Shown: in pieces, positions 1 through 64,000 of the stretch
Layout: the number at the start of each line of letters is the position of its first letter
Position numbering within the stretch: position 1 is the first letter of the stretch
Program-made: the position numbers and the translations under genes
Source of the DNA: Zhongshania aquatica
GTDB taxonomy: Bacteria; Pseudomonadota; Gammaproteobacteria; Pseudomonadales; Spongiibacteraceae
Direction: 5' to 3'
Length of the DNA: 64,000 nucleotides
Assembly (NCBI RefSeq): GCF_027257955.1
Contig: NZ_JANZNQ010000001.1
Span: forward strand, 124,001-188,000
Notes under the pieces: model-generated
What the model saw: only the letters and a program-made list of their open reading frames with translations
Databases searched by the model: none
Told to the model about the DNA's origin: nothing

Positions 1-1
1 G

Positions 2-595
2 GATATTCCCGTCACACTGAAGATTCGTACTGGCTGGTCACGGGATCAGCGCAACGGCAATGACATCGCCAAACTCGCCCAAGATTGCGGCATCCGCTCT
101 TTGGCAGTGCACGGCAGAACGCGGGAATGTCGGTATATGGGCAACGCCGAGTACGACACCATCGCGGAGATAAAGCAGGCATTGGACATCCCGGTGTTTG
201 CCAACGGCGATATCTGCACGGCGGAGCAGGCCAAACACGTTTTGGATTACACCGGCGCCAATGGCGTGATGATTGGCCGTGGTGCACAGGGTAAGCCATG
301 GATATTTAGAGAAATTAACGAATATTTAGCAACCGGCGTGCTGCCTACGCCAGCAACATCAGAAGAGATTAAGCAGGTGCTGCTGAGTCATCTCGGCGCA
401 CTCCACCGCTTTTATGGTGAACATAACGGACTGCGTATCGCACGTAAACATTGTGCATGGTATTTGCAGGAGCTCGACCCCACCGCTGGCTTTCGCGGCC
501 TATTCAACCGCCTAGAGTCAGCCAGCGCACAACAAGATGCTGTACATCGCTACTTTGAACAGCACGAACGAAACCTACAGGAAGCCGCAGCATGA
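2..595 (+). CDS. dusB: tRNA-dihydrouridine synthase B, C-terminal part (5' end outside window)
   Basis: The frame is open from base 2, so the gene starts left of the window; the first in-frame ATG at 101 is internal. DusB reduces specific uridines in the tRNA D-loop using FMN and NADPH. Seen here are the TIM-barrel core with LKIRTGW, the HGRTRE segment that precedes the phosphate-binding loops, the NGDI strand and the [16 protein letters not shown]-phosphate motif, followed by the helical C-terminal domain. The stop overlaps the start of fis by 4 bases (ATGA), the conserved dusB-fis operon arrangement of gammaproteobacteria. This operon linkage is what selects DusB over DusA or DusC. Confidence 0.95.
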
Positions 596-906
596 ATTTA
601 AACAGCATAGACACCACCCCAGTCGCAGAAGCCGCTACCAACGCCGCTACGACTGCAGCAAACGACGATATTAGTAAAGCAAAGAACTTACGTGACAGTG
701 TTGCGATTGCGCTAAACAACTATCTATCGACCATAGACGGCCAAGACGTGTGTGATGTCTACAATATGGTGCTGTCAGAGGTTGAAGCGCCGTTACTTGA
801 AGAAGTCATGCGCTACACCCGCAATAACCAAACCCGGGCATCGCAAATGCTTGGTTTAAATCGCGGCACCTTGCGCAAAAAATTAAAGCAATACGATTTA
901 CTGTAA
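592..906 (+). CDS. fis: Fis-family nucleoid protein
   Basis: This 104-residue protein is a small homodimeric DNA-bending factor acting on nucleoid structure, rRNA promoters and site-specific recombination. The C-terminal half carries the diagnostic helix-turn-helix with [20 protein letters not shown], preceded by the dimerisation helices ([13 protein letters not shown]). The N-terminal 35 residues are Ala/Thr-rich and not conserved in the family. It is translationally coupled to dusB by the ATGA overlap, so it is probably cotranscribed with it. The length is close to the usual 98-107 residues. Confidence 0.96.
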
Positions 907-966
907 GCATCATCGCAAGCCGCTTCCCGTTCGACATTTTTTTAATCTCAAGGTGACCCACTAGGC

Positions 967-2547
967 ATGACTACAGACAACCAGGCCCGCCCCGTTAAAC
1001 GCGCCCTCATTAGCGTTTCTGATAAATCCGGCATCGTCGATTTCGCCCGCGAACTCACCAAACTGGGTATCGAACTGCTCTCGACCGGCGGCACCTACGC
1101 TCTGTTAAATCAAAATGATATTGCCGTAACCGAAGTCTCTGACTACACCGGCTTTCCAGAAATGATGGATGGCCGTGTTAAAACTCTGCACCCCAAAGTA
1201 CACGGTGGCATTTTAGGTCGTCGCGGCATTGACGATGTAATCATGAGCGAGCATGGCATCGACGCCATCGACATGGTTGTGGTTAACCTCTACCCCTTTG
1301 AAGCAACTGTGTCCAAACCCGGTTGCACTTTAGAAGACGCAGTAGAAAACATCGACATTGGCGGACCAACCATGGTTCGCGCTGCAGCTAAAAATCATCG
1401 CGACGTTGCGATTGTGGTCAACGCCACCGACTATGACATCATTCTTGACGAGTTACGCAACAATGACGGCTGCACATTGCACGCTACGCGTTTCGACCTC
1501 GCTATTAAAGCCTACGAACACACTGCGGCTTACGACGGTATGATCGCCAACTATTTTGGTCGCCTAGTCCCCGGCGGCACCGAAAAATTCCCACGCACGT
1601 TTAACAGCCAATTTATTAAAGCCCAAGACATGCGCTACGGTGAGAACCCACACCAAGATTCAGCCTTTTATGTTGAGCGCCACCCCAGCGAAGCCTCAGT
1701 GGCGACCGCCACCCAATTACAGGGTAAGGCACTGTCTTACAACAATATCGCAGACACTGACGCCGCGCTGGAATGTGTGAAATCCTTCGTAAAACCGGCC
1801 TGCGTTATTGTTAAGCACGCCAATCCCTGCGGTGTTGCAGTATCGTTAAACGGCATTGGTGAAGCCTATGATTTGGCCTTTGCTACTGATCCCGAGTCAG
1901 CGTTTGGCGGCATTATCGCCTTTAACCGCGAACTCGATGCGGCAACGGCAAAAGCCATCTGTGATCGTCAATTTGTAGAAGTTATCATCGCGCCTAGCGT
2001 CAGCGAAGAAGCGGCGGCCATCGTCGCAGAGAAGAAAAATCTGCGCCTACTTGCCTGCGGCCAATGGGGCGCCAACAATCCCGCTTTCGACTATAAACGG
2101 GTAAACGGTGGCCTGCTAGTACAAGACCGTGACCTTGGCATGATCACCGAAGCAGATCTAAAAATCGTGACCAAACGCCAACCCGAAGAAAGCGAAATTC
2201 ACGATATGATTTTCGCGTGGAAGGTTGCCAAATTCGTCAAATCCAATGCCATCGTCTACGCAAAAAATCGCCAGACTATTGGTGTTGGTGCTGGTCAAAT
2301 GAGCCGCGTGAATTCAGCGCGCATCGCCGCTATTAAGGCCGAGCACGCCGGTCTTGTCGTAAAAGGCGCAGTAATGGCATCAGATGCCTTCTTCCCTTTC
2401 CGCGATGGCCTAGACAACGCAGCTGCCAACGGTATTAGCTGCGTCATCCAACCCGGTGGCTCAATCCGCGACGACGAAGTTACTGCTGCAGCCGATGAAC
2501 ACGGCATCGCGATGGCCTTTACCGGCATGCGCCATTTCCGCCACTAA
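967..2547 (+). CDS. purH: Bifunctional AICAR formyltransferase / IMP cyclohydrolase
   Basis: PurH catalyses the last two steps of IMP synthesis in the cytosol. The 526-residue length is normal. The N-terminal IMP cyclohydrolase domain (MGS-like fold, about 1-200) begins [12 protein letters not shown] and includes STGGT and [15 protein letters not shown]. The C-terminal AICAR transformylase domain has MRYGENPHQ, the catalytic VKHANPCG (Lys and His) and [10 protein letters not shown]. The ATG at 967 is preceded by an AAGGTGA ribosome-binding sequence. purD follows after a 147-base gap, the usual purHD pairing. Confidence 0.97.
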
Positions 2548-2694
2548 ATACGGTAGATGCAGGATGGGAGACCGGGGACGCAAATGCCTCCTCCCAACCT
2601 TAGACTTAATCACAAATAAAGGAGTATGGACGCCGATAGCAGCGGTAGACCTAGCTTAGCGTCTTCCGTCTCTCATCAAGCGTTCAACCAAATC

Positions 2695-3972
2695 ATGAAT
2701 GTACTGATAATTGGAAACGGCGGCCGTGAACACGCCCTAGCTTGGAAAGCCGCCCAGTCTGCACAGGTAGATACCGTATTTGTTGCACCGGGCAACGCTG
2801 GTACTGCCCTAGATCAAGGGATAGAGAACATTGATATTGCGATCAATGATTTCGCAGCCCTAGCGAACTTTGCTGAAACCAACAATATTGGCCTAACCAT
2901 TGTCGGCCCAGAAGCGCCACTCGTAGAAGGCGTGGTTGACTACTTCAGAGAACGTCACCTTCCCTGCTTTGGCCCCAGCAAGGGCGCTGCACAACTTGAA
3001 GGCTCAAAAGCTTTCACCAAAGATTTTCTAGCCCGCCACAACATTCCCACTGGCGGCTACCAAAACTTTACCGAACTGGAACCAGCCCTTGCGTACCTGC
3101 GTGAACAGGGCGCGCCAATTGTAGTGAAAGCTGACGGCCTCGCTGCCGGCAAAGGTGTTATCGTCGCCGAAACCTTAGAACAAGCCGAAGACGCTGTGCG
3201 CGACATGCTGTCTGGCAATGCTTTTGGCGACGCTGGCTGCCGGGTTGTCATCGAAGAATTTTTAGAGGGTGAAGAAGCCAGCTTTATTGTGATGGTCGAT
3301 GGCGAGAATATTCTGCCCATGGCCACCAGCCAAGACCACAAACGGGTTGGCGATGGCGATAGCGGCCCGAATACTGGCGGCATGGGTGCGTATTCTCCCG
3401 CCCCCGTGGTCACACAGGAAATTCATGATCGAATCATGAATGAAGTCATCATTCCCACAGTAAAAGGAATGGCCGCTGAAGGAAATCGCTACACCGGTTT
3501 CCTATATGCGGGACTCATGATCAACGCCAATGGCGAGCCCAAGGTCATTGAGTACAACTGCCGCTTTGGGGATCCAGAAACCCAACCCATTATGTTGCGG
3601 CTGCAGTCCGACATAGTCGCCTTGTGCATAGCCGCTATTAACGGCGAGTTAGACACCGTAAGTGCTGATTGGGACCCGCGACCTGCGGTAGGCGTAGTGC
3701 TAGCGGCGGGCGGTTATCCCGCAGAATACAATAAGGGCGACGCGATCACAGGCATCCCCGAAGGCAATGCCAGCGGCAAGGTTTTTCACGCAGGTACCCA
3801 GCTTCAAGAAGGTGTGCTTGTAACCAACGGTGGTCGAGTACTCTGCGCAACGGCGATGGGCGAGACCGTCAGTGCCGCACAACAACTTGCCTATTCAATT
3901 GCGAAGCAGATAAAGTGGAAGGATGCCTTCTATCGCACTGACATTGCTTACCGCGCTATTGCCCGAGAGTAA
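2695..3972 (+). CDS. purD: Phosphoribosylamine-glycine ligase
   Basis: PurD joins glycine to phosphoribosylamine using ATP, the second step of purine synthesis. The ATG at 2695 gives the canonical N-terminus MNVLIIGNGGREHALAWK. An in-frame start at 2626 would add 23 residues of unrelated sequence that fall in the repeat-like purH-purD gap, so I reject it. The ATP-grasp fold is evident: VKADGLAAGKGV, the EEFLEGEEAS loop, SQDHKRVGDGD and GGMGAYSP, and the metal-binding EYNCRFGDPETQ. At 425 residues it is standard length. The sensor kinase gene that follows starts within a few bases of this stop. Confidence 0.97.
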   Translation: MNVLIIGNGGREHALAWKAAQSAQVDTVFVAPGNAGTALDQGIENIDIAINDFAALANFAETNNIGLTIVGPEAPLVEGVVDYFRERHLPCFGPSKGAAQLEGSKAFTKDFLARHNIPTGGYQNFTELEPALAYLREQGAPIVVKADGLAAGKGVIVAETLEQAEDAVRDMLSGNAFGDAGCRVVIEEFLEGEEASFIVMVDGENILPMATSQDHKRVGDGDSGPNTGGMGAYSPAPVVTQEIHDRIMNEVIIPTVKGMAAEGNRYTGFLYAGLMINANGEPKVIEYNCRFGDPETQPIMLRLQSDIVALCIAAINGELDTVSADWDPRPAVGVVLAAGGYPAEYNKGDAITGIPEGNASGKVFHAGTQLQEGVLVTNGGRVLCATAMGETVSAAQQLAYSIAKQIKWKDAFYRTDIAYRAIARE

Positions 3973-3976
3973 CCGT

Positions 3977-6718
3977 TTGGTCAAACAACTCCTTTGTGCG
4001 GTATTACTGATACTATCAGCTACCGCATATGCTGCGCCGCCATTACTGCTGGATTCAGATCAGGGCGAAATATCGCTAAATGCCTTCAGCGACATCATCG
4101 AAGACCCCGACCGACGCTACCGTATAGACGATATTTTAGCGCCACATATTGAACGTCAGTTTCGACCGGTTGAAGGTGACGATTTTAATTTATCCCATGA
4201 TGTGGGTCGATATTGGTTTCGCTTTACGCTTAGTAATTCGAGCGAGAACATCAGCCAGCAATTACTGCAGATCACACCCGTAGACCTCAAGGCTGTGCAG
4301 CTTTACAAAAAGTCCGGCGAGCAAATAAACCCATTATCTACGGAAGCCTTAATTCGCTCAGAAACCCTATTTTCACTTGCAGTAAATGCCCAGACAGCAG
4401 ACACCTATTATCTCTCCGTAGAGTACCCCTTCGACCGTCAGCTTTCGCTCGTACTGCATAACTACGCCAGCTTTTTGGGTGATGTCAGTAAACGAGAATT
4501 CGTCAACGCGTTTTTCCTAGGTATTCTTAGCGTACTCTTAATATTCAGCCTAATAAGCTCGTCACTACACAAAGACGCACTATTTTTCATAACCGCACTC
4601 TACGCTCTTCTCGTTATTGGCGGACAAGTTATTGCATGGGGTTACGTCGGCATGCCGCAGGGCCTACTGCCTCCGTGGAACGGCTATGGTCTGATTTTTA
4701 TCATTATGGGGATAAGCCTTACCGATCTCTTCTACGCGCTGCATTTCCCAATTTACCCCACTAACAAACCCGGACGCGCGCCCGGTATAATTCGCTTTTT
4801 GATCATCGCAGACCTTATTGGCATTGCCCTAGGCATTATTGGCGGCGCTCATATTGCCGCCATTACCATCCAGATTCTCTTTCCAATCAATTCAATCGTG
4901 ATGCTGCTCATTGCGCTAAATTGTTTTTTCCAAACCTACAGCCGACTTATTTTTTATTACATGGTAGCCCGCACGGTTCTGCTGTTTATTCTCGTATTAA
5001 CCTTCCTAAGCTACGGTTTAGCCGCCATTTCCACCGAGACCGCGAACTTATTATTAATCGCACTCGCCACCGCGGTTGGTATCACTCACACCGCTATGCT
5101 GATAGCACGACACTATGTTCGCCGACAAAAGCAGGCACAGGATGAACAGCACATTGCGATATTGGGGGCGGTCAACCGCGCTAAAACAGATATCCTAGCG
5201 CGTATTACCCATGACATCCGGACACCAATGAGCGCCATGCTCGGCGTATCAGAGTTATTACAAGAAACACGTTTAACCACCAACCAAGAAGATCACGTAC
5301 GCACCCTACAGCGCTCGGGCCACGAATTACTGCAATTACTGCAGGAAGCTAGCCAAGCAACCCGCCTAAATAAAAACGATATAGAGCTAAGCAACGAGCT
5401 TCTAAATTTACCGGAAATCATCGATGAGTCGGTATCTGGCTTCCGCAACATTGCCGCCGAACAAGCCTTAGAACTAATTTGTGATGTCGATCACGAGGTA
5501 AGTGAAAAGCTTATCGGAGATCCCTCACGTATCCGACAACTACTATCACACGTAATGAACAACGCCTTCGAGCATTACGAGTCAGGGTTTATTTTATTAA
5601 AAGTCTCTGCGTCCAACATCAAACCCGGTCTACTGAACTTTGAACTAAGTCACCGGGGTAAGCCTTTTAGTGCTCAAGAAAAGTTGGCTTTGAGTCGATC
5701 AGGCTCCGACGAAGACAGTATCGTCAACGCACGGCTGGCGATAGCGTCCCAGCTGATTAGCTTAATGAACGGCAGCGTCGCCGTGCGAAGCACAAACGGC
5801 CTGCACACCCTGCGATTTTCACTACAACTCGGCGTACCCAGTAATATCGACAACAGTACAATGCGCATTCGCACCGGCCTCCTCGGCAATAAGCGATTGC
5901 TAATCGTCGACAGCAATCAAACATTTTGCAAAGTGGTATCAACGCAATGCGCTAACTGGGGTATGCCTGTTTTTATTGCCAACAGTGACAACGCGGCCAT
6001 CGCCACTATTCGTAATCAGAATTTAATCAGCGCGCCCATCGACATCATTCTTATCGATCACACCCTGCCTGGCGGCGGACTGAAACTGGCAAAGCGCATA
6101 AATGATGAAACCAAGGACCTGCCAAACACCCCGATTAGCCTCATGCTGGCACATGCCAACATCTCTTTTAATCGCGAAGAATTAAGTGCAGCTGGTGTCC
6201 GTCGTATTCTGAGTAAACCACTTACTGGCGTTGCACTGCGCAGCGCGTTGCTGGCCGAATGCCACTTTGATGCCAATGCAGTAAATCACCTACCTGATCA
6301 ATACCGCACCGATGCCCTGTCCCTCTCCTCGCTACACTGCTTGATTGCAGAGGACAACCCGACCAATGCGCAGGTCTTAAAACGCATGCTAAAAAGCCTT
6401 GGCATCACGGTTCACCATGTTGAAAACGGCCAGCAAGCGGTCAACACCTACACACGGCATCGCTTCGATGTCGTGATTATGGATATAGAAATGCCTATCA
6501 TGGACGGTGCTGAGGCAACGCGACAAATTCGTCAGTTCGAAAAAGAAGAGAATCGTGAGCGAACGCCCATTATTGGTCTTACCGCCAACGCGCTGGACGA
6601 GCAGCGAGACAGCTACCTGCGCGCAGGTATGGATCTGCATTTAGTCAAACCGATTCGTCTTTGGGAACTGGCAGAGGCGATCAAGCGCTGGACCGGTTAC
6701 CAGCAAAACAAGTCATAA
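3977..6718 (+). CDS. Hybrid sensor histidine kinase, 7TMR-DISM type, with two receiver domains
   Basis: I place the start at TTG 3977, 4 bases after the purD stop, because it follows a GAGAG sequence and gives a clean signal peptide (Val-Lys-Gln then a Leu-rich core ending AYA-AP). An in-frame ATG at 3923 lies inside purD; residue numbers below count from it. Order: periplasmic 7TMR-DISM sensor (about 45-180), seven membrane helices (about 190-400), DHp domain with phospho-acceptor His430 in RITHDIRTP, an ATPase-like domain, receiver 1 with Asp712 and receiver 2 with Asp854, MDGAEATRQIR and LVKP. The ATPase-like domain keeps an N-box-like NNAFEH. The glycine-rich boxes are not recognisable, however: LSHRGKPFS stands where DxGxGI is expected, and SDEDSIVNARLAIA where GxGLGLAI is. 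Receiver 2 looks fully functional; receiver 1 has only one of the usual acidic pair. The ligand is unknown. Kinase activity is uncertain. Confidence 0.85.
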   Translation: MVKQLLCAVLLILSATAYAAPPLLLDSDQGEISLNAFSDIIEDPDRRYRIDDILAPHIERQFRPVEGDDFNLSHDVGRYWFRFTLSNSSENISQQLLQITPVDLKAVQLYKKSGEQINPLSTEALIRSETLFSLAVNAQTADTYYLSVEYPFDRQLSLVLHNYASFLGDVSKREFVNAFFLGILSVLLIFSLISSSLHKDALFFITALYALLVIGGQVIAWGYVGMPQGLLPPWNGYGLIFIIMGISLTDLFYALHFPIYPTNKPGRAPGIIRFLIIADLIGIALGIIGGAHIAAITIQILFPINSIVMLLIALNCFFQTYSRLIFYYMVARTVLLFILVLTFLSYGLAAISTETANLLLIALATAVGITHTAMLIARHYVRRQKQAQDEQHIAILGAVNRAKTDILARITHDIRTPMSAMLGVSELLQETRLTTNQEDHVRTLQRSGHELLQLLQEASQATRLNKNDIELSNELLNLPEIIDESVSGFRNIAAEQALELICDVDHEVSEKLIGDPSRIRQLLSHVMNNAFEHYESGFILLKVSASNIKPGLLNFELSHRGKPFSAQEKLALSRSGSDEDSIVNARLAIASQLISLMNGSVAVRSTNGLHTLRFSLQLGVPSNIDNSTMRIRTGLLGNKRLLIVDSNQTFCKVVSTQCANWGMPVFIANSDNAAIATIRNQNLISAPIDIILIDHTLPGGGLKLAKRINDETKDLPNTPISLMLAHANISFNREELSAAGVRRILSKPLTGVALRSALLAECHFDANAVNHLPDQYRTDALSLSSLHCLIAEDNPTNAQVLKRMLKSLGITVHHVENGQQAVNTYTRHRFDVVIMDIEMPIMDGAEATRQIRQFEKEENRERTPIIGLTANALDEQRDSYLRAGMDLHLVKPIRLWELAEAIKRWTGYQQNKS

Positions 6719-6758
6719 TGTTGCATTTGCAGTACACTAACCTGCGGAGGACACAATC

Positions 6759-7400
6759 ATGACACGTCAATATACCCTGCTCGATCGCGCCCTAATGGGG
6801 GCAGACCGCAGCCTTAAGACCCTCGTGAAAGGGAGTAGCACCGCCCAACGTCTAAGCCCCGCCACCTCATTCAGCAGTTCACCTAATGCAGACCAACAAC
6901 GCCGACACGCAGCCGGTTTGATGCGCATAAACCATACTGGCGAAGTTTGCGCCCAAGCGCTCTATCAAGGGCAAGCGCTCACCGCAAAGAACGCGCAAGT
7001 AAAAGCAGCAATGGAACATTCCGCATGCGAGGAAATCGACCATCTGGCATGGTGCGAACAACGACTGCTAGAACTAGGCAGCCATACCAGCCATTTAAAC
7101 CCATTGTTTTATGCGGCGTCGTTTGCGATTGGCGCAACAGCCGGTGCTATCAGCGATAAGATCAGTCTCGGCTTTGTTGCCGCCACGGAAGACCAAGTGT
7201 GTGAACACCTGCGTGAACATTTACAAATACTGCCCAGCGACGACGAAAAATCACGGGCGATTCTGCAGCAAATGTTAGAAGACGAAGCGGAACATGCGCA
7301 TAAAGCGATTGAAGCCGGCGGTCAGATTTTTCCTGCGCCGGTGAAAAAAGCCATGAGCCTAATGTCGAAGGTGATGACGGGCAGCACCTATTACATCTAA
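6759..7400 (+). CDS. coq7: 3-demethoxyubiquinol 3-hydroxylase (Coq7)
   Basis: This di-iron monooxygenase performs the last ring hydroxylation in ubiquinone synthesis and is membrane associated. The 213-residue protein has the ferritin-like carboxylate pattern: a Glu in [14 protein letters not shown], ExxH in [11 protein letters not shown], a third Glu in TEDQVCEHL, and ExxH in [10 protein letters not shown]. The ATG at 6759 follows GCGGAGGAC, a strong ribosome-binding site. In pseudomonads coq7 lies near vfr, osmC and trpDC, as it does here. Confidence 0.96.
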
Positions 7401-7464
7401 GCCCCCGTTTACTCCGGGACCCTCACAAGCAATCTAGCGAGTGAACGGCGATAGTAGAACGCGA

Positions 7465-7875
7465 CTAACGGCCACTGATTGGCGGATGAAAAATCAACTG
7501 AACAAGATTACCATCGGGATCTAAGCAATAAAAACTGCGAGCGCCATCGCGATGGGTGCGCGGCTCTGTCTTAATACTCACGTGATTCGCCAGTAGAAAA
7601 CCATGCCACGCGTCTACATCCTCAGGCGCATTCAAAATGAAGCCGATATGATCTAAACGCTGCCCAGCCACCGGCCTTTGAGCCCCTGTGTAACGATGTA
7701 GAGCAAGATTGTCGCTCCCAGAACACAAATAAATATTGTCCGGGTCAGGCTGCCATTCCACCGTCATGCCAAGCAGTTCAGTGTAGAAGCGCAAGGTATC
7801 GTCAAACTTCTCCACAAACAGTGCCACATGGCGCATACCGCCATGTGGTTTTGGACGCACTACTTTCTCAGACAA
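7465..7875 (-). CDS. VOC-superfamily (glyoxalase/bleomycin-resistance fold) protein
   Basis: This 136-residue single-unit VOC protein begins RHVALFVEKFDDTLRFYTELLGM, a typical beta-alpha-beta start with a metal-ligand His. It contains a second ligand-type His in LDHIGFI and ends DGARSFYCLDPDGNLVQLIFHP with the usual acidic ligand region. Such proteins bind a divalent metal and act as lyases, dioxygenases or binding proteins; the substrate cannot be told from sequence. Its start overlaps the end of the OsmC gene by 8 bases, so the two are translationally coupled. Confidence 0.85.
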   Translation of the reverse strand: MSEKVVRPKPHGGMRHVALFVEKFDDTLRFYTELLGMTVEWQPDPDNIYLCSGSDNLALHRYTGAQRPVAGQRLDHIGFILNAPEDVDAWHGFLLANHVSIKTEPRTHRDGARSFYCLDPDGNLVQLIFHPPISGR

Positions 7876-8290
7876 GTTCTATAACCTCATAACTGTGGCT
7901 CACATCGACGCCGGCCGCTTCCATCATAATTGACGCTGAACAATACTTCTCGGCGGATAACTCCACAGCGCGCTTCACGTGAGCATCTTTCAAATTTCTA
8001 CCACTAACAATGAAACGAAGGTGTATTTTTGTAAATACCGCAGGCACCGCATCAGCGCGCTCAGCCTCTAACTCACAGCGGCAATCGGAGACATCTTGAC
8101 GAGACTTATTCAACATACTCATCACGTCGAATGACGCACAGCCGCCCATACCCAGCAGCAACATCTCCATGGGACGAACCCCCATGTTACGACCGCCATG
8201 ATCTTCAGGTCCGTCCATCACTACCGAGTGACCACTGCCCGACTCTGCAAGAAACATCGCGCCATCTACCCACTTAACCGTCGCTTTCAT
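7868..8290 (-). CDS. OsmC/Ohr-family protein
   Basis: The 140-residue protein begins MKATVKWVDGAMF at 8290. A longer frame up to 8410 exists, but the extension is not OsmC-like and reaches into the crp promoter region. The family is thiol-dependent peroxidase-like. The reactive Cys sits in MLLLGMGGCASFDV, and the second Cys is in SAEKYCSASIMMEAA, the YhfA/OsmC-type spacing. It heads a two-gene unit with the VOC gene and is divergent from crp. Proteins of this subgroup commonly sit beside crp/vfr in gammaproteobacteria. Confidence 0.9.
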   Translation of the reverse strand: MKATVKWVDGAMFLAESGSGHSVVMDGPEDHGGRNMGVRPMEMLLLGMGGCASFDVMSMLNKSRQDVSDCRCELEAERADAVPAVFTKIHLRFIVSGRNLKDAHVKRAVELSAEKYCSASIMMEAAGVDVSHSYEVIELV

Positions 8291-8465
8291 TTTATCCTCA
8301 TGCAAAATAAAAAAAATTGACCTAAGCTTACCACAGGGCCCAGATTCAAGCTCGCCAAGGCGGACAAAGCAGGTCATACTTAAGACAGCCTGGGGCCGAC
8401 AATAAAACATTTATACGCCCTTAACTCATTAAACGGATTTTCTGCTATACCGAGAGACCCAAGCC

Positions 8466-9104
8466 GTGCTGAATTCCCTAAAACCAGAAATCGCCGATTT
8501 AGAAAACTTTCTCGCAAACTGCCACCGGCGCCGCTACCCCAGTAAAAGTACACTCATCTATGCCGGTGACGCCAGTGACGCGCTTTACTACATCATGGAT
8601 GGCTCAGTTACCGTCATTATCGAAGATGATGAGGGCCGTGAGATGGTCGTTGCCTACCTTAACAAGGGCGACTTCTTCGGCGAAATGGGCGTTTTTGACG
8701 AAGAGATCCCCCCTACCCGAAGTGCGATTGTTAAAAGCCGCACAGAGTGTGAAATTGCCGAAATCAGCTATACCAAATTTCGCGAACTCAACAAACAATA
8801 TCCAGATATCTTACTCGCCCTTGGCAAGCAGATGGCGAAGCGACTGCGGCTAACGACAAGAAAAGTGGGCGACTTAGCCTTCCTCGACGTTACCGGCCGG
8901 GTAGCCCACACCCTGCTAGATCTTTGCAAACAACCCGACGCAATGACCCATCCAGATGGCATGCAGATCAAAATTACCCGTCAGGAAATCGGCCGCATTG
9001 TCGGTTGTTCTCGTGAAATGGTTGGCCGTGTATTAAAGACCTTAGAAGAACAGGGTTTGGTACAGGTGAAGGGTAAAACGATGGTGGTCTACGGCACGCG
9101 CTGA
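8466..9104 (+). CDS. crp: cAMP-activated global regulator, Crp/Vfr
   Basis: The 212-residue protein starts at GTG 8466 ([19 protein letters not shown]). The N-terminal cyclic-nucleotide-binding barrel includes [13 protein letters not shown] and the [16 protein letters not shown] segment, where the Arg and Ser/Thr contact cAMP. A long dimer helix ([23 protein letters not shown]) leads to the winged helix [28 protein letters not shown], which has the RE-xx-R recognition helix of the CRP/Vfr group. Position next to trpC and coq7 matches vfr of pseudomonads. It would control carbon use and surface or virulence traits globally. Confidence 0.94.
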
Positions 9105-9110
9105 ATGCCA

Positions 9111-9172
9111 GTCGGAAGTCGGAAGTCGGAAGTCGGAAGTCGGAAGTCGGAAGTCGGAAGTCGGAAGTCGGA
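9111..9172. repeat. Heptanucleotide tandem array (GTCGGAA)n
   Basis: Eight perfect consecutive copies of GTCGGAA run from 9111 to 9166, followed by a ninth partial unit GTCGGA and then CTTAGCATCAGACG. The array begins six bases after the crp stop and fills most of the gap to the convergent trpC stop at 9210. There are no spacers, so it is not a CRISPR. Related GTCGGA/GACGTC elements occur at 59353-59381, 60186-60280 and 61556-61632. Confidence 0.95.
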
Positions 9173-9209
9173 CTTAGCATCAGACGTTAGACCTCCGACA
9201 TCAAGCTAT

Positions 9210-10016
9210 TTACCCAAACAACTCCGCCAGCTTCTCGCCTGGCTCGTCTGCCCGCATAAATGCCTCGCCTACCAAAAATGCGTTAACACCCTTTTCACGC
9301 ATCGCCGCAACATCCTCAGCAGTATGGATAGCACTTTCGGTCACTACAATATGCTCATCACTAATGGCCGGTAGCAGGTCAAAGGTGTTCTGCAGAGAGG
9401 TTTCAAAATTATGCAGATTGCGGTTATTGATACCCACCAAGCGATTGCCCAGCGGTAAGATTCGCGCCAGTTCTTCTGCGTTATGTACTTCTATTAATAC
9501 ATCCATACCCAAGCTTTGGGCAAGCTGATTCAAGCCCGACATAGCACTGTCATCTAGGGCCGCAGCAATCAATAAGATGCAATCCGCACCGATGGCACGC
9601 GCCTCATAGACTTGGTAGGGATCAACAATAAAATCTTTACGGATTACCGGCAGCGAACAGGCGGCACGCGCTTGCTGTAAATACAGTTCCGCGCCTTGAA
9701 AAAAATCCGCATCGGTCAAGACCGACAAACAGGCCGCGCCGCCACGTTCATAGCTCTGTGCAATGTCTGCGGGAATAAAATTCTCGCGGATCACGCCTTT
9801 GGAAGGCGATGCCTTTTTTACCTCAGCAATCACCGCCGACTTTCCTGCAGCGAGCTTAGCCTCTATCGCCTTAACAAAACCGCGTGGCGCGGAGGTGGTT
9901 TTAATCTGCTCTTGTAGCATGGCAATTGGCATTGCTGCGCTGCGCTCGGCAACCTCTTCGCGCTTGCGATCAATAATCTTCTTTAATACCGTTGGCGTGC
10001 CACTATCGTTCATCAT
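9210..10016 (-). CDS. trpC: Indole-3-glycerol-phosphate synthase
   Basis: TrpC closes the indole ring in tryptophan synthesis. The 268-residue monofunctional enzyme (no TrpF fusion) has [13 protein letters not shown] at the N-terminus, the catalytic lysines in [15 protein letters not shown] and [10 protein letters not shown], then [12 protein letters not shown] and [10 protein letters not shown] with the phosphate-binding end [12 protein letters not shown]. Its start overlaps trpD by 4 bases. It is the last gene of the trpEGDC unit and converges on crp. Confidence 0.97.
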
Positions 10017-11077
10017 ACTTGGGCCTCGCGCGCCGGATTCAGCCCCTGACTAAACGCCGCAAGCTCCATCATTTTTTCTAGTGCTTGGCCACCATGTATG
10101 GTGTCTTCCGCCAGTGCTACACCGTGCTTTAGTGTTTTCACCACACCAGATACATACAGTGCCGCGCCGGCATTCAGGGCGATCATATCCGCCGCTTTCT
10201 TGCCGGCCTCAGTTTCGCGTTTACCCAGCGCATCGCGAATCAAGGCCAAGGAGGCATTGCTATCAGCAACATCCAACCCGACCAAACTCTGGCTGCTAAT
10301 ACCTAAGTCTTCTGGTGTCAGTAAATACTCTCGAATCTCACCATTCTTTAACTCGGCTACTTCGGTGGCCGACGCTAAACTAATTTCATCAAGGCCGTCT
10401 TTGGCATGGACCACCATCACATGCTCAGCACCCAGACGCTTTAACACTTCGGCCAAGGGACGACAAAGCTCTGAGCTGAATACGCCCAACACCAAACGAG
10501 TTACGCCAGCCGGGTTGGTCAGCGGCCCTAAAATATTAAAAATGGTTCGCTGAGCGATATCACGTCGCACACCAATCGCGTGCTTCATCGCACTATGGTG
10601 ATTAACTGCAAACATAAAGCCAACACCCACTTCGCGAATACAGCGCTCAACTTGGGCGGGATTTAGGTCTAGCTGAATACCGGCACTCTCCAGTAAATCC
10701 GCACTACCGCTTTTTGACGACACCGAACGATTACCATGCTTGGCAACCTTGGCACCTGCCGCCGCAATAACAAAGGTGCTTGCCGACGACACATTAAAGA
10801 GATTAGCGCCATCACCACCGGTGCCGACTATATCCACAACATGCTCTAAGCCAGAAATATCGACCGGTGTGGCAAGCTCACGCATAACGCGAGCCGCCCC
10901 CTCAATTTCATCTAAGCTTTCGCTTTTCATCCGCAAACCAATAAGAAAGGCCGCAATCTGCGCGTCACTGCACTGGCCCGTCATGATGTCGCGCATCACC
11001 GACGCCATATCGTCGGTGCTTAAACTTAAGTTGCGAACCACCAAGCCCAGCGCGTCTTTAATATTCATATTATTCAT
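10013..11077 (-). CDS. trpD: Anthranilate phosphoribosyltransferase
   Basis: TrpD transfers phosphoribose from PRPP to anthranilate. The 354-residue protein shows the PRPP loop [45 protein letters not shown] and [15 protein letters not shown]. Two closely spaced ATGs (11077 and 11068) could start it; the upstream one overlaps trpG by 4 bases, matching the coupling elsewhere in the operon. Confidence 0.97.
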
Positions 11078-11658
11078 ACGCCGCGCTCCAAAAAGTTTTT
11101 AAACAGTTCGTGCCCCTGCTCAGACAAAATAGACTCTGGGTGAAACTGCACGCCCTCAACATCTAGTGTTTTATGTCGCACGCCCATAATCTCATCCACC
11201 GAACCATCGGGCTTTTCAGTCCACGAGGTCACCTCAAAACAGTCGGGCAAACTCTCTTTTTCAATAATCAACGAGTGATAGCGGGTCGCCACAACCGGGT
11301 TATTTAAGCCCGCGAACACGCCAGTATTGTGATGATGCATCGGCGACGTTTTGCCATGCATGACTTCCCGAGCGCGCACAATTTTGCCGCCAAATGCCTG
11401 CCCAATACTCTGATGCCCCAAGCACACACCAAGAATTGGAATCTCTCCGGCAAATGCCTTAATCGCCGCAAGCGAGATACCCGCTTCATTCGGCGTACAC
11501 GGGCCGGGAGAAATCACCAGATGCGTGGGCGCCAGGGCGCGGATTTCCTCGACAGTGACTTCATCATTGCGCAGTACTTTTACATCGGCGCCCAATTCTG
11601 CGAAATATTGCACGACGTTGTAGGTAAAGGAGTCGTAATTATCGATCATTAATAACAT
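11074..11658 (-). CDS. trpG: Anthranilate synthase component II (glutamine amidotransferase)
   Basis: The 194-residue class I amidotransferase supplies ammonia to TrpE. Visible are [19 protein letters not shown], the oxyanion strand [12 protein letters not shown], the nucleophile Cys in [15 protein letters not shown] and the catalytic His-Glu in [10 protein letters not shown]. TrpG and PabA are hard to separate by sequence alone, and in many gammaproteobacteria one protein serves both folate and tryptophan synthesis. Here the overlaps with trpE and trpD favour TrpG. Confidence 0.96.
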
Positions 11659-13196
11659 TATGACGCCTCCCCATTATTGTCAGATTCTTGAGCCACTGCA
11701 CGTTGAACCACCGCCCCTTGAACCACCGCACTTTGAACCATAGACGCCGCCTTAAACACTGCCCGCGCTTTATTCATGGTTTCCTTCCATTCAAGCCGCG
11801 GCTGCGAATCGGCAACGATTCCGGCACCCGCTTGAATATGAAGCTGATTGTCTTTTATCACCGCCGTGCGAATCGCTATAGCCGTATCCATATTGCCATT
11901 CCAGCTTAAATAGCCCACCGCACCACCGTAAATGCCGCGTTTTACCGACTCTAGTTCGTCTATAATCTCCATGGCTCGCACTTTTGGTGCTCCGCTCAAG
12001 GTGCCGGCTGGCAGGGTCGCCCGCAACACATCCATCGCGGTCACCTCATCGCGCACTTGGGCTCGCACATTCGACACGATATGCATCACGTGGGAATAGC
12101 GCTCCACCACCATTTTATCGCTCAATTCCACGGTGCCGGTTTTAGCAACACGACCCGCGTCATTGCGGCCTAAATCGATGAGCATTAAATGTTCGGCAAT
12201 TTCTTTGGGGTCGGCTAATAGATCTTTTTCCAGCTCTAAATCTTCCGCCTCGGTATGGCCACGGCGGCGAGTTCCCGCAATCGGACGAACGGTCACTTCG
12301 CCGTGCTCCAGACGCGCCAAAATTTCCGGCGACGAACCCACAATATGGAAATCTTCCAAATTGAGGTAATACATATACGGCGATGGATTGAGATGGCGCA
12401 ATGCACGGTAAAAATTAAGTGGCGATGCCGTAAAGGGAATACTCAAGCGCTGCGATAACACCACCTGCATGGCGTCACCCGCCAATACATATTCACGTAC
12501 TTTCTCTACCGCATCTTTAAATCTATCTTCACCAAAGCTCGACACAAAATCGGTTTCAGCAACACCATCGGCGTCCAGATTTAATGCCGGTAGCATCGGT
12601 GACAAACCGCGCAACATCTGCTCATAAGAATCCAAGCGCTCCTGCGCTTTGGCGAACGCGCGGTCATCAGCCGGATCGGCATGAGTGATGATCTTGACGA
12701 TACCCGACAGATTATCGAAAACCAGCAACTCCTCAGACACCATCAATAGAATATCTGGCGTACCCAGAACATCAGGCGGCGTACTAGCGAGTAATTTAGG
12801 TTCGATGTAACGCACGCAATCGTAGGCGAAATAGCCCACCAACCCGCCGTAAAAAGCAGGTAGTTCTTCAATATCAGGCACCTGATAACGGGCTTGAAAA
12901 GCCTCGACAAAAGCTAAGGCGTCGTCGCACTCGTGGGATTCGATTATTTTGCCGTCACGGGCGACCGTGACCAGCTTGCCCTCGGCACGCAGCACCGTGC
13001 GCGCACCAAGACCAATAATTGAGTAACGACCCCATTTCTCACCGCCATGCACAGACTCAAACAGAAAACTGTAGGGTTCGGCGGCAAGTTTTAAATAGGC
13101 ACTGAGAGGCGTATCGAGGTCGGCCAGCACATCGCGGTAAACCGGAATACGGTTATAGCTTTGCTGCGCCAGTTCATTATATCGCTGGGCTTGCAT
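11658..13196 (-). CDS. trpE: Anthranilate synthase component I
   Basis: TrpE converts chorismate to anthranilate. The 512-residue protein has the N-terminal feedback region ([19 protein letters not shown], the Trp-binding segment) and the chorismate-binding core with [20 protein letters not shown], the catalytic-region motif [30 protein letters not shown] and a C-terminal [11 protein letters not shown]. The last about 28 residues, after KAVFKAASM, are a Val/Gln/Ala-rich tail encoded by a degenerate 15-base repeat (TTGAACCACCGC plus three bases on the + strand, 11702-11740). The family usually ends near that point. The stop shares a base with the trpG start. A leader peptide lies upstream at 13265-13321. 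Confidence 0.97.
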
Positions 13197-13264
13197 GATA
13201 AATCCTTAAAAATGGGGTTCGGCTTGGTAATCTGCTAATTGCAGTAATTCGCTTATTGCAAGAG

Positions 13265-13321
13265 CTACCATCGCCATCGACGGCAAGCACACAGCAGTGT
13301 CATGCGGGCGTTATGCACCAT
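13265..13321 (-). promoter_or_regulatory. trpL: trp leader peptide (trpL), attenuation element
   Basis: Read leftwards from ATG 13321 is an 18-codon frame encoding MVHNARMTLLCACRRWRW and ending TGG CGA TGG TAG. Two tryptophan codons immediately before the stop, 68 bases before the trpE start, are the hallmark of ribosome-mediated attenuation. Upstream is GGTTACAAT, a plausible -10 region near 13349. I can see a short CTGC-AATTA-GCAG hairpin (+ strand 13239-13251) between leader and trpE, and a T-rich run just before trpE, but I could not resolve a strong terminator stem by eye. Confidence 0.8.
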
Positions 13322-13418
13322 TTTTTCAGACTCGTCACACGTAATTAGAATGTCGAAACATTGTAACCGAGGCCGCGCCGTGGGGGAACCTCAAAAATAG
13401 CCACAGATTCACGGTCTG

Positions 13419-14018
13419 TTAACCCTTATCGTAAGCCGACAATTTCGCCGATAGATGCTGCTTCACGCCCGGCCACTCAGTGTTAATAATGCTAAATACC
13501 ACCGAGTCTCTGACCCGGCCATTCGACATCACAACATGATTGCGCAAAATACCCTCCTGCTTTGCACCTAGCCGCAGAATCGCATCGCGGGACCGATGAT
13601 TTAGATAATCGGTCAAAAACTCAACGCGATTAAGATCCATCGCTTCAAAAGCGTGTTCAAGCATCAGCATTTTCGCTTCGGTATTAACGTGAGAACGCTG
13701 CGCAGATGCGGCCAAGAACGTGAAGCCAATCTCCACCCGTTTGTTAATTAGGCTGGGGCGCATAAACCGAGTGGAGCCCACGACCTTGCCGGATTCTTTA
13801 TTGATGGTCGCAAAGGCCAGCCCCTCACCATTTTCAAAATCAGTGCAGGCATTGGCAATAAACTCATCCATTGCCTCGATACGAGGCACCTTGGTAACAA
13901 ATAAATCCCACAATTCACCATCGGCAACCGCATCGCGCAAGCCATCATTATGCGCCATCGATAATGGCTCCAGCCTCACATAGCGACCTTCGAGAATGCA
14001 GTTATTGAATGTCATCAT
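13419..14018 (-). CDS. GNAT acetyltransferase, RimJ/RimL-like
   Basis: The protein starts LEGRYVRLEPLSMAHNDGL, as in the Acetyltransf_3 (RimJ/RimL) group. It contains VGSTRFM, a modified acetyl-CoA loop region (FLAASAQRSHVNTEAKMLMLEHAFE) and the typical EFLTDYLNHRSRDAILRLGAKQEGILRNHVV ending. The ATG at 14018 is preceded 8 bases upstream by AAGGA, so I prefer it to the in-frame 14042 start that would begin on the plsB stop. Substrate unknown: protein N-termini or small amines are both possible. Confidence 0.85.
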   Translation of the reverse strand: MMTFNNCILEGRYVRLEPLSMAHNDGLRDAVADGELWDLFVTKVPRIEAMDEFIANACTDFENGEGLAFATINKESGKVVGSTRFMRPSLINKRVEIGFTFLAASAQRSHVNTEAKMLMLEHAFEAMDLNRVEFLTDYLNHRSRDAILRLGAKQEGILRNHVVMSNGRVRDSVVFSIINTEWPGVKQHLSAKLSAYDKG

Positions 14019-14041
14019 TGACGCGTCCTTACTAGCGAACA

Positions 14042-16516
14042 CTAATTTCCCTCATTCATCACTGGCTTGCGAATCAACTGTTGCATACTCTGCTGCACAT
14101 CTGGCCCGAGCAAGGCCACCCAACGCTGAGACAGCGCTTCAAGACGTTTATCAACCCGCAGGAACTCGCCGGACTCCCGCTCATCAGTCAGCAGCAAGCC
14201 CTCTTGAATTAAGGTATCGATATAGCCGCGGAACAGGTTTTTATCGAAGTATTCGGGGGCTTCTCGGCCGCTTAATATGGCCAAACGCTGAGCCATTTCA
14301 ATGGTGTGCAATTCCACGTCGTCGCGCAGCGCTGGCACCTCTGATATATCCTGCACCAGAAGCAAACTGGTAATCGTGTAGCGCTCGAAGGTCTCCCGGA
14401 GAATTCGTCCCAAGCCAGTGAGTACCGCATAGCCTTCGGTACCGACATTGGCGCGACTCAAACTTCCGCTAGCATCATCCCTAGCCAGCAAATTAAGCTC
14501 GACTAAGTTATTAATCTGATCCTTTACCGCATCGGCACAATCTTCAATTTTAGTTCGTAGAAATAGCTCATTTTTAACAAAGGGATATAGCAGCACACAG
14601 CCTTCAATTAATTCAGCCTCATTGACCGACTGACTGTGTCGAAAAAAGCGCGCAATCAAGCTCGGCAGGGCCAAAACGTGCATCACCGAATTGCGGTAAT
14701 AGGTCAACATTACTGCCTCTTTACCCGTCGCCGTAATAATTGGGCCCCAAGGGTGATCAATCCTAGAAAGCCCTGCTGTGCGCGCCGCCTGCTCCAAAAT
14801 TTCCTGGGCGCTGCCGTCTGGCAAGGTAATATCGGGACTGTAGGGAAGACGCCGTAAAATGGTAATAAAGTGGTCTATTTGCAGCAGCAGCTCATCTTCA
14901 GCCATGGCCCGCTGGGGGCTAGATAACAAAATCATCGCCACCAGGCCGATGGGATTGACCACCGCCGCGGCATTGATACGCTCCATATTCTCTTGGGCAA
15001 TATAATCAATCACCGCCGGGACAAAAGAATGATCCCCAGCTTGAGTGCGTTTGCGCCAGTTAGGTTCTATATGACTAAAGCACTCATGCAAACTAATAGG
15101 CTCGCCAAATGCCACATGCGGACTGCCGTAGGACGACTTAAAAATCTTCCGCGCTTTTAATAAACCACCCGCAGACTCACTTTGCTTAACGCCGCCGCGC
15201 AACTCTTTCACATAGGATGCGCTTTCCACCAACTTGTCGTAACAAACATAAATAGGGACTAAAGCCACCTTACGCCCCGGCTGCTGAACAAAACTCTCCA
15301 CCGTCATTTTCAACATGCCTTTTTTTGGCGGTAGCAAACGGCCGGTGCGACTTCTTCCACCCTCGGGGAAAAACTCGACGGGATAACCCCGACCTAATAA
15401 CACGTCTAAATAGGACTTAAATATCGCTGAGTATAATTTTTGGCCACCGAAACTGCGGCGAATATAAAAAGCACCACCCCGACGCAACAAACCGCCCACC
15501 GGCCAAAAGTTTAAATTCACCCCAGCGGCAATATGCGGTGGAACTAAACCCTGCACATATAACGTGTAAGAGATCAGCAAATAATCGAAGTGGCTCCGGT
15601 GCGACGGCATATAAATTAACTGGCGACTATTTGCTGTGTCGCGCAGTCGATCGATATGATGGATTTTCAGACCCGCGAATATCTTCCGAAACGCCCAGCT
15701 AAGGATGAGTTCCAACGCGCGAATCATTCGGCCATCAAAATTAGCCGCGACCTCTTCGGCCATTTTACGAGCCCGCTTGTTAACCGCCTCAGGCTTGCTG
15801 ATAGACTCCGACTGTTCTTCTGAAATAGCATCTCGAACGGCCTGACGGCGCAGAACCACATCAATGATCTGCTGGCGCGACAGTAAACTGGGGCCAAGGC
15901 TGGCGGTTTTACGACGGGAGTAATAAAACGACAACAGTCTCGCCATCATTGCTGCGGCAGCAGCGGGATCTTGCTTGCGCTCAACAAAGGTACTGAAGCG
16001 CACGGGCTGGGCAATATGAATAAGCACATTGCGGCGCTGAACAATAATAACCATCAATTTACGAAAGGCACCGGCGCGGTCGCCATCACCTAAAAGCAGC
16101 TTGAAAAACGAGGTCTCGCTGCCCGGATCTCGCCCCCAAAATACCGACACCGGTACAATCTGCAAGGGATAATCTTGATCTGCCGCCTGCGCAACAAGCG
16201 CCGCGATGGTTTCATGGCCACGCGAGCCACCACGCTGACCGCTCAGTACCGGCAAATACAAGCAAGCGGCACGGTCACTGTCTGGCAACCTACCCGGTGA
16301 ACTGCGCAGCAAAGGCAAATTATGGGCCTTAAATACCCGTTCTAGTAAAAATCGGTCGGTCCAACTGTGTTGCCGCAGAACATAACACACCGGCTTACCC
16401 TCAAGCTCGGCGTACAAAGACTCATCAAACTGCACCAGCTTTGGCTTGATACCGACAAGAAATGGCGCGGAGAGCATCCGGCACAATACAAAAAACAGAC
16501 GTGTGAACCACGACAT
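14042..16516 (-). CDS. plsB: Glycerol-3-phosphate 1-O-acyltransferase
   Basis: PlsB makes lysophosphatidic acid at the inner membrane from acyl-ACP or acyl-CoA. The start at 16516 (MSWFTRLFFVLCRML) follows AAGGATTT and gives 824 residues, the family norm; a longer frame to 16645 adds unrelated sequence. The acyltransferase HX4D motif is PSHRSHFDYLL, followed by GAFYIRRSFGG, the substrate motif FFPEGGRSRTGRLLPPKKGML and VPIYVCYD. The GNAT gene begins 24 bases past its stop in the same direction. It is divergent from selO. Confidence 0.95.
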   Translation of the reverse strand: MSWFTRLFFVLCRMLSAPFLVGIKPKLVQFDESLYAELEGKPVCYVLRQHSWTDRFLLERVFKAHNLPLLRSSPGRLPDSDRAACLYLPVLSGQRGGSRGHETIAALVAQAADQDYPLQIVPVSVFWGRDPGSETSFFKLLLGDGDRAGAFRKLMVIIVQRRNVLIHIAQPVRFSTFVERKQDPAAAAAMMARLLSFYYSRRKTASLGPSLLSRQQIIDVVLRRQAVRDAISEEQSESISKPEAVNKRARKMAEEVAANFDGRMIRALELILSWAFRKIFAGLKIHHIDRLRDTANSRQLIYMPSHRSHFDYLLISYTLYVQGLVPPHIAAGVNLNFWPVGGLLRRGGAFYIRRSFGGQKLYSAIFKSYLDVLLGRGYPVEFFPEGGRSRTGRLLPPKKGMLKMTVESFVQQPGRKVALVPIYVCYDKLVESASYVKELRGGVKQSESAGGLLKARKIFKSSYGSPHVAFGEPISLHECFSHIEPNWRKRTQAGDHSFVPAVIDYIAQENMERINAAAVVNPIGLVAMILLSSPQRAMAEDELLLQIDHFITILRRLPYSPDITLPDGSAQEILEQAARTAGLSRIDHPWGPIITATGKEAVMLTYYRNSVMHVLALPSLIARFFRHSQSVNEAELIEGCVLLYPFVKNELFLRTKIEDCADAVKDQINNLVELNLLARDDASGSLSRANVGTEGYAVLTGLGRILRETFERYTITSLLLVQDISEVPALRDDVELHTIEMAQRLAILSGREAPEYFDKNLFRGYIDTLIQEGLLLTDERESGEFLRVDKRLEALSQRWVALLGPDVQQSMQQLIRKPVMNEGN

Positions 16517-16900
16517 AATGCATAAATCCTTATTAAACGAGACCGCACACTTATTGTTTTGCCTACTGCCAGCCAGATTTTGCCGCCAGTAGAACACAAT
16601 TCTTAGTCGTGCAAAGGTCTCCAAAACTGCGCTGTTTTTCCACACTTGTCGTCGTGTGCTTAAAAACTCTGATGATCAAAACAGCCACTGCCAACGATTT
16701 TACTTGGTCTCTTGCTCCGCGTCGCGGTTTTCGCCCATCGACACCAGAAAGTACTCGCTAGATTTCTTCCAATAACGGCCCCATATCGGCTGTTTATAAG
16801 GCCTAGCGCCACTAGCTGCGAAGGATTCATGTACAATCGTCGAAAACAGGGTAACTAAAACTCTACCCGAATTGTCTTACCGTTTTATGCAGGCCAAGCC

Positions 16901-18400
16901 ATGACTTCACCAAATAGCCCCACCTTCGACAATAGCTACGTCAAACAAGCAGAACGGTTTTACAGCCCGCAAGAACCCGCTACCGTAGCAACGCCGAAGC
17001 TCGTCAGAATCAACACCGTATTAGCGGAAGAATTAGGTATTGACCCGCAATGGTTGGCCTCACCAGAGGGAATAGCAACCATGGCGGGCAATCACATGCC
17101 AGATGGCGCAGAACCCATTGCTACCGTGTACGCCGGTCATCAATTTGGCGGATGGAATCCGCAACTCGGCGATGGCCGAGCAGTATTGCTCGGTGAGCTC
17201 ATTGCAAAAAACGGCACTCGCTACGATTGGCAGTTAAAAGGGTCTGGCCGCACACCCTACTCACGAGGCGGTGACGGTAAATCGCCATTAGGGCCTGTAC
17301 TGCGGGAATATATTCTCTGTGAAGCAATGGCGACACTAAACGTACCTACCACCCGCGCTCTTGGCGCCGTTACCACTGGCGAGCTAGTATTTCGCGATCA
17401 AGCGCTGCCCGGCGCAGTATTTAGCCGCGTCGCCCAAAGCCATATTCGGGTCGGCACCATGCAGTATTTTGCCGCCCGTCAAGACACCGAAGCGCTGCAA
17501 AGTCTGAGCAACTATTTAATAGATCGCCACTTCCCCGATGCCGCCAAGGCAAGCAACCCCGTCTTAACGATGCTCAATGACATCATCAGCCGCCAAGCCA
17601 CCCTCATTGCCAAGTGGCAATCCATCGGATTCATTCACGGAGTAATGAACACCGACAATATGCTGCTTTGCGGCGAAACCATCGACTACGGCCCCTGCGC
17701 GTTTATGGAAAATTACGACCCCGCAACCGTTTTTAGCTCCATAGACCACAACGGCCGCTACGCCTATGGCAATCAACCCGGTATTGCGCATTGGAATTTG
17801 GCTCAACTTGCACAGGCATTATTAGCCATTTTAGATAATGCCCCAGACGCCACTGAAGAATCTGCGATTGCCCTCGCCCAACAAGCCCTAGATGCCTTTC
17901 CGGAGCTATTCCTCAAAGCCTATCAAGCGATTATTAAAGATAAGCTTGGCCTTAGTAGCTTTAGCGAACAGGACGATCCCTTATTCCAAGATTTGCTCAC
18001 ACTCATGGAACAAGAAAAGGCAGACTTTACCCTGTGTTTTCGCCGACTGGCAGAATTGGCGGACGAAGGTGCCTGCATTAATAACAGCGTTCACGAGCTT
18101 TTTGAATTTAACGGCAACTTCACCCCGTGGTTGCAGCAGTGGCGCCAGCGTTTAATTGAAGACACCCAAACACCCGCCCAACGCCAAGCACAAATGTTTA
18201 AAGCTAACCCTGTTTTCATTCCACGGAATCATCTCGTTCAAGAAGCCATCGTCGCTGCAGAACGCAATAGCGACTTTAGTGCTTTTAATCAGCTGGTAGA
18301 CGTACTGAAAACGCCCCATACTTTCGATCCAAACAAACAGCGCTATGCTCTGCCCGCCAAACCAAACGAGCGGGTACTACAAACGTTTTGCGGCACATGA
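16901..18400 (+). CDS. selO: SelO/YdiU-family protein adenylyltransferase
   Basis: SelO is a pseudokinase-fold enzyme that AMPylates proteins under oxidative stress. The 499-residue protein shows the family blocks YAGHQFGGWNPQLGDGRAVLLGE, LKGSGRTPYSRGGDGKSPLGPVLREY, RVAQSHIRVGTMQYFA, GFIHGVMNTDNMLLCGETIDYGPCAF (inverted kinase catalytic and metal loops) and a C-terminal region ending RVLQTFCGT. The usual C-terminal Cys is retained as Cys rather than Sec. It is the first of two rightward genes. Confidence 0.95.
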   Translation: MTSPNSPTFDNSYVKQAERFYSPQEPATVATPKLVRINTVLAEELGIDPQWLASPEGIATMAGNHMPDGAEPIATVYAGHQFGGWNPQLGDGRAVLLGELIAKNGTRYDWQLKGSGRTPYSRGGDGKSPLGPVLREYILCEAMATLNVPTTRALGAVTTGELVFRDQALPGAVFSRVAQSHIRVGTMQYFAARQDTEALQSLSNYLIDRHFPDAAKASNPVLTMLNDIISRQATLIAKWQSIGFIHGVMNTDNMLLCGETIDYGPCAFMENYDPATVFSSIDHNGRYAYGNQPGIAHWNLAQLAQALLAILDNAPDATEESAIALAQQALDAFPELFLKAYQAIIKDKLGLSSFSEQDDPLFQDLLTLMEQEKADFTLCFRRLAELADEGACINNSVHELFEFNGNFTPWLQQWRQRLIEDTQTPAQRQAQMFKANPVFIPRNHLVQEAIVAAERNSDFSAFNQLVDVLKTPHTFDPNKQRYALPAKPNERVLQTFCGT

Positions 18401-18465
18401 AAATACCGCGCACACAACACACAAAATCAACAATCAAGATCGACAATTGACATCAAGGAATCACA

Positions 18466-18891
18466 ATGAGAATTTGCGGCGTGGAACTCACCGGCAACGA
18501 TGCCGTAGTCTGCCTACTTAATTTAGAAAACCAGCAGTTCAATATACCGGATTGCCGGGCACGTAAAATTAGCTTACCCAAAGAACACAGCAGAGAAGAT
18601 TTAAAACAATTTCAAGCCGCATTCACGCAGCTAATGCGAGACTACAAAGTTGATAAAGTCGCCATCAAAGGTCGACTACCCAAGGGCAAATTTGCCGGTG
18701 GTGCAATCAGCTTTAAATTAGAAGCGGCGATTCAGCTTATTGCCGACATCGACGTTGTTGTGCTGACCTCCTCACAAGCAAAAGCGGCACTGGCGGAGAA
18801 CCCCCTGCAAATTCCCTTTGCCGACACCGAGCTAAAGGGCTTTCAAGAGGCGGCATTTATCACAGCCTATGTAGCACATCAGACTATCTAG
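18466..18891 (+). CDS. DUF3010-family protein
   Basis: The 141-residue protein begins MRICGVELTGNDAVVCLLN and contains CRARKISLPKEH and AIKGRLPKGKFAGGAISFKLEAAIQL, the conserved blocks of DUF3010, a gammaproteobacterial family of unknown function. The fold suggested by the alternating strands and helices is RNase H/actin-like, which is inference. An AAGGA lies before the ATG. It follows selO by 65 bases in the same direction. Confidence 0.85.
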   Translation: MRICGVELTGNDAVVCLLNLENQQFNIPDCRARKISLPKEHSREDLKQFQAAFTQLMRDYKVDKVAIKGRLPKGKFAGGAISFKLEAAIQLIADIDVVVLTSSQAKAALAENPLQIPFADTELKGFQEAAFITAYVAHQTI

Positions 18892-18963
18892 CAAGTGCTC
18901 ATCCCAAGAATCATATTGCAACTGCTATTTATGTTTATGTCGCTAACTCTTCACTACACCTAT

Positions 18964-18985
18964 CACGCGGCTATTACGCCGCGTG
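18964..18985. terminator. Hairpin between DUF3010 and P450 genes
   Basis: CACGCGGC and GCCGCGTG form a perfect 8-bp stem with a 6-base loop. The P450 stop codon lies in the loop, and the DUF3010 stop is 73 bases upstream. No T-run follows on either strand, so it is a weak or factor-assisted bidirectional terminator candidate. Confidence 0.5.
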
Positions 18986-20431
18986 TTCAGAAATTGAATC
19001 CTCGATCACCTCAAAGCGCAAAGGTAAACGCTGCAATGTATGAGCAAACATAGACGCGACAAAAGGCGCATCTCCAGACATACGAATGTTCTTAGTGCGT
19101 AATAAAAACGCGCGCAAGACAATACGGATTTCGCTGCGCGCTAATTCACGCCCAATACAGGCATGAATACCATGCCCAAAAGTGAGGTGCTTTTTGCCAT
19201 TAGGCCGATTCAAATCGACGCTATCGGGATTCTCAAAAACCGTCTCATCACGATTCGCGGCGGCCCACATCAAAAATACACGGCTGCCCGCTGGCAATAC
19301 TACGTCATGCAATTCAGTGTCGATCTTAGTCCAGCGAAAATGCCCCTGAAACGCCGCTTCAAGCCTGAACACCTCTTCAATAAAGCTGTCCAGCTTCGTC
19401 ATATCCGCGCGAACCTCCGCTTGAATTTCCGGATTTTCAATTAATAACTTTATCGCATTCCCCATACTCGTGGCCGACGAATCACTACCGGCCACCAACA
19501 ACTGAAAAATACTACTCACCGCCTGCTGATCCGTCATCGGATTTTCGGGATCTAAAACCGCGCTTACAAATACACCGCAAAGATCATTGCGAGGGTGTCT
19601 TTTTGCTATCGCCAATTGCCGCCAACAATAGCGGACAAAAACTAAAATTTCGGCGCGGCTTTTTGCAATTTCTAAGGAACTAGACACTCCACTCTGGGTA
19701 GAGATGGTGTGCATACACCAATACTTAATTTTCTGATAATCCGCCACAGGAAAGCCCAATAATTTAATAATAATCTGCATGGGCAACTGCCACGCTACTT
19801 GCTGCATAAACTCCACTTCGCCACTGTCGATAAATTTATCGATCAATTCACTACAGGCACTTTCAATTTCACCCTCCAAACTTTTCACAAAGCGCGAATT
19901 CAAACCCTTGTGGCCGACCTTACGATCATTGCTGTGCTGCGGTTGATCTGCCACCGCCAACACATCACACGGCGTAAGACCCAATGCAGCAAGCCGATCC
20001 TGTTTTCGGCCTTCTTCTAAAATCGTTTGATGGGGCTTTAAACCAACAATCGCGCCCTGATGGGTAGACGAAAAAACCTCGGTATCACGACACACCGCAG
20101 CTATATCGTCGTAGCGCGACAAGCAGTAAATGCCATTTTGCAATCGGTAGACGGGATATTCCTCTCGCAACATTTTGTAAAAACGATAGGGATTTTGAAA
20201 ACAGGCATTTTCGAGCGGTCTAAAGTCCTCCGGTGTTTTAGGATGTTCGGGGATCTGCGCATCACTAAGCGGTATTACTGCGGACTTAACGTCTGCCTGA
20301 GAGCGTTTCTTGCGCCAATGCATATGGCGAAGTAGCGCTTCTATTAAATAAGAAAGCAGCAGTCGACGGGAGTGATACAGTATATTTGGCATATGAGTAT
20401 GCTCTAAATTATTAATCGGCGATGCTAGCAC
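18974..20431 (-). CDS. Cytochrome P450
   Basis: This soluble bacterial-type P450 uses heme to oxygenate an unknown substrate. Residues are numbered from GTG 20431 (485 residues); ATG 20392 is an equally possible start and neither has a clear ribosome-binding site. The I-helix motif is LLVAGSDSSATS, the K-helix ExxR is EEVFR, the meander carries NRPNG, and the heme-ligand Cys425 sits in FGHGIHACIGRELAR. The first 50 residues are basic and hydrophobic, longer than most CYP starts. It lies 121 bases downstream of the photolyase operon in the same direction. No ferredoxin partner is visible in the window. Confidence 0.92.
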   Translation of the reverse strand: MLASPINNLEHTHMPNILYHSRRLLLSYLIEALLRHMHWRKKRSQADVKSAVIPLSDAQIPEHPKTPEDFRPLENACFQNPYRFYKMLREEYPVYRLQNGIYCLSRYDDIAAVCRDTEVFSSTHQGAIVGLKPHQTILEEGRKQDRLAALGLTPCDVLAVADQPQHSNDRKVGHKGLNSRFVKSLEGEIESACSELIDKFIDSGEVEFMQQVAWQLPMQIIIKLLGFPVADYQKIKYWCMHTISTQSGVSSSLEIAKSRAEILVFVRYCWRQLAIAKRHPRNDLCGVFVSAVLDPENPMTDQQAVSSIFQLLVAGSDSSATSMGNAIKLLIENPEIQAEVRADMTKLDSFIEEVFRLEAAFQGHFRWTKIDTELHDVVLPAGSRVFLMWAAANRDETVFENPDSVDLNRPNGKKHLTFGHGIHACIGRELARSEIRIVLRAFLLRTKNIRMSGDAPFVASMFAHTLQRLPLRFEVIEDSISEHAA

Positions 20432-20552
20432 GATGACGTTTGCGAGGTAAATCCCAGCAACTCACGGTAAAGCAAACACCGTTTTAAAACTAAATCTAAA
20501 ACAGCTGTTTTAGATTATGACTCGCGATTAGCGCCACTAAACAATAATCACA

Positions 20553-22103
20553 CTACAGCTCTTCAATGTGATCGAGACACCACTGCGCGCGATCAAGGAT
20601 GGCCTGCTTATTTTCATCGGCCATTTTATCCCAGTTTTTATAAATCATCCCTTGGCGCGGATTAGTGCCAAATCGATGGCGATGACGATGCATAAAGTCC
20701 CAGTACAAGCTATTCAACGGACAGGCTTTATCGCCGATTTTATCCTGTACTCGATACGCGCAATCTCCACAATAATCGCTCATTTTGCGAATATAATTAC
20801 CGCCCGCCGCATAGGCTTTGGTGCCAACCAAACCACCGTCCGCGTACTGACTCATACCTCGGGTGTTTGGCATCTCCACCCATTCCAGTGCATCCACATA
20901 AACACCTAAATACCACTGATCCACCGCAGTGGGATCGATGCCTGTTAACAGGCAGAAATTACCAGTGACCATCAAACGCTGGATATGATGAGCATAGGCA
21001 TAATCCAGTGATTGGCCAATAGCCTGCGACAAACATCGCATATTCGTTTTGCCAGTCCAAAAATACGACGGCAATTCACGACAAGCGGCTAAATTATTCA
21101 ATTCTGCATAGCGCGGCATATTTGCCCAATAGACTCCGCGAACAAACTCTCGCCACCCCAAAATCTGGCGCACAAAGCCCTCTACCTGCGCCAAATCAAC
21201 TGCGCCATCACTGGTCTCAAATGCATGCAACGCCGCATTAATAACTTGCATGGGATGCAAGATCTTTGCGTTAATCGCAAAAGACAGGCGCGAGTGATAC
21301 AAACTCCAGCGCTTTGGTCCCTCGGCGGTCATTGCATCTTGAAAGCGACCAAAACGCGGTAGCAAGTGTCGACAAAAATAGTCTAATAATTCTCTCGCCT
21401 GACGCCGATTTACCGGCCATAAAATCTGGGGCTCGGGGCGCCCAAAATGTTTTGCGCCGTGGCGCTCTAGGCGCTGCAAAATTTCACTCACGTCATTGGC
21501 AAACACCAGCGGCTCCGGTAATTCAGCAATGTCATCCGCACTCAGACGATGGCGATTTTCACTATCAAAATTCCAACGTCCACCGCGTGGTAAATCATCG
21601 TCCATCAGCACACAATACCGCTGACGCATGCCGCGATAAAAATTCTCCATGCGACGATGCTTACCGGCTTTAAATTGCTGGGCGATTTCATCAAAGGGCA
21701 GTAAAAAATGTTCGCTATCGCACTCCTCAACCGTCACTGTCGACGGTGAAAACGAACGCAGCTGAGCAAGCAATCGATATTCATCTGCACGCTGATACTG
21801 AAACAACGTCGCTCGACAAGCCAGCAGCGTCGATTCAATTAGCGCGGGTAAGTCAGCGTAGGTGGCGCTGTCATCAAGCGTCAGATAATGAACACGATGA
21901 CCGGCACGCTGCAAGGCATCGGCAAAGTTCTCCATAGCGGCAAAAAATGCGCAAATTTTCTGCACATGATGAAGGCAGTAATCAAGCTCTTGTTGCAGCT
22001 CCGCAATCACATAAAGGACGTCATCATCAACACGCTTGAACCAACTATGGCTGGCATTAAGCTGATCACCAAGAACTAATCTAAGGGTCTTCGCACTTTT
22101 CAA
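20553..22103 (-). CDS. FeS-BCP class photolyase (PhrB/(6-4)-type, iron-sulfur)
   Basis: The 516-residue protein belongs to the prokaryotic iron-sulfur cryptochrome/photolyase class, which repairs (6-4) photoproducts with FAD, a ribolumazine-type antenna and a [4Fe-4S] cluster. Four cysteines, Cys357, Cys445, Cys448 and Cys461, match the spacing of the known cluster ligands in Agrobacterium PhrB (350, 438, 441, 454). Other landmarks are [13 protein letters not shown] at the N-terminus, and [20 protein letters not shown] and [18 protein letters not shown] in the FAD domain. Its start overlaps the preceding photolyase gene by 4 bases, and it is last in the three-gene unit. Confidence 0.93.
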
Positions 22104-23593
22104 GTCGCACTCCCTTTTTTTTGTTTGGCCATACTACCGGTCGGCCTTACATGACGAGCCAAAATACGCTGCCCCTCACATTGCACGTCAGCTTGATTTC
22201 GCCACGACCACAAACGGTCGCGCGCGGCCGGCGAGGTCACGGCCAAATCTATTATCGGCTGGGGATAATCCTGACCGGGTGTAAAGCCGATCATCTGCGC
22301 TTCCAAAGGCGGTATTTCCGAAGGTTCGTGAATCAAATCTAGCGGTAATTCAGCCAACTCCGGCAGCCACCTACGGATGAATATTCCTTCAGCATCCTGT
22401 TCCTTAGATTGTTTCACTGGGTTATAAATTCGAATGGTATTAGCACCGGTAATACCAGCTTGCATCTGAATTTGTGGGTAGTGGATACCTGGCTCAAAAT
22501 CCAAAAACAAACGCGCCAAATGTGTCGCTGCATACTGCCAGTGCAGATTAAGGTGATGACAAAGAAAACTCACCAACATCGCCCGCATACGAAAATTGAT
22601 ATAGCCCGTTGCATGCAGGCAACGCATACAGGCATCGACGAGAGGGTAGCCGGTGTATCCGTCTCGCCAAGCGCGTAAATGCTCAGCCGCCAAGTCATCA
22701 TCCCTATAAGGCAAATCCGCGTATGCTCGGTTAACTGGCCGAAACTCCATCTCACATTCGCTTTCAAACTTTTGAATAAAATGACAATGCCAGTGCAAAC
22801 GAGACGACAGTGCCGTCAAAGAGCGCTGCCAACCCGGCGCATTGCGATGGGCCAATAAGCGCTGATACATATCCCGTACACTGATATTCCCCCACGCCAA
22901 ATAAGGCGACATTCGGGAACAAGCTTTGCGACTTGTCGACGGGCTAGATAGCCTTCGATAATATTCACGGCCACGGCCTGCCAAAAAACTATCAAGGGTT
23001 TTGTTAGCCATCTCAATGCCGCCGCGCTGAAACACATCACCACCCTGAAACCAGTCATCAGGCGGCTGAAATGGCGCCAAGGGATAATCACTCATAAAAT
23101 TTGCAGTATCCAAGGCTGGCTGGCTCAGGACGCCATGCATATGCTGCTGCCAGTGTTTGTCCCAGTTCAAACGGTTATGAGCGCCACGTCGCACACCGCC
23201 GCTGGGTGATTCAAACCACGGTATCTGACGCTCCCCACACCATGCCGCAACCTCACGATCTCTAGCAAACGTGTTAGCTAATCCAATCTCTTGGTGACTA
23301 AATAGGCTATGAATACCTAATTCATCGTCAATACTTTGCAACACAGACAGCGCATCACCGTGAAATATAAATACGCGGGTATTAAAGGGCCGCAAGGCTA
23401 CGTTTAGTGATTGCAAAGACTGCCATACAAAGCGCCAATGACGTCTATCATAATGGGGGTCTTGCAGCAGTATCGGCTCAAAGATATAGCAGACCATGAC
23501 GCGCCGACCACTTGCACAGGCGGCAGCGAGGGCATCATGATCACGCAGGCGCAAGTCACGCTTCAACCAAACTAGGGCTAGCGAATCCGTCAT
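22100..23593 (-). CDS. Cryptochrome/photolyase-family flavoprotein (class I-like, unassigned subfamily)
   Basis: The 497-residue protein has an N-terminal photolyase alpha/beta domain ([19 protein letters not shown], then [13 protein letters not shown]) and a C-terminal FAD domain with [70 protein letters not shown] and an [18 protein letters not shown] segment. The last feature and the basic Lys-rich tail fit the uncharacterised proteobacterial clade often annotated only as an FAD-binding photolyase. Whether it repairs CPDs or signals is not decidable here. It is coupled by 4-base overlaps to genes on both sides. Confidence 0.9.
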
Positions 23594-24936
23594 TGATTCT
23601 TAGACCCATCAACGCAGGGCCAGCCCACCATGTCTTGGCTGTCTATTGCGGCACAGGTTTCCCCACCCCGCCATCGTCGTGTAAACGCACCATCGGGATC
23701 ATACTGACGAGCTTGTTTTTCCAGATCAAAACGGCGATGAGCACGGGGATCGGCACCTACCCCAGCGAGATATTGCCAATTACCCCAGTTACTCGCCATA
23801 TCATAGTCGATTAACTGTTGCTCAAAATAAGCGGCACCGTAGCGCCAGTCCAATTGCAGTTCGTGTACAAAACAACTAGCAACAATCTGTCGTCCGCGAT
23901 TGCTCATATAGCCAGTTTCATTAAGCTGATGCATACAGGCATTTACCAACGGCCAGGGCGTTTTACCGCAGCTCCAAGCGCGAAAGCGTTCGGGATAAAA
24001 ACTTGTCAGCGGCTTGTGCTCTTTAATACCTTGAAAGCAAAAGAGACGATCGGCGTGCTGATAGGCATACCACTGAAAATACTCTCGCCACAGCAACTCA
24101 AAATAAATCCACTCGGTAGAGTCGTTCGCGCCGTGGCGCGCCTCGTAGTCACGCAATTGCGAAACAATCTCCCTAGCCGATACACAGCCAAGCGCAAGCC
24201 ACGGTGAAAACTTGGTGGAGTGATGCCAACTATCAAGATCATTGCGCAGCACCTTGTACTGACTCGGCCAATCACTGTCAAAATATCTCTGTGTGTGTTC
24301 TAGGCCCGCAACTTCACCACCGTAAAATCGAAAATGCTTAGCATCGTCACCAAGGGCTAAAAAACCCTCATCACGCGCTGGCAACTCCATCGCATCGGGT
24401 GGCGGTGGCAACTCGGTCAAGGTAGGCAGGGGCTGCTGAACCCGCAACGCCGCAACGGCTTTGCGAAACTGCGAGAAGGTCGGGGGTAACTCCGCAGGCG
24501 CAAATGGCAGCGCATCCCAATTAAATAGCGTATGGCTGTCTAACTCTTGAAAGCGGGTACTGGGAAAGCGTTTCTGTAACACTTGCCACTGAACTCGTTC
24601 ATAACTACCAGGGTGCCGACTTTTATATACCTCATCTACCGGATACCGATCTAACAGCTCGCCAAGTCCGTCGACAGGCGACGCTCGGCAAACGATTAGA
24701 CGCTGCCCCAGTGCATCTAAGTCCTCAGATAACTGGGCAATACTCTCTTCTACAAACTGCCGACGCCGATGCGATATTGACGCATCGCCAAGAATATGGG
24801 GCGAACTGCCTAACAATGCGGGGTCGACACACACCACGCACAACAAGTAATCGACTCTAGCGGCTAAGGCTCGCAGCGGTGCCAAATCATGCAGACGCAA
24901 ATCATTACCGAAGTAATATAGACCAAGTTTCTTCAT
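23590..24936 (-). CDS. DASH-family cryptochrome/photolyase
   Basis: Starting at ATG 24936, this protein begins [21 protein letters not shown]. The DASH features include the [14 protein letters not shown] segment, [53 protein letters not shown] and [60 protein letters not shown]. The last segment binds FAD and is nearly invariant in DASH proteins. DASH proteins bind MTHF and FAD and repair CPDs in single-stranded or looped DNA. This is the first gene of the three-photolyase unit. An in-frame GTG at 24954 is less likely. Confidence 0.94.
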
Positions 24937-25172
24937 TCCAAACCGACATTCCACATAAATTGGCCATGTATAAAGTCACGGCAGAACACCGCCAGACTTT
25001 CATCGAAATAGTCTTTTATAGGTAAAGGAAAACAGTTTGGATTTTTAAGGGGGGGTAATTATTTGAGTGCAGCGCGAATTGAAAATAATAGGACTGAACA
25101 AATAACTGTTAGTCTAACGCTGTTATGGAAGACTTTCGCAAAAAGGCAACTCGCTATCAAATTGACTAATGG

Positions 25173-25349
25173 TTAAATCCCATGAGCTGCATCATCGGCA
25201 ACCACGACAACAGTTTGGGCAGACGCAAGTTCTAATTTCGCACGCTCAGCCTTACTAATATATTTAGGCTTGGTGTTGATGGCCAATTTCGCATTGGCCT
25301 TTTTAATGCGCGCCTTTGATGCTGCATTGCCTTTTTTACGACGGTTCAT
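25173..25349 (-). CDS. Small basic DUF2986-like protein
   Basis: A 58-codon frame reads leftwards from ATG 25349. The product starts MNRRKKGNAASKARIKKANA and contains KPKYISKAERAKLE, which I recognise from the DUF2986 family of short, highly basic gammaproteobacterial proteins of unknown function. The C-terminal 15 residues are Ala/Val/Asp-rich. It lies 236 bases upstream of the DASH gene on the same strand. It could be nucleic-acid binding from its Lys/Arg content, which is inference only. Confidence 0.75.
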   Translation of the reverse strand: MNRRKKGNAASKARIKKANAKLAINTKPKYISKAERAKLELASAQTVVVVADDAAHGI

Positions 25350-25417
25350 ACACTGCGCTCAATTATTGATACACGCCTAACACTAGTAAGGCGAGCCGGA
25401 GTTTAGACCCGCTTGAA

Positions 25418-26341
25418 TCATTTTGCGAAAATCGAATAACCAGCTCGAGGAAAATGAACGTGTAGCGTGCCAAAGTCGGCACTCTCGCGGGCGACAATAA
25501 TACGAGTCTCGGTGACCGCAGCTAGCGTGCCCGCAACCGGCACAACACCATAGTCCAAGGGCGCAACCTGCACTGCGGCACCAATAGCCACAGGCGAATC
25601 ACTTGAACTAACTGGCAACAAACGAGGCTGCGATTCACGCGCCGCTTTAAAGGCATCTTCCTGAGAAATTTCCGAACGCGCCCCATGCCCAATATTTTCT
25701 ACCCGGCTATACCACTGCTGAATCTTCTGGCTAGCAGCTAGCGGTTTCCGGTTACAACTTACGTGCAGCCAGAGTGGATGAAACACGGACAAATCCGCCA
25801 CCGAGAGATTATCTCCGCCCACCCATGCGCCCTCAGTCAACCTAGTATCAAGCGCATAGAACAGGGAATCCATGACCAACTTCGCTTTATCACCTTTAGG
25901 CGGTCTACTCGTTCCGCCTTTCAATAGAGAAACGCGGTCTTTTATAAAACGATACGTTCCTATTGGGCCAAATCCTTGCAACATAGTAGTAATCAAACGA
26001 ACCGGCGGTACTGTACCGATAGCCGCAAAGAAAGCCTGCCCTTCAGCTTGTTTCATCAACTCAAGCGCGCTGCCCTCTACCGCGGTAGGATCAAGAGCAG
26101 CACTACCGCTCAGTCTAGCCACTTCCTGCGCAATTAATGCAGTGTCACAAAAAATATCCGCGCCAATCTGCGCGACAGGAATTCGACGATAACCTCCAGT
26201 CAAGGGATCGAGATTCGGCCGCGGCGGCCAAGCGGGTGAAAGTAGCGAAGACCAAGGTGTATTGGTCAAGCCAAACATCAGGCGAATCTTTTCCGCGTAG
26301 GGCGATTTGTCGTAGTGATGAAGAATGATAGTTTCAGTCAT
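25418..26341 (-). CDS. Glutathione S-transferase-family protein with C-terminal extension
   Basis: The N-terminal thioredoxin-like domain (residues 1-80) starts with HHYDKSPYAEKIRLMFGLTN, where Ser replaces the CxxC first Cys, and includes RRIPVAQIGADIFCDTALIAQEVARL with the cis-Pro after Val/Ile. An all-helical GST domain follows (about 90-210, with AEGQAFFAAIG and GGDNLSVADLSVFHPLW). The last about 90 residues are mainly strand-like and not part of a normal GST of about 210 residues. The enzyme would conjugate or isomerise with glutathione; substrate unknown. It is divergent from the Rieske gene with a 701-base gap between. Confidence 0.8.
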   Translation of the reverse strand: MTETIILHHYDKSPYAEKIRLMFGLTNTPWSSLLSPAWPPRPNLDPLTGGYRRIPVAQIGADIFCDTALIAQEVARLSGSAALDPTAVEGSALELMKQAEGQAFFAAIGTVPPVRLITTMLQGFGPIGTYRFIKDRVSLLKGGTSRPPKGDKAKLVMDSLFYALDTRLTEGAWVGGDNLSVADLSVFHPLWLHVSCNRKPLAASQKIQQWYSRVENIGHGARSEISQEDAFKAARESQPRLLPVSSSDSPVAIGAAVQVAPLDYGVVPVAGTLAAVTETRIIVARESADFGTLHVHFPRAGYSIFAK

Positions 26342-26911
26342 ATTTATATCTCTGTAGAGGTCTTAGCAAAAGCACCGCTCAAAACGGATCAAGACGAGCT
26401 GACAAGTTTAAGCACGTAAAAAACTCTTCATTAAGGCTAAGCATCACGCTCCCTTTTAGAACGTGGCCTAATAGAAGCAGCTTATTCTACTCCGTCCTTA
26501 CCTACCGCAGAGGTCAAGGCGAGTTACCAAATCTACGATCAAACCCTAATACTTGCCATCATCGACTATACGCTCAAACCCAACAAGAACATGTTTTGAA
26601 TACGCAAAACGTGGAAGCTACTTTTTTCGAACGCAGATTGACTATTTACGGGATTACGAATTCCCAATCCGACTAGATCAAATATTTCCGCAACGCTTTC
26701 CAGCTTGCTGGTTAAAAATCATTTCTAGATTCAGCCATCATACGTAACCTCAATGAGTATCTATAGGGCATGACATAGCACGAAGTCGCTTGTATTGCTC
26801 GGGGACGTCCATCTCTAGAGGATCTATTTTTGTATTGCGCGTTAAGCCAGTCTGACACTGTCTTTGGGCGGCGGTTAATTGAATTAATCAACGGTTTGGT
26901 ATTTTTTGCTG
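26342..26911. other. Intergenic stretch without a convincing gene
   Basis: This region separates the divergent GST and Rieske genes. A 64-codon frame at 26553-26747 (+) has no ribosome-binding site and no recognisable motif, so I do not call it. The length suggests room for two promoters; operator-like repeats occur just to the right. Confidence 0.6.
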
Positions 26912-26959
26912 ATATTGATGGACATCATGAACTCTTATATTGATATGCATCAAGAACTC
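26912..26959 (+). promoter_or_regulatory. Paired 23-base direct repeats upstream of the Rieske gene
   Basis: Two copies of ATATTGATnnnCATCAnGAACTC (26912-26934 and 26937-26959) lie 25 bases apart start to start. Each contains a dyad TTGAT-N4-ATCAA (second copy exact, first with final A replaced by T). They end 83 bases before the Rieske start. Helical phasing of about 2.4 turns and the internal dyads suggest a regulator binding site. No cognate regulator is adjacent. Confidence 0.6.
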
Positions 26960-27042
26960 AAAGGAGAAACTGCGTCAAGATCGCCACTGGAATAGGTTAA
27001 ACATACTAAACCAAGCTTGATGGACGCCACGGAGATACCACT

Positions 27043-28458
27043 ATGTCTAATAAGTTCGACTTTGAATATACCAAGGGATACACCTCCTATCCCGAAGTAA
27101 CTGACCCTCAGAACCCCGCTGCTAAAGCGCCTTATATAGATCACGGCACCGCAAAACCAGATAAAACACGCTACTACTCCCAACAAGAGCACGATCTCGA
27201 ATGGCAGCATGTCTGGAGAAAGTCTTGGACATTTGCCGGACTCAGTTTTGATCTGAAGCAGCCGGGAGACTATCTACGCTACGACCTCGGCAAAGAGTCA
27301 TTTATTGTGGTTCGAACCGGCAATCATGAAAATGATGTGAAGGCTTATTACAATGTCTGCCCTCATCGCGGAAACTATATTGTCACCGAGGATTTTGGCC
27401 ACGTAAAAGATAATTTTTATTGTAACTTTCACGGTTGGAAGTGGGGACTAGATGGCGAAAACACCAAGGTCAAAGACGATGTAATATTTCGTGAAGAAAC
27501 ACTGAAGAACGACCTTTGTTTAAGAAGTGTGCGTTGTGAAATATGGAATTCGCTTATTTTCATCAACATGGATGCCGACGCCAAACCCTTGATCGACTTC
27601 CTCGATGTGATTCCCGAACATCTTAAAAATTATCCCTTCGGTGAGTTTCGCGTGTTGCGAGATTTTGAAGCCGAATGGCCAGCAAATTGGAAGACCGCCG
27701 CAGAAGCCTTTCTCGAATTTTATCATTCGGACGATGTTCACCCAGAGGTCATTCCGATTTCCTCAACCTTAGAAACTCAATACGATTTATACCAAAACGG
27801 GGTGAGTCGGATGATTATCCAGAACTGTCTCGCAACCTGCCGGATGGAGGATCAGGATGAGGTGAACCCCTACCTGAAAATGTTTGTTGAGATGTACGGC
27901 GGCGACAACAACGACTACAAAGATCTGAAAGGCTTCGAGTATAAAAAGGCCTTTATCGATACCAAACGAAAGTGGGGTAAAAAACAAGGTTATTCGTTTT
28001 TCGATAATTTAACCGACGATCAAATCGCCGATGACTGGAACTACCACGTATTTCCTAATATGACTTTGAATGTCTTCTCGGACGGGCTCTTGATTCAGTC
28101 GTGGAAACCTCACGCAAGCGACCCGCGAAAAAGCTACTACTCGGTGTTAACTCTTTGCCTACCCGTGAGCGACCCCAATACCCGCGTGATGGATATCAAT
28201 AGTTTTGGCCCCGATAGTTTTGGCCCTCCCGGCTGGGACGGCTCTGAACGACCAGCTCGTTTTCGCCCGAATTGGGATGACCCGGAAGAGGCAAACGCGG
28301 AAGTTTGGGGGCGGGTCATGTGGCAAGATGCTGAACGAATACCCAATGTGCAGAAGGGAATTGAATCCGATGCCTTCTCTGGGGCGATATTGTGTGAAGC
28401 CGAAATTCGTATTCGCCACTATCTAAATGAAATAGACCGCCTGATAGGAAGGGAGTAA
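27043..28458 (+). CDS. Rieske non-heme iron oxygenase, alpha subunit
   Basis: The 471-residue protein is an aromatic-ring-hydroxylating-type oxygenase. The Rieske [2Fe-2S] ligands are Cys106-x-His108 in NVCPHRGN and Cys127-x2-His130 in YCNFHGWKWGLDG. The mononuclear iron site has NWKTAAEAFLEFYHSDDVHPE with His228 and His233 as ligands. The catalytic domain ends RHYLNEIDRLIGRE. No beta subunit, ferredoxin or reductase gene is adjacent, so it is probably a homo-oligomeric (alpha3) enzyme that borrows electron carriers encoded elsewhere. Substrate unknown; an aromatic or steroid-like compound is plausible in view of the catabolic genes at 58-64 kb. Confidence 0.9.
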   Translation: MSNKFDFEYTKGYTSYPEVTDPQNPAAKAPYIDHGTAKPDKTRYYSQQEHDLEWQHVWRKSWTFAGLSFDLKQPGDYLRYDLGKESFIVVRTGNHENDVKAYYNVCPHRGNYIVTEDFGHVKDNFYCNFHGWKWGLDGENTKVKDDVIFREETLKNDLCLRSVRCEIWNSLIFINMDADAKPLIDFLDVIPEHLKNYPFGEFRVLRDFEAEWPANWKTAAEAFLEFYHSDDVHPEVIPISSTLETQYDLYQNGVSRMIIQNCLATCRMEDQDEVNPYLKMFVEMYGGDNNDYKDLKGFEYKKAFIDTKRKWGKKQGYSFFDNLTDDQIADDWNYHVFPNMTLNVFSDGLLIQSWKPHASDPRKSYYSVLTLCLPVSDPNTRVMDINSFGPDSFGPPGWDGSERPARFRPNWDDPEEANAEVWGRVMWQDAERIPNVQKGIESDAFSGAILCEAEIRIRHYLNEIDRLIGRE

Positions 28459-28500
28459 TAGAAGTGCCTCAAGGCGTATTTGGCCTCAATTTTTACCCGT

Positions 28501-28537
28501 GTAACTGCATAAGTTTTATCATTTCTTATGCAGTTAC
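28501..28537. terminator. Perfect 13-bp inverted repeat after the Rieske gene
   Basis: GTAACTGCATAAG (28501-28513) pairs perfectly with CTTATGCAGTTAC (28525-28537) across an 11-base loop. A T5 run (28490-28494) precedes it and no T-run follows, so intrinsic termination on + is not certain. On the minus strand the hairpin is followed by ACGGGTAAAAATTG. It may act as a bidirectional terminator between the Rieske gene and the opposing gene at 28713, or as a binding site. Confidence 0.55.
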
Positions 28538-28712
28538 AGGATCTAGGCTAAATGCGATATTGCCGTCATTCATCAGTTTTTCAATGTGATGTACCATACA
28601 GCTTAGCTTCCACTGAACAGCTATCTTCTATAAAAGGCACCGCCCCAACTTCACTCCCCCCCATACACGTGCACGGGTAAATCGATTAGACCATCCTTGC
28701 CCTTAGCCGGGC

Positions 28713-29123
28713 TTAGGGTGCCCGTTCACCCAACTGCTCGCCAAATAATAACTGTTGCGCCAAGGCCAGTGCGCCACCCTTAGTAGCAACCATGAGCATA
28801 GGATAGCCCCAGAATTTCTCATACACTACGGCGAGCGCCTTGATCGCCAGCCGCTTGGCAGTATTCGGCTCGATATAAATCGCTGCTTTAACGAAGGCTC
28901 TCAATTCACGCTTATGGCCTTTCATCCAAAGCGAGGTTTGCCTCTTTTCTTCCGGCGAATGTTCGTGATCACCTTTATCAAGCCCTTCATCGTTGAGCAG
29001 AACAAAGATTTCCTTACGCGCGAGCAGTGACTCGAATTCAGCAAAAGGCGAGACGTCGGGATCGGTGCCCAACGCGTTAAATCGCATCCAGACCAGAGGG
29101 AACTGCGAGGCGTCAATCTGCAT
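28713..29123 (-). CDS. Hypothetical protein
   Basis: This 136-residue protein starts MQIDASQFPLVWMRF and contains HEHSPEEKRQTSLWMKGHKRELR, IYIEPNTAKRLAIKA and KFWGYPM. I recall uncharacterised proteobacterial homologues with the HSPEE-x-Q-x-LWMK block but no named domain. The alternating strands and amphipathic helices, and the AVVYEKFWGYPM ending, suggest a small soluble alpha/beta protein, somewhat like SpoIIAA/STAS folds; that is inference. An AAGGAGTG sequence precedes the ATG. It stands alone between the Rieske gene and the AraC regulator. Confidence 0.7.
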   Translation of the reverse strand: MQIDASQFPLVWMRFNALGTDPDVSPFAEFESLLARKEIFVLLNDEGLDKGDHEHSPEEKRQTSLWMKGHKRELRAFVKAAIYIEPNTAKRLAIKALAVVYEKFWGYPMLMVATKGGALALAQQLLFGEQLGERAP

Positions 29124-29348
29124 ACCAACACTCCTTCAAAACATAACAAAATAATGCTGGCAGCCATGCCTCATTAGAAAATCGGGCTTCTCCCAGTCGG
29201 GAAGAGCTAGGTTCCGAGTGAGCAAAACGGCCAACATAGTAGCCCTAAGATACCTAAAGGGAGGCTAGACGTCATTGCACAACTTAGCCATAATATATTT
29301 CAATTAGGCCAAAATATTTCATCTTCGATCCGAGGCTCAAAACTTACC

Positions 29349-30200
29349 ATGTCTAGCATTGCAATCACCGACCTGACTATAAGCCAAGACGTTGACAACG
29401 TCCCACGGCCCGCTGTCGCTCTGAGTGCCACGTCGGTAACAAGTGACTGGGAACTTTCAAATCATAAGCACCACAAGGCACAACTGCTGTACTCCGTTCG
29501 TGGCATCCTTAACTGCGAAACCGAAGACGGCGTCTGGATCGTGCCGCCTCAGTGTGCCGTATGGATACCGGGAAACTTGCCCCACTCGGCCAGAGGATCA
29601 GGGGAAACGGAGTGTTATTGCCTATTCGTCGAGCCCGATGCCGCACCGAATCTTCCAAAAACCTGCTGCACGATTTCGGTTTCGCCGCTGCTACGCGAGT
29701 TGCTTCTGAAAGCGGTGGGTTTTCCCGAATTATATGTGCTAGGGGGCCGGGAAGACCGACTGATCGCCACTTTACTGGATGAGTTGGCAGCGGCGTCCGT
29801 AGAAGATCTCCATCTGCCGATGCCCCGCGATCCGCGATTGCGTCAACTCGCAAAAATGGTGCTGGCCGACCCCACAGACAAAACATTAAAGAGCGATTGG
29901 GCCACTCGCATAGGCATGAGCGAACGAAGCATGAGTCGGCTCCTGCTGCACGAAATCGGCATGAGCTTCGGACGCTGGCGTCGACAACTGCATGTGATCC
30001 TCGCACTTCAACACTTAAGCAAAGGCGAAAGTGTGCAGACGGTGGCGCTGGAATTGGGTTATGAAAATGCTAGTGGCTTCATCACCATGTTTCGCAAAGC
30101 AGTGGGCAAACCTCCAGCACGATACATCTCGGAACGAATGACCGACGAAGAGACTACGGCGGTGCCGGGCATCAAGCTTTCCGATCATGGTCTAATCTGA
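29349..30200 (+). CDS. AraC-family transcriptional regulator
   Basis: The 283-residue regulator has an N-terminal cupin-like sensor (about 30-110: HKHHKAQLLYSVRGILNCETEDGVWIVPPQCAVWIPGNLPH) and a C-terminal double helix-turn-helix (about 180-270: WATRIGMSERSMSRLLLHEIGMSFGRWRRQLHVILAL, then VQTVALELGYENASGFITMFRKAVGKPPARY). This arrangement is typical of the YqhC/NimR-like cupin group that controls adjacent efflux or detoxification genes. It ends facing the RND operon tail to tail with a 202-base gap, so control of that operon is possible but not implied by shared promoters. Confidence 0.9.
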   Translation: MSSIAITDLTISQDVDNVPRPAVALSATSVTSDWELSNHKHHKAQLLYSVRGILNCETEDGVWIVPPQCAVWIPGNLPHSARGSGETECYCLFVEPDAAPNLPKTCCTISVSPLLRELLLKAVGFPELYVLGGREDRLIATLLDELAAASVEDLHLPMPRDPRLRQLAKMVLADPTDKTLKSDWATRIGMSERSMSRLLLHEIGMSFGRWRRQLHVILALQHLSKGESVQTVALELGYENASGFITMFRKAVGKPPARYISERMTDEETTAVPGIKLSDHGLI

Positions 30201-30402
30201 TTTTTCCGTGACGAATAGTTCCAGCGCTTTAGCTTTAGCTTTAGTGAAGCCGACTTAATCAGAGCTGCGCTAACTGCAACAAAGCCAAAAATTAAACGGT
30301 GAGCTATCGTTACATCTCCACTTTCTTTCCTGAAACAAATAATTGCCATGACGTATCAACAGCTCACCGAGAGTAAATGAGATTTGTCATCTGCGCTAAG
30401 CG

Positions 30403-31902
30403 TTATGGCTCGGTTATTTCTGATTCGTCATCGCCAGTCCCCCATCCACCACCCAAGGCTTTAAAAACAGAGACACGAGCGGAAGCGACCTGTTGATCGA
30501 CCGCCACCACTCGCGAACGAGCATCAATGAACGTTGATTGGGCGACGATCAGGTGAAGATACCCAATGGCGCCGCCGTGGTAACGCAGTTCGGCAAGCTT
30601 GAAGGCGTTTTCCGCCTGATCTCGAGCCTCTATCAATGCCTTGCGTTGCTCCAAGGTCGCATCGTAAGCACTGAGGGCTTGCTCCGTTTCTTTCAGCGCG
30701 GCGAGTACCACGCCATCAAATGCTGCCAGCGAGGCGGATGCCTGTGCTTTGCTTTGCTCAACCCGACGGCGTGCAACACTCGTATTGGGGAAGTGCCAGG
30801 AAATCAGCGGCCCCACGCCAAATGAAAAGCTGCGATCTCCTTTGAGATCGTCGTTACGCAAATAATTGACTGATGCCCCCAGACTAATTTGAGGATAAAG
30901 CGCCGCCACTGCCACCCCGATACGCGCGGTATCCGCCGCGAGCTCGCGCTCGGCCTGACGAATATCAGGACGACGACGCAACAGGGCCGAGCCATCCCCA
31001 ACAGGTAAGGATCCGTTAATATCCGGCGCCTTGATACAGCCCCGCGCCACATCCGGCACCTGGGAAGGGGGTTTACCCAGAAGCGCCGCCAATTCAAATA
31101 ATGCAGATTGCCTTTGCCCGCGCAGTACGGGCAGTTCAGCTTGAGCTTGCGCCAAGGATACATCCGCCCGATTGACATCCATACGTGACGCCGCTCCCCG
31201 ACGCTCTTTTTCAACGACGATATCACGACTGCGCTGCGCCAATTCGATGGAAGCCTTAGTCACATCAATCGCATCCCCTAAGGTACACACATCAAGATAG
31301 GCTCTTGTCGTCTCGGCCACCACGATCACTCGCGCGGCATCAAGCCGGGCTGCGACGACTTCAGTATCGTAGCGTGCGGCCTCAATATCGCGTCGCACAC
31401 GGCCAAACAAATCCACCTCGTAAGCCACATCCAAACCACCGGTATAAACCCACTGCTTGGGCGCTTGACCGCTGCCGCTCCAACTGGTCTGGTCACGACC
31501 ATAACGCGCACCCGCTGATACATCGGTAGCTGGCAACAGGCCACTACGGGTTTCGCCGTAAATGGCACGGGCACGTTCGAGATTGGCCTGAGCCACGCGC
31601 AAATCGGTGTTGGCGAGTAGCGCATCCGACACCAATCCATTTAATACAACATCATCGTACAGCCTCCACCATTGCGCGGGCACGGACTGGTCTGTATCCA
31701 AGGTGCCGCTACGACTAACAAACGGGCCAACCGCTGAATCGTCTACTGTCGGCAACTGGTAGTCAGGACCACTGGCACAGCCTGAGAGAAATGCACCGGT
31801 AGCAAGTACCCGTATGCCATACCTAAAAAGGTCTCTGAGATTACAAACCACCCGCGTGAACCAGCGAATGTGGGTTGCCTGCGGCATTGTAGGGTTACAC
31901 AT
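30403..31902 (-). CDS. RND efflux outer-membrane factor (NodT/OprM type lipoprotein)
   Basis: The ATG at 31902 is preceded by GGAGG six bases upstream and overlaps the pump gene by 8 bases; longer in-frame starts lie inside the pump gene and are rejected. The 499-residue TolC-like channel has a lipobox LSGC about residue 40 (ATGAFLSGCASGPDYQ) and two OEP repeats with ANTDLRVAQANLERARA, YEVDLFGRVRRDIEA, GDGSALLRRRPDIRQAERELAA and ALYPQISLGAS. It completes a tripartite pump from cytoplasm or periplasm to the outside. Confidence 0.93.
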   Translation of the reverse strand: MCNPTMPQATHIRWFTRVVCNLRDLFRYGIRVLATGAFLSGCASGPDYQLPTVDDSAVGPFVSRSGTLDTDQSVPAQWWRLYDDVVLNGLVSDALLANTDLRVAQANLERARAIYGETRSGLLPATDVSAGARYGRDQTSWSGSGQAPKQWVYTGGLDVAYEVDLFGRVRRDIEAARYDTEVVAARLDAARVIVVAETTRAYLDVCTLGDAIDVTKASIELAQRSRDIVVEKERRGAASRMDVNRADVSLAQAQAELPVLRGQRQSALFELAALLGKPPSQVPDVARGCIKAPDINGSLPVGDGSALLRRRPDIRQAERELAADTARIGVAVAALYPQISLGASVNYLRNDDLKGDRSFSFGVGPLISWHFPNTSVARRRVEQSKAQASASLAAFDGVVLAALKETEQALSAYDATLEQRKALIEARDQAENAFKLAELRYHGGAIGYLHLIVAQSTFIDARSRVVAVDQQVASARVSVFKALGGGWGTGDDESEITEP

Positions 31903-34900
31903 GGGGTGCCTCCACACTGGCAAGCTCACGTACACGGGGACTTTCTGCTGCTGCCCGGTGATCCTTGGCAATAAAACTGTAAACCGTAGGTAATACAAAT
32001 AACGTAAAGAAGGTGCCCACCAGCATACCCATAACAACCACAAGCCCAATGGAGAAACGGCTGGCCGCCCCCGCACCATCCGCCAAAAGCAGAGGCACCA
32101 AGCCCCCTACCATGGCGGCCGTAGTCATGAGGATAGGACGCATCCGCACCGCCGCCGCCTTCTCAATGGCGTCAATCCGGCTCAAATTTTCGTGATATTG
32201 AATGTGGTTGGCGAAGGTCACCATCAAAATGCCATGCTTGGAAATCAGGCCAATCAGCGTCACCAGACCTATTTGTGTGTAAATATTAAGCGTGGCATAA
32301 CCCAGCCACAGCGGCACTAATGCGCCACAGACCGCTAGGGGAACCGTTACAAGAATGACTAAGGGATCACGTAGGCTCTCAAACTGCGCGGCCAGCACCA
32401 GAAAAATCACCACTAGAGCAAAGCCAAAGGAAAACAGTAACTGGTTTCCCTCCTGAATGTACTGCCGGCTATCACTGAGCCAATCCACACTGATGCCCGG
32501 AGGCAAAGCTTGCGACTGCAGGAATGCTACCGCCTCCCCCATACTCACCTCCGGTGCCGGCAACATTTCCAGCGTTGTCGAGTTCAACTGGTTAAACTGC
32601 GCCAGCTGGTTAGCCTGTGGGCGCACATCGACGTGAACAACAGTAGACAATTGCACCAGCTCACCGGAGCGAGTGCCCACATAAAGCTTACCGATGTCAT
32701 CTGGCGTCATCCGTTCACTGTCGCGCACCTGGGTGATAACGTCATAGGCGCGATCATAGAAATTGAACCGGTTGATATAATTTTCGCCAACCATCACCGC
32801 TAGGGTATTGGCAATCGCCTCCATGCTGATGCCCATCGCTCTGGCTTTATCGCTATCCACAGTGATGTGCGCCTGCGGACTGTCGTAGGCAAGCGTGTTT
32901 TGCACAAACAGAAATTTACCACTGGCGTAGGCCGCCGTTTTAATGGCTTCAGCCGCTTCATATAGCGCTTTATAGTCTCCCGACGACCGCAACACCATTT
33001 GAATCGGCAAACCACCGCTTGACCCAGGGAGTGGCGGCAACTGCACTGCGGTCACAGTCAGGCCATCAATATCATCACCAGCGGCCTGAATCTGCTGCTG
33101 AATTTCTGCAGCAGAGCGGCTGCGCTCCGACCAATCTTTTAGGACTGCGCCACCAAACAAATTGTTCTGGCCACCGGCATCACCGCCCACATCCATGAAA
33201 CTGCTGTCATACTCCGGAATAGCCTTAAATATCTCTTCAAGCTGTGAAACATAACGCATGCTGTATCCCAAACCGGCATACTGTGGTGCTTGGCTGATAA
33301 CAACTACCATCCCTTGGTCCTCTGTCGGGGCCAATTCCTGTGGTGTACCGTTGAGAAAGACCACAATAGCTGCCAGCACCGCCACCCCCACCAGCAATAC
33401 GGCACCGCGTGCAGCCAAGGTATGAGCAAGCAATGTTTGATAATAGGCCGTCAACCTAGCCATATAGCCCTCAATGAACTTTTCTAGGCGGCCCTCGCCC
33501 TGCTTGGAATGCAATAGCATGGAGCTCATCATCGGTGACAAGGTAAGCGCAACCACGCCGGAGACAATGACCGACCCCGCCAAGGTTAAGGCAAACTCTT
33601 TAAACAGCGCACCGGTCAAGCCGCCCATCACTCCAATAGGGGTATAAACGGCCGCCAGAGTGATCGTCATGGCAATCACCGGCCCGGTAATTTCCCTCGC
33701 CCCCAATAATGCCGCCTGCACAGGGGTGTATCCCTCTTCGATATGGCGATGGATGTTTTCCACCACCACGATGGCATCATCCACCACCAGACCAATCGCG
33801 AGCACCATTGCCAGCAATGTCAACAAGTTCAGAGAGAAGCCAAAGGCCATCATCAGCGCCGCCGTACCGACCAGCGACAAGGGAATAGTCACCACGGGAA
33901 TAATCACCGCACGGAAGGTTCCCAAAAACAAAAAGATCACTACAATGACAATCACAATTGCCTCGATCAACGTGTGCTCGACCTCCGTAATGGAGGCATT
34001 GACGAAGCGCGCCACATCATAGACCGAAGCCACAACCACGCCAGGGGGGGCCATCTCATTCACTTTGGGAATTAAGGTTTTGGCATGCTTAACGATCTCA
34101 AGGGGGTTACCATCTGGCGCGGGGTACAAGGCCACAGTGACAGATGGTTTACCTGAGTTAAATGACACCTTATTGTAGTTTTGACCGCCGATCTCCACCG
34201 TAGCCACATCCTTCAAGCGAACCAAACCGCCGTCGACAGTGGTTTTGATTACCATCTGCCTGAAGTCTTCTGCACTGCGCAGATCGGTCGCTGCGCTGAT
34301 ATTGGTCAACGTCAGTTGGGTTTTCAGTTGTCCCGGCGCGGCCTGAACGTTATTGGCCTGCAGCACCTCCACCAGATCACTGGCTGTAAGCCCCCGGGAA
34401 GCCAGCCGCAACGGATCAATCCAAATGCGCATCGCTGGCTCCCTGCCGCCTTCCACACTGGCTAGGGCTACACCGGGAATACCGGCAAAAAGGGGCTGAG
34501 CCACACGTGTCGCAAAATCGGTAATCTGCTGGAGCGACAAATTTCCACCAGAGAAGGTGATGTACTGGACCGCCGTCCCACCCTCTGTGGATTTCTTGAT
34601 AACCGGATCGGTAACCCCCGCAGGCAATTGATACTTAACTTCTTGCACCCTGGCTAGGATCTCGGTCATCGCGCGATCAGAGTTGGCATTGAGCAACAGC
34701 CGTGCCCTGATCTCACTCTGCCCTTGGGTCGTAGATGAACTCAGGTATTCAATCCCGCTGGCGGTCGCAATAGCCTGGGTGATCGGAGTCGTCACAAAAC
34801 CCTGCATCACGTCCTGCGTCGCGCCGGGAAGCGTGGTCGTCACACTGATCGTGGCATTTTCAAGATAAGGGTGCTCCCGCACCGGCAATGCAAATACAGA

Positions 34901-34984
34901 AAGTAAACCCACCAGCAAAATAAGTGCGCTGACAACTAGGGCAAGGATGGGGCGGCGGATAAAAATATCGGTAAAATGCATCAT
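31895..34984 (-). CDS. RND efflux pump inner-membrane transporter (HAE1 family)
   Basis: The 1029-residue proton-driven antiporter starts MMHFTDIFIRRPILALVVSALI. Hallmarks are the paired proton-relay Asp residues in GLVVDDAIVVVENIHRH (TM4), the second-half VPLAVCGALVPLWLG and GLISKHGILMVTFAN, and the ending GLVVVMGMLVGTFFTLFVLPTVYS. Two large periplasmic loops separate TM1-2 and TM7-8 as in AcrB/MexB. The sequence looks closest to the MexF/MdtBC-like branch, which I judge by eye only. It lies 5 bases after the adaptor gene. Confidence 0.95.
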   Translation of the reverse strand: MMHFTDIFIRRPILALVVSALILLVGLLSVFALPVREHPYLENATISVTTTLPGATQDVMQGFVTTPITQAIATASGIEYLSSSTTQGQSEIRARLLLNANSDRAMTEILARVQEVKYQLPAGVTDPVIKKSTEGGTAVQYITFSGGNLSLQQITDFATRVAQPLFAGIPGVALASVEGGREPAMRIWIDPLRLASRGLTASDLVEVLQANNVQAAPGQLKTQLTLTNISAATDLRSAEDFRQMVIKTTVDGGLVRLKDVATVEIGGQNYNKVSFNSGKPSVTVALYPAPDGNPLEIVKHAKTLIPKVNEMAPPGVVVASVYDVARFVNASITEVEHTLIEAIVIVIVVIFLFLGTFRAVIIPVVTIPLSLVGTAALMMAFGFSLNLLTLLAMVLAIGLVVDDAIVVVENIHRHIEEGYTPVQAALLGAREITGPVIAMTITLAAVYTPIGVMGGLTGALFKEFALTLAGSVIVSGVVALTLSPMMSSMLLHSKQGEGRLEKFIEGYMARLTAYYQTLLAHTLAARGAVLLVGVAVLAAIVVFLNGTPQELAPTEDQGMVVVISQAPQYAGLGYSMRYVSQLEEIFKAIPEYDSSFMDVGGDAGGQNNLFGGAVLKDWSERSRSAAEIQQQIQAAGDDIDGLTVTAVQLPPLPGSSGGLPIQMVLRSSGDYKALYEAAEAIKTAAYASGKFLFVQNTLAYDSPQAHITVDSDKARAMGISMEAIANTLAVMVGENYINRFNFYDRAYDVITQVRDSERMTPDDIGKLYVGTRSGELVQLSTVVHVDVRPQANQLAQFNQLNSTTLEMLPAPEVSMGEAVAFLQSQALPPGISVDWLSDSRQYIQEGNQLLFSFGFALVVIFLVLAAQFESLRDPLVILVTVPLAVCGALVPLWLGYATLNIYTQIGLVTLIGLISKHGILMVTFANHIQYHENLSRIDAIEKAAAVRMRPILMTTAAMVGGLVPLLLADGAGAASRFSIGLVVVMGMLVGTFFTLFVLPTVYSFIAKDHRAAAESPRVRELASVEAPHV

Positions 34985-34989
34985 GCCCC

Positions 34990-36108
34990 CTATTCCTGTG
35001 CAGCCGCAGAAGAGGTGTTAGGGGTGCCGAAAGAAACCTTAACCTGCGCACCCGATGGCAGCCGGTTTTGACCTGCCGAGACGACAACATCACCCACGTT
35101 CACACCGCCCTCCACGAGCACGTCATCCCCCAGACGACGTCCAAGCGTTACCGGCACAGTCTCCACTTCACCCACACCGTCAGGATTTACGTCCCGCACC
35201 ACAACAACCGTGTCGCCAAAGGCCGATGTCTGGATAGCGGTTAACGGCAACACAACAGCATCCAGTTCAGGAGGGAGCTCAAGACGGGCAGACGCATACA
35301 TCCCTGGACGCAGACTATGATCCTGATTGGCCAGTTCAGCCTGCACCAGAATATTCCGTGTTTCGCTATTCACTTTCGGCTCAATACTGCTCACCTTGGC
35401 GGTAAACAGCCGATCAGGGGCTGCATCAACTGCCACCTGCACCAAAGCGCCAACACTTAACTCAGACAGCGCCTGCTGGGGTAACATGAAATTGATATAG
35501 AGAGAGTCAAGTTGCGTCAATGTTGCGACAACATCCCCCGGATTGAGATACTGCCCTAGGTCAATGCGGCGAATGCCAAGCTGGCCAGTAAAAGGAGCCC
35601 GAATGCGCTTTTGAATAATACGCGCCTCTAACTGACGGACTCCCGCCATGGCCTGATTAGCCTCAGCCTGACGCTGCTCCAACAATTCCTGCGACTCGGC
35701 ACCCACTGGAACCAATTCCCGCGCGCGTTCCAGTTGCAATTGAGCAAATTCAGCTCTGGCAGAGGCCGCCAGTAAGTCGGCCTGTTCAGGTGCATCAAAA
35801 AGCTGCAGCAACAACGCCCCCTGATTGACCATCTGGCCGGCCTCAAAATGAATTGCTGTTACTCTTCCCGCCGTATCCGGTGACAACAACACTTCATGGA
35901 CAGCCTGCAATTCGCCCAATGCCTGCAATTCATTGCTAACCGTACGTCCTACTATTTTGGTTGCCGTCACGGGAATGGGCTGCCCGGCATACGGCCCCTG
36001 AGAATCAACGCGGGCAATGCGCCAGACATAAAGCGCACTAAACACCGCGACCAAGACAATCAGACTCACAACCAGAGGCTTTGCCCGAAAACCTGCAGGC
36101 GACTTCAT
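34990..36108 (-). CDS. RND efflux membrane-fusion (adaptor) protein
   Basis: The 372-residue adaptor has an N-terminal membrane anchor (residues 8-28), a barrel-sandwich/lipoyl half-motif (LSPDTAGRVTAIHFEAGQMVNQGALLLQLFD), an alpha-helical hairpin (AEFAQLQLERARELV and QRQAEANQAMAGVRQLEARI), the second half-motif RAPFTGQLGIRRIDLGQYLNPGD and a beta-barrel domain. GGAGG lies six bases before the ATG. It is the first gene of the adaptor-pump-channel operon. Confidence 0.94.
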   Translation of the reverse strand: MKSPAGFRAKPLVVSLIVLVAVFSALYVWRIARVDSQGPYAGQPIPVTATKIVGRTVSNELQALGELQAVHEVLLSPDTAGRVTAIHFEAGQMVNQGALLLQLFDAPEQADLLAASARAEFAQLQLERARELVPVGAESQELLEQRQAEANQAMAGVRQLEARIIQKRIRAPFTGQLGIRRIDLGQYLNPGDVVATLTQLDSLYINFMLPQQALSELSVGALVQVAVDAAPDRLFTAKVSSIEPKVNSETRNILVQAELANQDHSLRPGMYASARLELPPELDAVVLPLTAIQTSAFGDTVVVVRDVNPDGVGEVETVPVTLGRRLGDDVLVEGGVNVGDVVVSAGQNRLPSGAQVKVSFGTPNTSSAAAQE

Positions 36109-36859
36109 AGCTCACCTCCTGCACAGCTTGTCCGTTTGGTATCAGAGAGAAAATACCTGCCAGCCAAATCACAGATACCGCATAAAATCATGGAAAAACG
36201 TCCTTACAGAGCATTGATAAGTTGCCGTGACTTGGGACGACACCCCACGACAACCGACTTATGGACGCTAGACTACCTCGATTGCTCAACCACCGTATTG
36301 CGAAATCTGGCCACAATACTATCCAGTACGGCCAATATGCGCTTGAGCATCAACGTGCCATGTTTTGATGTAAGAACCGATGACAATATCCATATAACGC
36401 ACAGACTGTCTGACCATATTAATTGGCAATAAGGGAATTCGAAGCTACTGGAAGAACGACCTGAAGAAAGTGGAAGCGCCCGCCTCACAGCCCATTTTTG
36501 TATAGCCCTACGTGGAATCATTACCGAAAAGCGGGGGGAGTTGAGCCTTTACAACCCGATGATTCACAAAAGATGATCACCCTCAATCAACAACCTGCTA
36601 GAAGCCAATCCATGTAGCCCTTCCCACCAGCCTAGTGCGCTGGCAATTTTTACTGGATTTAGGGAATCAGTGTCTTGCGAATAGCTGGCCGGTAAAAATC
36701 GTCAACCGCATTGGTAAAGGTTGTCGCGTGAACAAACCTAGTCGGTACGGCACAAACCAACGTTACATCCTGTAATTGGAAGGCATTCAGCTTGAAGCTG
36801 CCGCAGTATTCAAAAGAGAGCGTGTCCTTTCGGGCACAACTCTCTGTCTGATTCTGCGC
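36109..36859. other. 751-base gap with a possible coding remnant
   Basis: No complete gene is visible between the RND adaptor start and the dctM stop. In the same reading frame as dctM, after its TAG stop, the minus strand stays open for about 65 codons to a TAA near 36670 and reads like protein (CGSFKLNAFQLQ, VCAVPTRFVHATTF, DDFYRPAIRKTLIP), but has no ATG or GTG. It could be a degraded gene end or a chance frame. The rest (36109-36600) shows no feature I can name; it must hold the RND operon promoter. Confidence 0.5.
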
Positions 36860-38257
36860 CTAACGGCCAGATAAAGAATCTAATAATTCTGGAAGAAAAA
36901 GCGAGATGCTGGGCACGTAAGTGATCAAGAGCAGGAAGCACAGCATCAACAACAGCCAAGGGCCACAGGCGCGTATTACCCAGCCCAAAGGCTTGCCCGT
37001 AATGCCTGACGCAACAAAGAGGTTTAGGCCGACGGGCGGTGTCAGCATACCCAACTCCATATTCACCACCATGATAATACCCAGGTGAATCGGATCTATG
37101 CCTAACTCCATAGCAATAGGAAATAGGATCGGCGCCATGATTAATAGAATAGCCGACGGCTCCATAAAATTCCCTGCCATTAGCAGCAGAATATTGACGA
37201 CAATCAGAAACCCCCACGCTGGCAAACCCCACTCGACGATAACTTGAGTGAGTTCATGAGGAATACGTTCAGTTGTTAACACATGGGCGAATAGCATCGC
37301 ATTAGCTATAACAAACAGCAGCATGACACTCACTTTTGAAGCATCTTTCGTGACCTTCGCTATATCTGGATGCCACACAGATTTCACAATCGCGACAGGA
37401 AATAATGCGATATTGCGGACGGCAGCCGCTCCAAGACTTTCTTCCGCCATTCTCCAAGGCGTAGTTTTCAGCGGGCCTATATCACGATAGCCCCATACCG
37501 CCACCAGAAATCCGTATACTGCGGCAACTGCTGCGGCTTCTGTTGGGCTCGCAACTCCACCGTAAATTGAACCCAGTACAATAAAGAGTAATAGCATCCC
37601 ACCAGCCGCTTTTGAGGCTGATATCGACAACTGTTTGAAACCGGGAAATGGCAAGGCAGGAAGGTTTTTGCGGCGAGCAACAATATATATTGCAATCATT
37701 AGGAGCAAGCCCATCATGATGCCAGGAATAACACCCGCCATAAACATGCGCGCAGCTGAGACTTCGGTAGCCGTGGCGTAAACAAGCATCACAATCGACG
37801 GCGGTATTAATATGCCCAAGGTTCCCGCCGTACTCACCGCACCGGTTGCAAACGACATGGGGTAACCATTTTTCACCATCCCCACAATGACGATTGAACC
37901 AATAGCGGCAACCGTTGCGGGTGACGAACCAGACACCGCCGCAAACATCATACAGGCCAATACTGATGCCATTGCTAAACCGCCGCGTACATGGCCAACT
38001 GAATCGGTTGCAAAATTAATCAGCCGTTGTGCCACGCCACCGGTAGACAAAAAAGACGATGACAAAATAAAAAACGGTATAGCTAATAAAGTGTAGTGTT
38101 CTGAGGTCGCCTCAAAAAACTTCAATGACACCGATGCGAGCGAATCGCCAGAGAAAAATAGGATAATAATTGTGGAGGATAGACCCAGCGCGATAGCGAC
38201 GGGAACCTCAATTAATATGCAAAATAGTAATAGGGAAAAGAGTACGAGAGCTGTCAT
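36860..38257 (-). CDS. dctM: TRAP transporter large permease (DctM)
   Basis: DctM is the sodium-coupled 12-helix subunit of a tripartite periplasmic-binding-protein transporter. The 465-residue protein has the Dct family pattern: LFCILIEVPVAIALGLSS, FFILSSSFLSTGGVAQRLINFA, VSGSSPATVAAIGSIV, GTLGILIPPSIVMLVYA, NFMEPSAILLIMAPI and MVVNMELGMLTPPVGLNLFVASG. The 465-residue length exceeds the usual about 430 because of an internal insert around 270-310 (ESLGAAAVRNIALFPVAIV). It starts 1 base after the dctQ stop. Confidence 0.95.
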   Translation of the reverse strand: MTALVLFSLLLFCILIEVPVAIALGLSSTIIILFFSGDSLASVSLKFFEATSEHYTLLAIPFFILSSSFLSTGGVAQRLINFATDSVGHVRGGLAMASVLACMMFAAVSGSSPATVAAIGSIVIVGMVKNGYPMSFATGAVSTAGTLGILIPPSIVMLVYATATEVSAARMFMAGVIPGIMMGLLLMIAIYIVARRKNLPALPFPGFKQLSISASKAAGGMLLLFIVLGSIYGGVASPTEAAAVAAVYGFLVAVWGYRDIGPLKTTPWRMAEESLGAAAVRNIALFPVAIVKSVWHPDIAKVTKDASKVSVMLLFVIANAMLFAHVLTTERIPHELTQVIVEWGLPAWGFLIVVNILLLMAGNFMEPSAILLIMAPILFPIAMELGIDPIHLGIIMVVNMELGMLTPPVGLNLFVASGITGKPLGWVIRACGPWLLLMLCFLLLITYVPSISLFLPELLDSLSGR

Positions 38258-38258
38258 T

Positions 38259-38795
38259 TTAAAGCCCCTTGTTATTATTGAGTTCAGGATTTACTAGTTC
38301 AGATAATTCAGAATTGTGAAATTGATTAACTTCACCGTACCTAATAACTCGCCAAAACATGCCTATTAAGCGTATTCCTATAAGGCCAAATCCAATTACT
38401 AGGACGCTCATCACTATCCATTTTTCGATAGCAACATCTTCCATTTCAATGCCGATCATCCGCATTTTACTTAAGTAAATCCATGACCCGTAAATAAGCA
38501 AACCGACATAAACCAAAGAAAGCGTAATCGCGAGACAAGTAAAAACGACGCGTAATTTATGGGGTAGGATTTTGACAAATGCATCAACGGAAATATGTAC
38601 TTTTTCGCGAAGGCCCCAGGATGCGCCTAAGAGTACAAACCACGCGTTAAGTAATAGCGTTATCTCTTGGGACCAATGCAAGCCTGTGTTGAAGCCAAAG
38701 CGCAATATCACTTCGACAAAGACTAATAGGGTTACAGTTACTAGCAGCAAGCCAATAAGTGCTTCCTCTAGCTTATGAAATACGGAGAGCTTCAT
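38259..38795 (-). CDS. dctQ: TRAP transporter small permease (DctQ)
   Basis: The start at 38795 (MKLSVFHKLEEALIGLLLV) has GAGGAAAC upstream. The in-frame 38858 start lies upstream of the expected transcription start of the sigma-54 promoter below, so I reject it. The 178-residue protein has four membrane helices and the family motif FNTGLHWSQEITLLLNAWFVLLGASWGLREKVHISVD. It pairs with DctM to form the membrane part of the transporter. Confidence 0.92.
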   Translation of the reverse strand: MKLSVFHKLEEALIGLLLVTVTLLVFVEVILRFGFNTGLHWSQEITLLLNAWFVLLGASWGLREKVHISVDAFVKILPHKLRVVFTCLAITLSLVYVGLLIYGSWIYLSKMRMIGIEMEDVAIEKWIVMSVLVIGFGLIGIRLIGMFWRVIRYGEVNQFHNSELSELVNPELNNNKGL

Positions 38796-38853
38796 GTTGT
38801 TTCCTCTACTACACTTATCTATTGTTTTTAAAATCAGTGATGTAGGGACTAAT

Positions 38854-38869
38854 AGCAAAGCATATGCCA
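38854..38869 (-). promoter_or_regulatory. Sigma-54 promoter upstream of dctQM
   Basis: Read on the minus strand, TGGCATATGCTTTGCT has the invariant -24 GG and -12 GC separated by exactly 10 bases, with TTTGC at the -12 element. The predicted start point is near 38844, leaving about 50 bases of leader before dctQ. The nearby DctD-type activator needs sigma-54, which supports the call. Confidence 0.8.
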
Positions 38870-38951
38870 GCTGAAAATTTTATCACAACCTACTGATAAA
38901 TAAGGGATAATTTAAAAACAAGGGAGCGGAGGGAACAGATTTTGTGTCAAG

Positions 38952-38983
38952 TTCACCCCGCTAGTTAAGCGTAACGGGGTGAA
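38952..38983. terminator. 9-bp inverted repeat between dctQ promoter and dctD
   Basis: TTCACCCCG (38952-38960) pairs perfectly with CGGGGTGAA (38975-38983) around a 14-base loop. It lies 34 bases beyond the dctD stop in its reading direction, which suits a terminator for dctBD, although no strong T-run follows. An upstream activator site for the dctQM promoter is the alternative, since it is about 85-115 bases upstream of that promoter. Confidence 0.5.
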
Positions 38984-39016
38984 AACCATACGTAACTTAC
39001 AATGAACTAGCGGCGG

Positions 39017-40375
39017 CTAATTTACTGCGTTCTTAAACTCCTGTTTATCCAAACTAAATTTAATCATTTTGTCGTAGAGCGTTTTTCTACCGATGCCTAA
39101 TGCCTCTTGTACCTCTTTCAGTCGGCCATTGTGCTGCTCTAAAGCATTGCGCACTACCTGCTCTTCAAACTTTTCTAATTGCTCGCTCAGGGTAAGCTCG
39201 CGACTGGAAACCGATAGCGCATTATCAGGAAAGGCTTTCTGTTCGCCTAGGAGCACAAAGCATTCCGCAACATTACGCAACTCACGCACATTTCCGGGCC
39301 ACTTATGTTGCGCTAATGCCTGCAGATGACGGGCCGTCACAGGTGGCTTCTCCATGCCAAATTTCTCTACTGCCATTAATAAAAAGTGTTCAAATAAAAG
39401 TGGAATATCGGAAAGGCGTTCTCGCAACGACGGTATACTGATTTCGATCACATTCAAGCGGTAATAAAGATCCAGCCTAAACTCGTTTCTCGCGGCCTTT
39501 TCTTTCAAGTCTTCTTTAGTTGCCGCAACAATTCTAACATCTATATTAAAACCATCATTACTACCAAGCCGTTCGACGTAACGCTCTTCTAGTACACGGA
39601 GTATTTTAATTTGTAATGCCATTGGCATACTTTCAATTTCATCTAAAAATAAAGTGCCACCGTTGGCGTACTCAAATTTCCCAGCCTTGCGCTTTTTTGC
39701 ATCGGTAAATGCGCCCGCTTCATGACCAAATAACTCGCTTTCAATCATATTTTCGGGTATCGCGCCACAATTAATGGCCACGAAGGGCTTGTTGTGACGA
39801 TTGCTATGGTTGTGCAGGAATCGCGCGACCATTTCTTTCCCGCTTCCGGTTTCGCCAAAGACCAAAATATCAGCAGGAGCATCTTTGACGCGCAATAATG
39901 TTGTGCGTAGGTCGCGAATACTTGGATGATTTCCTAGGATTCGTCGGCCCGGAATAGATTGCCCGGTTAGCTCTAGTCTTAATTGGCGGTTATCCAATGC
40001 CAGTTGTCGTTTTTCCAGTGCACGAGCTAGACTTTCTAGTAAGGCCTCCGGGGAAAAGGGCTTTTCCAAAAAGTCATACGCACCGCAACGCATAGCCTCC
40101 ACGGCAACACTTACATCAGCATGTCCAGTCAAAAGTACTACCGGTATGTCAGCATCTATTGCCTTTATTCGCTGCAAGAACTCTATACCGTTAATTCCCG
40201 GCATATTGTAATCTGTGATAATTACACCCGGAAAACTCGGGTCTATATGAGGTAAGGCGTGCTCTGCAGAGGCGAAATCATTTACGCGATACCCTTCTAT
40301 TTCAATCGTTTGGCATAGCGCTTTTCGAACATTTTCTTCGTCATCTACGAAAATTATCTCAATATCTCTATTCAT
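39017..40375 (-). CDS. dctD: Sigma-54-dependent response regulator (DctD)
   Basis: The 452-residue protein has a receiver domain with Asp55 in IITDYNMPG, a central AAA+ domain (Walker A GETGSGKE at 174-181; Walker B TLFLDEIE at 241-248) and a Fis-like helix-turn-helix (EVQEALGIGRKTLYDKM). The sigma-54-contacting loop reads GAFTDA (221-226) instead of the classical GAFTGA. DctD proteins switch on C4-dicarboxylate transport when phosphorylated by DctB. It overlaps dctB by 4 bases, and both nearby target operons have sigma-54 promoters. Confidence 0.95.
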   Translation of the reverse strand: MNRDIEIIFVDDEENVRKALCQTIEIEGYRVNDFASAEHALPHIDPSFPGVIITDYNMPGINGIEFLQRIKAIDADIPVVLLTGHADVSVAVEAMRCGAYDFLEKPFSPEALLESLARALEKRQLALDNRQLRLELTGQSIPGRRILGNHPSIRDLRTTLLRVKDAPADILVFGETGSGKEMVARFLHNHSNRHNKPFVAINCGAIPENMIESELFGHEAGAFTDAKKRKAGKFEYANGGTLFLDEIESMPMALQIKILRVLEERYVERLGSNDGFNIDVRIVAATKEDLKEKAARNEFRLDLYYRLNVIEISIPSLRERLSDIPLLFEHFLLMAVEKFGMEKPPVTARHLQALAQHKWPGNVRELRNVAECFVLLGEQKAFPDNALSVSSRELTLSEQLEKFEEQVVRNALEQHNGRLKEVQEALGIGRKTLYDKMIKFSLDKQEFKNAVN

Positions 40376-42219
40376 TTAAGCTGTCCACTGTATGCGGAAA
40401 ATTCCAATCTAAATACCGTTCCACCGTGAATATTATTTTTCGCGTAAATTTTACCTTTAAATAACTCCACAATTCTTTTTGAAAGTGAAAGACCCACACC
40501 TAAGCCCTGAGGTTTAGTAGTGAAAAATGGAGTGAAAATATTTTCCTTGTTTTGGCTGTCAATACCGGGACCATTATCTGCCACCTCCAGTACAACTAAA
40601 TCAGCATGGATAAAAATAGAAATATCTATTTTTGGATGTGGCGTTTTATCCAACGCCTGAGCTGCGTTAGCTATTAAATTTACAACTACCTGCTGCATCT
40701 GAGTTGAATTGCAATAAAAAATGGCATCTATATTATCTTCCCAGTGTTTGTTCAAGACCACTTTTTGAAATGATAGACGCGGCTGCATGATAACTAACGA
40801 GCCTTCAACGATGTCTGCCATATTCACCAAACTCAATGTATTCTCTTTTCGAGAAAATACTTTAAATTGAGCAATTATCTCGCCCATTGTGTCTGAAATT
40901 TTGCTGATTTCAGAAAGATTTCTCTCGGCGGAGTCAATCTGATGTCGCTGTAAAAATCGAATGCCATTTTCAGAATAGGCCTTAATTGCCAAGATAGGTT
41001 GATTAAGCTCATGATTTAAACCAACAGATAACTCGCCAAGCAATGCAAGCTTTTCTGCTTGAATAAGCTCGTCTTGAGTGTGTTCTAACTCCAATTTTGC
41101 ACTTCGATAATGGTCAACGTTGGCCTGTAACTCATTATTAGTTTTTCGCAAATCAGCCGTCAAAATTCCTACAGTGTTTAACAGTCGACTTTTTTCATCG
41201 GCTAAGTACCGCTCATGTGACTTGTAATTTCTATAGAAAAGAACGCTCAACGCTATCAGCCAAAATAGTGAACTCGACAACACTAAGCTATAAAACAAAT
41301 CAGTAAGCAATAAGCGCTGCGGACTTAGAGTATATACATCCCACTTACTTTCCTGAATATACTCCTCTGCATGGAGATATTTATTGCAATATTTCCCACT
41401 TCCAATACAAAAAAACTCATCTGAATCGACGGACTTAATGTCTTTCAAAATTACGCCTGGATTGAGCTTTCCGTATTGCCTGCTTTTGTTTATTTTTAAT
41501 ACCTTTTCTTCCGACAAACTACTTATCGCCTGATACATCCAATCCCTTTTAGTTGAAAAAAAGATAATTCCGTTTTCATCTACAATCATATAGTCAAGAT
41601 CTGGATAGCTAGTTAAGCGGTCTATAAATTTTAAATTAATCTTTATAACAATTACGCCAATAATCCGATCACTGCTATATATGGGCGCAGAATAGTAATA
41701 GCCCAACTTACGTGACGCCGTACCAAGTGCATGGTAGCGCCCCTCATTACCGAGTAATGCGGATTTATAGTAGGGGCGAAAATCATAGTTTTTGCCAATA
41801 AAACTTTCGGGGTTGTCATAATTACTTGAGGCAACCGTTGTTCCGTCTGTTTGTAAGATATAGATGACATCAGTACTAAGCTGCTCATTAAGTTGTTTAA
41901 GCAGCCGATTTGTTCTTTCGGTGACGACTTCATTCGGTAAATACAAAACACGTTTAATGTCGGGGGTTTTCGCAAGGATTTTTGGCAATGATTGAAACCT
42001 TGCCAGATGTGCCTCAAGACTCGACGCAACTTGGGATGCCTCTAAGCCCAGCGCAATCAGACTACTATTCTTATCTGACTTAAATTTATAGCTTCCCCAT
42101 ATAAATGAGAGAACAATCCATAGGAGTAACATCCAAATATTATTGAAGCTAAAAAGCGGCCATCTCTTCGAACTGGCCATCTGCTGATCGTTTTGGGTGG
42201 CGATAGTCATTTTTTCCAT
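40372..42219 (-). CDS. dctB: Sensor histidine kinase (DctB)
   Basis: The 615-residue inner-membrane sensor has two membrane helices (about 25-45 and 310-332) flanking a periplasmic tandem PDC/Cache domain (NYDNPESFIGKNYDFRPYY, then GYYYSAPIYSSDRIIGVIVIKINL). A cytoplasmic coiled coil (LRKTNNELQANVDHYRSAKLELEHTQDELIQ) leads to the DHp H-box LLGELSVGLNHELNQPI and ATPase boxes NLIANAAQAL, DNGPGI and GLGVGLSLSKRI. These are all intact. It likely binds a dicarboxylate or related acid and phosphorylates DctD. Confidence 0.95.
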   Translation of the reverse strand: MEKMTIATQNDQQMASSKRWPLFSFNNIWMLLLWIVLSFIWGSYKFKSDKNSSLIALGLEASQVASSLEAHLARFQSLPKILAKTPDIKRVLYLPNEVVTERTNRLLKQLNEQLSTDVIYILQTDGTTVASSNYDNPESFIGKNYDFRPYYKSALLGNEGRYHALGTASRKLGYYYSAPIYSSDRIIGVIVIKINLKFIDRLTSYPDLDYMIVDENGIIFFSTKRDWMYQAISSLSEEKVLKINKSRQYGKLNPGVILKDIKSVDSDEFFCIGSGKYCNKYLHAEEYIQESKWDVYTLSPQRLLLTDLFYSLVLSSSLFWLIALSVLFYRNYKSHERYLADEKSRLLNTVGILTADLRKTNNELQANVDHYRSAKLELEHTQDELIQAEKLALLGELSVGLNHELNQPILAIKAYSENGIRFLQRHQIDSAERNLSEISKISDTMGEIIAQFKVFSRKENTLSLVNMADIVEGSLVIMQPRLSFQKVVLNKHWEDNIDAIFYCNSTQMQQVVVNLIANAAQALDKTPHPKIDISIFIHADLVVLEVADNGPGIDSQNKENIFTPFFTTKPQGLGVGLSLSKRIVELFKGKIYAKNNIHGGTVFRLEFSAYSGQLK

Positions 42220-42318
42220 GACAAATGTTTCAGAACTGACCCATTTTATAATTCTCTATTTGTAACGCGGGATTCGTAATACCAGCAATGACGGGCGATG
42301 GCTTGAGTATAGCGCAGA

Positions 42319-42336
42319 TTGGCATACTTAGTGCAA
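42319..42336 (+). promoter_or_regulatory. Sigma-54 promoter upstream of dctP
   Basis: TTGGCATACTTAGTGCAA has GG at 42321-42322 and GC at 42333-42334 with exactly 10 bases between, matching the -24/-12 rule. The predicted start is near 42346 and the ATG at 42436 has AGGAGAT upstream. Divergent dctBD starts 100 bases to the left. With the promoter of dctQM this means DctD would control both halves of the transporter. Confidence 0.78.
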
Positions 42337-42435
42337 ATTCCAATTCGCTGATAATAAATTCGCTGAACCTTTATCAGCTTTTTCTAAATAAATGTTGATC
42401 CATTTTTAAATAATCAATAATTCAGGAGATCGAAC

Positions 42436-43416
42436 ATGAAGATTAAAACACTTCTTGCAGCTGTATTGCTGGCAGCCCCCATTCTAAGTTGGTCCGCACC
42501 CATTACGATAAAGTTCTCTCATGTCGTCGCCGAAAATACGCCAAAAGGTCAAATGGCCCTGAAATTCAAGGAGCTTGTAGAAGAGCGCCTTCCAGGGCAA
42601 GTACATGTAGACGTATATCCAAATGCGCAATTATTTGGCGACGATACCGTTTTACAAGCCATGATTCTTGGTGATGTGCAAATGGCCGCACCCTCACTCT
42701 CTAAGTTGCAAAAGTATACCGATAAACTGCAGATATTTGATTTACCGTTTTTGTTTAAAGATCTAGCTGCAGCAGAACGTTTTCAAAAAAGTGATGTAGG
42801 CCAGAAATTGCTAATGTCTATGCGCAACAAAGGGCTCATTGGACTTGGTTATCTTCACAATGGAATGAAGCAGCTCACTGCAAATGACCCCGTTATCATT
42901 CCGTCCGACGCCAAAGGTAAAAAGTTTCGCATTATGACGTCTGACGTGTTGCAGGCTCAGTTTGAGGCCGTCAACGCCATGCCCTTGAAAAAACCATTTG
43001 CTGAGGTTTTTACTTTGCTACAAACAAAGGCCATCGACGGACAGGAAAATACCTGGTCGAACATTTACTCTAAAAAGTTCTATGAAGTTCAGCCGTATAT
43101 TACTGAAACCAATCATGGCTTATTAGATTACCTCGTAGTTACCTCCGTTGAATTTTGGCTTGAAATCCCGGAAGAAAATCGTGGCGTAATCAAAAAATCA
43201 TTAGATGAAGCCATAGAATACGGCAACGAAAAAGCGCTGGCTTTTGATTTACGGGACAGAAAACTAATTGCTGATTCCGGAGTTTCGACGATATATACGC
43301 TTACAGACTCTCAGAGAGAAGAGTGGGTTAACGCGATGAGGCCTGTCTGGAATAAGTTTAGCAACAAAATTGGCTCTGATCTCATTAATGCTGCAGTTCA
43401 ATCAAACGAAGAATGA
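42436..43416 (+). CDS. dctP: TRAP transporter periplasmic binding protein (DctP)
   Basis: The 326-residue protein has a Sec signal peptide (MKIKTLLAAVLLAAPILSWSA) and begins the mature chain ITIKFSHVVAENTPKG. The DctP ligand-binding region is evident: KKFRIMTSDVLQAQFEAVNAMPLKKPFAEVFTLLQTKAIDGQENTWSNIYSKKFYEVQPY, where the Arg in FRIM forms the carboxylate clamp of the family. It captures organic acids for DctQM. Its separation from dctQM by dctBD, in opposite orientation, is unusual for TRAP loci. Confidence 0.95.
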   Translation: MKIKTLLAAVLLAAPILSWSAPITIKFSHVVAENTPKGQMALKFKELVEERLPGQVHVDVYPNAQLFGDDTVLQAMILGDVQMAAPSLSKLQKYTDKLQIFDLPFLFKDLAAAERFQKSDVGQKLLMSMRNKGLIGLGYLHNGMKQLTANDPVIIPSDAKGKKFRIMTSDVLQAQFEAVNAMPLKKPFAEVFTLLQTKAIDGQENTWSNIYSKKFYEVQPYITETNHGLLDYLVVTSVEFWLEIPEENRGVIKKSLDEAIEYGNEKALAFDLRDRKLIADSGVSTIYTLTDSQREEWVNAMRPVWNKFSNKIGSDLINAAVQSNEE

Positions 43417-43439
43417 TTTAAAAAAATAAGGTGATAATA

Positions 43440-44477
43440 ATGAAAACAGTACTTTCTAAATCAGCCCTAGTTGTAAGTATTCTGGCAGCAGCCGGTCAAG
43501 CCTTTGCCCAAAGTGAACCAGATTTGGACTTATATGCCTCCTTTCGTATTGGTATTGATAGTGTGGATGCTGGCACCAGCGACGATGGCGCAAACGGACG
43601 AGATTACCTGAGTAGAATTGGCGTGAAAGGCAGTATGGACCTGGGAGACGGATTAACTGGCCTTGCGCAACTTGAGTATGGTTTACGCTCTGATAACTTG
43701 GTGGATGTTGAACAAAATGAAGGGCCTACCATGCGCTTAATGATGGTTGGTCTAAAAGGCGACTGGGGTACCGTGTACTACGGATCTCAAACATTGGTGT
43801 GGCATAAGTTCGTTCGCGGCTCCTATTTTTCCGACGGCTATGATTCTGTCCGCCAAGGCACCATCCGTGATGATGACTTGCTACAATATTACTATCAGGC
43901 TGGCGACTTCACGTTGGGCCTCGGGGTTCAAATGGAGGGGCAAGACGGTGATTCATTCGATCAATTTCAAATTGGTGGTGAATACAAAGCCGGCCCAGTT
44001 ACACTGCAAGCAGCCTATCTAAAAGATAATCGTGGTGACAATACCGGCGGACTACTGGGTTTAAGGGCGTGGTGGAAAGTCACTGATAGTTTTACCTTGT
44101 CGGCGTATTCACATAGAGCAGATGAAGATTTTGACCTGTATGGCACTAGTACTGGAAATGTTCGCCTACGTGAAGCGGAAATTGAAGGTAATAAAAATGG
44201 TATAAACTCATGCATAACGGAGGAAAGCAGCAGCAACGGAATTTATGGGCAATATGTTTTCGGAAAAAATAAGATCCATGCTAGATATGCTATAGATACA
44301 TGTGATATTTCTGGCGATGTTGACTCTGTCAAATTGGAATATGTCAGAAGCTTAGGGAAAAATTATTCAGTATGGCTTTCTTATGAAGATCTAAAAAATG
44401 ATATTGGTCGAAAACCCACCACTAGCTCAGGCGACGATATGTCTGAGTTACAACTGGGTGTTCGCGCAGATTTTTAA
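43440..44477 (+). CDS. Gram-negative general porin
   Basis: The ATG at 43440 follows AAGGTGATAATA, giving 345 residues with a signal peptide ending AGQAFA. The mature part is an antiparallel beta-barrel: LYASFRIGIDSV, SRIGVKGSMDLGDGLTGLAQLEYGLRSD, MVGLKGDWGTVYYGSQTLVWHKF and a terminal strand LQLGVRADF with C-terminal Phe, the outer-membrane insertion signal. Loop 3 would include the acidic YDSVRQGTIRDDD stretch. It is 23 bases downstream of dctP and probably cotranscribed, delivering the substrate across the outer membrane. Confidence 0.92.
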   Translation: MKTVLSKSALVVSILAAAGQAFAQSEPDLDLYASFRIGIDSVDAGTSDDGANGRDYLSRIGVKGSMDLGDGLTGLAQLEYGLRSDNLVDVEQNEGPTMRLMMVGLKGDWGTVYYGSQTLVWHKFVRGSYFSDGYDSVRQGTIRDDDLLQYYYQAGDFTLGLGVQMEGQDGDSFDQFQIGGEYKAGPVTLQAAYLKDNRGDNTGGLLGLRAWWKVTDSFTLSAYSHRADEDFDLYGTSTGNVRLREAEIEGNKNGINSCITEESSSNGIYGQYVFGKNKIHARYAIDTCDISGDVDSVKLEYVRSLGKNYSVWLSYEDLKNDIGRKPTTSSGDDMSELQLGVRADF

Positions 44478-44498
44478 ATTGTAGTTAATCCTCACAAA

Positions 44499-44527
44499 AG
44501 CTGATCTTATCTAAGATAAGATCAGCT
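44499..44527. terminator. Perfect 13-bp hairpin terminator
   Basis: AGCTGATCTTATC and GATAAGATCAGCT form a perfect 13-bp stem with a 3-base loop, 21 bases after the porin stop and 104 bases beyond the opposing peptidase stop. On the minus strand it is followed by TTTGTG. It probably ends both transcripts. Confidence 0.7.
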
Positions 44528-44630
44528 GAGATCACTGACGGTTAAATTCAGCACCAATCATATATCACTTTAAACATGATCCTCAGCACCTGAGCATCCA
44601 TCGTTTTAACTACAAGCGCCTGACTTAGCT

Positions 44631-45698
44631 TCAGCCTACCGCCAGATCATCCACTATATGATGAATGAGCCTTAACTTTTCTTTAACCGTGTCAGAAATT
44701 ACGAACGGATAGCTATCAGGCATACCCATGCTTCTGCTTAAACCGTTTAACACAAACGTGAGCGAATACCACATTTCAAATAATTTATCGAAGTCCTGAC
44801 GATGACGCATACTCGCTTTAAGGTGTCGATGCCGACCTTTTGTAGAGGGTGACTTCATACTCAAATCATAAGACGCTGCGGTATCTAAGGTATCAAGCAT
44901 GTGCAGATAATGTGCCCATGACTCTGCCCAATCTTCCCAGGGATGCATCGTGGCATACGCGCTAATATATGAGTTAGTCCAATTTGCTGGCGCACCATCA
45001 GCGTAATGCTTGGCGATAGCATCTTGATAGCTTACCCGCTCATCACCAAACACGTCGCGCGCCTTGGGCAACCATTTTTCCGAAGGTAAAACAAGCAGCT
45101 CCCAATAGTAATGCCCGCACTCATGACGCAAATGTCCTAAAATCGTTCGGTAAGCTTCACCCAACTTCTCTCGCGTATTTTCTCGAAAAGTAGCATTAGC
45201 CTCAGCCATATTTAAAGTAATGACGCCCGACGCATGCCCCGTAAAAACGGGTTTGTCTTCAGTAGATTCTTCAAATCTAAACGCCAACCCGAGCTCGGGG
45301 TTTTCAACTCTAGACTGAACGGGCAACCCCAAACCAATCAAGGTATACAACAAACGTCTTTTTGCTGCCTCTACTTTTACCCATTGAGTTCGACGTGTTT
45401 CATCCTGCATAGGAGGCAATATTTCAGTTAACCGACAAGAAACGCAGAACTCATGAGATTCCGTTGTAGGAATCAGCCAATTACAAGCGTTATATTTTAT
45501 CGAATTTGTACATAAACGGTATTGAGAACCTTTTGGGTCACTGACGTCAATGTAGGTATCGGGGGAATCCTTTGTGGGCTTAAGGGTGAGAATATCTCCC
45601 TCTTCAATTGAGAAACCCAATAAATAGCCACAGCGAATGCAATGATTATTTTCAAAAAAAAGGAGTTGCGCGCAATGATCACACTTGAAGGTCTGCAT
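44631..45698 (-). CDS. Putative zinc-binding metallopeptidase with zinc-ribbon
   Basis: The 355-residue protein begins with a zinc ribbon using two CxxC pairs, Cys6/Cys9 and Cys20/Cys23, in KCDHCAQLLFFENNHCIRCG. It continues with the family motif ITLNMAEANATFRENTREKLGEAYRTILGHLRHECGHYYWE, in which HECGH is the HExxH zinc site, and WEDWAESWAHYLHMLDTLDTA, supplying a further ligand. This matches the Peptidase_Mx plus zinc-ribbon family of unknown physiological role. A second Cys pair appears at YNACNWL and FCVSC. Confidence 0.88.
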   Translation of the reverse strand: MQTFKCDHCAQLLFFENNHCIRCGYLLGFSIEEGDILTLKPTKDSPDTYIDVSDPKGSQYRLCTNSIKYNACNWLIPTTESHEFCVSCRLTEILPPMQDETRRTQWVKVEAAKRRLLYTLIGLGLPVQSRVENPELGLAFRFEESTEDKPVFTGHASGVITLNMAEANATFRENTREKLGEAYRTILGHLRHECGHYYWELLVLPSEKWLPKARDVFGDERVSYQDAIAKHYADGAPANWTNSYISAYATMHPWEDWAESWAHYLHMLDTLDTAASYDLSMKSPSTKGRHRHLKASMRHRQDFDKLFEMWYSLTFVLNGLSRSMGMPDSYPFVISDTVKEKLRLIHHIVDDLAVG

Positions 45699-45893
45699 AC
45701 TGATTACTCAAATAGTTGTAGTTAGTAATTCCGGCTTCGCTATGCAACATCTTCTGTGCCATATGCGTTCTGGTATTTGGCCTAACTGCCGCCTGATATC
45801 ATCAAGCGGACGATCAGTATCAATTACATGTTCGTGAGAGAACAGCTCTGACAAACAAGGCCTGCCACTTGAACACAGGCCTCGAATCACGCT

Positions 45894-47165
45894 TTAAGCT
45901 TTATCCAGAGCCTGCGATACATCAGCGATAATATCGTCGATATGCTCAATACCCACCGAAATACGCACTAGGTCGGCGCTCACACCAGCTTTCTTAAGCT
46001 CTTCTTCATTCAACTGACGGTGTGTAGTAGAAGCAGGATGACATGCCAGAGATTTGGCATCGCCAATATTGACCAAGCGCAAAATCATATCGAGCGAATC
46101 AATAAACTTGGCGCAGGCATCAACACCCCCGGTGATACCAAAGCTCAAAATACCGGAGGCTTTGCCCTTGGTAATTTTTTGGCAGCTTGCATAATACGGA
46201 CTATTAGGTAAGGCAGCGTAGTTTACCCACTCTACTTTCGGGTGTTGCTGTAAATACTCGGCAAGGCGTTGAGCGTTTTCACAATGACGATCCATGCGCA
46301 AACCTAACGTCTCTAAGCCTTGTAAAATTTGAAACGAATTCATCGGAGAAATAGCAGAGCCAGTGTTACGCAATGGCACCACTCGGCAACGGCCAATATA
46401 GGCGGCAGCACCTAAGGCTTCGGTGTATACCACCCCGTGGTATGAAGGGTCTGGCTCATTAAGAATCGGAAAACGTTTTTTATTGGCAACCCAATCAAAC
46501 TTGCCAGAATCGACAATAATACCGCCAATCGATGTCCCGTGGCCGCCAATATATTTAGTCAGTGAATGCACCACAATATCGGCACCAAGCTCAAACGGCC
46601 GACACAAATAAGGCGTGGCCACCGTGTTATCTACAATTAAAGGCACACCTTGTTTGTGCGCAATCTCAGCCAAACGCACAATATCTACAATATTACCGGC
46701 TGGGTTACCAATAGATTCGCAAAATATCGCCTTGGTATTTTCGTCAATCGCGTTTTCAAAACCCGCAAAATCATCATGCGACACCATACGCACGTCCACA
46801 CCTTGACGCGGCAGCGAGTGCGCAAACAGATTATACGTACCCCCATACAACTGGCTAGTACTGACAATATTGTCTCCCACCTGGGTAATACACTGAATCG
46901 CATAGGTAATTGCGGCCATACCAGATGCCACCGCCAGCGCCGCAATACCGCCTTCCATCGCAGCCACACGCTTTTCTAACACATCGGTGGTTGGGTTCAT
47001 AATGCGGGTATAGATATTGCCCGGCACAGCTAAATTAAACAGATCTGCACCATGCTGAGTATCATCGAAGGTATACGACGTGGTTTGGTAAATAGGTACA
47101 GCTGCAGCTTTGGTGGTCGCTTCGGACTCATAGCCTTCGTGTAGCGCAATAGATTCGAGTTTCAT
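45894..47165 (-). CDS. metY: O-acetylhomoserine (thiol)-lyase, MetY/CysD type
   Basis: This PLP enzyme makes homocysteine from O-acetylhomoserine and sulfide. The 423-residue protein contains the PLP lysine in VVHSLTKYIGGHGTSIGG, IFCESIGNPAGNIVDI with cofactor-contacting residues, LIVDNTVATPYLCRP and the C-terminal substrate-binding ACHPASTTHRQLNEEE. The full-length LVRISVGIEHIDDIIADV ending is intact. MetZ is excluded by the length and by the MetY-type SIGGIIVDSGKFDW insert. Confidence 0.95.
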   Translation of the reverse strand: MKLESIALHEGYESEATTKAAAVPIYQTTSYTFDDTQHGADLFNLAVPGNIYTRIMNPTTDVLEKRVAAMEGGIAALAVASGMAAITYAIQCITQVGDNIVSTSQLYGGTYNLFAHSLPRQGVDVRMVSHDDFAGFENAIDENTKAIFCESIGNPAGNIVDIVRLAEIAHKQGVPLIVDNTVATPYLCRPFELGADIVVHSLTKYIGGHGTSIGGIIVDSGKFDWVANKKRFPILNEPDPSYHGVVYTEALGAAAYIGRCRVVPLRNTGSAISPMNSFQILQGLETLGLRMDRHCENAQRLAEYLQQHPKVEWVNYAALPNSPYYASCQKITKGKASGILSFGITGGVDACAKFIDSLDMILRLVNIGDAKSLACHPASTTHRQLNEEELKKAGVSADLVRISVGIEHIDDIIADVSQALDKA

Positions 47166-47616
47166 AATATGTCTCGTTTAGATTTATGGTGGTTATATTA
47201 CTAAATAACAGCCTTCTAGTTGGCTTGCGTAACTAAAGTATTAGTCAACAGGATGCATTGTAAACGTATAACAACAATCATAAAAACGTTAAACCAAAGA
47301 TAACCAGATATGCGCCTTTACACACCACGAACATCAATGTCATCAACGTCTTTCGCTACAGTGGGTAATTCTCTTTTTTCAAACCGAACGTTCTGTGACG
47401 CCTCAGTTCCTTTTCATTAAAGCTGGCGGCAACTAACTAAGATCCAGTTGTGTCGCGCTTTTTCACAATACTCGTCGAAGCCGGCAAACCCACCTGTATT
47501 ATCAAAGAGGAGCACGAAGGTATTCTCTCCCAGTGAATATCTCCATGTCGGAATACGTTATTTTCTCAATATCGATAATTAGGCCATCTCGGCCAAACCC
47601 CTATAATAGGATCGTG
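47166..47616. other. Gap with a degenerate coding fragment
   Basis: Most of this stretch shows no gene. On the minus strand a frame ending in TAA at 47417-47419 reads protein-like for about 45 codons (GENTFVLLFDNTGG, FDEYCEKARHNWILVSCRQL) but is cut off by a stop just upstream near 47555 and has no good start. Its location beyond the attC-like site of the marC gene makes it a possible decayed cassette. The right part of the metY leader shows no SAM-riboswitch pattern that I can see. Confidence 0.45.
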
Positions 47617-47676
47617 TTATCGCGTCCAGTGGAGGCCGTTTTTGGGCCGGAACGATTTTTGATAGCCTTGTTAGCT
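47617..47676 (-). repeat. attC-like site at the 3' end of marC
   Basis: Read on the minus strand, the marC stop codon TAA lies inside GCTAACA, the position and sequence expected of the R'' core of an integron attC. It is followed by AAGGCTATCAAAAATCGTTCC, then a GGCC-CAAAAAC-GGCC hairpin and CCACTGGACG, the pattern common in chromosomal-integron cassettes. The matching right half (L'-R', ending GTTRRRY) is not recognisable, so the site looks decayed or truncated near 47610. Confidence 0.5.
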
Positions 47677-48288
47677 CAATGTATTGAAAAGAGCAGTTAC
47701 CCCAACGATGAACATTTGCATGCCGATAACAGCAAGAATTAACCCCATCAATCGAGTGACTATACTAAGACCACTTTTACCAATAACTGACAAAATATTT
47801 GAACTAAAAATAAAGCAAATAAAAGTTATAAGGCATAAAACTGCAAAAACGGATACGGTAGTTAGTATTCCCATCATCCCACCGGATGCAGAGTAATTCA
47901 TTGCCGTTGCAATGGTGCCAGGGCCTGCAAGAAGGGGAACGGCTAAAGGTGATACTGCTAAATCAGATTCATCGTCACTCTCAGCAGAATGCAGCTTGGA
48001 GCCATGCCCATTTAGCATGTGATACCCCACAATAAATACTAAAATACCGCCAGTTATCCTTAATGCATCAATGGTGATGCCAAATAAGTGAAAAATAGCT
48101 TTTCCGAGAAACGAAAAAGATACAATTACAATAAACGTAATAAAAAGTGCCTTAGCCGCAATTTTTTTCTGTTCTGCTTTGCTTTTTTCACCGACCAAAC
48201 CAGCGAACGCAGCTGTATTAGCAATAGGGTTCATAATTGCAAAAAATCCCATAAAAACTGTAATCAGTTGCGTATACAAATCACTCAT
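47671..48288 (-). CDS. MarC-family integral membrane protein
   Basis: The 205-residue protein has six membrane helices and the MarC signature: VFMGFFAIMNPIANTAAFAGL at the start, GKAIFHLFGITIDALRITGGILVFIVGYHML, AVPLLAGPGTIATAMNYSA and RLMGLILAVIGMQMFIVG at the end. Members are annotated as antibiotic-resistance or stress transporters without a proven substrate. The gene is more A/T-rich than neighbours. Its stop lies in an attC-like core and its start 25 bases inside a GTTAGCG junction, so it may be an integron cassette. Confidence 0.88.
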   Translation of the reverse strand: MSDLYTQLITVFMGFFAIMNPIANTAAFAGLVGEKSKAEQKKIAAKALFITFIVIVSFSFLGKAIFHLFGITIDALRITGGILVFIVGYHMLNGHGSKLHSAESDDESDLAVSPLAVPLLAGPGTIATAMNYSASGGMMGILTTVSVFAVLCLITFICFIFSSNILSVIGKSGLSIVTRLMGLILAVIGMQMFIVGVTALFNTLS

Positions 48289-48304
48289 ATTCTTACTGTA
48301 CCTA

Positions 48305-48385
48305 TTGTTGCGCTAACGCTCGCATTTGGGGCGCCGAAGCGACAGCGGAGGCGAGAGTTCCCCCCATAAAGTGGAGGCCATTCGT
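48305..48385 (-). repeat. attC-like site between nucleotidyltransferase and marC
   Basis: On the minus strand this region reads GGCCTCCACTTTATGGGG, then a CTCGCC...GCGAG inverted segment with CGCTGTCGCTTCGGCG, and ends GCGAGCGTTAGCG. GGCCTCCACT is shared with the site after marC. The GTTAGCG at 48311-48317 is a plausible cassette junction, 23 bases before the marC start. The left core (R'') is unclear, so this is a tentative attC. Confidence 0.45.
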
Positions 48386-48409
48386 TTTCAATATTATGCA
48401 GCCGTTCTT

Positions 48410-48880
48410 TCATATTGATTCGGTGATTTGACTGACATCTTCTAGATCAACCTGCCGCGCTAATTTACGCTTATAGGAAATTAATTCGGCTTTCTCCATT
48501 ACTCTAAGCAGCCGGCCATACAGCGAGAGTTTTTTGTACCTTTCAAAATCCAGCTGTTTTTGATGCCATGTTCCTGAGATGGCATCGAATATTCTACATT
48601 CCTTGTCGCTACCTATTTCCACCTTTTGCCCCTCGTATTCGAACTGCACATAAGTGAGGTCCCATTTCTCACCAACATGATGGGCTGGGCCAAATGTAAT
48701 GTAATCCGCACCCATTGACGAAACCTGTGAGATGTAGGAATCGGGGATATAAAGATCAATATCAGCTAACTTCCTTTTAGAACCGTATGCTTGTGCCGCA
48801 AGCCCACCACATACTAGATATGGGATTTCATATAGATCAAGATAATCAATTATCCAATCTAGCGCAGGAATTCTTTCCAT
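48410..48880 (-). CDS. Minimal nucleotidyltransferase-like protein
   Basis: The 156-residue protein has the Pol-beta NTase signature CGGLAAQAYGSKRKLADIDLYIP, in which GG and DxD form the nucleotide and metal site, and a third acidic position in the VEIGSDKECRIF strand. The C-terminal half is helical (FERYKKLSLYGRLLRVMEKAELISYKRKLARQVDLEDV). Similar proteins are found among gene cassettes and as antitoxins or drug-modifying enzymes; the target is unknown. A GAGAG lies before the ATG, and GTTATAC (48902-48908, minus) about 22 bases upstream could be its cassette boundary. Confidence 0.75.
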   Translation of the reverse strand: MERIPALDWIIDYLDLYEIPYLVCGGLAAQAYGSKRKLADIDLYIPDSYISQVSSMGADYITFGPAHHVGEKWDLTYVQFEYEGQKVEIGSDKECRIFDAISGTWHQKQLDFERYKKLSLYGRLLRVMEKAELISYKRKLARQVDLEDVSQITESI

Positions 48881-49096
48881 CAGACTCTCAGCGTGGATTT
48901 CGTATAACAGCTAAATAGACTTCGATACGACGTGATTAAACACGTCACGTACGTATATCCCCAATTAAGATATGCGACATCATATCCTTTATCCCTTTGT
49001 TTATAATCATCTTTCCCTGACTCCTTACACCTTAGTCTTCGACAAACGCCTCAAATTGACCGACCTCCATTGCACTCCTCATTCACTTGAATAGTG

Positions 49097-49111
49097 CTGT
49101 ATAAAAAACAG
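49097..49111 (+). promoter_or_regulatory. LexA-box-like palindrome upstream of the integrase remnant
   Basis: CTGT-ATAAAAA-ACAG flanked by TG and TAC resembles the gammaproteobacterial SOS box (CTGT-N8-ACAG) but with a 7-base spacer. Integron integrases are commonly LexA-controlled, and this element sits about 30 bases before the intI remnant. The remaining intergenic bases 48881-49096 show no other clear element. Confidence 0.5.
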
Positions 49112-49126
49112 TACAAGAAGCGTACT

Positions 49127-49757
49127 ACGTCGTCACCCTTTATTGATTCCATTCGAAGGCATTTGCGTGCGCGCAATTACAGTAAGCGTACCGAGCGAGC
49201 TTACGTGTATTAGATTCTGCACTTTATTCGATTTCATCAAAAAGTACACCCTTCAACATTGGCTGATGATTCTGTGGCGCAGTTTTTGGAATACCTAGTC
49301 GTTGAGCGCAATGTAACGCCGTCTACACTGATAATTGCATTTAATGCCTTGATGTATTTGTTTAAGCAGGTGTTAGGACGAGAGGGGATTCAAATACCGG
49401 ATTATTCCCGTGCGCGCAAAGCTAAAAAGCTGCCTGTAGTTTTGTCGCGGACTGAGGTGAGACAATTTGTGCGCCATGCAGGGTGGCTATTTGATTTGCG
49501 CCCAGCTTAGGTATGGCTCGGGATTACGACTAATGGAGGTCTGTCAGCTTCGTGTAAATGATATTAATTTTGACAAGCTGGCGATTATTGTTCGCGGGGC
49601 TAAGGGGTATAAACAACGTGTTACCACCTCAGCAGAGCATTGCGTGCCTGCACTTCGTCGACAGATTGAATTGGCTAGGGCCTTTCTTACCGAGTGGCAG
49701 TGTTGCCGTCTGGGATGGCCGCTCCGACGTTCTGTTTGGCGCGCGCCCGTTCTATAG
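49127..49757 (+). pseudogene. Integron integrase (IntI-like tyrosine recombinase), degraded
   Basis: The reading frame (PFIDSIRRHLRARNYSKRTERAYVY) is typical of IntI N-termini. It is broken by TAG at 49211-49213, where the family has Trp, then resumes ILHFIRFHQK, LEYLVVERNVTPST, VVLSRTEVRQF. Near 49470-49500 a net +1 frameshift moves it to a frame with YGSGLRLMEVCQLRVNDINFDKLAIIVRGAKGYKQRVT, containing the catalytic Arg (GLRLME) and Lys. Homology ends near 49690: the HxxR and Tyr boxes are missing. There is also no ATG at the expected start. XerC/D are less likely because the LPVVLSRTEV and YGSGLRLME blocks are of the IntI type. Confidence 0.82.
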
Positions 49758-49761
49758 CCAT

Positions 49762-49781
49762 AGTGGGGAGATCTCCCCACT
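49762..49781. terminator. 20-bp perfect palindrome
   Basis: AGTGGGGAGATCTCCCCACT is a perfect 20-bp palindrome 32 bases beyond the stop of the serine hydrolase gene (which reads leftwards) and just after the integrase remnant. With the flanking A-rich run on the right it could be a terminator or binding site; there is no loop or T-run past the stem on the minus strand. Confidence 0.45.
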
Positions 49782-49812
49782 GTAGCAAAAAAATTACAAA
49801 TTGAGCTCCGCT

Positions 49813-51096
49813 TTAAAAGGCAGATGCCAGTGGTCGTAAATATTTATACCCCTGTGGGTTGTTTACTGTCGAAAACATCGCAATAACCACGTCTCGTGAG
49901 GGTGAAACATATAGAGCCTGCCCCTGAAAGCCGGACTTAAAGAGGTCACCATCAGCGAATAGCGCCCCCCACTGAGAAGGCGCGCTAACTGGCGGCTCTC
50001 CGTGAATACTTGCGTCTATTGCCTGCGCTGTTGGTGCATGGCGGTAATAATCAGTTCGCGCAACGTCACCAATGCGAGCCAGCAATTTTTTATTTGCCAC
50101 CTTTGAGTTGTAGCCACTTGGCGTAAACAGCATACCGAAACGAGCTAGGTCTCTGAGACGCGACGAAAACATCCCGTGAGCAATGGCGCGGCCGTCTGGT
50201 GTTAACCCCAACAGGGCATCACCGTCTGCGCCAATTTGTGACCAGATTCGCTGCTGTACGACATCACCATAACGCTGGCCAGTTACACGCTCAATGAGTA
50301 AGCCCAGCATATTCGTATTCGCTGAGGAGTATTGATATGTCTTACCCGGCGGGTTCAAACGCGTCATTTCACGTAAAACCTGATTATGCGTTCCTGCTGC
50401 TAATCCCGGGGCTTTAAGCACTCCTTGGGCAAACATTAGCTTACCGATACCGGAATGTGGATCGCCATATGCTTCAGTTGAATCTACGGCATCTATGCCA
50501 CTGGCTTGATGAAGAATGTGCGCAACTTTAACACCTTCCCAGACCGTTCCCTTGAATTCCTTAAGGTAGGTATCGATGGTGGTGTTGGGGTCAATCTGCC
50601 CCTCCTCAATCAGCATTTCTGTCAGCAGCCCGGCAATGACTTTCGCTACAGACCACCAAAGATGAGAGTCGGTCGGCTGCATACCTGGATACTTCTCGTA
50701 GACAACTTTTCCTTTGTGGATCACGACGATGCCCTGAAGCCTACTAAGCGGCGAATTCACAAATTCATCTAGGCTCAAATCGCCAAGAGATGTTTTTACT
50801 TTAATACCACCGATGCGGCCATTGGGTTTTTCACGAAGACTTTTTATTTGACCATCTCTGCCAAGCAGCTGGTGAGGATAAAACTCAGCCATATTGAGAT
50901 AGGTGTAAAGCGCGGCGTTGCCTGCTAGTCCCAATGCAGCACTTTTATAACTTGCCTTCAGATCAGTCGCTTCGTCAGCAGAGAAGCCATTCTTCGCCTC
51001 GAAAACTGGCCACACACTCTCACCACCGTAGGTAGACGCTGAACTGAGCAGCACAGATATGGCCAATAGAGTAATATTAATCATTCTCTTATTCAT
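49813..51096 (-). CDS. Serine hydrolase of the class C beta-lactamase fold
   Basis: The 427-residue protein has a signal peptide (MNKRMINITLLAISVLLSSASTYG) and the SxxK catalytic pair Ser149/Lys152 in WWSVAKVIAGLL. The YSSANTN segment (Tyr256) stands at the YxN position, and NPPGKTYQYSSAN is typical of the NylB/esterase branch rather than true AmpC beta-lactamases. The periplasmic product may hydrolyse esters or amides. The start overlaps the carboxylesterase gene by 4 bases. Confidence 0.88.
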   Translation of the reverse strand: MNKRMINITLLAISVLLSSASTYGGESVWPVFEAKNGFSADEATDLKASYKSAALGLAGNAALYTYLNMAEFYPHQLLGRDGQIKSLREKPNGRIGGIKVKTSLGDLSLDEFVNSPLSRLQGIVVIHKGKVVYEKYPGMQPTDSHLWWSVAKVIAGLLTEMLIEEGQIDPNTTIDTYLKEFKGTVWEGVKVAHILHQASGIDAVDSTEAYGDPHSGIGKLMFAQGVLKAPGLAAGTHNQVLREMTRLNPPGKTYQYSSANTNMLGLLIERVTGQRYGDVVQQRIWSQIGADGDALLGLTPDGRAIAHGMFSSRLRDLARFGMLFTPSGYNSKVANKKLLARIGDVARTDYYRHAPTAQAIDASIHGEPPVSAPSQWGALFADGDLFKSGFQGQALYVSPSRDVVIAMFSTVNNPQGYKYLRPLASAF

Positions 51097-52661
51097 TGTG
51101 TTGCCCCATAGTACTGCACGTAGTTTGACGTCGTGCGAGATTTCCAGCTATTTCCCAGTGGCGCAGCGTATTTGGCATCGTCGCCATGTATAAAACTTTT
51201 GATACTGGCCGCAATGGCCGCGTGAATATTTTCCCGCTCTTTACGATTTTCCTTTGTCCAGGCAAATCTCATGTAAGAAGGTCGGTCTTCAATATAGTTT
51301 CCAAAAAGAATAGGTACATCTAGACCGTGGAAAGATCCGAAATCTAGCTGCCACGGATCAGGGAAGTTGTCCCATACAAATTCGTACTGGTATAACGCAG
51401 GAAGTGATTCAGCATATGTCGCTATACAGCCTTGTAATTTCTTACTGTATTTTCGTTCAAGGTACTGAATAAGAATATTCCGGACCATACCTTTGATTAA
51501 TCCAAGTTCTTGGCTAACCGTTTTTGTCCTTTCTTCACCATTAAACAGTGGCCAAAGTTTATTGAACTCTAGGTCGTACATCCGAGTTGTAACCAGCGTA
51601 CTCAGCTCATCACGGGTATTGCCGATCATTAGCGGAACTTTATTGATAAGTTCGCAGGTGACCTCTCGCGAACTTTCTGGCTTGCTTACCACTGTGCCGT
51701 CGGCAATAACTTTAGGTAATACCCCTTTTTCAGATGCCTCAGCGAGCTCTGTTTCAGTTTTGCCGCGAAGATAGTTACGTAGTTCAGTATCGCTCATCTT
51801 GCTGATGATGCTTTCAGCATCGGCCGACGACTCAGCCTTTCCATCCTTGATTAATAGCTGCGCAATAAATTTATCTCCCTGCTCCTTACCTTCTTCGTAA
51901 GATGCAGAAAACGGAATACCAGAAAAGCTGATTGCTCGCTGAAACTTACCTGTTGCCGCTGGCGAACGCATTAGGGCGAGAACAAAAACCGCCCCTGCGG
52001 ACTGCCCGGAAATAGTGATATTGTCAGGATCACAGGATAGCGCCGCGCAATTTTCACGCGCCCAGTCCAACACCTTAATCATATCGAGGAGTAAGAAATT
52101 TCCGGAGTCCTCCTCAGGGTTGCCAGTCTTCAACGCCGGGGATTGAAATGAACCCCAAATACCCAGCCGATAGTTGGCCGTTATCACCACCGCATCTGTC
52201 TCCGCTGCTAGCCTAGCGCCGTTGTAGATTTCATGATAAGACCGGCCAAAAATACCAGAACCACCGTGAAAAAATATCAACAGTGGGCGCTTTTTCTTTT
52301 CGCTATTGGGTACCCAAACATTCAGAAAAAGACAGTCTTCTGAACCATAGGGCTTGTTGAAACTTGCTTCATCATCGGTGGTGAAAAAATTACCAATTTG
52401 AGAGCAGGCACTTCCTGGGGAGCGTGCATCACGCACGCCCGGCCAGGCTTCCACTTCCTGTGGCGCTTTCCAGCGCAGTTGATTAACCGGAGGGGCTGCA
52501 TAGGGTATGCCCAAGTATTGATAGGTATTGCCTGATTTTTCACCGCGAACATCACCACTTTTGAGTGAAACGATTTCACCGGCCAAACTTACTGACGCCG
52601 TGAGCCAAAGCAAGCTGAACAGAAATACCGAAGCTGTTCCGCGAATCTTCACCTTTTGCAT
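51093..52661 (-). CDS. Secreted type-B carboxylesterase
   Basis: The ATG at 52661 follows the TonB receptor stop by one base and has GGAG upstream; a longer frame to 52697 overlaps that gene. The 522-residue protein has a signal peptide ending SLAG, the oxyanion motif FFHGGSGIFGRS, the pairing EDCLFLNVWVP, and the nucleophile Ser221 in ITISGQSAGAVF. The C-terminal catalytic His would be in FGSFHGLDVPILFGNY. It resembles para-nitrobenzyl esterases. Linked to a TonB receptor, it probably acts in the periplasm on an imported ester. Confidence 0.9.
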   Translation of the reverse strand: MQKVKIRGTASVFLFSLLWLTASVSLAGEIVSLKSGDVRGEKSGNTYQYLGIPYAAPPVNQLRWKAPQEVEAWPGVRDARSPGSACSQIGNFFTTDDEASFNKPYGSEDCLFLNVWVPNSEKKKRPLLIFFHGGSGIFGRSYHEIYNGARLAAETDAVVITANYRLGIWGSFQSPALKTGNPEEDSGNFLLLDMIKVLDWARENCAALSCDPDNITISGQSAGAVFVLALMRSPAATGKFQRAISFSGIPFSASYEEGKEQGDKFIAQLLIKDGKAESSADAESIISKMSDTELRNYLRGKTETELAEASEKGVLPKVIADGTVVSKPESSREVTCELINKVPLMIGNTRDELSTLVTTRMYDLEFNKLWPLFNGEERTKTVSQELGLIKGMVRNILIQYLERKYSKKLQGCIATYAESLPALYQYEFVWDNFPDPWQLDFGSFHGLDVPILFGNYIEDRPSYMRFAWTKENRKERENIHAAIAASIKSFIHGDDAKYAAPLGNSWKSRTTSNYVQYYGATQ

Positions 52662-52662
52662 T

Positions 52663-55002
52663 CTAGAACTCCAGGCTGAGTCGGGCGGAAACAGCACGAG
52701 GAGCGTTTAAAATATAAACATTGTCTCCATTAATAGCCGGCTTAACAATGCCAACGGGGGTGGTTTCGTTGGTGATATTCAATACATTGACTCCGAGACT
52801 GGGGCGGCCTGTAAACTGGGTTAGTCGCATTTGCATTCCTGCACTATAGGTGCCGTAATCATTCACAGTGTCTTCGTCCACTAAGTCATTGTAGGATTTG
52901 CCAACATAAGAGTAAGTCACGTGACCAGAAACATTTAACCAACTTTGAGGAGAGTTGCTAAATGCCAGTGAGGCCGCGTACTGGTATTCTGCTGAGCCCG
53001 GTAGTGGTTTGCCAGCCGGAACAAAATCATTTCCAGCGACAAAATCCTCCAATGTGTGGGCATCTACCGTTCCGCCACTTAAAGAAAACAGGAATCCAGG
53101 CACTGGCAGTTGCCAACGCAGATTCACCTCTATGCCGTCACTCTCTGCACTACCCACATTGTCGTAATAGTTGATCGCAAGCGCATTTTTGAGAACCACT
53201 AGCGGGTTGTCGAAGTCGATATGAAACGCGGTTAGATCAAACTCAAGAGTATTATCAAGCCAGCGAGTCCGCATCCCGATTTCATAGTTCATAATAGTGT
53301 CTGATTTATAGGTGCCCGGCACATTCTGAAGCTCATCTTCAGGAACGGTCTGGATGCCACCAAACCGGAAGCCCTTATTGACGAGTGCGTACACGGAATG
53401 CTCGTCGGTGAATCGATAGGTAACTGAGACTTTTGGGTTCATACCCTCTTCACTGATTTCGGCGGTGTTGTCCAAAGTGTACTCGCCAGTTGCAACTAGA
53501 TTTAGAAGACTGACGCCCTGCGCTACTATGCCTTCACCAGTGTAACCGCCATCAACACCTGTTTGGTAATATCGGCCTCCGAGCGACAACTCCAAGCTGG
53601 CGGTGGGGTACCAGGTGGTATCGAAGAACACTGCCTTTTCTTGTGCATTTGCATTGGTTTGTGCGCAAAGCAGAGACAAGCTGCAGTCGACTCCGTTTGA
53701 GTTTCGATCTCGTAAACCAAGTGAATCTAGCAGCGGAATCTGATCTGTCGCCTGCAAAGTCAAAGAAAGAAAATAATCAATGGGAGAGTCAAGATAATAT
53801 ACCCCCACCAACCACTCAAACTTATCGTCTGCCTGAGACTGCAAACGTAACTCCTGCTGAAAGGAGCTGGACTTTTGGTTAGTCAAAAATGGTATAGCTA
53901 AGCCATCCGGGGCGGCGTTTGAGGGTGTGCCAAACAGGCTAAAATAGCCATCGATAATATTCTTGCGCTCCTTCTCTGTTCGGGATGACGAAGAAACTAA
54001 CCTTACGCTTTCCCATTCATGTTGAACTTCAAGATTATAAAGTGCAATTCGATGTTCATTTGGCCATTTAATAAATGAGCTTCTAGTTTCCCTTGGTCCA
54101 ACCGTGTTGTCGGCAATAAAAATATCATTGTCCGCCTGATAATCTTGCGCCAGATAAGTTAATTTAACCGAGGTATTATCCCCCGGCGTCCATGTTGCAC
54201 CAAGACGATACTGCTTTCCTTTCGATCCGTTTACATCGCTAGCCTCTTGACCCCGGCGGACATCGTCAGTAAATCCCGGATATTCGCGGTCGATATAAGT
54301 AAGCCTAAGCCCCAGATTACCATCAGAGCCAAACACCGGAATATTAATCATAAAGCCCTGGGTTAGACCACTATCTCCCTCTTCTAGTGAAATGTTCTGG
54401 GCAAAGTACGACGCCTGCCATTCATGGGGTACCGCTTCGTTCAAGCGATACCGCAGCACACCGGACAGAGCCGCGCCGCCAAAGAGAGTGCCCTGCGGCC
54501 CCTTGAGCACTTCTACCGCTGCCAAGTCAAAGGCTGAAAGGTCGGGTGTGATGCTGGCTGCATAAGGTTCGTTGAGGGCCGTATCACCTATAAAAATTCC
54601 GACTGGCTGCGGTACAACGCTAGTCGGCGCCGCGCTTGTTGAGATTCCGCGCATTACAATTCGCTGATCACCAGGCCTTGCTGAATTTGCAGTTACGCCG
54701 GGTGTCTGTTCAAGTACATCATTGATACTCAGTATGCCTTGCTGCTCGAGGCTATCGCCGGAAAACGCAGAAATAGAAGCGGGAATGTCTCGAAGTGACT
54801 TCTCTCGCTTGGTCGCCGTAACGATGACCTCTTCTAGAAAATTGCGTCGTGTAGCGTATTTGCTATCTTGTTGCTCTTTAACCGATATACTCTTCTTAAC
54901 ACCGGATATTTCCGGCTCTGAAGCCGAAGAATAGCTGGTGCAGAATGCAGCACTCAACAGGGAAATATGGGACAGAGTTTTGAAATTTCGATTTTCAATC
55001 AT
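52663..55002 (-). CDS. TonB-dependent outer-membrane receptor
   Basis: The 779-residue protein has a signal peptide, then EEVIVTATKREKSLRDIPASISAFSGDSLEQQGI (TonB-box region and plug start). The plug carries QTPGVTANSARPGDQRIVMRGISTSA and VEVLKGPQGTLFGGAALSGVLRYRLN, followed by a 22-strand barrel ending SARLSLEF. It belongs to the iron-complex/other-substrate group that is expanded in marine bacteria (FecA/CirA-like, with the sugar- or steroid-type plug). The cargo is unknown. It is second in the TetR operon, with the esterase immediately downstream. Confidence 0.92.
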   Translation of the reverse strand: MIENRNFKTLSHISLLSAAFCTSYSSASEPEISGVKKSISVKEQQDSKYATRRNFLEEVIVTATKREKSLRDIPASISAFSGDSLEQQGILSINDVLEQTPGVTANSARPGDQRIVMRGISTSAAPTSVVPQPVGIFIGDTALNEPYAASITPDLSAFDLAAVEVLKGPQGTLFGGAALSGVLRYRLNEAVPHEWQASYFAQNISLEEGDSGLTQGFMINIPVFGSDGNLGLRLTYIDREYPGFTDDVRRGQEASDVNGSKGKQYRLGATWTPGDNTSVKLTYLAQDYQADNDIFIADNTVGPRETRSSFIKWPNEHRIALYNLEVQHEWESVRLVSSSSRTEKERKNIIDGYFSLFGTPSNAAPDGLAIPFLTNQKSSSFQQELRLQSQADDKFEWLVGVYYLDSPIDYFLSLTLQATDQIPLLDSLGLRDRNSNGVDCSLSLLCAQTNANAQEKAVFFDTTWYPTASLELSLGGRYYQTGVDGGYTGEGIVAQGVSLLNLVATGEYTLDNTAEISEEGMNPKVSVTYRFTDEHSVYALVNKGFRFGGIQTVPEDELQNVPGTYKSDTIMNYEIGMRTRWLDNTLEFDLTAFHIDFDNPLVVLKNALAINYYDNVGSAESDGIEVNLRWQLPVPGFLFSLSGGTVDAHTLEDFVAGNDFVPAGKPLPGSAEYQYAASLAFSNSPQSWLNVSGHVTYSYVGKSYNDLVDEDTVNDYGTYSAGMQMRLTQFTGRPSLGVNVLNITNETTPVGIVKPAINGDNVYILNAPRAVSARLSLEF

Positions 55003-55040
55003 GATAAATCACTCTTAGTTCATTGTTATTTTTGATTGGT

Positions 55041-55814
55041 TTAATCTTGCTTAGAGCCATTTTTCTGCGCGGCGTAGCTAGGAAAGCCGTTGGCTTGGTT
55101 GCTCAAATATTTACTCTCCAATTCGTCCAAAGCGCTTTCATCAATAGCTGCCATCTCTGGCATCAGTCGATCAATAAGGTGATTCAATCGGTGTGAGAAC
55201 GATACAACTTCTTTACCAAGCCCCATCTTTGACTCGATTTGTCGGAAGAACGTCGCAAACTGCTCACGAGGTAAGGCGGCGATGGCCTCAATATCTGACA
55301 TGATGGGCGCGTCATTTCCCGTACTTCTTGTGCGTTCCGCCTGTAAACAAACAACACCCAGAATCGCGTTGTAACCGACCACCGCAAGTTGCACCTGGCT
55401 ATCGTTCGTGCAAATGGAATCTAAAACTTGCAAAAGCAAATGCATTTGCATTTGCCATTTTTTTGACCCAGAAGGCGAGTGACAGAATTTTGGGTAGCGC
55501 AATTGAATCTCTCGAATACAGAGGAAATGCTCAATCAGCTGTATTCTAAGGGGGGTGGCGCAGGATCTATTTGGGATCGGTATTTTTGCAACTAGATGCT
55601 GTAAGGCCTCTTGCTCCAGTTGCCCTATGTCATCAATGTAGTTGTAGAGAGTGGCGTGGTTGACACCCATTTCCTTTGCGATAGCGCGAATATTAAGTGA
55701 TGTGTAACCATCATTTTCAAGCACAGAAAGGGCGCTGGAAATGATTTTTTCCCTAGTTATTTTTCTGGGTCGACCTACTTGACGCGCTTTCACCGTAGAA
55801 ATACCTCTACTCAC
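55041..55814 (-). CDS. TetR/AcrR-family regulator
   Basis: The protein begins with a basic RQVGRPRKITREKIISSALSVLENDGYTSLNIRAIAKEMGVNHATLYNYIDD, a classic TetR DNA-binding domain; the C-terminal ligand domain is divergent, as is usual. The frame opens at GTG 55814, which has no ribosome-binding site, while GTG 55793 has AGAGGT nine bases upstream and may be the true start (250 residues). It is first in the operon tetR-tonB receptor-esterase-hydrolase and lies 11-47 bases from the twin operators, so autoregulation is likely. Confidence 0.9.
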   Translation of the reverse strand: MSRGISTVKARQVGRPRKITREKIISSALSVLENDGYTSLNIRAIAKEMGVNHATLYNYIDDIGQLEQEALQHLVAKIPIPNRSCATPLRIQLIEHFLCIREIQLRYPKFCHSPSGSKKWQMQMHLLLQVLDSICTNDSQVQLAVVGYNAILGVVCLQAERTRSTGNDAPIMSDIEAIAALPREQFATFFRQIESKMGLGKEVVSFSHRLNHLIDRLMPEMAAIDESALDELESKYLSNQANGFPSYAAQKNGSKQD

Positions 55815-55824
55815 TATTAATATG

Positions 55825-55861
55825 TAACCACCGGTTATATATTAATAGTAACCATCGGTTA
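55825..55861. promoter_or_regulatory. Twin TetR-type operators
   Basis: Two dyads TAACC-ACC-GGTTA (55825-55837) and TAACC-ATC-GGTTA (55849-55861) sit 24 bases apart, each within a GTAACCANCGGTTATATATTA repeat. The TATATATTA spacers are AT-rich like promoter -10 regions. Placed just before tetR, they are the likely binding sites of the TetR protein. Confidence 0.75.
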
Positions 55862-56432
55862 TATATTAGTCAAGAGCGCCCTCAAAGAAGCAAACCTCCT
55901 CTATATACGGACTGAGCTATCTCCCAAGACACGTCAGATAAATGAACAGACGCATTGTAAGATGCATGCCGCATCACGAAGCGCAGCGCTTTATGGCGGG
56001 CTTGTTAAAGCTCGTAGTGCGCACAAGCTTTTCAGACTCCTCCCTAATTCTTACCGCCAGCCACAACGGCGCCCTTACTAAGTCAGCGTTTTGGCTGTCC
56101 AACAACCGCAGGAAGCATAATGCCGCCCCATATTATAAGTAGCGACAATTTACACTGCTTGCCGACTCTGCACGCAAACATCAGGTCTGCCGAATTAGAA
56201 ACGCCACGAAGAGCTAAGGAAAGTCCTTAAGACTGCCGCAATATCAGCGCGTGCAGACTATTTTCCAGCAGCAAAAGCCTTCTCTTCCCTCGTCGTCTTA
56301 AAACTGCTAATTGAATCCGTTGAGCTGCGCCGAAACGCTTGTCGGGTCTTAAAACACGCTCATTGAATACTGACTACTGGAACAAGCGCTCCATAACATT
56401 TAATCTGACGCCAGCTCACGGGGAAGTACATT
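55862..56432. other. Intergenic stretch without a called gene
   Basis: This holds no gene I can support. A 66-codon frame at 55942-56142 (+) has no ribosome-binding site or known motif. A small inverted repeat AAGCGC-A-GCGCTT is visible near 55979-55991. The promoter of the rightward NADAR gene should lie in its right part. Confidence 0.55.
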
Positions 56433-56900
56433 ATGTTTTTTGACAAAAAAGAGACCAAACTCCTTACACTCTCACGGGATGATGCTAATCATCCGCTCGC
56501 GTCGCACTCTAAACATGCCTTTGAGTTAGATGGTTTTGAGTGGCCGTCAGTCGAGCACTACTATCAGGCGATGAAATTTGATGACGCCGAATACCGCGAG
56601 CAGATCCGCAATGCGACACACCCGGCTGAAGCGGCAAAGCTGGGTAAGAGCAAAAAACACACGCGGCGCAAGGATTGGAAGAAAATCAGCGTCACCTATA
56701 TGACCCGCGCCACTTACATTAAATGTCGTACCCATAGCGATGTAGCACAAGTGCTTTTGGACTCGGGTGAAGATGAAATTAAAAATGTTAGCCAATACGA
56801 CTATTTTTGGGGCAGCGGTCGGGATATGCGCGGTGATAACCACTTTGGTAAAATGTTGATGGGTGTTCGCAAAAAGCTGCGGGAAGAACTGGGCAAGTAA
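56433..56900 (+). CDS. NADAR-family (YbiA-like) protein
   Basis: The 155-residue protein matches the NADAR fold, which hydrolyses N-glycosidic bonds of damaged riboflavin precursors (and in some cases ADP-ribose). Seen are NHPLASHSKHAFELDGFEWPSVEHYYQAMKF, RNATHPAEAAKLGKSKKH and YFWGSGRDMRGDNHFGKMLMGVRKKL, where WGSG/GxNxxG line the active site. Starts as a single gene; the PACE gene follows after a 74-base gap in the same direction. Confidence 0.9.
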   Translation: MFFDKKETKLLTLSRDDANHPLASHSKHAFELDGFEWPSVEHYYQAMKFDDAEYREQIRNATHPAEAAKLGKSKKHTRRKDWKKISVTYMTRATYIKCRTHSDVAQVLLDSGEDEIKNVSQYDYFWGSGRDMRGDNHFGKMLMGVRKKLREELGK

Positions 56901-56974
56901 TACACTTGCTCAAATCGCTTTTAATCGCCGCCAAGAAACGTCATACACACCACCCATTTATTTGAAGTAATTTC

Positions 56975-57406
56975 ATGAACCCTAACAGCCGCCGCGTCTG
57001 CCAAGCACTTCTCTACGAGATAGGTGCTGTTGCCTTGGTCACGCCCATTCTCACCTTTGCCTTTGACGCCGAGGTATCGTCGACCCTACCCTTGTCTGTG
57101 CTTATGGCAACCATCGCGCTCATTTGGAACTATGTGTTTAACGCACTGTTTGAGCACTGGGAAAAGAAACAAGTCACCAAGGGGCGGTCACTTCAACGGC
57201 GCTTAGTTCACGGCGCCGGTTTTGAGGGCGGCCTGGTTATTGTACTGGTGCCACTCACCGCATACTGGCTAAATATCAGTTTGTGGCAAGCTTTGCTGGC
57301 CGAGATTGGCTTGCTAATCACCTTTTTCTTCTACGCCATTGTCTTTACCTGGGCCTTCGACAAAGTCTTTGGTCTACCGGCCTCCGCGCAGGAGGCAAAG
57401 GAATGA
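56975..57406 (+). CDS. PACE-family (AceI-like) efflux transporter
   Basis: The 143-residue protein has four membrane helices in two BTP repeats: RRVCQALLYEIGAVALVTPILTFAF with the conserved Glu in helix 1, MATIALIWNYVFNALFEHWE, RRLVHGAGFEGGLVIVLVPLTAYWLN and LLAEIGLLITFFFYAIVFTWAFDKVF. The repeated WNYVFNxxFE/WAFDKVF pattern defines the PACE (proteobacterial antimicrobial compound efflux) family. Substrates may be biguanides or polyamines. Its end overlaps the next gene by 4 bases. Confidence 0.9.
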   Translation: MNPNSRRVCQALLYEIGAVALVTPILTFAFDAEVSSTLPLSVLMATIALIWNYVFNALFEHWEKKQVTKGRSLQRRLVHGAGFEGGLVIVLVPLTAYWLNISLWQALLAEIGLLITFFFYAIVFTWAFDKVFGLPASAQEAKE

Positions 57407-57918
57407 AGCCCGCGTCTAGCAACCGCATTTTGAAATATTTGCAGGGCTATCCTGAGCATTTACAGAATCAAATTCGAACGCTTATCGACGAACAGCGCTT
57501 GGCGGAGTATTTAACAAACCGTTACGGCAAGCAGCACGACATTCAGAGTGACAAGGCACTGTACAGCTACGTAAACAGTTTGAAGCAAGAAAACCTGCGC
57601 AGTGCGCCGCAAATAGATAAAGTGCTTTTTGACAATCGGCTCGATCTCACACACCGCGCTCTAGGTTTACACACGGCGGTGTCACGGGTGCAAGGTGGCA
57701 AGCTAAAAGCGAAAAAGGAAATTCGCATCGCCTCTTTATTTAAAGACACGGCGCCGGAGTTTTTAGAAATGATTGTTGTACATGAACTCGCGCACTTAAA
57801 AGAGCACGATCACAACAAGGCGTTTTATAAACTGTGTACCTATATGCTGCCCGACTACCATCAGCGGGAGTTTGATCTGCGGGTGTATTTAACCGCAAAA
57901 GAGCTAGGGCAGATATAA
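57403..57918 (+). CDS. YgjP/M48-like zinc metallopeptidase family protein
   Basis: The ATG at 57403 overlaps the PACE stop (ATGA). A longer frame from 57283 lies in the PACE gene and is rejected. The 171-residue protein has HxxH-type zinc motif in VVHELAHLKEHDHNKAFYKL, which is the HELxHxxxxxHxxxF of the YgjP (DUF45) family. N-terminal YLQGYPEHLQNQIRTLI is a short helix pair. The activity in the family is debated (UTP pyrophosphatase and protease proposals). Confidence 0.88.
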   Translation: MKPASSNRILKYLQGYPEHLQNQIRTLIDEQRLAEYLTNRYGKQHDIQSDKALYSYVNSLKQENLRSAPQIDKVLFDNRLDLTHRALGLHTAVSRVQGGKLKAKKEIRIASLFKDTAPEFLEMIVVHELAHLKEHDHNKAFYKLCTYMLPDYHQREFDLRVYLTAKELGQI

Positions 57919-57940
57919 CTCTATTCCTATACTAAAAAGA

Positions 57941-58079
57941 CAAGCCCAGATTTATGTCATGAGCGCAGGGATTTTGAACGTCACCGGAGCAGAAGATACG
58001 GAGTTTACACGACAGTAAATGAGTAATCCGAGCACCGCCGACGTTCAAAATACCAAGCGCAATAATAAATCTGGGCTTG
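57941..58079. repeat. 139-base nested inverted-repeat element
   Basis: The outer arms CAAGCCCAGATTTAT (57941-57955) and ATAAATCTGGGCTTG (58065-58079) are a perfect 15-bp pair. Inner arms ATTTTGAACGTC (57971-57982) and GACGTTCAAAAT (58040-58051) pair over 12 bp, with GCGC flanks matching too, and the centre has TTTAC/GTAAA (58004-58019). It fills the gap between the converging YgjP-like and thiolase genes, so it may end both transcripts. Similar sequences are found between genes in other gammaproteobacteria, in my recollection. Confidence 0.7.
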
Positions 58080-58087
58080 GCTAATAC

Positions 58088-59290
58088 CTAGGCTATTTCA
58101 AATAACGCCGCAGCACCCATACCACCGCCAATACACATAGTGACTACCGCGTATTTAACACCACGGCGTTTACCTTCGATTAGGGCGTGACCGACCATAC
58201 GCGCACCACTCATACCAAAGGGATGACCAATCGCGATGGCACCGCCATTCACGTTGAGCTTGTCATTGTCGATACCGAGTTGATCGCGGCAGTAAATAAC
58301 CTGACAAGCAAAGGCTTCGTTCAATTCCCACAAGCCAATATCATCGACTTTTAAACCAGCACGTTTTAGCAATTTAGGAATCGCAAACACTGGCCCAATA
58401 CCCATCTCATCAGCTTTGCAGCCAGCGACAGCCATGCCGCGATAGATACCCAATGGCGCCAAACCTTTTTGCTCGGCCAATTTTCTATCCATGACCACAC
58501 AAGCAGACGCACCGTCTGACAGCTGCGAGGCATTACCGGCGGTAATAAAACGACCCTGCTTCACCCACTGACCATCTTTGAATACCGGCTCCAGCGATGA
58601 GAGGCTTTCCAGTGTGGTTGACGGACGATTGCACTCATCGGTTTCTAAAATAATATCTTTAAACGTGGTTTCTTTAGTCTCTTTATTAAACACCGACATG
58701 CTGGTGGCAAAGGGGACAATCTCCGCCTTAAACAAACCCGCTTGCTGGGCCGCCGCAACCCGCTGCTGACTTTGCAATGAATAGATGTCCTGCGCTTCGC
58801 GGCTAACACCGTAGCGATCAGACACTATTTCGGCAGTCTCAATCATCGGAATGTAAGCAGTGGGATCAATATCCAGAACCGTTTGCGACACATTGCGGTA
58901 GCTATTTTTGTGTTTGGTCTGTACCAGCGAAATAGACTCTAAACCACCGGCAACGGCGATATCAATTTCGTTGCACATAATTGACTTTGCAGCCCAGGCA
59001 ATCGACATCAAGCCGGAGGAACACTGACGTTCAATCGCCATACCCGGCACGCTGTCAGGCAAGCCCCCAGCCACTGCGCACAAACGACCAAGGTTATAAG
59101 CTTGCGTTCCCTGCTGCGCTGCGGCGCCAAAAATCACATCGTCAACAGACGCAGGATCAATGCCCGCGCGCTCAACCGCTGCGCGTACTACGTGGCCACC
59201 CATCGCTGGAGCTTCAGTATTGTTTAATGCGCCGCGAAAAGATTTACCCATTCCGGTACGTGCGGTTGAAACGATAACGGCTTCTTTCAT
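58088..59290 (-). CDS. Thiolase (acetyl-CoA acyltransferase, FadA6-like)
   Basis: The 400-residue thiolase has nucleophile Cys90 in [10 protein letters not shown], the [18 protein letters not shown] loop with the His-x-x-x-Gly, and the second Cys in [12 protein letters not shown]. It cleaves a 3-oxoacyl-CoA in beta-oxidation. Neighbours (IpdF-like SDR, two acyl-CoA dehydrogenases, another SDR) match the actinobacterial KstR2 regulon where FadA6 acts on steroid C/D-ring intermediates; the assignment to that step is inference. Confidence 0.9.
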
Positions 59291-59352
59291 TATGTTGATC
59301 CTTTTAAATTTAATAATTTAATTTTGGCCACTGCGATATACCAGCAGACCGA

Positions 59353-59381
59353 ATTCGTCAGACGTCGGGCGTCAGACGAAT
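59353..59381. repeat. GACGTC-rich short repeat, thiolase-SDR gap
   Basis: ATTCGTC (59353-59359) pairs with GACGAAT (59375-59381) around AGACGTCGGGCGTCA. It belongs to the GTCNGACGTC repeat family described at 9111, 60186 and 61556. It lies immediately downstream of the SDR stop. Confidence 0.6.
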
Positions 59382-59382
59382 A

Positions 59383-60171
59383 TTAGGCTCGCTGTGACGA
59401 ACAACTCACTATTTCACCCGTCATATAGCTAGAATAATCCGAGGCGAGGAACATCATGATATTCGCTACTTCCCACACTTCGGCGCCGCGACCATAGGCT
59501 TCGCGACTTTCCAATTCAGCCAGTAGTTCTTCCGGCGCAGATTTTTTCAGCATAGCGTGTACCGCCAAAGACGGCGCTACCGCATTGATGCGCACACCAA
59601 AATCTGCGGCCTCTAACGCGGCGCAACGCGTCAGCGCCATAACGCCTGCTTTTGCAGCGGCATAATGGGCCTGCTCTTTTTGTGCGCGCCAGCCAAGTAC
59701 AGAGGCGTTATTCACAATCACGCCGTGTCCGCGCTGCTTCATCACTTTCATCATGTAACGGGTCATACGCATGGTGCCATTTAGAGTGACGTCGATAACC
59801 TTATTCCACTCCGGGTCTTCCATCTCGATGAGCAATTTAGTAGTGCCCAAACCGGCGTTGTTAATTAATACATCAACACCGCCAAGCAGCTCTTCAGCGG
59901 TATTAATCAAAGCCTGCACATCTTCCTCTACAGCAACATTGCCGACCTTACCATAGACCTGCTCACATCCCGTTTCAGCTTTGAGTTTTTCGACTGACGC
60001 CGTTAAACGACCTTCATGAATATCGCTAATCACGATGCCACGACAGCCTTCTTCAATCGCTCGCTGAGCCGCAGAGAAACCAATACCTGCACCCGCCGCA
60101 GCGGTGATAAGAACTGATTTACCTTTTAAAAGGCCGTGGCCTTGAACGTATTCCGGGACTTTGATGTTCAT
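59383..60171 (-). CDS. IpdF-like short-chain dehydrogenase/reductase
   Basis: The ATG at 60171 follows GGAGAAAACA; a start four codons upstream lacks this. The 262-residue protein begins MNIKVPEYVQGHGLLKGKSVLITAAAGAGIG, where the TAAAGAGIG nucleotide loop and HGLL prefix recall Rv3559c (IpdF) of Mycobacterium tuberculosis. Catalytic elements are NNAS, the Ser in NNASVLGWRAQ, and YAAAKAGV with Tyr and Lys. The ending DYSSYMTGEIVSCSSQ is also close to IpdF. IpdF oxidises a hydroxyl of the steroid C/D-ring HIP-CoA series using NAD(P). Confidence 0.82.
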   Translation of the reverse strand: MNIKVPEYVQGHGLLKGKSVLITAAAGAGIGFSAAQRAIEEGCRGIVISDIHEGRLTASVEKLKAETGCEQVYGKVGNVAVEEDVQALINTAEELLGGVDVLINNAGLGTTKLLIEMEDPEWNKVIDVTLNGTMRMTRYMMKVMKQRGHGVIVNNASVLGWRAQKEQAHYAAAKAGVMALTRCAALEAADFGVRINAVAPSLAVHAMLKKSAPEELLAELESREAYGRGAEVWEVANIMMFLASDYSSYMTGEIVSCSSQRA

Positions 60172-60185
60172 TGTTTTCTCCATTC

Positions 60186-60280
60186 TGAGTCAGAGGTCAG
60201 ATGTCTGACGTCGGACGCGTAATTACAAAATCTGATTCGATGTCCATTCGCCAGACGTCAGACACCCGACGTCCGACTTT
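60186..60280. repeat. GTCGGA/GACGTC repeat, SDR-ACAD gap
   Basis: The gap contains GTCAGAGGTCAGATGTCTGACGTC, followed by GGACGCG and a second group CAGACGTCAGAC, CCGACGTCCGACTTTTT. The pieces are permutations of the motif (N)GTC(T/G)GA in both orientations and can pair. The T-run at its right end suggests a terminator-like role on the + strand, but no gene reads that way here. Confidence 0.6.
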
Positions 60281-61471
60281 TTAAGGCCTCAATTCCTTCG
60301 GCATTCCCAAACCGCGCTCGGCAATAATATTGCGCTGTATCTGATTGGTACCGCCGTAAATCGTGTCTGAGCGGGTAAACAAGAACAGTGACTGCAGGCG
60401 ATTTAATTCGTACGGTGCGTCTAGCAAAATATCTGCCTCGGCGCCTAAGATATCCATCGCCAACTCGCCAAGATCACGGTGCCACGTGGCCCAGTACAAT
60501 TTATAAATCAGCGCTTCTTTTTGCAGACTGCCATCACCGCTATTCCCTGACAGCATACGCATGCTGTTGTAGCGCATAATTTTCAAACCAATATGTGCGT
60601 CGGCGATACGCTGACGAATGACAGGATCTTTGGCGGCGCCATTTCTCTTTGCCAATGCCACCACTTCATTCAATTCATTTTGAAAGGCCATTTGCTGACC
60701 GAGGGTGGACACGCCGCGTTCATAACCCAGCAAGCCCATGGCCACTTTCCAGCCTTCTCCGGGCTCACCCACAATGTCGCCGGCATCGCATTGTGCATCG
60801 TCAAAAAATACCTCGTTAAATTCCGAGGTACCGGTGATTTGCTCTATCGGCCTAACCGTGACGCCAGGCTGATCCATTTTTATCAGGAAAAAACCTAAAC
60901 CTTTATGCGCCTTCGACTCAGGGTCGGTGCGGGCAATCACAAAGCAATATTCAGATTCGTGAGCTAATGAGGTCCATACTTTTTGACCATTGATAATCCA
61001 CTTGCCACTGGCCTCATCAAGGCGCGCTTTAGTCTTTACATTTGCCAAATCCGAACCGGCACCCGGCTCTGAATAGCCTTGGCACCAAAACTCAGTGCCC
61101 GACAAAATACCCGGCAAATATTTTTTCTTTTGCTCGTCACTACCAAAGGCGATTATGGTTGGCCCCGCCAAGCCGTCGCCAATATGCCCCATACGCCCGG
61201 GTGCGCCGGCGCGCGCATATTCTTCAAAGAAAATAACTTGCTGTTCAATCGACAGACCACGACCGCCGTGCTCCTTCGGCCAACCCACGCAAGTCCAGCC
61301 GCCTTCCGCTAATTTGCGCTCCCACTTCTTGCGCTCTTCCGGAAACATATGCTCATCGCCGGGACCACCGCGAAATTTTAACTGCGCAAATTCGCCCACC
61401 AAATTGTCGGCGAGCCACGCGGCAATTTCGGCGCGGAATTGTTCATCTGCAGGGCTAAATTGTAGTTTCAT
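60281..61471 (-). CDS. Acyl-CoA dehydrogenase (IpdE1/FadE30-like)
   Basis: The 396-residue flavoprotein follows the ACAD fold: N-terminal helical domain with GWPKEHGGRGLSIEQQVIFFEEYARAGAP, the FAD-binding WCQGYSEPGAGSDLANVKTKARLD and WTSLAHESEYCFVIART, and C-terminal DTIYGGTNQIQRNIIAERGLGMPKELRP. The full-length ending of this size matches the steroid-degradation FadE group. In M. tuberculosis, FadE30 (IpdE1) pairs with FadE33 (IpdE2) on the HIP-CoA side chain; the second ACAD gene here may be that partner. Confidence 0.9.
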   Translation of the reverse strand: MKLQFSPADEQFRAEIAAWLADNLVGEFAQLKFRGGPGDEHMFPEERKKWERKLAEGGWTCVGWPKEHGGRGLSIEQQVIFFEEYARAGAPGRMGHIGDGLAGPTIIAFGSDEQKKKYLPGILSGTEFWCQGYSEPGAGSDLANVKTKARLDEASGKWIINGQKVWTSLAHESEYCFVIARTDPESKAHKGLGFFLIKMDQPGVTVRPIEQITGTSEFNEVFFDDAQCDAGDIVGEPGEGWKVAMGLLGYERGVSTLGQQMAFQNELNEVVALAKRNGAAKDPVIRQRIADAHIGLKIMRYNSMRMLSGNSGDGSLQKEALIYKLYWATWHRDLGELAMDILGAEADILLDAPYELNRLQSLFLFTRSDTIYGGTNQIQRNIIAERGLGMPKELRP

Positions 61472-61493
61472 GATGTAATGCTCGCTTTATGCT

Positions 61494-61632
61494 GGACGGG
61501 AGATGGGAGGCGCAAAAAATGGCTTCCCCTGTGTCTACCGTCTCTCATATTAAATCGCCGGTCGGATGTCTGACGTCGGAGGTAAAGGCTATGTTCAGAG
61601 ACATCGTCCGACTTCCGACCTCTGACGTCCGA
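61494..61632. repeat. Short repeat elements between the two ACAD genes
   Basis: The left part (61494-61545) has GGACGGGAGATGGGAGGCGCA and CCGTCTCTCAT, which resemble bases 2559-2680 between purH and purD (GATGGGAGACC, CCGTCTCTCAT). The right part (61561-61632) has GTCGGATGTCTGACGTCGGA, CATCGTCCGACTTCCGACC and TCTGACGTCCGAC, the same family as at 9111, 59353 and 60186. Confidence 0.6.
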
Positions 61633-62787
61633 CTAATCAAGTAAAACCCCCGCTACTCGCTCGCGGTGATAAACGCTATTACCCAAAAAATGTTCACTTG
61701 CTTTTGCGCGTTTAAAATATAAATGCACATCGTATTCCCAGGTAAAACCGACACCGCCATGCATCTGCAAGGCTTCGCCTGCGTTTTTAAAATACGCTTC
61801 TGAACAATAGGATTTCGCGATGCTCGCGGCCTCAGCCAGCTCATCGGCTAAGGGCCCTGCGCTAAGTGCATCATCCGCAATACAGGCGGCGTAGTAGACC
61901 GCTGAGCGCGCGACTTCATTGCGCAGCATCATGTCGGCAGCTTTGTGTTTTATGGCTTGGAAACCCGCGATTGCGCGGCCAAATTGATTGCGGCTCTTGG
62001 TGTAATCCACCGTGATATCTAAAATTTGCTGCATACCTCCCGCTTGCTCAGCAGCTAAGGCGACGGTGGCGAGGTCTAGTATTTTCGATAAGGCTTTTGC
62101 GGCTGTACCGAAGTCACCCATGACACTTTCAGTGGGCAAGCGTAGATCAGTTAATTCAATCGCCGCTTGGCGCCGGCTTTGATCCATGGTCGGCAATAGA
62201 CTGCGCTTAATGCCATCGGTATCTGCCGCACAGACAAATAGGCTAATACCTTCTGCGCCAATGCTACCCTCTTCACGGGCTGCAATAATTAAATAATCGG
62301 CACTGTGCCCATCGAGTACATAGCGATACTGGCCGTTGAGAATGGCGGTGTCGCCGTCACGTTTATAGCTTGCGGTCACCGCATCCGCACTCCAAAGATT
62401 GCTGCCGCCGTTAAAAGCGAGGGTGGCGGTTTTACCTTCAATAAGCTGGGGAAGAATCTCAGTTTTTTGATCGTCAGTACCGGCGATCAATAAGGCGTTG
62501 GTAGCCATTGCCACGGTGGCAAGGTAGGGAGAGCACAGCAGATAGCGGCCCATTTGCTCCAGCACGGCGACCAGCTCGACATAGCCTAAGCCCATGCCGC
62601 CGTATTCTTCTGGAATATGCAGGGCCTGCCAATACATATCAGTGCAGATGCGCTGCCAAAGATCGGGGGAGTAACCCAGATCACTTGCCATAGCACTGCG
62701 AATAGCTGCGCTGGTGGAAGCGTCTTTAAGAAAAGACGCCGCCGTGTCGCGGATCATTTCTTGTTCTTGCGTAAATGCGAATTCCAT
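61633..62787 (-). CDS. Acyl-CoA dehydrogenase (IpdE2/FadE33-like)
   Basis: The 384-residue flavoprotein has the N-terminal AFTQEQEMIRDTAASFLKDA, WQALHIPEEYGGMGLGYVELVAVLEQMGRYLLCSPYLA, then a middle region where the usual EPxAGSD loop is replaced by NGGSNLWSADAVTASYKRDGD, and QMHGGVGFTWEYDVHLYFKRAKASEHFLG at the end. The altered loop is typical of the partner subunits (IpdE2 type) that may not bind FAD as in ordinary ACADs. It is 145 bases before the next ACAD in the same direction. Confidence 0.88.
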   Translation of the reverse strand: MEFAFTQEQEMIRDTAASFLKDASTSAAIRSAMASDLGYSPDLWQRICTDMYWQALHIPEEYGGMGLGYVELVAVLEQMGRYLLCSPYLATVAMATNALLIAGTDDQKTEILPQLIEGKTATLAFNGGSNLWSADAVTASYKRDGDTAILNGQYRYVLDGHSADYLIIAAREEGSIGAEGISLFVCAADTDGIKRSLLPTMDQSRRQAAIELTDLRLPTESVMGDFGTAAKALSKILDLATVALAAEQAGGMQQILDITVDYTKSRNQFGRAIAGFQAIKHKAADMMLRNEVARSAVYYAACIADDALSAGPLADELAEAASIAKSYCSEAYFKNAGEALQMHGGVGFTWEYDVHLYFKRAKASEHFLGNSVYHRERVAGVLLD

Positions 62788-62864
62788 ACTGTCTCCGAAA
62801 CCAGACAGCGACCTTTACATTTACGCAAGCTGCGACGCGTATAACGCCGCAGCTTAACAACTGT

Positions 62865-63407
62865 TTATAGACGCAGTTGCAAACGTATGAAGGCACCGTC
62901 TTCAAATTCAAATTTGCCGCCAGTGTCAGCGTCAAATTCCATATCACCGTAACCAACTTGAATGGCGGAGTTTTGGAAAATAGTAAACTCCGCGCTCACC
63001 GACCATTCTTTATAACCGTCAATATCACCAAAGCCAGTTGCATCGGGGGCGTAGTACAAACCGCCGCGCAAACTGACGATTTCATTTAAAGGCAAACGCA
63101 AATCGCCACCAAAGGCGACCGCACCGCCATCCAGATCAGTTGTGTCATCACCGTCTAAGCCGATGGCTTTTGCGCCAACCCGTCCGCTCAAGGCGCCGCG
63201 CTGACCATTTGCATACAGTCCCAAAGCCACTAAATTAGCGCCATCTTCGTGGTGCAGCACATCGAGCTGAGCACTACTTTCCGGGCTCATGTCACCAGCA
63301 ACAGAAACACCGAAACTGTCGTCACCAAAACGAAAAGCAACACCGCCGGCAAAGGCCGAACTGCTTGTAATGGCTAACACGGCGGCTGCGATTAAAGGGG
63401 CTTTCAT
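62865..63407 (-). CDS. YfaZ-like outer-membrane protein
   Basis: The 180-residue protein has a signal peptide ending SSSAFA and mature beta-strands GGVAFRFGDDSFGVSVAGDM, LVALGLYANGQRGALSGRVGAKAIG, FGGDLRLPLNEIVSLRGGLYYAPDATGFGDIDGYKEWSVSAEFTIFQNSAIQVGYGDMEF and FIRLQLRL with a C-terminal Leu. This matches the YfaZ outer-membrane family. Its place in a steroid-type catabolic cluster suggests a possible substrate-uptake or cell-envelope role; unproven. Confidence 0.75.
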   Translation of the reverse strand: MKAPLIAAAVLAITSSSAFAGGVAFRFGDDSFGVSVAGDMSPESSAQLDVLHHEDGANLVALGLYANGQRGALSGRVGAKAIGLDGDDTTDLDGGAVAFGGDLRLPLNEIVSLRGGLYYAPDATGFGDIDGYKEWSVSAEFTIFQNSAIQVGYGDMEFDADTGGKFEFEDGAFIRLQLRL

Positions 63408-63445
63408 GGTCGTGATTCTCCTGATGTAAACGTCAAAGGATAAAA

Positions 63446-64000
63446 TCAGCTACCATACACTTTTTGAGCCGGTACTGCCTCCGCCATGAGCGTTTTTACC
63501 GCTTCGCCAACCTCAGCAGGCTCCCAGCGCGCGCCCTTATCTACTTCGGGGCCCTTGCGCCAACCGTCAGCGAGGGAGATTTTTCCGCCCTCTGCCTCAA
63601 ACACACAACCAGTTACATGCGCTGATTCACTGCTGCCTAACCACACCAGTAGTGAAGACACATTTTCCGGTGCCCAAAAATCAAAGCTGCCATCGTCTGG
63701 CTTCGCCATGCGGGTGGCCATGGCCTCAACCGCCGTGGTCATATTGGTACGGGCTGCCGGTGCGACCGCATTCGCGGTAATACCGTAGCGGGCAAGCTCA
63801 GCGCCTTGGTTTAACGTCAGTGCAGCGATACCCGCTTTAGCAGCGGCATAATTTGATTGACCAATTGAGCCCTGCAAACCAGCACCCGAGGTTGTATTTA
63901 TAATGCGCGCATCGACAGGCTTACCCTCTTTGGATTTACCACGCCAGTAATGAACGGCGTGTGAAGTGATGCAAAAATGGCCTTTTAAATGCACGGCCAT
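63446..64000 (-). CDS. Short-chain dehydrogenase/reductase, C-terminal part (5' end outside window)
   Basis: The frame runs off the right edge, so the N-terminal Rossmann loop is missing. Seen are VHLKGHF, the Ser in INTTSGAGLQGSIGQSNYAAAKAGIAAL (with the Tyr and Lys), the NAVAPAARTNMT loop and a long C-terminal extension with APENVSSLLVWLGSSESAHVTGCVFEAEGGKISLADGWRKGPEVDKGARWEPAEVG. That ending recalls the Rv3548c group of SDRs in the mycobacterial KstR2 locus. A hydroxyacyl-CoA or steroid hydroxyl is the likely substrate. Confidence 0.88.
   Translation of the reverse strand: MAVHLKGHFCITSHAVHYWRGKSKEGKPVDARIINTTSGAGLQGSIGQSNYAAAKAGIAALTLNQGAELARYGITANAVAPAARTNMTTAVEAMATRMAKPDDGSFDFWAPENVSSLLVWLGSSESAHVTGCVFEAEGGKISLADGWRKGPEVDKGARWEPAEVGEAVKTLMAEAVPAQKVYGS

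Follow-up and report, generated by a model that had tools for sequence, protein, structure and literature searches.

Evidence for a decayed chromosomal integron with two cassette genes beside metY in Zhongshania aquatica

Does the block between metY and a hydrolase operon in Zhongshania aquatica, in which a broken integrase reads away from two genes on the opposite strand, represent the remains of an integron? The initial annotation of the 64,000-nucleotide stretch of DNA analysed here (the window) had proposed a fossil integron locked into the chromosome. Our analysis supports this reading in substance, through the match to IntI, the gene order and the attC half-sites, and the locus is very probably a decayed chromosomal integron with two cassette genes, the integrase of which is dead.

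A profile search with the integron-integrase model TIGR02249 showed that the interval 49139-49757 (+ strand) holds pieces of a single integron integrase. The N-terminal part of the pseudogene (49139-49510, + strand) covers profile positions 1-113, and the middle part (49467-49757, + strand) covers positions 114-185 in a shifted frame. In the genome-wide search the model matched C19:173139-173477, on the contig of the window, with 103.8 bits and one TAG inside the match, and the premature stop codon that had been reported was confirmed as the TAG at 49211-49213. The open frames 49259-49510 and 49467-49757 overlap, and the frame changes between them near 49490, in agreement with the frameshift placed earlier near 49480. 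The profile match ends at position 185 of 315 and tblastn similarity extends to about 49750; the C-terminal catalytic part, to which the HxxR and Tyr boxes belong, is missing, as had been claimed. A functional integron integrase has the RHRHY set of catalytic residues. The lesions observed directly here (TAG, frameshift and missing C-terminal part) mean that the intact integrase of a functional integron was not found. A remnant of XerC/XerD or of a phage integrase was rejected, since TIGR02249 outscored the Xer models for both pieces: 49259-49510 alone scored 56.9 bits, against 14.1 for XerA_Arch (the best Xer-type model) and 11.6 for XerC, and 49467-49757 scored 69.3 bits, against 40.4 for XerA_Arch (again the best Xer-type model) and 34.5 for XerC. 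Both pieces are thus closer to IntI than to Xer models, as in a chromosomal integron.

The integrase (+ strand) points away from the two genes, which both lie on the − strand; this is the integron polarity that had been described, and the genes, being on the strand opposite to intI, reading away from it and standing beside an attI-like core, are oriented as cassettes. The core GTTATAC (48902-48908, − strand), taken as the junction between attI and the first cassette, was recognised in the sequence by eye only; for comparison, the cores beyond intI are CTGTTAGGTG in the host's second integron on contig C33 and CTGTTATAAC in L023. No attC-like similarity was found on the attI side (169 of 200 controls were as good), as is expected for attI. 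The first gene, for a nucleotidyltransferase, starts 21 bases after GTTATAC and the second, marC, 22 bases after GTTAGCG (earlier counted as about 22 and 23), and at both genes this short spacing from core to start codon is cassette-like. Both are A/T-rich, as had been stated, with GC contents of 0.385 and 0.420 compared to 0.488 for the window. A LexA-like box, CTG-N9-CAG (49097-49111), begins 42 bases before the start of the IntI profile and is one base shorter than the boxes of relatives. Of 25 IntI upstream regions examined in the host genome and its relatives, 16 contain CTG-N10-CAG, compared to 8 of 500 mononucleotide shuffles. Among the three nearest IntI relatives it is located at −44 in L013 and L015 and was not found upstream of IntI in L021. 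The box in the window is read as a putative LexA site minus one base. Comparison of the stretch before IntI with relatives gave blastn matches of 9-12 bases only. With regard to a cassette promoter Pc, 47170-49900 showed no excess of promoter-like sequences (3 found, 5.6 expected).

Each gene is followed by what appears to be a decayed attC. The one after marC (47593-47676, − strand) is recognisable in its 5′ half only (about 47617-47673), with the marC stop codon TAA (47671-47673) inside the core AGCTAAC, as first noted; the one after the nucleotidyltransferase gene (48312-48399, − strand) is recognisable in its 3′ half only (about 48314-48353). The reference set consisted of 13 attC sites from the C33 array, extended to 102 sites from the genus and its sister genus, the window excluded. 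The best local score was 55 for the trace after marC, against a C33 attC, and 48 for the trace after the nucleotidyltransferase gene, against a different attC. None of the 400 controls per site (200 window stretches and 200 Markov-chain sequences) reached these scores, the maxima being 29 and 33 for window stretches and 31 and 32 for Markov-chain sequences.

The fold of the two sites was examined with a covariance model (R1) for which 74 of the 102 sites passed cuts on score and length and 60 of those were aligned, stem pairs and unpaired base being taken from what its own alignment shows. The model detected sites outside its training set well (54.2 bits in L127, 56.8 bits in L221). With default filters it gave no match at E<=10 in the 64-kb window, so that neither trace was detected; with filters off over 2.1 kb, the marC site gave E 0.48 and the nucleotidyltransferase site E 7.3 (not significant), and by this model the attC fold is not above background. 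The best covariance-model match in the block, 47266-47293 (E 0.14), consists of two cores around 13 bases only and was dismissed as chance. An initial attC scan with strict settings gave no site in the block, and Rfam gave no match in the window at gathering scores. In the half-site matrix scan the marC site scored 16.4, which is no evidence alone because 54 matches of at least 16 were found on both strands of a 440-kb control, in which half-sites came under a stricter cut (2 versus −3) and the stretches include at least one real attC (L122). The earlier claim of attC-like sequence after the genes therefore stood with respect to half-site similarity and not with respect to detection by the covariance model. 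Half-site homology without a covariance-model signal is what decay would leave, and both traces seem to be recognisable by descent and not as working structures.

The first cassette gene (48410-48880, − strand) encodes a small nucleotidyltransferase of 156 aa; its reading frame and that of marC are both open. The GG...DxD...E positions, nearly invariant in the family, are kept in an alignment of 12 sequences, from which two of 13 relatives were left out (L220, the frame of which enters the next gene, and L228, a fragment). PDB profile matches were obtained with TM1012 (E 1.4e-7) and, weakly, with a lincosamide resistance protein (E 4.4e-4); on such similarity the gene is not called a resistance gene. 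It is probably still under selection. Among 390 genomes belonging to the order, 14, the host's own included, have a match at E<=1e-8. The 13 other relatives were all scanned with the matrix, six of them also with the covariance model, and one (L218) lies between two attC sites, of which the upstream one is weak (E 0.082) and the other has E 0.0015. L217 lies beside one attC site (covariance model E 2.3e-5), and so does L070 (E 4.9e-7), a site that belongs to the training set and a gene that is cut short at its 5′ end; in L221 a matrix match overlaps the stop codon and is not in the covariance-model list at E<=1. L070 is the one partial relative within the genus (53%), located elsewhere, behind an attC.

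The second cassette gene, marC (47671-48288, − strand), encodes a MarC/NAAT-family membrane protein of 205 aa (PF01914, E 1.5e-49). Comparison with 10 relatives gave dN of 0.075-0.132 and, in nine of ten, dN/dS of 0.03-0.10, ratios that are rough because dS was saturated against the tenth relative and above 1 in the other nine. The marC family is under purifying selection. The window's marC was found in none of 17 congeners, whose MarC proteins match it at only 28-34%, suggesting that this MarC is foreign, unlike the genus's own. Among the best 80 of 293 confirmed relatives, the loci of which were compared, marC lies between attC sites in two: L147 from Shewanella marisflavi (81% identical; attC before the gene E 0.00078, after it weak, E 0.87) and L184 from an uncultured proteobacterium (71% identical; E 0.0017 and 7e-7). 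A flank similarity scan of 54 of the 80 loci was positive on both sides for the same two (129/46 and 59/42, respectively), and L151 was just above controls on one side (score 30, compared to a maximum of 29 in 144 controls). Elsewhere marC is mostly not a cassette, 78 of the best 80 relatives being without attC on both sides. Cassette status elsewhere was thus observed for marC in L147 and L184 and for the nucleotidyltransferase in L218 (two flanking sites) and in L217 and L070 (one adjacent site each). Plasmid-borne relatives of either protein were all less than 60% identical at the E-value limits used. In Neptuniibacter pectenicola (L139, from about 6611), the end of marC is made up of four copies of a unit containing TGAGCTAACAAA, and an attC-like core is present in each of the four units.

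The lineage of the fossil integrase was examined in trees, one per piece, of 21 sequences each; five of 24 reference loci yielded no protein by the filter and were dropped. In both trees the fossil pieces fall with two sister-genus genomes, G018 and G019 (local support 0.965 in the tree of piece A and 0.801 in that of piece B), and with a genome from the same order, G023 (0.923 and 0.985). G020, a third sister-genus genome, is placed apart; the blast results agree with the grouping. The IntI of the C33 integron groups with congeners, apart from the fossil. The case that the fossil's IntI lineage belongs on the sister-genus side and is not that of C33 appears good but not final, the pieces being short.

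The C33 integron (L009, G000:C33, 458-8581) is a cassette array with 13 attC sites, all 13 of which were detected by the covariance model, 10 of them being in its training set. Its IntI matches the profile over the full length, has a single in-frame TGA and is the sole IntI over the cut-off in the draft assembly; congeners hold IntI genes without stops. The layout of this integron is the same as that of the fossil, whereas its IntI lineage is another, its box is CTG-N10-CAG and all its attC sites are detected by the model. A third, broken IntI of the host genome lies on contig C39 (L010, 953-1421), where the covariance model found no attC at E<=1 and the matrix scan listed two. About 14 kb to the right of the window on C19, the interval 13860-15314 of L127 is an attC cluster without an integrase: it has three good attC sites separated by small genes, lacks an IntI match and lies largely in a stretch without a match in G008. 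The host genome holds integron loci at several stages, with C33 nearly intact, C39 broken, the fossil on C19 and the attC cluster.

The neighbourhood was compared among relatives. Neither marC, the nucleotidyltransferase nor the IntI pieces were found by tblastn (E<=1e-4) in the metY regions of seven relatives (G002, G003, G005, G006, G007, G008 and G010). With respect to the check suggested earlier, whether relatives lack the block or carry an intact intI there, the block was not found at any of these seven metY regions, and G008 has a decayed IntI tail. Conserved synteny, named earlier as an argument against an integron, was not seen in the genus, where marC is in 0 of 17 congeners and the one partial nucleotidyltransferase relative is elsewhere. 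Here metY (45894-47165) lies to the left of the fossil; in G008 it is on another contig, and in G005 and G007 it is flanked by homologues of window 56431-56891 on one side and 56963-64000 on the other, so the position of metY is changeable among relatives. A decayed IntI tail and a palindrome adjoin the hydrolase operon of G008 (96% identical protein), where the cassettes were not found. Between the window and G008, 32 of 193 aligned bases differ in the IntI tail, compared to 48 of 1284 in the hydrolase gene, the greater divergence of the tail being expected of unconstrained sequence. No IntI piece was found within 1.5 kb of the 53-54% identical hydrolases of G002, G003, G010 and G017, and the distant hydrolase of G007 had one weak IntI match of 31 residues (E 0.034).

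The palindrome (49750-49793), at the end of the IntI homology, is common to the window and G008; a repeat family was rejected, the 20-base core occurring at one genome site with up to two mismatches allowed. An inverted partial copy of its arm lies near metY (47351-47373), and this inverted repeat (47351-47373/49768-49790; 11 exact bases, 83% over 23) flanks the whole block. None of 200 shuffles reached 11 exact bases, the compared regions being chosen after the fact, and the repeat may represent the borders of the block or chance. A third decayed frame, at 47417, had been proposed as a further cassette gene; this found no support, since five pieces of it (one query piece lacking a residue) had no match in Pfam and the loci compared gave no tblastx match and blastn matches of 15-20 bases only.

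It is conceivable, though improbable, that the block is a composite in which the decayed remnant of an IntI and two genes with bits of attC were joined by unrelated rearrangements. The displaced metY of G005, G007 and G008, the lack of a match of at least 300 bases to 26353-49562 in the G008 stretch compared and the uneven decay across the block would suit such a history, but the parts follow one another, and are oriented, as in an integron (IntI, LexA-like box, attI core, gene, attC, gene, attC), and the short core-to-start spacings are those of cassettes. That the two are ordinary chromosomal genes, with attC-like stretches arising by chance beside an unrelated tyrosine recombinase remnant, is hardly credible: none of the 400 controls came up to either attC score, the integron-integrase model beats the Xer models and MarC is far from the genus's own, although no significant attC emerges from the covariance model and 78 of the best 80 marC relatives lack attC on both sides. 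The failure of the model on both window sites also counts against the integron reading, as do the rarity of marC between attC sites elsewhere, the weak downstream site of L147 and upstream site of L218 and the want of a promoter-like excess in the block.

With a decayed integron as the preferred reading, we infer capture by IntI, an order of decay, present immobility and expression from the homology, lesions, gene order, half-sites and homologues described above. A small chromosomal integron, with an IntI lineage other than that of the host's second integron, would have captured at least two cassettes at attI, the nucleotidyltransferase and then marC, in the usual polarity. The integrase would then have become inactive, having acquired a stop codon and a frameshift and lost its C-terminal half, the LexA-like box would have become one base short and each attC would have lost one recognisable half. 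Because IntI is lost and the attC sites are damaged, the cassettes would no longer be excised by their own system and would stay as ordinary chromosomal genes, presumably immobile and locked in the chromosome.

Of the published work compared here, PMC2426708 is presumably Nemergut et al. 2008, and PMC3108266 we take to be Cambray et al. 2011. The locus can be set beside several known systems. In chromosomal integrons nearly one third of intI genes are reported to be pseudogenes, and about one fifth of intI carriers to have more than one intI (PMC2426708). As in those integrons, IntI is broken here by stop codon, frameshift or deletion; in the window, by contrast, decay has reached the attC sites as well, and no more than two cassettes can be recognised. 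In Xanthomonas, loss of intI is followed by stable remnants with few cassettes, the CALINs of X. citri pv. citri all having the same two cassettes (Colombi et al. 2025, PMC12444791). The window shares intI inactivation and few stable cassettes with these remnants, which are called by attC with intI gone, whereas in the window an IntI piece stays and attC is below model detection. LexA governs many intI genes, and loss of its control correlates with integrase inactivation, as stated in PMC3108266; the dead IntI and damaged LexA-like box agree with this correlation, of which the window is a single instance. A topic-based title search of the literature on chromosomal, inactivated or fossil integrons gave no title about this locus.

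Integrase decay with stable cassettes is already well documented, and this locus is a sound but ordinary instance. It offers a controlled example of integron genes turning into ordinary chromosomal genes, and a model of intact attC misses such fossils, implying that cassette-derived genes may be undercounted. The MarC family is scattered mostly over marine gammaproteobacteria. A more far-reaching and rather doubtful idea is that integron death acts as a one-way installer, a circulating MarC cassette being fixed when attC and integrase both decay; if so, many chromosomal MarC copies without attC would be former cassettes and the locus a halfway stage.

A previously unremarked feature is a tract that has the fossil as its left edge. 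From 49563 to about 84000 (C19 about 173563-208000), blocks are 86-97% identical to G008, the right edge being approximate as it falls at the border of two compared pieces; to the left, 26353-49562 has no match of at least 300 bases in the G008 stretch compared. The blocks flanking the tract on either side are 73-87% identical. The tract measures about 34 kb and resembles the product of a recent interspecies recombination with G008; on the left it begins in the IntI fossil.
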